From contig SLGN01000601.1 in the NCBI GenBank assembly GCA_007123695.1, positions 1-12,928 on the forward strand: 12,928 nt of DNA. Direction: 5' to 3'. This stretch comes from Verrucomicrobiales bacterium. Its GTDB lineage: Bacteria > Verrucomicrobiota > Verrucomicrobiia > Verrucomicrobiales > DEV007. Positions 1 to 12,928 of this stretch are shown here, one piece after another; the first letter of the stretch is position 1; every line of letters begins with the position of its first letter. The position numbers and the translations under genes are program-made. The notes beneath the pieces were generated by a model, which made no database searches, had not been told where the DNA came from, and was given only the letters and a program-made list of their open reading frames with translations.

Positions 1-30
1 AGTGCCCCGTGATCCGCATTTCGATTCGGC

Positions 31-1668
31 ATGAGATCGACGGTTCCCTTCGCGAAGCACCTCGCAGCGCCGTGGGCCATCGTGGCGACACTGGTTGCGG
101 GGGCATGGGTTGGGGCGAGCGGGCCGGGCGTGCCGGTCGCGGCCGCCGACGCCGACGCCGCCGTCGCGGCGAAGCCGGCCCCGCGGATCGCGGTGATGCG
201 GCTGTGGCACGAGACCGTCCCCTTCCTGCCGAACGAGACGACCCTCGAGGACTTCCTCTACCCCGGGTCCCCGGCACGGGGCGACGCCCTGCTCGGGTCC
301 GACAAACGCGGGGCGATCGGGGGCTTCGTGAAAGTGGCGAGGGAATACGGCGCCGAACTCGTCGGGATCGAGTCTCCGGGGTCTCCGAAAACCGGGACCG
401 GATCGGGCTGGATCACCCGCGAGGCCTACGAGCATTTCGTCGGCGCGATGATCGGGCACCTGCGAAAGGAAGCAGCCGAGGCCCCCTTCGACGGCGCCTA
501 CCTCGCGCTGCACGGAGCGATGGCGGTGAAGGGAATCGACCGCCCCGAGGCCGAACTGGCGCGCCGCGTGCGCGAGGCGCTGGGGCCGGAAGCCGTCATC
601 GTCGGCACCTTCGACCCCCACGGGAACGAGGACGAAGCCTTTCTGGAGCACGCCGATCTTGCCTTCGCCTACAAATACTATCCCCACTACGACTCCCACC
701 TCCAGGGCGAGCGCGCCGCCCGCACCGCAGTGCGGGCGATCCGGGGCGACTACCGTCCCGCCCACGCAGTGCGGCAGGTGCCGATCCTGAGCGCCACGGT
801 CTACCAGTGGACCGGGCGCGAGCCGTGGAGCACGCTGGTGCAGCGCTGCCTGACCTGGGAGGCCCGCGAGCCCGATCTCTACGTGAACTTTTTCTACGGC
901 TTCCCTTGGTCCGACGTGCCGGACCTCGGGATGTGCTTCCAAGTGATCGCGAACGGCGACGAGCCTCTGGCGCAGCGGGTCGCGGACGACCTCGCCGAGA
1001 CGGCCTGGCGCCTGCGCGAAGAACTTTTCTCGGCGACGCCGATCCATCCGCTGGCCGAGGCCATGGACGCGCTGGCGGAAGCGGCGGGCCAGGGCGCCCT
1101 GCCGGCGGTGCTCGCCGACTACAGCGACCGGTCCGGCAACGCGACCTGGATCCTCGGCGAAGTGGTGGCGCGGGATCTCGGGCGTGTTCTCATCGCCACG
1201 GTGCGCGACGAGCGGCTGCTGCGCCGACTCGCCGAGGCGGGGGCGGAGGAAGGCGGGGACTTCGACGCCGAGGTGGGCGGCTACATCGACGAATCCGCCG
1301 GGGCGCCGGTGCGCGTGCAGGGGACGTTGAGGCGCTTCCGGGCGCCGAACGAGGCCGGCCGGGGCGAGGCCTGGATCGATTTCGGCCGGGGGAACCGCCT
1401 CGTCGTCAGCCAGCACCTCGTCCAGGTGACGACGCCGCGCAGCCTCGCCGAAGCCGGGCACGACTTGGAGGATTTCGACGTCTTCGCGATCAAGTCGCGG
1501 GTGCATTTCCGCCGCGGCTTCGACGACAGCGGCTTCGCCCCGACCATCCTGATCGTCGATCCACCGGGCGACTTCCTCGGCACCACCCGGATCGACGCGC
1601 TGGATTTCGAGAACGTGCGGGTGAACGACTTCTACCCCTTCGGCGAACCGGACTGGCCGCCGCGCTGA
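31..1668 (+). CDS. Secreted M81-family (MlrC-like) metallopeptidase
   Basis: This 545-residue protein matches the M81/MlrC family, zinc peptidases named after microcystinase C, which hydrolyses linearised microcystin peptides. The putative metal-site motifs are in family order: His60-Glu61 in LWHET, His161 in LHGAM, Asp196 and His198 in DPHGN, and His219 in YPHYD. The family's GFPWSDVPDLG segment is at about 290-300, and the C-terminal half holds ADYSDRSGN at 362-370, where many relatives have a D-x-x-x-x-x-G-G loop. The first ~40 residues look like a signal peptide (hydrophobic 14-30, Ala-rich cleavage region about 36-42), so it should act outside the cytoplasm. ATG at 31 is the first possible start, because an in-frame stop lies at 10-12; no clear ribosome-binding site is seen. 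The natural substrate is unknown; most M81 proteins are not microcystinases. The family call is firm, the substrate is not. Confidence 0.9.
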   Translation: MRSTVPFAKHLAAPWAIVATLVAGAWVGASGPGVPVAAADADAAVAAKPAPRIAVMRLWHETVPFLPNETTLEDFLYPGSPARGDALLGSDKRGAIGGFVKVAREYGAELVGIESPGSPKTGTGSGWITREAYEHFVGAMIGHLRKEAAEAPFDGAYLALHGAMAVKGIDRPEAELARRVREALGPEAVIVGTFDPHGNEDEAFLEHADLAFAYKYYPHYDSHLQGERAARTAVRAIRGDYRPAHAVRQVPILSATVYQWTGREPWSTLVQRCLTWEAREPDLYVNFFYGFPWSDVPDLGMCFQVIANGDEPLAQRVADDLAETAWRLREELFSATPIHPLAEAMDALAEAAGQGALPAVLADYSDRSGNATWILGEVVARDLGRVLIATVRDERLLRRLAEAGAEEGGDFDAEVGGYIDESAGAPVRVQGTLRRFRAPNEAGRGEAWIDFGRGNRLVVSQHLVQVTTPRSLAEAGHDLEDFDVFAIKSRVHFRRGFDDSGFAPTILIVDPPGDFLGTTRIDALDFENVRVNDFYPFGEPDWPPR

Positions 1669-1695
1669 CATTCTCCGAAGGAACGACCGTCGCTC

Positions 1696-2532
1696 GTGAA
1701 GATCCCCCATCTCACTCCCCTTCTTCCGCGATTCCTTGGAGACCATCCCTGGCTCAGGGAGTTCGTCTACTTCGGGTTCAAGCAGGCTTGGGCGTGTCTT
1801 TTTGGCGGGTTGCTCCTCCTGGGGATTCTCGCTACCGGCGTCTGGTATCCGGACGTGCCGTTGGCACGATACGACTTTTTGTTTTTCTATGCCTTGTCGA
1901 TCCAAGGATGCTTGGTATGGTTCCGCCTGGAAAGCTGGCGGGAAGTGGGGGTGATCGCGGTCTTCCATTTGATGGCGACGGCGATGGAGCTTTTCAAGAC
2001 CTCCGAAGGCGTGGGATCGTGGAGCTATCCGGAGGATTCGTTTTTCCGCATCGGGAATGTTCCGCTGTTCGCTGGATTCATGTATGGAGCGGTGGGCAGC
2101 TACATGGCAAGGGCATGGCGAATCTTCGAGTTCAGATTGACCCGGTTCCCGCCGCTTTGGCTGGCCGGCTGCATCGCGACCGGCGCCTACCTGAACTTTT
2201 TCACGCACCACTATGTAGCCGATCTCCGGTGGATTCTGATCGCGGCAGGCGTGGCGGCATTCGCGCGTTGTTCGATCCATTTCCGTCCGAAAGCCTACGA
2301 GCTGCGGATGAACCTTCTGCTCAGCTTCGTGTTGGTCGCTCTGTTCATCTGGATCGCCGAAAATCTCGGGACCTTGGCGAGGGCTTGGCAGTATCCGAAC
2401 CAGCGGGACGGCTGGCAGATGGTGCATCACTCGAAGTTCACGGCTTGGTATCTGCTGATGCAGTTGTCCTTCATCCTGATCGCTTCGCTGAGGCATCTCG
2501 AGGCCCGGCTTTCGGGCGCAGATGCTGGGTGA
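1696..2532 (+). CDS. DUF817 family integral membrane protein
   Basis: This 278-residue multi-pass membrane protein matches DUF817 along its whole length. Recognisable conserved stretches are FGFKQAWACLFGGLLLLGI near residue 27, the RYDFLFFYALSIQ segment, FHLMATAMELFKT, GSWSYPE, NVPLFAGFMYGAVGSYMARAW, NFFTHH, and FIWIAENLGTLARAW in the C-terminal third. I count about seven to eight hydrophobic segments. The family has no established biochemical role, so none is proposed. The start is GTG at 1696, with AAGGAA at 1678-1683 upstream, 27 nt after the MlrC-like stop, so the two could be co-transcribed. Its G+C (43-57% in sampled 60-bp lines) is well below that of the preceding gene (one sampled line 77%), which suggests a separate origin. 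Confidence 0.9.
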   Translation: MKIPHLTPLLPRFLGDHPWLREFVYFGFKQAWACLFGGLLLLGILATGVWYPDVPLARYDFLFFYALSIQGCLVWFRLESWREVGVIAVFHLMATAMELFKTSEGVGSWSYPEDSFFRIGNVPLFAGFMYGAVGSYMARAWRIFEFRLTRFPPLWLAGCIATGAYLNFFTHHYVADLRWILIAAGVAAFARCSIHFRPKAYELRMNLLLSFVLVALFIWIAENLGTLARAWQYPNQRDGWQMVHHSKFTAWYLLMQLSFILIASLRHLEARLSGADAG

Positions 2533-2595
2533 ATTTGCCAGAAGACTCCCCCCTCAACGCGGTCGGGGAACAATACCAGAGGAACGAAAGCCGGT

Positions 2596-2620
2596 GCTGC
2601 GGGAAGCGGTTGCCCGCAGC
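2596..2620. other. Perfect 8-bp hairpin between DUF817 and mazF, possible terminator
   Basis: GCTGCGGG (2596-2603) and CCCGCAGC (2613-2620) form a perfect stem around a 9-nt loop. The right arm also overlaps a 10-bp palindrome, GCAGCGCTGC (2616-2625), so two alternative foldings compete. It sits in the 209-bp spacer between the convergent DUF817 and mazF genes, where a bidirectional terminator would be expected. No T-run follows on either side, so intrinsic termination is unproven. A smaller inverted repeat, GATTC-AAG-GAATC, lies at 2714-2726, just beyond the mazF stop. I see no gene in 2533-2741. Confidence 0.45.
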
Positions 2621-2741
2621 GCTGCACTTCCTCGACGGGCTCGCCATCTTCCCATCCCACCCGTATTCCCATCGCGCAAGAGCCGGACGAAATCCAAGCG
2701 CCACCCCTTCTGTGATTCAAGGAATCCGGTCGAGGGAAATC

Positions 2742-3098
2742 TCAACGATTGGGCAGCTCGAACAGCGTGAGCACCCTCGCCATCACCGCCGACCGGAACT
2801 CATCTGGCACTTGACCAAGAGGCTGCCAATGGCGTTTCCGCCAATCGAGGGACCGAATCTGATCGCATAGCACCACTCCTCCGACGGGCATTCCCTCCGG
2901 CAGGGCGAGTTCGAACGGGTAGCCCTTCACCCGGCTCGTGATCGGACAAAACACGGCGAGGCTGGTCTTTTCGTTGTAGCGCGTGTGGCTGAGGACCAGG
3001 GCGGGACGTCGACCGGCCTGCTCGCGACCCGCCTGCGGATCGAAGACCAGCCAACCGACCGCCCCCAGCGCAGGCGCCCGGGAAACTCCCGCCTTCAT
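2742..3098 (-). CDS. mazF: MazF/PemK-type toxin endoribonuclease
   Basis: This 118-residue protein aligns closely with E. coli MazF, a ribosome-independent mRNA interferase that cleaves RNA at short sequences and stops translation. Visible family landmarks are WLVFDPQAGREQAGRRPALV (16-35), YNEKTS, CPITSRVKGYPFE (51-63) and DQIRSLDWRKR (79-89). Arg31 and Thr54 occupy the positions of the E. coli catalytic pair Arg29 and Thr52, so the active site looks intact. Its ATG overlaps the antitoxin stop in the sequence ATGA (minus strand, 3095-3098), which implies translational coupling with the antitoxin made first. The same frame stays open upstream to 3320, but that extension only reads through the antitoxin gene and is not protein-like. 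The cleavage sequence cannot be predicted from this. Confidence 0.93.
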   Translation of the reverse strand: MKAGVSRAPALGAVGWLVFDPQAGREQAGRRPALVLSHTRYNEKTSLAVFCPITSRVKGYPFELALPEGMPVGGVVLCDQIRSLDWRKRHWQPLGQVPDEFRSAVMARVLTLFELPNR

Positions 3099-3340
3099 GA
3101 TGGCACGATCTCGCGACCAAGATCGGATCCCCAGTCGGAGGCATCGTGGAGGTTCTCCGGATCCACCCCGGCAAGGAGTTCGTCCAAAGTGGGGGATTCC
3201 ACCGCCGGCCGGATCACGAGTCCCCCGGTCCCGACCCTCAGTTCGACCGCATCCCCTTCCTTCACGTGGATCTGCCGCGCCACGGCCCGAGGAATGCGCA
3301 GGGCGAGGCTGTTGCCCCATTTCTGAATGTTCGCTTTCAT
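3095..3340 (-). CDS. mazE: MazE-type antitoxin, AbrB/SpoVT fold
   Basis: This is an 81-residue antitoxin of the MazE/AbrB swapped-hairpin type. The N-terminal half (MKANIQKWGNSLALRIPRAV, then VKEGDAVELRV) is the classic DNA-binding fold found in MazE, PemI and related antitoxins. The acidic C-terminal tail (about 50-81, rich in Asp and Glu) is where this family wraps around and inhibits MazF. It precedes and overlaps the toxin by 4 bp. By family knowledge, MazE alone and the MazEF complex repress their own promoter, which here should lie in 3341-3380. No good Shine-Dalgarno sequence precedes the ATG. Confidence 0.92.
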   Translation of the reverse strand: MKANIQKWGNSLALRIPRAVARQIHVKEGDAVELRVGTGGLVIRPAVESPTLDELLAGVDPENLHDASDWGSDLGREIVPS

Positions 3341-3344
3341 GTTT

Positions 3345-3375
3345 CTACAATGAAGCTACAAAAAGCGCGAGTCAA
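3345..3375 (-). promoter_or_regulatory. Candidate mazEF promoter with paired direct repeats
   Basis: On the minus strand, TTGACT (3370-3375) matches a -35 element at five of six bases. A weak -10 candidate, CATTGT (3347-3352), follows after 17 bp. Two direct copies of TTGTAG (plus-strand CTACAA at 3345-3350 and 3356-3361) start 11 bp apart, about one helical turn, and cover the -10 region. That arrangement is what an autoregulatory MazE/MazEF operator could look like. If the -10 is right, transcription would begin at or next to the antitoxin ATG, giving a nearly leaderless mRNA. The remaining 3376-3483 spacer shows nothing else convincing. Confidence 0.35.
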
Positions 3376-3483
3376 GGATGGCCAAATGAGGTTCCGGAGC
3401 ATCGGCCGCTTCCGCCGGAGGCGATGGTTTCGAACCGGCATGAATTGCTTCCAAAATCGCGGCGCATCGTTTATCGTGGCCCC

Positions 3484-4008
3484 ATGCAAGAACTCCTCGA
3501 GCCGCCAACCCGCGCCGAGCAGCTCGCCTTCAACCGGAGGCGCTGGGCCGAGATCGTCGCCGACCCCGCCCTCGCCGACCTGCCCGGCAAGGTCGAGAGC
3601 AACGCCTACGGAAACGTGATCATGATGCCGCCCGCCTCCGGAGACCACAGCCGACGCCAAGGCGAAATCGCCTTCCTGCTCCGCCGCTTGCTCGGCGGGC
3701 TCGCCCTGCCAGAATGCCCCGTCTCCACCCTCGAGGGGGTGCGGGCCGCCGATGTCGGCTGGTATTCCGAAGAGCGCTTCGCCGAGGTGGAGGGCCAGAT
3801 CGCCTTCGAGACCGCTCCCGAGATCTGCGTCGAGATCCTCTCGCCGGCGAACACCGAGCGCGAGATGGCCGAAAAGCGCCGCCTCTACTTCGACGCCGGC
3901 GCCTTGGAAGTGTGGCTCTGCGAGGCCGACGGCCGCCTGCGCTTCTACTCGCCCGAAGGTCCGCTGCCCCAGTCGCGGAAGTGCCCGGATTTCCCGGAGC
4001 GGGTGTAG
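3484..4008 (+). CDS. Uma2 family protein, PD-(D/E)xK nuclease fold
   Basis: This 174-residue protein belongs to the Uma2 family, predicted PD-(D/E)xK endonucleases that are often present in many copies in cyanobacteria, planctomycetes and verrucomicrobia; their cellular role is not established. The core reads AADVGWYSEERF (Asp90), then PEICVEILSPANTEREMAEK (Glu117, Lys131) and LYFDAGALEVWLCEADGRL, matching the usual order of the catalytic Asp, Glu and Lys region. The N-terminal part, with NAYGNVIMMPPASGDHS, is also typical. Length and C-terminus look complete. ATG at 3484 is preferred because conservation begins there; an in-frame ATG at 3424 would add 20 unremarkable residues. It is divergent from mazEF and convergent with the coiled-coil operon, 41 bp from the end of the latter. 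Confidence 0.85.
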   Translation: MQELLEPPTRAEQLAFNRRRWAEIVADPALADLPGKVESNAYGNVIMMPPASGDHSRRQGEIAFLLRRLLGGLALPECPVSTLEGVRAADVGWYSEERFAEVEGQIAFETAPEICVEILSPANTEREMAEKRRLYFDAGALEVWLCEADGRLRFYSPEGPLPQSRKCPDFPERV

Positions 4009-4049
4009 GGCGAGGAAGATTTCGATTTCGATCGGGTGGCGGACGCCGG

Positions 4050-4316
4050 TCAGGGATCGGTCTTTTCGCTGGCGGCGGCAGGGGCGTCGCCGAGGGCTTG
4101 GGCTTCGCGTTCCATTTCCTTGCGCAGGGTCTCGAGATTGGCGGAGGCGCGGTGGACTTCGGACTCGGCGTCGAGGGTCTGGTGATGGCCGCGCCGCCAG
4201 ATGAAGTAACCGACGACGAGGCCGGCGAGGGCGAAGCCAAGGGCGCAGATCAAGTAATAGGGCACGGCGGTCTCTCCCGCACCGCGGATTGCCGGTAGCT
4301 CGAGGAAGTTTCCCAT
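4050..4316 (-). CDS. Small single-pass membrane protein with short coiled coil
   Basis: I do not recognise this 88-residue protein. It has one membrane segment at about residues 19-40, ending in GLVVGYFIWRR, then a charged helix with coiled-coil character at about 45-77 and a short Ala/Glu tail. The basic cluster RRGHH directly after the membrane segment predicts, by the positive-inside rule, an outside N-terminus and a cytoplasmic helix. The G-L-V-V-G-x-x-I-W signature (Gly32 to Trp40) recurs in the 79-residue protein and, loosened, in the giant coiled-coil protein of the same gene row. It starts 17 bp after the stop of the giant gene, so it is very likely the last gene of that operon. The consistent position of the membrane anchor argues that this is a real gene and not an antisense shadow. 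Confidence 0.75.
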   Translation of the reverse strand: MGNFLELPAIRGAGETAVPYYLICALGFALAGLVVGYFIWRRGHHQTLDAESEVHRASANLETLRKEMEREAQALGDAPAAASEKTDP

Positions 4317-4333
4317 GGCTTACCGGTGCGTCG

Positions 4334-7300
4334 TCAGTTCACTGCCTCGGCCACGGCGACGGGGCTCAGGACGATTTCGACGCGGCGGGCTCGCGCGTCG
4401 GAGAAGCGACGGTCGCGCCCGCCCGCCCTGACCCGGACGACCGAGAGGGCGACGCCGCGCTCGACGAGGCGCTCGCGCACGGCGTCGGCGCGACGGGCGC
4501 TGAGGGTCTCGGCGTAGTCGGAACCGCCCTCGGCGCCGGAGTAGCCGACCACGGTCGCCTCGACCTTGCGACCGAGGCGGCGCAGCGACTTCGCGCAGCG
4601 GTCGATCTTCTCGCAGGCGGCCCGGTCGAGCGAGGCGCCCTTTTCTTTGAAGAAAACGGTGAGGTCGTCGTCGAAGCCGGACGCAGGGGACGCTGCGGGC
4701 GGTGCTTCTTTGGCTGTCGCCACGTCGGACGCTTTCGCCGGGTCGTGATGGGAAGCCGGCGCCGGGATCTCGTCGAGCGGGATGGCATCGTCCGCATCGG
4801 TCGTGGCCGCGATGGCCGCGTAGGGGGACTCGGCAGCGTCGGTCGAAGCGGGTTCGGGCGGGGCGGCGGACTCGCCGGAAACGGCGGCTTCGGTCGGCGT
4901 AGCGGCAGCCGCCGGGGAGGTCGAAGACGGGGCGGCGGTTTCGGCCCGTTCGATGGCTTGGAGCCGCTCGCGGAGCTGCCCGAGTTCGGCGTCGCGGGTG
5001 TTCCGCTGCATCATCATTTCGCGAATGCGGGCCTGAAGTTCGGCAATGTCCCGCTGCCGGTCGGAGAGACGTTCCTGCAGTTTGGCGGCTTCGGCGGAAA
5101 CGGCTTCACGCGATTCCCGCTCACGCTCGAACTGGGCGACGGCTTCCTGGTGCTGACGTCGTAGCGAATCGATTTCGGAAAGCTGCCGCGACATCTCCTC
5201 GTTGCGGGCCTGCTCGGCGGCCTCGATTTCGGCAAGTCGAGCGGACAGCTCGCGCTCGGCGGCGGCAAAGCGTCCGCGCGCCTCTTCCTCGGTGGCGGTG
5301 GAGCCTTCGACAAGAATCTGAAGCGACGCGATCTTCGTTTCCCGTTCCCGCAGTTCACCCTCGAGGGCCCGGATGCGCTGGTCCGACTCCTCCTTGGCGG
5401 CGGCCTTGCTCTCGACGAGGGCCTGGAGCGAAGCGATTTCGGAGAGCTTTGCTTGCAGCTCGCTTTGGATCTCCCGTAGTTGTCCGCGGACTTCCTCCTC
5501 GGCGGCCCGCGCGGTCTCGGAGAGGAGCTGGAGCGAGGCGGCCTTCGAAGTCCTATCCTCCAATTCGAACTCGAGGTTGCGAGAGTGTGCCCGGGCCTCT
5601 TCTTCGGCAGCGGCGCTTCTCTCGGCGAGGGCCTTAAGAGAGTCGATTTCGGAAATCCGCTGCTCGAGCTCGGCCTCGAGGGCGCGGGTCCGCTCCTGAG
5701 ACTGTGCCTCGGCGGCGATTTTGCTCTCGATCAGGATCTGGAGCGTGGAAATTTCAGCGGCCTTTTCCTCCAATTCGGCTTCCAATGCCCGGGAGCGTTG
5801 GCCTGCCGCCTCTTCGGCGGCGGCCCGGCTCTCGGCGAGAGACCGGAGATTGGCGATCTCCGACATCTGCTGCTCGAACTCGGTCTCGAGGGCGCGGGTC
5901 CGTTCCTGCGCCCGCTCCTCGGCGGCGATCTTGCTCTCGATCAGGATCTGGAGCGAGGAGATTTCGGCGGTCTTTTGCTCCAATTCGGCTTCCAATGCAC
6001 GGGATCGTTGGCCCGCCGCCTCTTCGGCGGCGGCCCGGCTCTCGGCGAGAGACCGGAGATTGGCGATTTCGGCCAATGTCTCGGCAAGTTCGCTTTCGGC
6101 GGCGGCGAACCGCTCGCGGGCCTCGGTTTCGGCGGCGGCGCTGGCTTCGGCGAGGGCTTGCAGCGAGGCGAGTTCGGCCAGTCTCCCGGCCAACTCGGTC
6201 TCGAGGGTCTCGAAGCGTTCGCGCGCCTCTTCCTCGGCGGCGGCCTTGGCTTCGCCGAGAGCCTGAAGTGCGCCGACTTCCCCGGAAAGGGCGGCGACTT
6301 CGGATTCGCGCTGGTCCAGTTTTGCGGAAAGGTCGAGGATTCGCCGGTCGCCGACGCTGAGGCCCTCTTCCAATTCGGAGACTTTCCGCTCGAAGCGGGC
6401 ACGCTCGTCGCGCGCGCTGGCGAGTTCGACCTCGAGCCGCTCGAGCTGGCGGCGGTAGCCCTCGAGTTCCGACTTCGTCCCTTCGGTCTCCTTCTCCGCG
6501 GCGCGGCGGCCTTCTTCCTGCTCGCGCAGGGCGGTATCCAGCTCGGAGATTCTGCCGAGGGCTTCGCTACGGCGTTCCTCGGACTCTTCGATCTCGGCGG
6601 CGAGCCGCTCGGCCTTGGCAGCGGCGGAACCGGTCTCAAGTCGGAGGTCCTCGATGGCACGCTCGAGTTCGACGACCTGGATCTCGCGACGCCGCGAACC
6701 CTCCTCGAGTTCGGCGACGCGACGGCTGGCGGTCGCAAGGTCGCGCAGGGCCTCTTCCCGCTCGCGGGAGACGCTGCCCAGTTCCTCGCGGACTTCGCCG
6801 AGGAGACGGCACGATTCCTCCAAATCGGCGGCGAGCCGGGCAATGCGCTCGGTCGCCTCTCCGAGTTCCTGCTCGACCGAGGCGAAACGGCGCTCGGACT
6901 CGACGGTCTCGGCGGAGCGGCGCGCCATTTCCTCCTCGAGCTGGGTGGCCCGCGACTCGTAATGCTTGATTTCGCGCGCGCGGTCCTCGGCCTCGACGCG
7001 GACGACGTTCAGTTCCTCGTAGCGCTGCACGAGCGCCTCCTCCAGCGCGGCGACCCGGCGGGCCTGCTCTTCGGCGAAGGAGACGCGGCTCTTGACCTCG
7101 CGGTCGAGCCGGCCCGACTCTTCGGAGAGAGCTTCGAGTTCGCCCTCGGTCTCGGCGAGGGTGTTCTTGAGCTGCCGCACGAGATCGCGTTGCTGGCGCA
7201 GCTCGGCGGAGAGGTCGTTGACCTCGGCGCTGCGGTCGGAAATGATGGCCTCGAGTTCCTCCATCTGGGCGAGGGCGTGCTGGTGCTCCTCGATCTTGGT

Positions 7301-8719
7301 GGCGTGGGCCATGCGCAGTTCGCTGGTCTCGCGACGCGCTTCGCCGAGGGCGGCGGACAAACGCCCGATCTCCTGCTGCGAGGCGGCGAGGTCGCTGCGG
7401 GCGCTCTCGAGTTCGGCGGCGCCGGCGGCGGTCTCGTCTCTGGAGCTGGCGAGGTCTTGCAGGGCGGTGGCGAGCTGCCCACGCACGGAGGCGAGGTCGT
7501 CCCGGAGCGATTCGTTGGCGGTTTTGGCTTTGTCGAGTTCGACGAGACGCCCTTCCAGCTCGCCGACTTTGTCGATGCGGGCGAGGAGGGCGCGGCGCAC
7601 GTCGTAGAGTTCGTGGCAGGCGTCGTTGAGTTCGGCCTGAAGGGCGCTTTTCCTGCGGGCGACGGTCTCGAGCTCCTCGATCCTGGTCTCGGCGGAGTCG
7701 AGCGCGGCGACGCGGGCGGCGAGGTCGCTCTCGAGCCCGTCGATGCGTCCCTGGAGGCGGGTGCGTTCTTCTTCTGCGGCGGCGGCGATCTCGCCGCGCA
7801 AACGCTCGCCACCCTCGCGCTCGGCCTGGAGCACGTGGTTTGCCTCGTCCAGTTCGGACTGCAGGGCGGCGATGGTTTCGGCTCGGGCACGGAGCTTTTC
7901 CGAGAAGTCCTCGCGCAGAGCCCGCAGCTCGCGGCCGCGCTGGGCGACGAGGACGCTCCATTGCGAGAGTTCGGCCTCGGCCGGGCCCGAGCCGGCGATC
8001 TCGGCGGGCAGGGCGATGAGCTTGGCCTCGAGCGATTCGACGAGGGAGACTTGCTTTTCGTAGTCGCCGCGCAGCGCGTGGAGGCGGTCGTGGGTGTCGA
8101 TCAGATCCTGCTCGAGATCGCGAATCTTGGCCTCGAGCGCTTCTTCGGCGGACGAGACCGCGGCCTTTTGCGAGACCGGATCCGACTTGGCTTCGCTCGG
8201 CTCGGCTTCGCCCGGCTTGGCTTCGGCGGCTCCTCCGACGACGGCGAAGGGCAAAGCGGCGGGACGTTCCTCCAGTTCGTCGCGCAAGCGCGCGGTTTCC
8301 TCGCGCGCTTCGGCGAGGGCGGCTTCGAGTTCGCGGACCCGCACCCGGGCATCGCGCTCGTCGTCGGAAAGGGCGACGACAGCGGGCACTTCGGCGCCGG
8401 CCCCCTTCAGCTCGCTGGCGAGGCGGGCGATGTGGGCGTCTTTTTCGGCGAGGGCCCCCTCGTAGGCGGTGCGGTCGGCCTGCCAGCGTACGCGCAGCTT
8501 TTTGAAGAGATCCTGCTGCGAGGCGCCGAGGGCGTTCCACTGGTCGGCGAGGGCGAGGTTTTCCTCGATGGCGTTGGCGAGCCGCTGCCCGTGGCGCCCC
8601 CAGAGCATCTTGGCGAGGAGCAGCCCGATCCCGAAGAAGAGGATGGCCGACACCCCCACGGGGAGCCAGCCCTTCAGCAGGAAGAGGGTGGTTTGGAGAG
8701 TTTCGCTGAGGTCTTGCAT
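4334..8719 (-). CDS. Giant membrane-anchored coiled-coil protein with OmpA-like C-terminus
   Basis: This 1461-residue protein, counted from the ATG at 8719, has four parts: a membrane segment at about 18-40 (ending LLLAKMLWGR); a very long heptad-rich coiled coil from about 60 to 1250; a Pro/Ala/Ser/Glu linker at about 1255-1345; and an OmpA-like domain at about 1346-1461. The last keeps the LSARRADAVRERL helix and a terminal RRVEI strand, but GYSGAEG replaces the usual G-[HY]-T-D, so the diaminopimelate-contacting Asp is Gly1395. The matching Arg (1410) is kept. Residues 813-1162 are ten tandem 35-residue repeats. KMLWGRHGQR after the membrane segment predicts a cytoplasmic body. A TTG at 8788, overlapping the upstream stop, would add 23 Pro-rich residues; the ATG is preferred because it puts Trp40 where the operon's small membrane proteins have theirs. 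The function is unknown; a structural or scaffolding role is inferred. Confidence 0.85.
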   Translation of the reverse strand: MQDLSETLQTTLFLLKGWLPVGVSAILFFGIGLLLAKMLWGRHGQRLANAIEENLALADQWNALGASQQDLFKKLRVRWQADRTAYEGALAEKDAHIARLASELKGAGAEVPAVVALSDDERDARVRVRELEAALAEAREETARLRDELEERPAALPFAVVGGAAEAKPGEAEPSEAKSDPVSQKAAVSSAEEALEAKIRDLEQDLIDTHDRLHALRGDYEKQVSLVESLEAKLIALPAEIAGSGPAEAELSQWSVLVAQRGRELRALREDFSEKLRARAETIAALQSELDEANHVLQAEREGGERLRGEIAAAAEEERTRLQGRIDGLESDLAARVAALDSAETRIEELETVARRKSALQAELNDACHELYDVRRALLARIDKVGELEGRLVELDKAKTANESLRDDLASVRGQLATALQDLASSRDETAAGAAELESARSDLAASQQEIGRLSAALGEARRETSELRMAHATKIEEHQHALAQMEELEAIISDRSAEVNDLSAELRQQRDLVRQLKNTLAETEGELEALSEESGRLDREVKSRVSFAEEQARRVAALEEALVQRYEELNVVRVEAEDRAREIKHYESRATQLEEEMARRSAETVESERRFASVEQELGEATERIARLAADLEESCRLLGEVREELGSVSREREEALRDLATASRRVAELEEGSRRREIQVVELERAIEDLRLETGSAAAKAERLAAEIEESEERRSEALGRISELDTALREQEEGRRAAEKETEGTKSELEGYRRQLERLEVELASARDERARFERKVSELEEGLSVGDRRILDLSAKLDQRESEVAALSGEVGALQALGEAKAAAEEEARERFETLETELAGRLAELASLQALAEASAAAETEARERFAAAESELAETLAEIANLRSLAESRAAAEEAAGQRSRALEAELEQKTAEISSLQILIESKIAAEERAQERTRALETEFEQQMSEIANLRSLAESRAAAEEAAGQRSRALEAELEEKAAEISTLQILIESKIAAEAQSQERTRALEAELEQRISEIDSLKALAERSAAAEEEARAHSRNLEFELEDRTSKAASLQLLSETARAAEEEVRGQLREIQSELQAKLSEIASLQALVESKAAAKEESDQRIRALEGELRERETKIASLQILVEGSTATEEEARGRFAAAERELSARLAEIEAAEQARNEEMSRQLSEIDSLRRQHQEAVAQFERERESREAVSAEAAKLQERLSDRQRDIAELQARIREMMMQRNTRDAELGQLRERLQAIERAETAAPSSTSPAAAATPTEAAVSGESAAPPEPASTDAAESPYAAIAATTDADDAIPLDEIPAPASHHDPAKASDVATAKEAPPAASPASGFDDDLTVFFKEKGASLDRAACEKIDRCAKSLRRLGRKVEATVVGYSGAEGGSDYAETLSARRADAVRERLVERGVALSVVRVRAGGRDRRFSDARARRVEIVLSPVAVAEAVN
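5234..6283 (-). repeat. Ten tandem 105-bp (35-residue, five-heptad) coding repeats
   Basis: Inside the giant coiled-coil gene, ten consecutive units of exactly 35 residues follow each other without insertions or deletions. Each resembles [S/A]-E-I-x-S-L-Q-x-L-x-E-S, then an Ala/Glu-rich middle and R-A-L-E-x-E-L near the end. Five heptads per unit keep the coiled-coil register unbroken. Units 3-4 (5864-6073) and 5-6 (5654-5863) form a higher-order 210-bp duplication: 59 of 70 residues are identical by my count, with long identical DNA stretches, so that copy event is younger than the rest. Confidence 0.9.
8186..8229 (-). repeat. Short 15-bp tandem repeat, GEAxP-like pentapeptides
   Basis: About 2.9 copies of a 15-bp unit (plus strand CTYGGCTTCGCYCGG) lie within the N-terminal third of the giant coiled-coil gene. 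On the coding strand they encode a Pro-containing pentapeptide run (A-K-P-G-E-A-E-P-S-E-A-K). Proline breaks coiled coils, so this marks a hinge between the first and the main coiled-coil blocks, near residues 165-180. Confidence 0.6.
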
Positions 8720-8784
8720 GGAGCGTGTTGCGGTGGGCGCGTGGGGAAAAAGGGAGTCGGCGGGAGGCGGGGGCGGAGGACCGG

Positions 8785-9024
8785 TCAACGTCCGCCGGAG
8801 GCGAGTTCGGACTTGATCCGGGAGACGTCTTCGCTCCTCTGCTCGTAGACGGCGAGGGCGCTGCGGTTCCCTTCCTCGACCAGCATGGTCAATCTACGGG
8901 CATTCCGCCAAATAATCCAGCCGACGACGAGCCCGAGCAAGGCGACGAGAATCCCGCCCACGGCGAGGGCGAGGGTCCAATCGAGGAGAAAGGCGCGGGC
9001 GGCCGGAGTGAGCTGGGAGTTCAT
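8785..9024 (-). CDS. Small single-pass membrane protein of the coiled-coil operon
   Basis: I do not recognise this 79-residue protein. A single hydrophobic segment (about 16-39) ends in GLVVGWIIWRNARR; the basic NARR region predicts a cytoplasmic C-terminus. A short amphipathic, probably coiled-coil helix follows (about 45-75). Its Gly31-to-Trp39 stretch matches the 88-residue protein at seven of nine positions, although the rest differs, which suggests a shared anchor module. It lies 47 bp after the BON/OmpA gene and 65 bp before the preferred start of the giant gene. Its stop codon overlaps an alternative TTG start of that gene, so coupled translation is possible. No clear Shine-Dalgarno sequence is seen. 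Confidence 0.75.
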   Translation of the reverse strand: MNSQLTPAARAFLLDWTLALAVGGILVALLGLVVGWIIWRNARRLTMLVEEGNRSALAVYEQRSEDVSRIKSELASGGR

Positions 9025-9071
9025 GGAAGGGGCGGTGGGCTAGCGGGTGGCCGGACGATCCGAAGGGGGCG

Positions 9072-10922
9072 TCAGCGCTCTTCGACCGGAGCGGGCGGAG
9101 CGGGCCGATCGGGCAGCGACGGCGTGGCGAGGGAAACTTCGGCGCGGCGGGATTTTCCGTGCTCGGATCGGGGTCGGCCGGAAACATCCTCGACGACGGA
9201 ATCGACGGAAACGGATTCCTCAGCGATGCCGAGGCGCACGAGTTCCTCCTTGACCCTCTCGGCGCGGAGCAGGCCGAGCCGTTCGTTCGAAGCGCGGTTG
9301 CCGACATTGTCGGCGAAGCCGGTGACGCGGAGCTTCAAGTCGCCGCCGGCGGCTTCGATCGCCTCGGCGAGAGTCGCGACCTTGGCCCGCCCCTCATTGG
9401 AGAGGGTCTCGGCGCCTTTTTCGAAATAGACCGGGGTGGCCTTGAGCGTCTCGGCAAGGCGGATGCGCTGCTCGGGGACGAGGGCGGGTTTGGGAAAGGA
9501 GGGCGCGCCGTGGCCGAGGCGGTTGAGCACGCGCGCGCCGGAAGGCGCGAGGTTCACGGCGAGATTCTCGAGAATCTGCCGGTCGGAGGGGGCGCGGGTG
9601 CGGCCCGTAAGTTCGAAGCCTTTTTCCGCGAGGACCATTTTCCCGGAGACGAGGCGCGGCAGGATCTCGGCGAAGAAGTCGGGCAGCCCGGCCGCCCAGG
9701 GGGAAGCGGCGTCCGGGTCGGTTTCGGTGTCGATTTTCACGACCAGGTCGGGCACCGACTCCACGGCCCTCCTCTCGATCTCGGCGGCCAGCTCCGTGTC
9801 GGGCAGAGTGCCGGAGAGAGAAAGCAGGCCGTCGCCGAACTGGGCGGTCAGGGAAAGGCCGACGCCCTCGGCGCGCACGGAGACGTCCAGGGCCAGTTCG
9901 GGCGGTTTCTCGCCGCTGCGGAGGGGCTCGAGGCTTGCGAGAAGACGGTCGCGGGCGGCGGCATCGGCAGTGCTGCCCTCGACGCGGATGCGCTGCGCCG
10001 AGAACTCGGCAACGAAGTTGCCCCGGAGTTCGGCGAAGAGCGCGGAGCAGGCGTCGGCGAAATGCTCCTGCCAGGGTGCCGCGCCGCAATCCTCGGCGGT
10101 CTCGACGCTGGACGACGGCGCCAGAGTCGCGCCGGCGGCGGCGAGAGCTTCGCGCAGCGCCTCGAGCGCCTCCGCGTCGGGGACGACGCCGGAGAGGGCC
10201 ACTCCGAAGCGGCTTTTCCGCAGGCTCAGCTCGGCGAGGCGCTTGGGCTCGGGCGGCGCGACCACCTCGATGCGCTCGTCGATTTCGTCGGCGCCGACGG
10301 CATCGGCGAGATCGACGAGGCCTCGGCGCATCCCCGGATTGGGCACGCCGCCGACGACGAGGAGCCGCCCCTCGGCGAGGGCGAGCTCGGCGGCGCCGGG
10401 GTGGGCCAGGAGACCCGTGGCGAGCGAGGCGAACTCGGCGATTTCCGCAAAGGGCAGGACCATGGGATCGAACTCGATGGAGTTCTCGACGCGCTCGGTC
10501 CCCGGCACCCCGCGCAGCCGCGAGCCGAGCAGCCCGCGCGCGGCTTCGTCGAGGGGCGAAAGGACGCCCTCGAGGCGGATCTCGCCGGATCCCTCGGAGC
10601 GGGCCGCCCTCAGGCGCGGCGGCAGAGTCGGTCTGATGCCGATCCCGGCCTCGTCCGCCGCGGGCCAGCGCGCCCCGGGCACGTTCTCGCCGAGATGGCG
10701 CAGCACCTCCTCGATCTGTTCGGGACGGTCCACCGTGCCGGAGAGACGCCCCTCCATGTGGTCGAACTCGACCTGCACCCCGCCGAAGCCGGCCCCGTCG
10801 AGGGCGTCGCGGGAGAGGCGCTCCAGCTCCGCCTCGACGCTGCCCCGCCAGCCGACCGTCGCCAGCAGGGCGGACCCCGCAACCGCCAGGCAGAAGAGGA
10901 GCACGATGACAAGAAATCTCAT
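9072..10922 (-). CDS. BON-repeat and OmpA-domain envelope protein
   Basis: This 616-residue protein begins with a signal anchor (residues 3-24, only one Arg in front), which should place the rest in the periplasm. The middle, about 25-470, contains about seven copies of a BON-like unit; each has a beta strand of the form hydrophobic-x-hydrophobic-x-Gly followed by a helix (RLSGTVD at 59, IRLEGVLS at 115, LVVGGVPN, VALSGVVPD at 241, IRVEGSTAD at 312, LSLSGTLPD at 367, FELTGRTR at 436). Residues about 487-600 are an OmpA-type domain, with Asp538 in GFADNVG and Arg553 fifteen residues later, the spacing of the Asp/Arg pair that holds peptidoglycan diaminopimelate in E. coli OmpA (Asp241, Arg256). 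BON plus OmpA is also the layout of mycobacterial OmpATb/ArfA, with fewer repeats. First gene of the four-gene operon. Proposed role: linking the inner membrane to the cell wall. Confidence 0.85.
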   Translation of the reverse strand: MRFLVIVLLFCLAVAGSALLATVGWRGSVEAELERLSRDALDGAGFGGVQVEFDHMEGRLSGTVDRPEQIEEVLRHLGENVPGARWPAADEAGIGIRPTLPPRLRAARSEGSGEIRLEGVLSPLDEAARGLLGSRLRGVPGTERVENSIEFDPMVLPFAEIAEFASLATGLLAHPGAAELALAEGRLLVVGGVPNPGMRRGLVDLADAVGADEIDERIEVVAPPEPKRLAELSLRKSRFGVALSGVVPDAEALEALREALAAAGATLAPSSSVETAEDCGAAPWQEHFADACSALFAELRGNFVAEFSAQRIRVEGSTADAAARDRLLASLEPLRSGEKPPELALDVSVRAEGVGLSLTAQFGDGLLSLSGTLPDTELAAEIERRAVESVPDLVVKIDTETDPDAASPWAAGLPDFFAEILPRLVSGKMVLAEKGFELTGRTRAPSDRQILENLAVNLAPSGARVLNRLGHGAPSFPKPALVPEQRIRLAETLKATPVYFEKGAETLSNEGRAKVATLAEAIEAAGGDLKLRVTGFADNVGNRASNERLGLLRAERVKEELVRLGIAEESVSVDSVVEDVSGRPRSEHGKSRRAEVSLATPSLPDRPAPPAPVEER

Positions 10923-10948
10923 GGAAGCGGAACCAAACTCAACGGCTG

Positions 10949-10977
10949 ACAGTATTCAATTTTCACAAACTTCTCAA
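10949..10977 (-). promoter_or_regulatory. Candidate promoter of the BON/OmpA-coiled-coil operon
   Basis: On the minus strand TTGAGA (10972-10977, five of six to the -35 consensus) is followed after exactly 17 bp by TACTGT (10949-10954), which keeps the key T, A and final T of a -10 box. Transcription would start near 10942, about 20 nt before the ATG at 10922. The spacer is visibly more AT-rich than the flanking genes. This is a match by eye only. Confidence 0.4.
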
Positions 10978-11000
10978 GCCGGAAGGGCCGATTTGAGCCA

Positions 11001-11051
11001 TTGTTTTATAAAATCTCCATTTCCGAGAATTTGTCCCCGTCGCTGTGGGGA
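11001..11051. promoter_or_regulatory. AT-rich palindrome, hairpin and weak promoter-like boxes upstream of exosortase
   Basis: A perfect 10-bp palindrome, TTTTATAAAA, lies at 11004-11013. A 5-bp stem, TCCCC/GGGGA (11034-11038 with 11047-11051, loop 8), ends 3 bp before the first 22-bp repeat. On the plus strand TTGTTT (11001-11006) and GAGAAT (11025-11030), 18 bp apart, are weak -35/-10 candidates for the exosortase gene. Each element is minor alone; together they make this the likely control region between the divergent transcripts. Confidence 0.3.
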
Positions 11052-11053
11052 AC

Positions 11054-11113
11054 GATCAAATAGGGTTGGGTCTCAGATCAAACAGGGTTGGTTCGAGGAC
11101 CAAAGAGGGTTGG
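11054..11113. repeat. Three direct repeats with an exact 22-bp period
   Basis: Three copies of a 16-bp core, GAYCAAANAGGGTTGG, start at 11054, 11076 and 11098. Fourteen of the sixteen positions are identical in all three. Copies 2 and 3 also share the following TTCG. The constant 22-bp period, about two helical turns, would present three sites on one face of the DNA, as for cooperative binding of a regulator. They lie between the divergent BON/OmpA operon and the exosortase gene, ending about 98 bp before the exosortase ATG. A remnant of a mobile or dispersed repeat is the main alternative; I see no further copies in the window. Confidence 0.8.
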
Positions 11114-11211
11114 TTCGCGATCCGGAGATCCAGGACACTTTTCCGCTTGATGGCCGGCGGGCGGGGGCGAGATAGTGGAGCTGCCGCCGACGCTGCCGGG
11201 GCGCAGGAAGC

Positions 11212-12144
11212 ATGCCCGATCCTATCCCAACCAAGGAAGCCGCAGTCTCCGGCGGAGAGACCGGGGCGACTTCGCCGGGGAATCCGACGGCGACGGCCTT
11301 CTGGTTCTTTTTCGCGGCGCTGCACGGGCAGCTCTTTCTCGCCCTCGCGCCGACGTGGAACGACGGCACCTACTACGACTACGGTTTCCTCGTCCCCTTC
11401 CTCGCGCCCTACTGCTTTCTAGCGCGTTGGCGCGAGGGCGGGATCGACGGCGACGGGCTGGCGCGGCGCCTCGGCGGCCGGGGCCGATCGTCGGGGCTGT
11501 GGGCGGCGGTCTGGACGACGCTGTGCCTCGCGCTGCTGCTGCGTCTCGTCCAGGGCGCCGACTCGGGGTGGCGGGCCCCGCTGCAGATGCACGCCTTCGC
11601 CACCCTCGGCCTGGCGGCGCTGCTGCTGCACCGGATCGAAGGCCGGGGCGTGCTGCGCTACTGGGGCTGCGCCTTGCTCGTGCTGCTCGCGGTGCCCCTG
11701 CCGAGCCAGACCGAGGCGGCCCTGATCCGCAACCTCACCGCCGGCGTGCTGGAGTTCGCCCTGTTCTACAACCGCATGCTGGGGCTGCCGCTGGAGAGTT
11801 CGGGGGAGACGATCTTCGCCAACGGGGTGCCCCTGCAAGTCAGCGACGGATGCAGCGGCATCCGCTCCTTCCAGAGCGGGATCTTCGCCGGCTTCGCCCT
11901 CGGCGAGCTGATGCGTCTGTCCCTGGTCTCGCGCGGGCTGCTGCTCGCCACCGGACTGGGGCTGGCCTTTTTGATGAACGCGGCGCGGGTCATCTACCTG
12001 GTGCGCCACGTCGTGGCCCACCCCGACTCGAACCTTGCCCTGGTCCACGACGTGAGCGGCTACGTCTCGCTAGGCACGACCTTCCTGCTCATCGCCGCGG
12101 CGGGCTGGTTGCTCGGACGGATCGAGGGCACCCGCAGCGGCTGA
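11212..12144 (+). CDS. Exosortase/archaeosortase family transpeptidase
   Basis: This 310-residue multi-pass membrane protein carries the three residues of the exosortase active site in order: Cys214 in SDGCSGIRSF, Arg259 in FLMNAARVIYL and His279 in LVHDVSGY. The N-terminal WNDGTYYDYGFLVPFLAPY segment (49-67) is the family's W-x(n)-Y-x-x-G-F-L-V-P signature. Exosortases process proteins with a C-terminal PEP-CTERM-type tail at the cytoplasmic membrane, usually in bacteria that make exopolysaccharide; no such tail-bearing substrate is in this window. AGGAAG at 11205-11210 is a plausible ribosome-binding site for the ATG at 11212. The ~28 residues before the first membrane segment are poorly conserved-looking. 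The last 24 codons, beyond His279, overlap the convergent ligase gene. Confidence 0.9.
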   Translation: MPDPIPTKEAAVSGGETGATSPGNPTATAFWFFFAALHGQLFLALAPTWNDGTYYDYGFLVPFLAPYCFLARWREGGIDGDGLARRLGGRGRSSGLWAAVWTTLCLALLLRLVQGADSGWRAPLQMHAFATLGLAALLLHRIEGRGVLRYWGCALLVLLAVPLPSQTEAALIRNLTAGVLEFALFYNRMLGLPLESSGETIFANGVPLQVSDGCSGIRSFQSGIFAGFALGELMRLSLVSRGLLLATGLGLAFLMNAARVIYLVRHVVAHPDSNLALVHDVSGYVSLGTTFLLIAAAGWLLGRIEGTRSG

Positions 12145-12928
12145 CCGGGGCGCGCGTTTTCCAAGCTTGCCGCTGCCCTCTCCCCCGGCCCGGCCGGAGG
12201 CCCCGCCCCAAGCGATGGCGAGGTAGAAGACGGCGAGCCACTGAATCGCGGGAATCTGGAGCGGGAAATCGACGAGCGCGTGCAGCAAAACGACGACGAG
12301 GGCGACGAGGGAGACGCCGGCGGACAGTTCGGGACGTCCTGCGCGCTGCGCCTCGCGGACGCGGCGCGCCAGCCGGACGAGGCCTCCGCCGAAAATCACC
12401 GCCCAGGCGGCGAAGCCGAGCCAGCCCCACTCGATCACCGCCTCGAGCCAGTCCTGGTGCGCGTGCTGCCAGAAGCCGGCGATCCCGTCCTCGTAGTCGA
12501 TGGTGAAGTAGGGAAAAATGTATTGGAAGGTGCCCGCGCCCGCGCCGAAGACGCCGGTTTCGCCGATGGCGGCAAGGCAGGCCCGGTAGGCGAGCAGCCG
12601 TCCGGTGAGGCTGCCTCCGTCTTCCGCGAGGTTGCCCCAGTTCGCGGCGCTCTCGTAGAGGCCCGGCAGGATGAAGGCGGCGGCGGCGAGACCGAGGAAG
12701 GCCGCCATCACCACCAGTCCGGCCCGAGTCGTCGTGGGCGAGAGCCATTCCCTGCGAAACTGCCACGCGGCGAGGCCGAGACCGACGAGGCCGAGGATCT
12801 GTCCGGCTTTGGACGTGTTGACGAAGACGGCCGCGACGACGAGCAGGAAGGCGGAGAGATCCAGCGACGAGACGAGGGAGCCGGGACGCTCCAGGCGGCT
12901 CCGCAGCCACACGGCGAGGGCGGCGGGC
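12070..12928 (-). CDS. O-antigen ligase/polymerase (Wzy_C) family protein, 5' end outside window
   Basis: The reading frame is open to the window edge, so only the C-terminal ~285 residues are present; the GTG at 12910-12912 is most likely an internal valine. Counting from it, family landmarks are NTSKAG (32-37, the T-x-S-[RK]-G position), GRLLAY (104-109), FGAGAGTF (122-129) and HAHQDWLEAVIEWG (150-163), the Wzy_C pattern of O-antigen ligases and related polysaccharide polymerases. These enzymes join undecaprenyl-linked glycans to an acceptor on the periplasmic face of the inner membrane. Further membrane segments follow at about 168-180, 197-215 and 218-236. The last ~45 residues are a hydrophilic, low-complexity tail; its final 24 codons overlap the exosortase gene antisense. 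Ligase or polymerase cannot be decided from this fragment. Confidence 0.85.
   Translation of the reverse strand, partial: PAALAVWLRSRLERPGSLVSSLDLSAFLLVVAAVFVNTSKAGQILGLVGLGLAAWQFRREWLSPTTTRAGLVVMAAFLGLAAAAFILPGLYESAANWGNLAEDGGSLTGRLLAYRACLAAIGETGVFGAGAGTFQYIFPYFTIDYEDGIAGFWQHAHQDWLEAVIEWGWLGFAAWAVIFGGGLVRLARRVREAQRAGRPELSAGVSLVALVVVLLHALVDFPLQIPAIQWLAVFYLAIAWGGASGRAGGEGSGKLGKRAPRSAAAGALDPSEQPARRGDEQEGRA

Follow-up and report, generated by a model that had tools for sequence, protein, structure and literature searches.

The locus examined here raises the question of whether four adjacent genes, two of which encode proteins ending in an OmpA-type domain, form one envelope assembly and, if so, on which side of the membrane each part would act. 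The window, the whole 12,928-nt stretch analyzed here, comes from a Verrucomicrobiales bacterium with a fragmented genome assembly (4.43 Mb, 759 contigs, 79.8% complete) and holds a cassette of gene1 (9072..10922; 616 aa), gene2 (8785..9024; 79 aa), gene3 (4334..8719; 1461 aa), and gene4 (4050..4316; 88 aa), all on the minus strand. An earlier note on this DNA had described four minus-strand genes separated by 47, 65, and 17 bp and had assigned a single membrane pass to three of the products; the open reading frames, strand, order, and gaps all match that description, and each product has one hydrophobic segment, close to its N-terminus. The note's overall interpretation, a single assembly with two OmpA-type domains, holds with regard to co-occurrence of the genes, relatedness of the anchors, and their N-out orientation, but not with regard to the equivalence of the OmpA domains. 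We consider it moderately probable that the products of the cassette form a complex in the inner membrane by which the cell wall is connected to a long rod in the cytoplasm; most likely, gene3 is this rod, carries an exchangeable head, and is held in place by a complex bound to the wall.

Layout and conservation of the cassette

The mechanical ORF of gene3 extends upstream to a TTG at 8788, but the start was taken as the ATG at 8719 (1461 aa), because this codon aligns with the starts in relatives. No promoter or terminator site was predicted on the minus strand in a scan of positions 3900-11250; on the plus strand, the scan gave a single promoter-like site, which falls within gene3 (shuffled sequences averaged 0.1), and five terminator-like sites (shuffled sequences averaged 7.1). 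The cassette is flanked on one side by genes for an M81/MlrC metallopeptidase and a DUF817 membrane protein (31-2532, plus strand; identified by Pfam), a MazE/MazF-type toxin-antitoxin pair (2742-3340, minus strand; PF04014 in 3095-3340 and PF02452 in 2742-3320), and a Uma2 family protein (3484-4008, plus strand; PF05685). Upstream of it lie genes for an exosortase (11212-12144, plus strand; PF09721) and an O-antigen ligase-like protein (12070-12912, minus strand; PF04932), which overlap at their 3' ends as annotated.

When 56 genomes were searched with gene1, 30 of the 33 that belong to the genus, the own genome among them, gave matches over the full length or nearly so; the match in G028 stops at residue 489, and G016, G018, G024, and G029 carry distant gene1 types (23-27% in this search). 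Those relatives with a cassette protein that carry a name belong to the Verrucomicrobiales, and Akkermansiaceae bacterium UBA2367 is the closest of them (51%, best segment). Thirty loci, the window and 29 taken from relatives, were examined with one profile per part; because the genomes were picked by their gene1 match, the presence of gene1 in the 29 other loci is by construction. All four genes were found in the same order in 21 of the 30 loci, and five of the nine incomplete ones (L046, L051, L058, L066, and L069) are cut by contig ends. In L068, gene3 is split, near a contig end; no gene4 was found in L064 (genome G021), nor in the distant types L070 and L071. Given that the frames and their order recur in relatives whose gene1 has diverged to 32-51% identity within the focal type (19-24% in four distant rows), the association exceeds chance, and the proposal that these genes travel together is borne out across this set of uncultured bacteria.

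A search with the gene3 anchor, independent of gene1, across 386 genomes of the order matched 30 of the 33 genus genomes (not G003, G011, and G028) and, outside the genus, gave weak matches (2.5e-11 to 9.4e-4) in 11 genomes, corresponding to 13 loci. In every one of these 13 loci, which represent two further families, a gene1-type gene is located directly upstream on the same strand; six (family f2) have only gene2 between gene1 and gene3, and seven (family f4) are without a separate gene2. At L145, the gene1 match spans the BON part only. The observation that the earlier note had named as contrary to a single assembly, the giant gene without its companions, is encountered in part. Besides G021 without gene4, genome G002 encodes, after pnp, only a relic of gene1 (a frame of 44 aa, 35 residues of which match) followed by intact gene2 and a gene3 of 883 aa, and a short paralogue in G024 consists of genes 2-3-4, with a gene3 of 540 aa and no adjoining gene1. 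A similar short version is carried by G029, with its upstream side cut by a contig end. That genes 1 and 4 can be absent would suit a reading in which the four are merely co-located envelope genes, the products of which do not form one complex, but the pairing of a gene1-type gene with the gene3 anchor in both further families (13/13 loci) and the kinship of the anchors, described below, render this reading improbable.

Several cassette-like loci are present in each of G009, G024, and G029, and other relatives of gene1, 536-1024 aa in length, occur at L102, L103, L105-L108, L110, and L120; in several of them, the profile matches are repeated or rearranged. A phylum-wide search with the gene1 alignment matched 259 of 288 genomes at 1e-10; among the matches listed, all but the own locus lie within the OmpA part, so these were discarded as evidence for the cassette, and the search is uninformative on its occurrence outside the order. 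Among the ORFs listed around the matches in Hyphomicrobium, Acidobacteriia, Flammeovirgaceae, and Flavobacteriaceae (L039-L042), no cassette was found.

Membrane anchors and the two OmpA domains

The suggestion that genes 2, 3, and 4 share a type of membrane anchor is supported by profile comparison with hhalign, which relates gene2 to gene4 (96.6%, E 6.8e-10) and to the gene3 anchor (91.8%, E 7.5e-7), with the gene4-gene3 comparison being the weakest (77.6%, E 1.9e-5). No part of the cassette is better conserved than the gene3 anchor module (residues 1-90; 8450..8719, minus strand), with 69.4% mean pairwise identity across 19 genomes. Neither gene2 nor gene4 has a Pfam match above cut-off. 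Lysine and arginine are more abundant after the helix than before it in 28 of 28 gene2 proteins (L053 being left out of this count), 28 of 29 gene3 proteins, and 19 of 20 gene4 proteins, the remainder being ties. Because of this bias, which is in line with the N-out/C-in orientation proposed earlier and with the positive-inside rule, all three proteins are predicted to be N-out with cytoplasmic bodies, that of gene4 being a short helix; the topology of the cassette products is thus a prediction from sequence.

The description of gene3 as a coiled-coil protein is corroborated by heptad periodicity above that of shuffled sequences from about residue 200 to 1240. Within the coil, the gene3 of the window contains in-frame tandem repeats (5556..6178, minus strand) with a period of 210 bp and a sub-period of 105 bp, that is, 70 aa and 35 aa, which are whole heptads. 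At 1461 residues, this protein exceeds those of the other 21 full-length focal loci (927-1291), that of G002, and 68 database homologues (927-1274), collected in a search restricted to lengths between 0.55 and 1.75 times that of the query. A Pfam scan of gene3 at E 0.1 returned OmpA, Filament, and Fez1 only, and NCBIfam matches to SMC and Rad50, far below cut-off, were dismissed as coiled-coil resemblance. The coil may oligomerize.

Gene1 starts with a membrane segment (residues 1-26), followed by seven predicted BON-like repeats (residues 49-470) and a C-terminal OmpA domain (residues 497-600; 9123..9434, minus strand). The latter was recognized by Pfam (PF00691; residues 499-575, 2.9e-11, 44 bits against a cut-off of 27.2), and its peptidoglycan residues D538, N546, and R553 are invariant in 29 of 29 proteins; with a score above cut-off and the conserved Asp and Arg, gene1 belongs to PF00691 and probably binds peptidoglycan through this domain. 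Accordingly, the OmpA half of the earlier designation, a periplasmic BON/OmpA protein, is secured by Pfam, but the BON half is seen only in the predicted fold and in a sub-cutoff NCBIfam match to ArfA_OmpATb_N, the BON family PF04972 having no Pfam match in gene1 at E 0.1. The predicted fold is nearest to Rv0899/ArfA; a VIA-align comparison of the model is dominated by the OmpA domain. Gene1 scored 39.2 bits against the ArfA/OmpATb equivalog NF051434, below the cut-off of 81, and is not a member of that family; it nevertheless has the ArfA-like architecture of membrane anchor, BON fold, and OmpA domain, the BON fold by prediction. Lysine and arginine are also more abundant after the gene1 membrane segment in 23 of 29 proteins, and because the positive-inside rule thus gives no support to a periplasmic orientation, this placement is argued from the fold, the conserved residues, and the likeness to Rv0899.

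The C-terminal head of gene3 (4337..4681, minus strand) likewise adopts an OmpA fold, with a Pfam match above cut-off (PF00691; 2.4e-10, 41.1 bits), an AF2 model with a pLDDT of 87.5, and Foldseek matches to Pal/OmpA. Thus, two OmpA domains are indeed encoded in the cassette, but they are not equivalent, since gene1 keeps the peptidoglycan residues and gene3 has lost the Asp expected of PF00691. The corresponding position, which aligns with the Asp of YiaD and Pal and which we take to be the residue contacting diaminopimelate, is Gly in 21 of 22 loci and in all 68 database homologues (some proteins occur in both sets), and the Arg is retained in 68 of 68. The early-branching gene3 of L067 keeps the Asp, which counts against our preferred explanation; the head of L104 has Glu at this position, and that of L109 is degenerate there. 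The protein ends in VN or IN in 67 of the 68 homologues, with AEAVN in the window. Across 19 genomes (a set without L053, L067, and L064), the mean pairwise identity of the trimmed domains is 59.6% for the gene3 head against 50.4% for the gene1 OmpA domain, with the head being better conserved in 156 of 171 genome pairs; earlier figures of 61.3% and 47.8%, which included the gene1 linker and tail, were set aside. This higher conservation indicates that the gene3 head has a selected role.

In a tree of 89 OmpA domains, which is based on few columns and on midpoint rooting only, the 25 gene3 heads cluster together (95/90; recovered in 96% of 200 bootstrap trees), nested within 76 cassette-related OmpA domains (100/97), a set that excludes the Pal-type rows and three gene1-type rows (L107, L110, and L120). 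The branch tying the heads to the nearest gene1-type rows is weak (89/52). We read this pattern as indicating that a gene1-type domain, the apparent source of the head, moved once onto gene3, and that peptidoglycan binding was then probably lost under continued constraint.

Alternatively, gene3 could be periplasmic, a coiled coil anchored in the inner membrane that serves as an envelope spacer or stiffener, with its OmpA domain attached to the wall by a modified mode of binding. Such domains usually reside in the periplasm, and the Arg retained in all 68 homologues and the Asp kept in L067 would both be accommodated by such an arrangement. It appears distinctly unlikely in view of the charge excess after the helix (28/29, with one tie), the Gly at the Asp position in 68 of 68 homologues, and the fact that the same slot in relatives holds an HHH tail of a kind found on cytoplasmic proteins. 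The gene3 head most likely resides in the cytoplasm, and because it has also lost the Asp, its OmpA domain is not expected to be a second wall anchor.

Exchange of the gene3 head

Outside the genus, the C-terminal domain of gene3 is not OmpA but helix-hairpin-helix (HHH) in 11 of the 13 loci; of the others, L113 is truncated by the end of its contig and L112 is a frame of just 126 aa. The same type of tail is attached to NuoE, L21, S2, and PhaH, with all tail matches below family cut-offs; these are cytoplasmic proteins. Pfam matches to HHH_5, HHH, and IMS_HHH are also all below cut-off. HHH tails were further found in the genus paralogues L071, L103, and L106 and in L119, which comes from a different genus within the family and has a gene1 match confined to a 112-aa frame. 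The gene3 position of L120 (G017:C400, 3633-5423) is occupied by a protein that combines the anchor with HHH stretches and a VWA-like domain, the VWA match being below cut-off. Because relatives carry HHH in place of OmpA, an exchangeable cytoplasmic head may be a general device.

In two short-paralogue loci, L104 and L109, genes 2-3-4 are followed by a gene for an OmpA-domain protein without an N-terminal signal (25.8 and 32.2 bits, respectively, against a cut-off of 27.2); this would fit a cytoplasmic role of such domains and hence our preferred explanation. Counting against it, these putatively soluble proteins have a weak Ala-rich hydrophobic stretch, and one of the two scores lies just under the cut-off. 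A gene3-type protein at L116 (G174:C23, 5578-7668) has, in place of the coil, a middle part with many repeats centered on SLWTE.DW.P, and then an HHH tail.

In 18 of 24 genus loci, for example, L045, L047, and L050, the cassette lies downstream of pnp on the same strand; 25 of the 30 loci entered this analysis, and the count covers those in which the upstream sequence exceeds 800 nt. In nine genus loci, rpsO precedes pnp, and in 11 loci, an unassigned gene of about 200 aa, of secreted type and often with a signal-like start, lies between pnp and gene1; the L047 copy of this gene has no Pfam match. NCBIfam confirmed the identity of two of the pnp copies and of one rpsO. The cassette of the window is an exception, with pnp not adjoining, and the own assembly has no pnp match above cut-off.

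The pnp neighborhood, the HHH heads of 11 of the 13 outside loci, and the sub-cutoff Pfam matches to HHH_5, HHH, and IMS_HHH would all be in keeping with a tether for nucleic acid, either the nucleoid or an RNA/ribosome assembly, to which the putative HHH domains would bind directly and the OmpA head through a partner. This would be one specific form of the exchangeable-head rod; however, we know of no nucleic acid role for such HHH tails on L21, S2, or NuoE, proximity to pnp may be mere position, and the window is not beside pnp, so that we view a nucleic acid client as a possible, albeit rather unlikely, specialization.

A proposed wall-to-cytoplasm tether and known systems

Under the favored explanation, gene1 would be periplasmic, held by its N-terminal helix, and would grip peptidoglycan through its OmpA domain, with the seven BON-like repeats serving as an arm. 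Genes 2, 3, and 4, inserted N-out by one related type of anchor, would constitute the membrane part, from which the coiled coil of gene3, about 1,000 residues long, would extend into the cytoplasm. The OmpA-fold head, which seems to descend from a gene1-type domain, would no longer bind peptidoglycan but a cytoplasmic partner, and the wall-anchored rod with its exchangeable cytoplasmic head would position or tether a client. The four products would be in contact with each other, the structure predictions being of single chains. More tentatively, and at somewhat less than even odds, we propose that a copy of the peptidoglycan-binding OmpA domain of the periplasmic partner was added to the tip of the rod, came to lie in the cytoplasm, ceased to bind the wall, and evolved into an intracellular binding head that is strongly conserved and has a VN tail that hardly varies, and that the cassette represents an undescribed class of wall-to-cytoplasm tethers in which heptad-sized repeats tune the length of the rod and heads (OmpA, HHH, and HHH with a VWA-like domain) are exchangeable.

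A literature search listed no OmpA domain with an intracellular function, and, if the proposal is true, gene3 would, as far as we know, be the first. We know of few bacterial devices that span the inner membrane to connect the wall with a long scaffold in the cytoplasm; such a tether, conserved in Verrucomicrobiales and with an OmpA/HHH head swap, would provide a handle on the organization of the cytoplasm relative to the envelope in this group. The earlier statement that no described system has this gene set agrees with our literature searches for the four-gene set, which yielded no description (subscription papers and bioRxiv preprints were outside their scope). However, gene1 is not without precedent, because it resembles ArfA/OmpATb (Rv0899) of Mycobacterium tuberculosis, although the latter has one BON domain, compared to the seven BON-like repeats of gene1; we know of no long coiled-coil partner of ArfA. 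The likeness to EzrA that had been suggested holds in outline: EzrA and other membrane-anchored coiled-coil scaffolds are N-out single-pass proteins with a cytoplasmic helical body, as gene3 is predicted to be. Membership was rejected, given that EzrA was absent from the Pfam scan of gene3 at E 0.1, and no wall-binding partner of the gene1 type is known to us for EzrA-like scaffolds.

The cassette, with a gene1-type gene and the gene3 anchor each present in 30 of the 33 genus genomes, is unlike a patchy defense island. This spread bears on a further possibility, namely, that the cassette is a sensor akin to Zorya, triggered by wall disturbance. In Zorya (PMC11890865), a wall-binding periplasmic domain (ZorB) is coupled to a long cytoplasmic tail (ZorA), an outline that the cassette would share. 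Unlike Zorya, the cassette encodes no ZorA/MotA-kind motor subunit and no multi-pass motor protein, and a PADLOC search of the four proteins at E 0.1 gave no match to ZorA (MotA-like) or ZorB, so that membership was rejected and a Zorya-like sensor seems extremely unlikely. The only PADLOC matches, weak ones to JetC, LmuB, and DruC over the gene3 coil, are coiled-coil look-alikes.

FtsZl1/Tubulin_2 operons, implicated in membrane remodeling, encode OmpA, VWA, and uncharacterized membrane proteins around a coiled-coil protein (Makarova and Koonin 2010, PMC2875224), and the cassette shares with them the OmpA and uncharacterized membrane proteins arranged around such a protein. That the cassette is a part of such operons would gain from the G017 paralogue, in which the anchor, HHH, and VWA-like domain (below cut-off) are joined, and from the full Tubulin_2 proteins encoded by G012 and G027. 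The cassette differs in having no tubulin-like protein, and membership was rejected, as no Tubulin_2 (PF13809) match was detected at the cassette or in the own genome, about 80% complete. Moreover, Tubulin_2 matches occur in 11 of the 33 genus genomes, four of them over cut-off and two of full length, and none of the 12 Tubulin_2 places is on a contig from which a cassette was taken, making this affiliation very unlikely. As a separate observation, the full Tubulin_2 (FtsZl1) genes at G012:C2:5849-10809 and G027:C47:3366-8326 each have an OmpA-domain match about 3.6 kb away.
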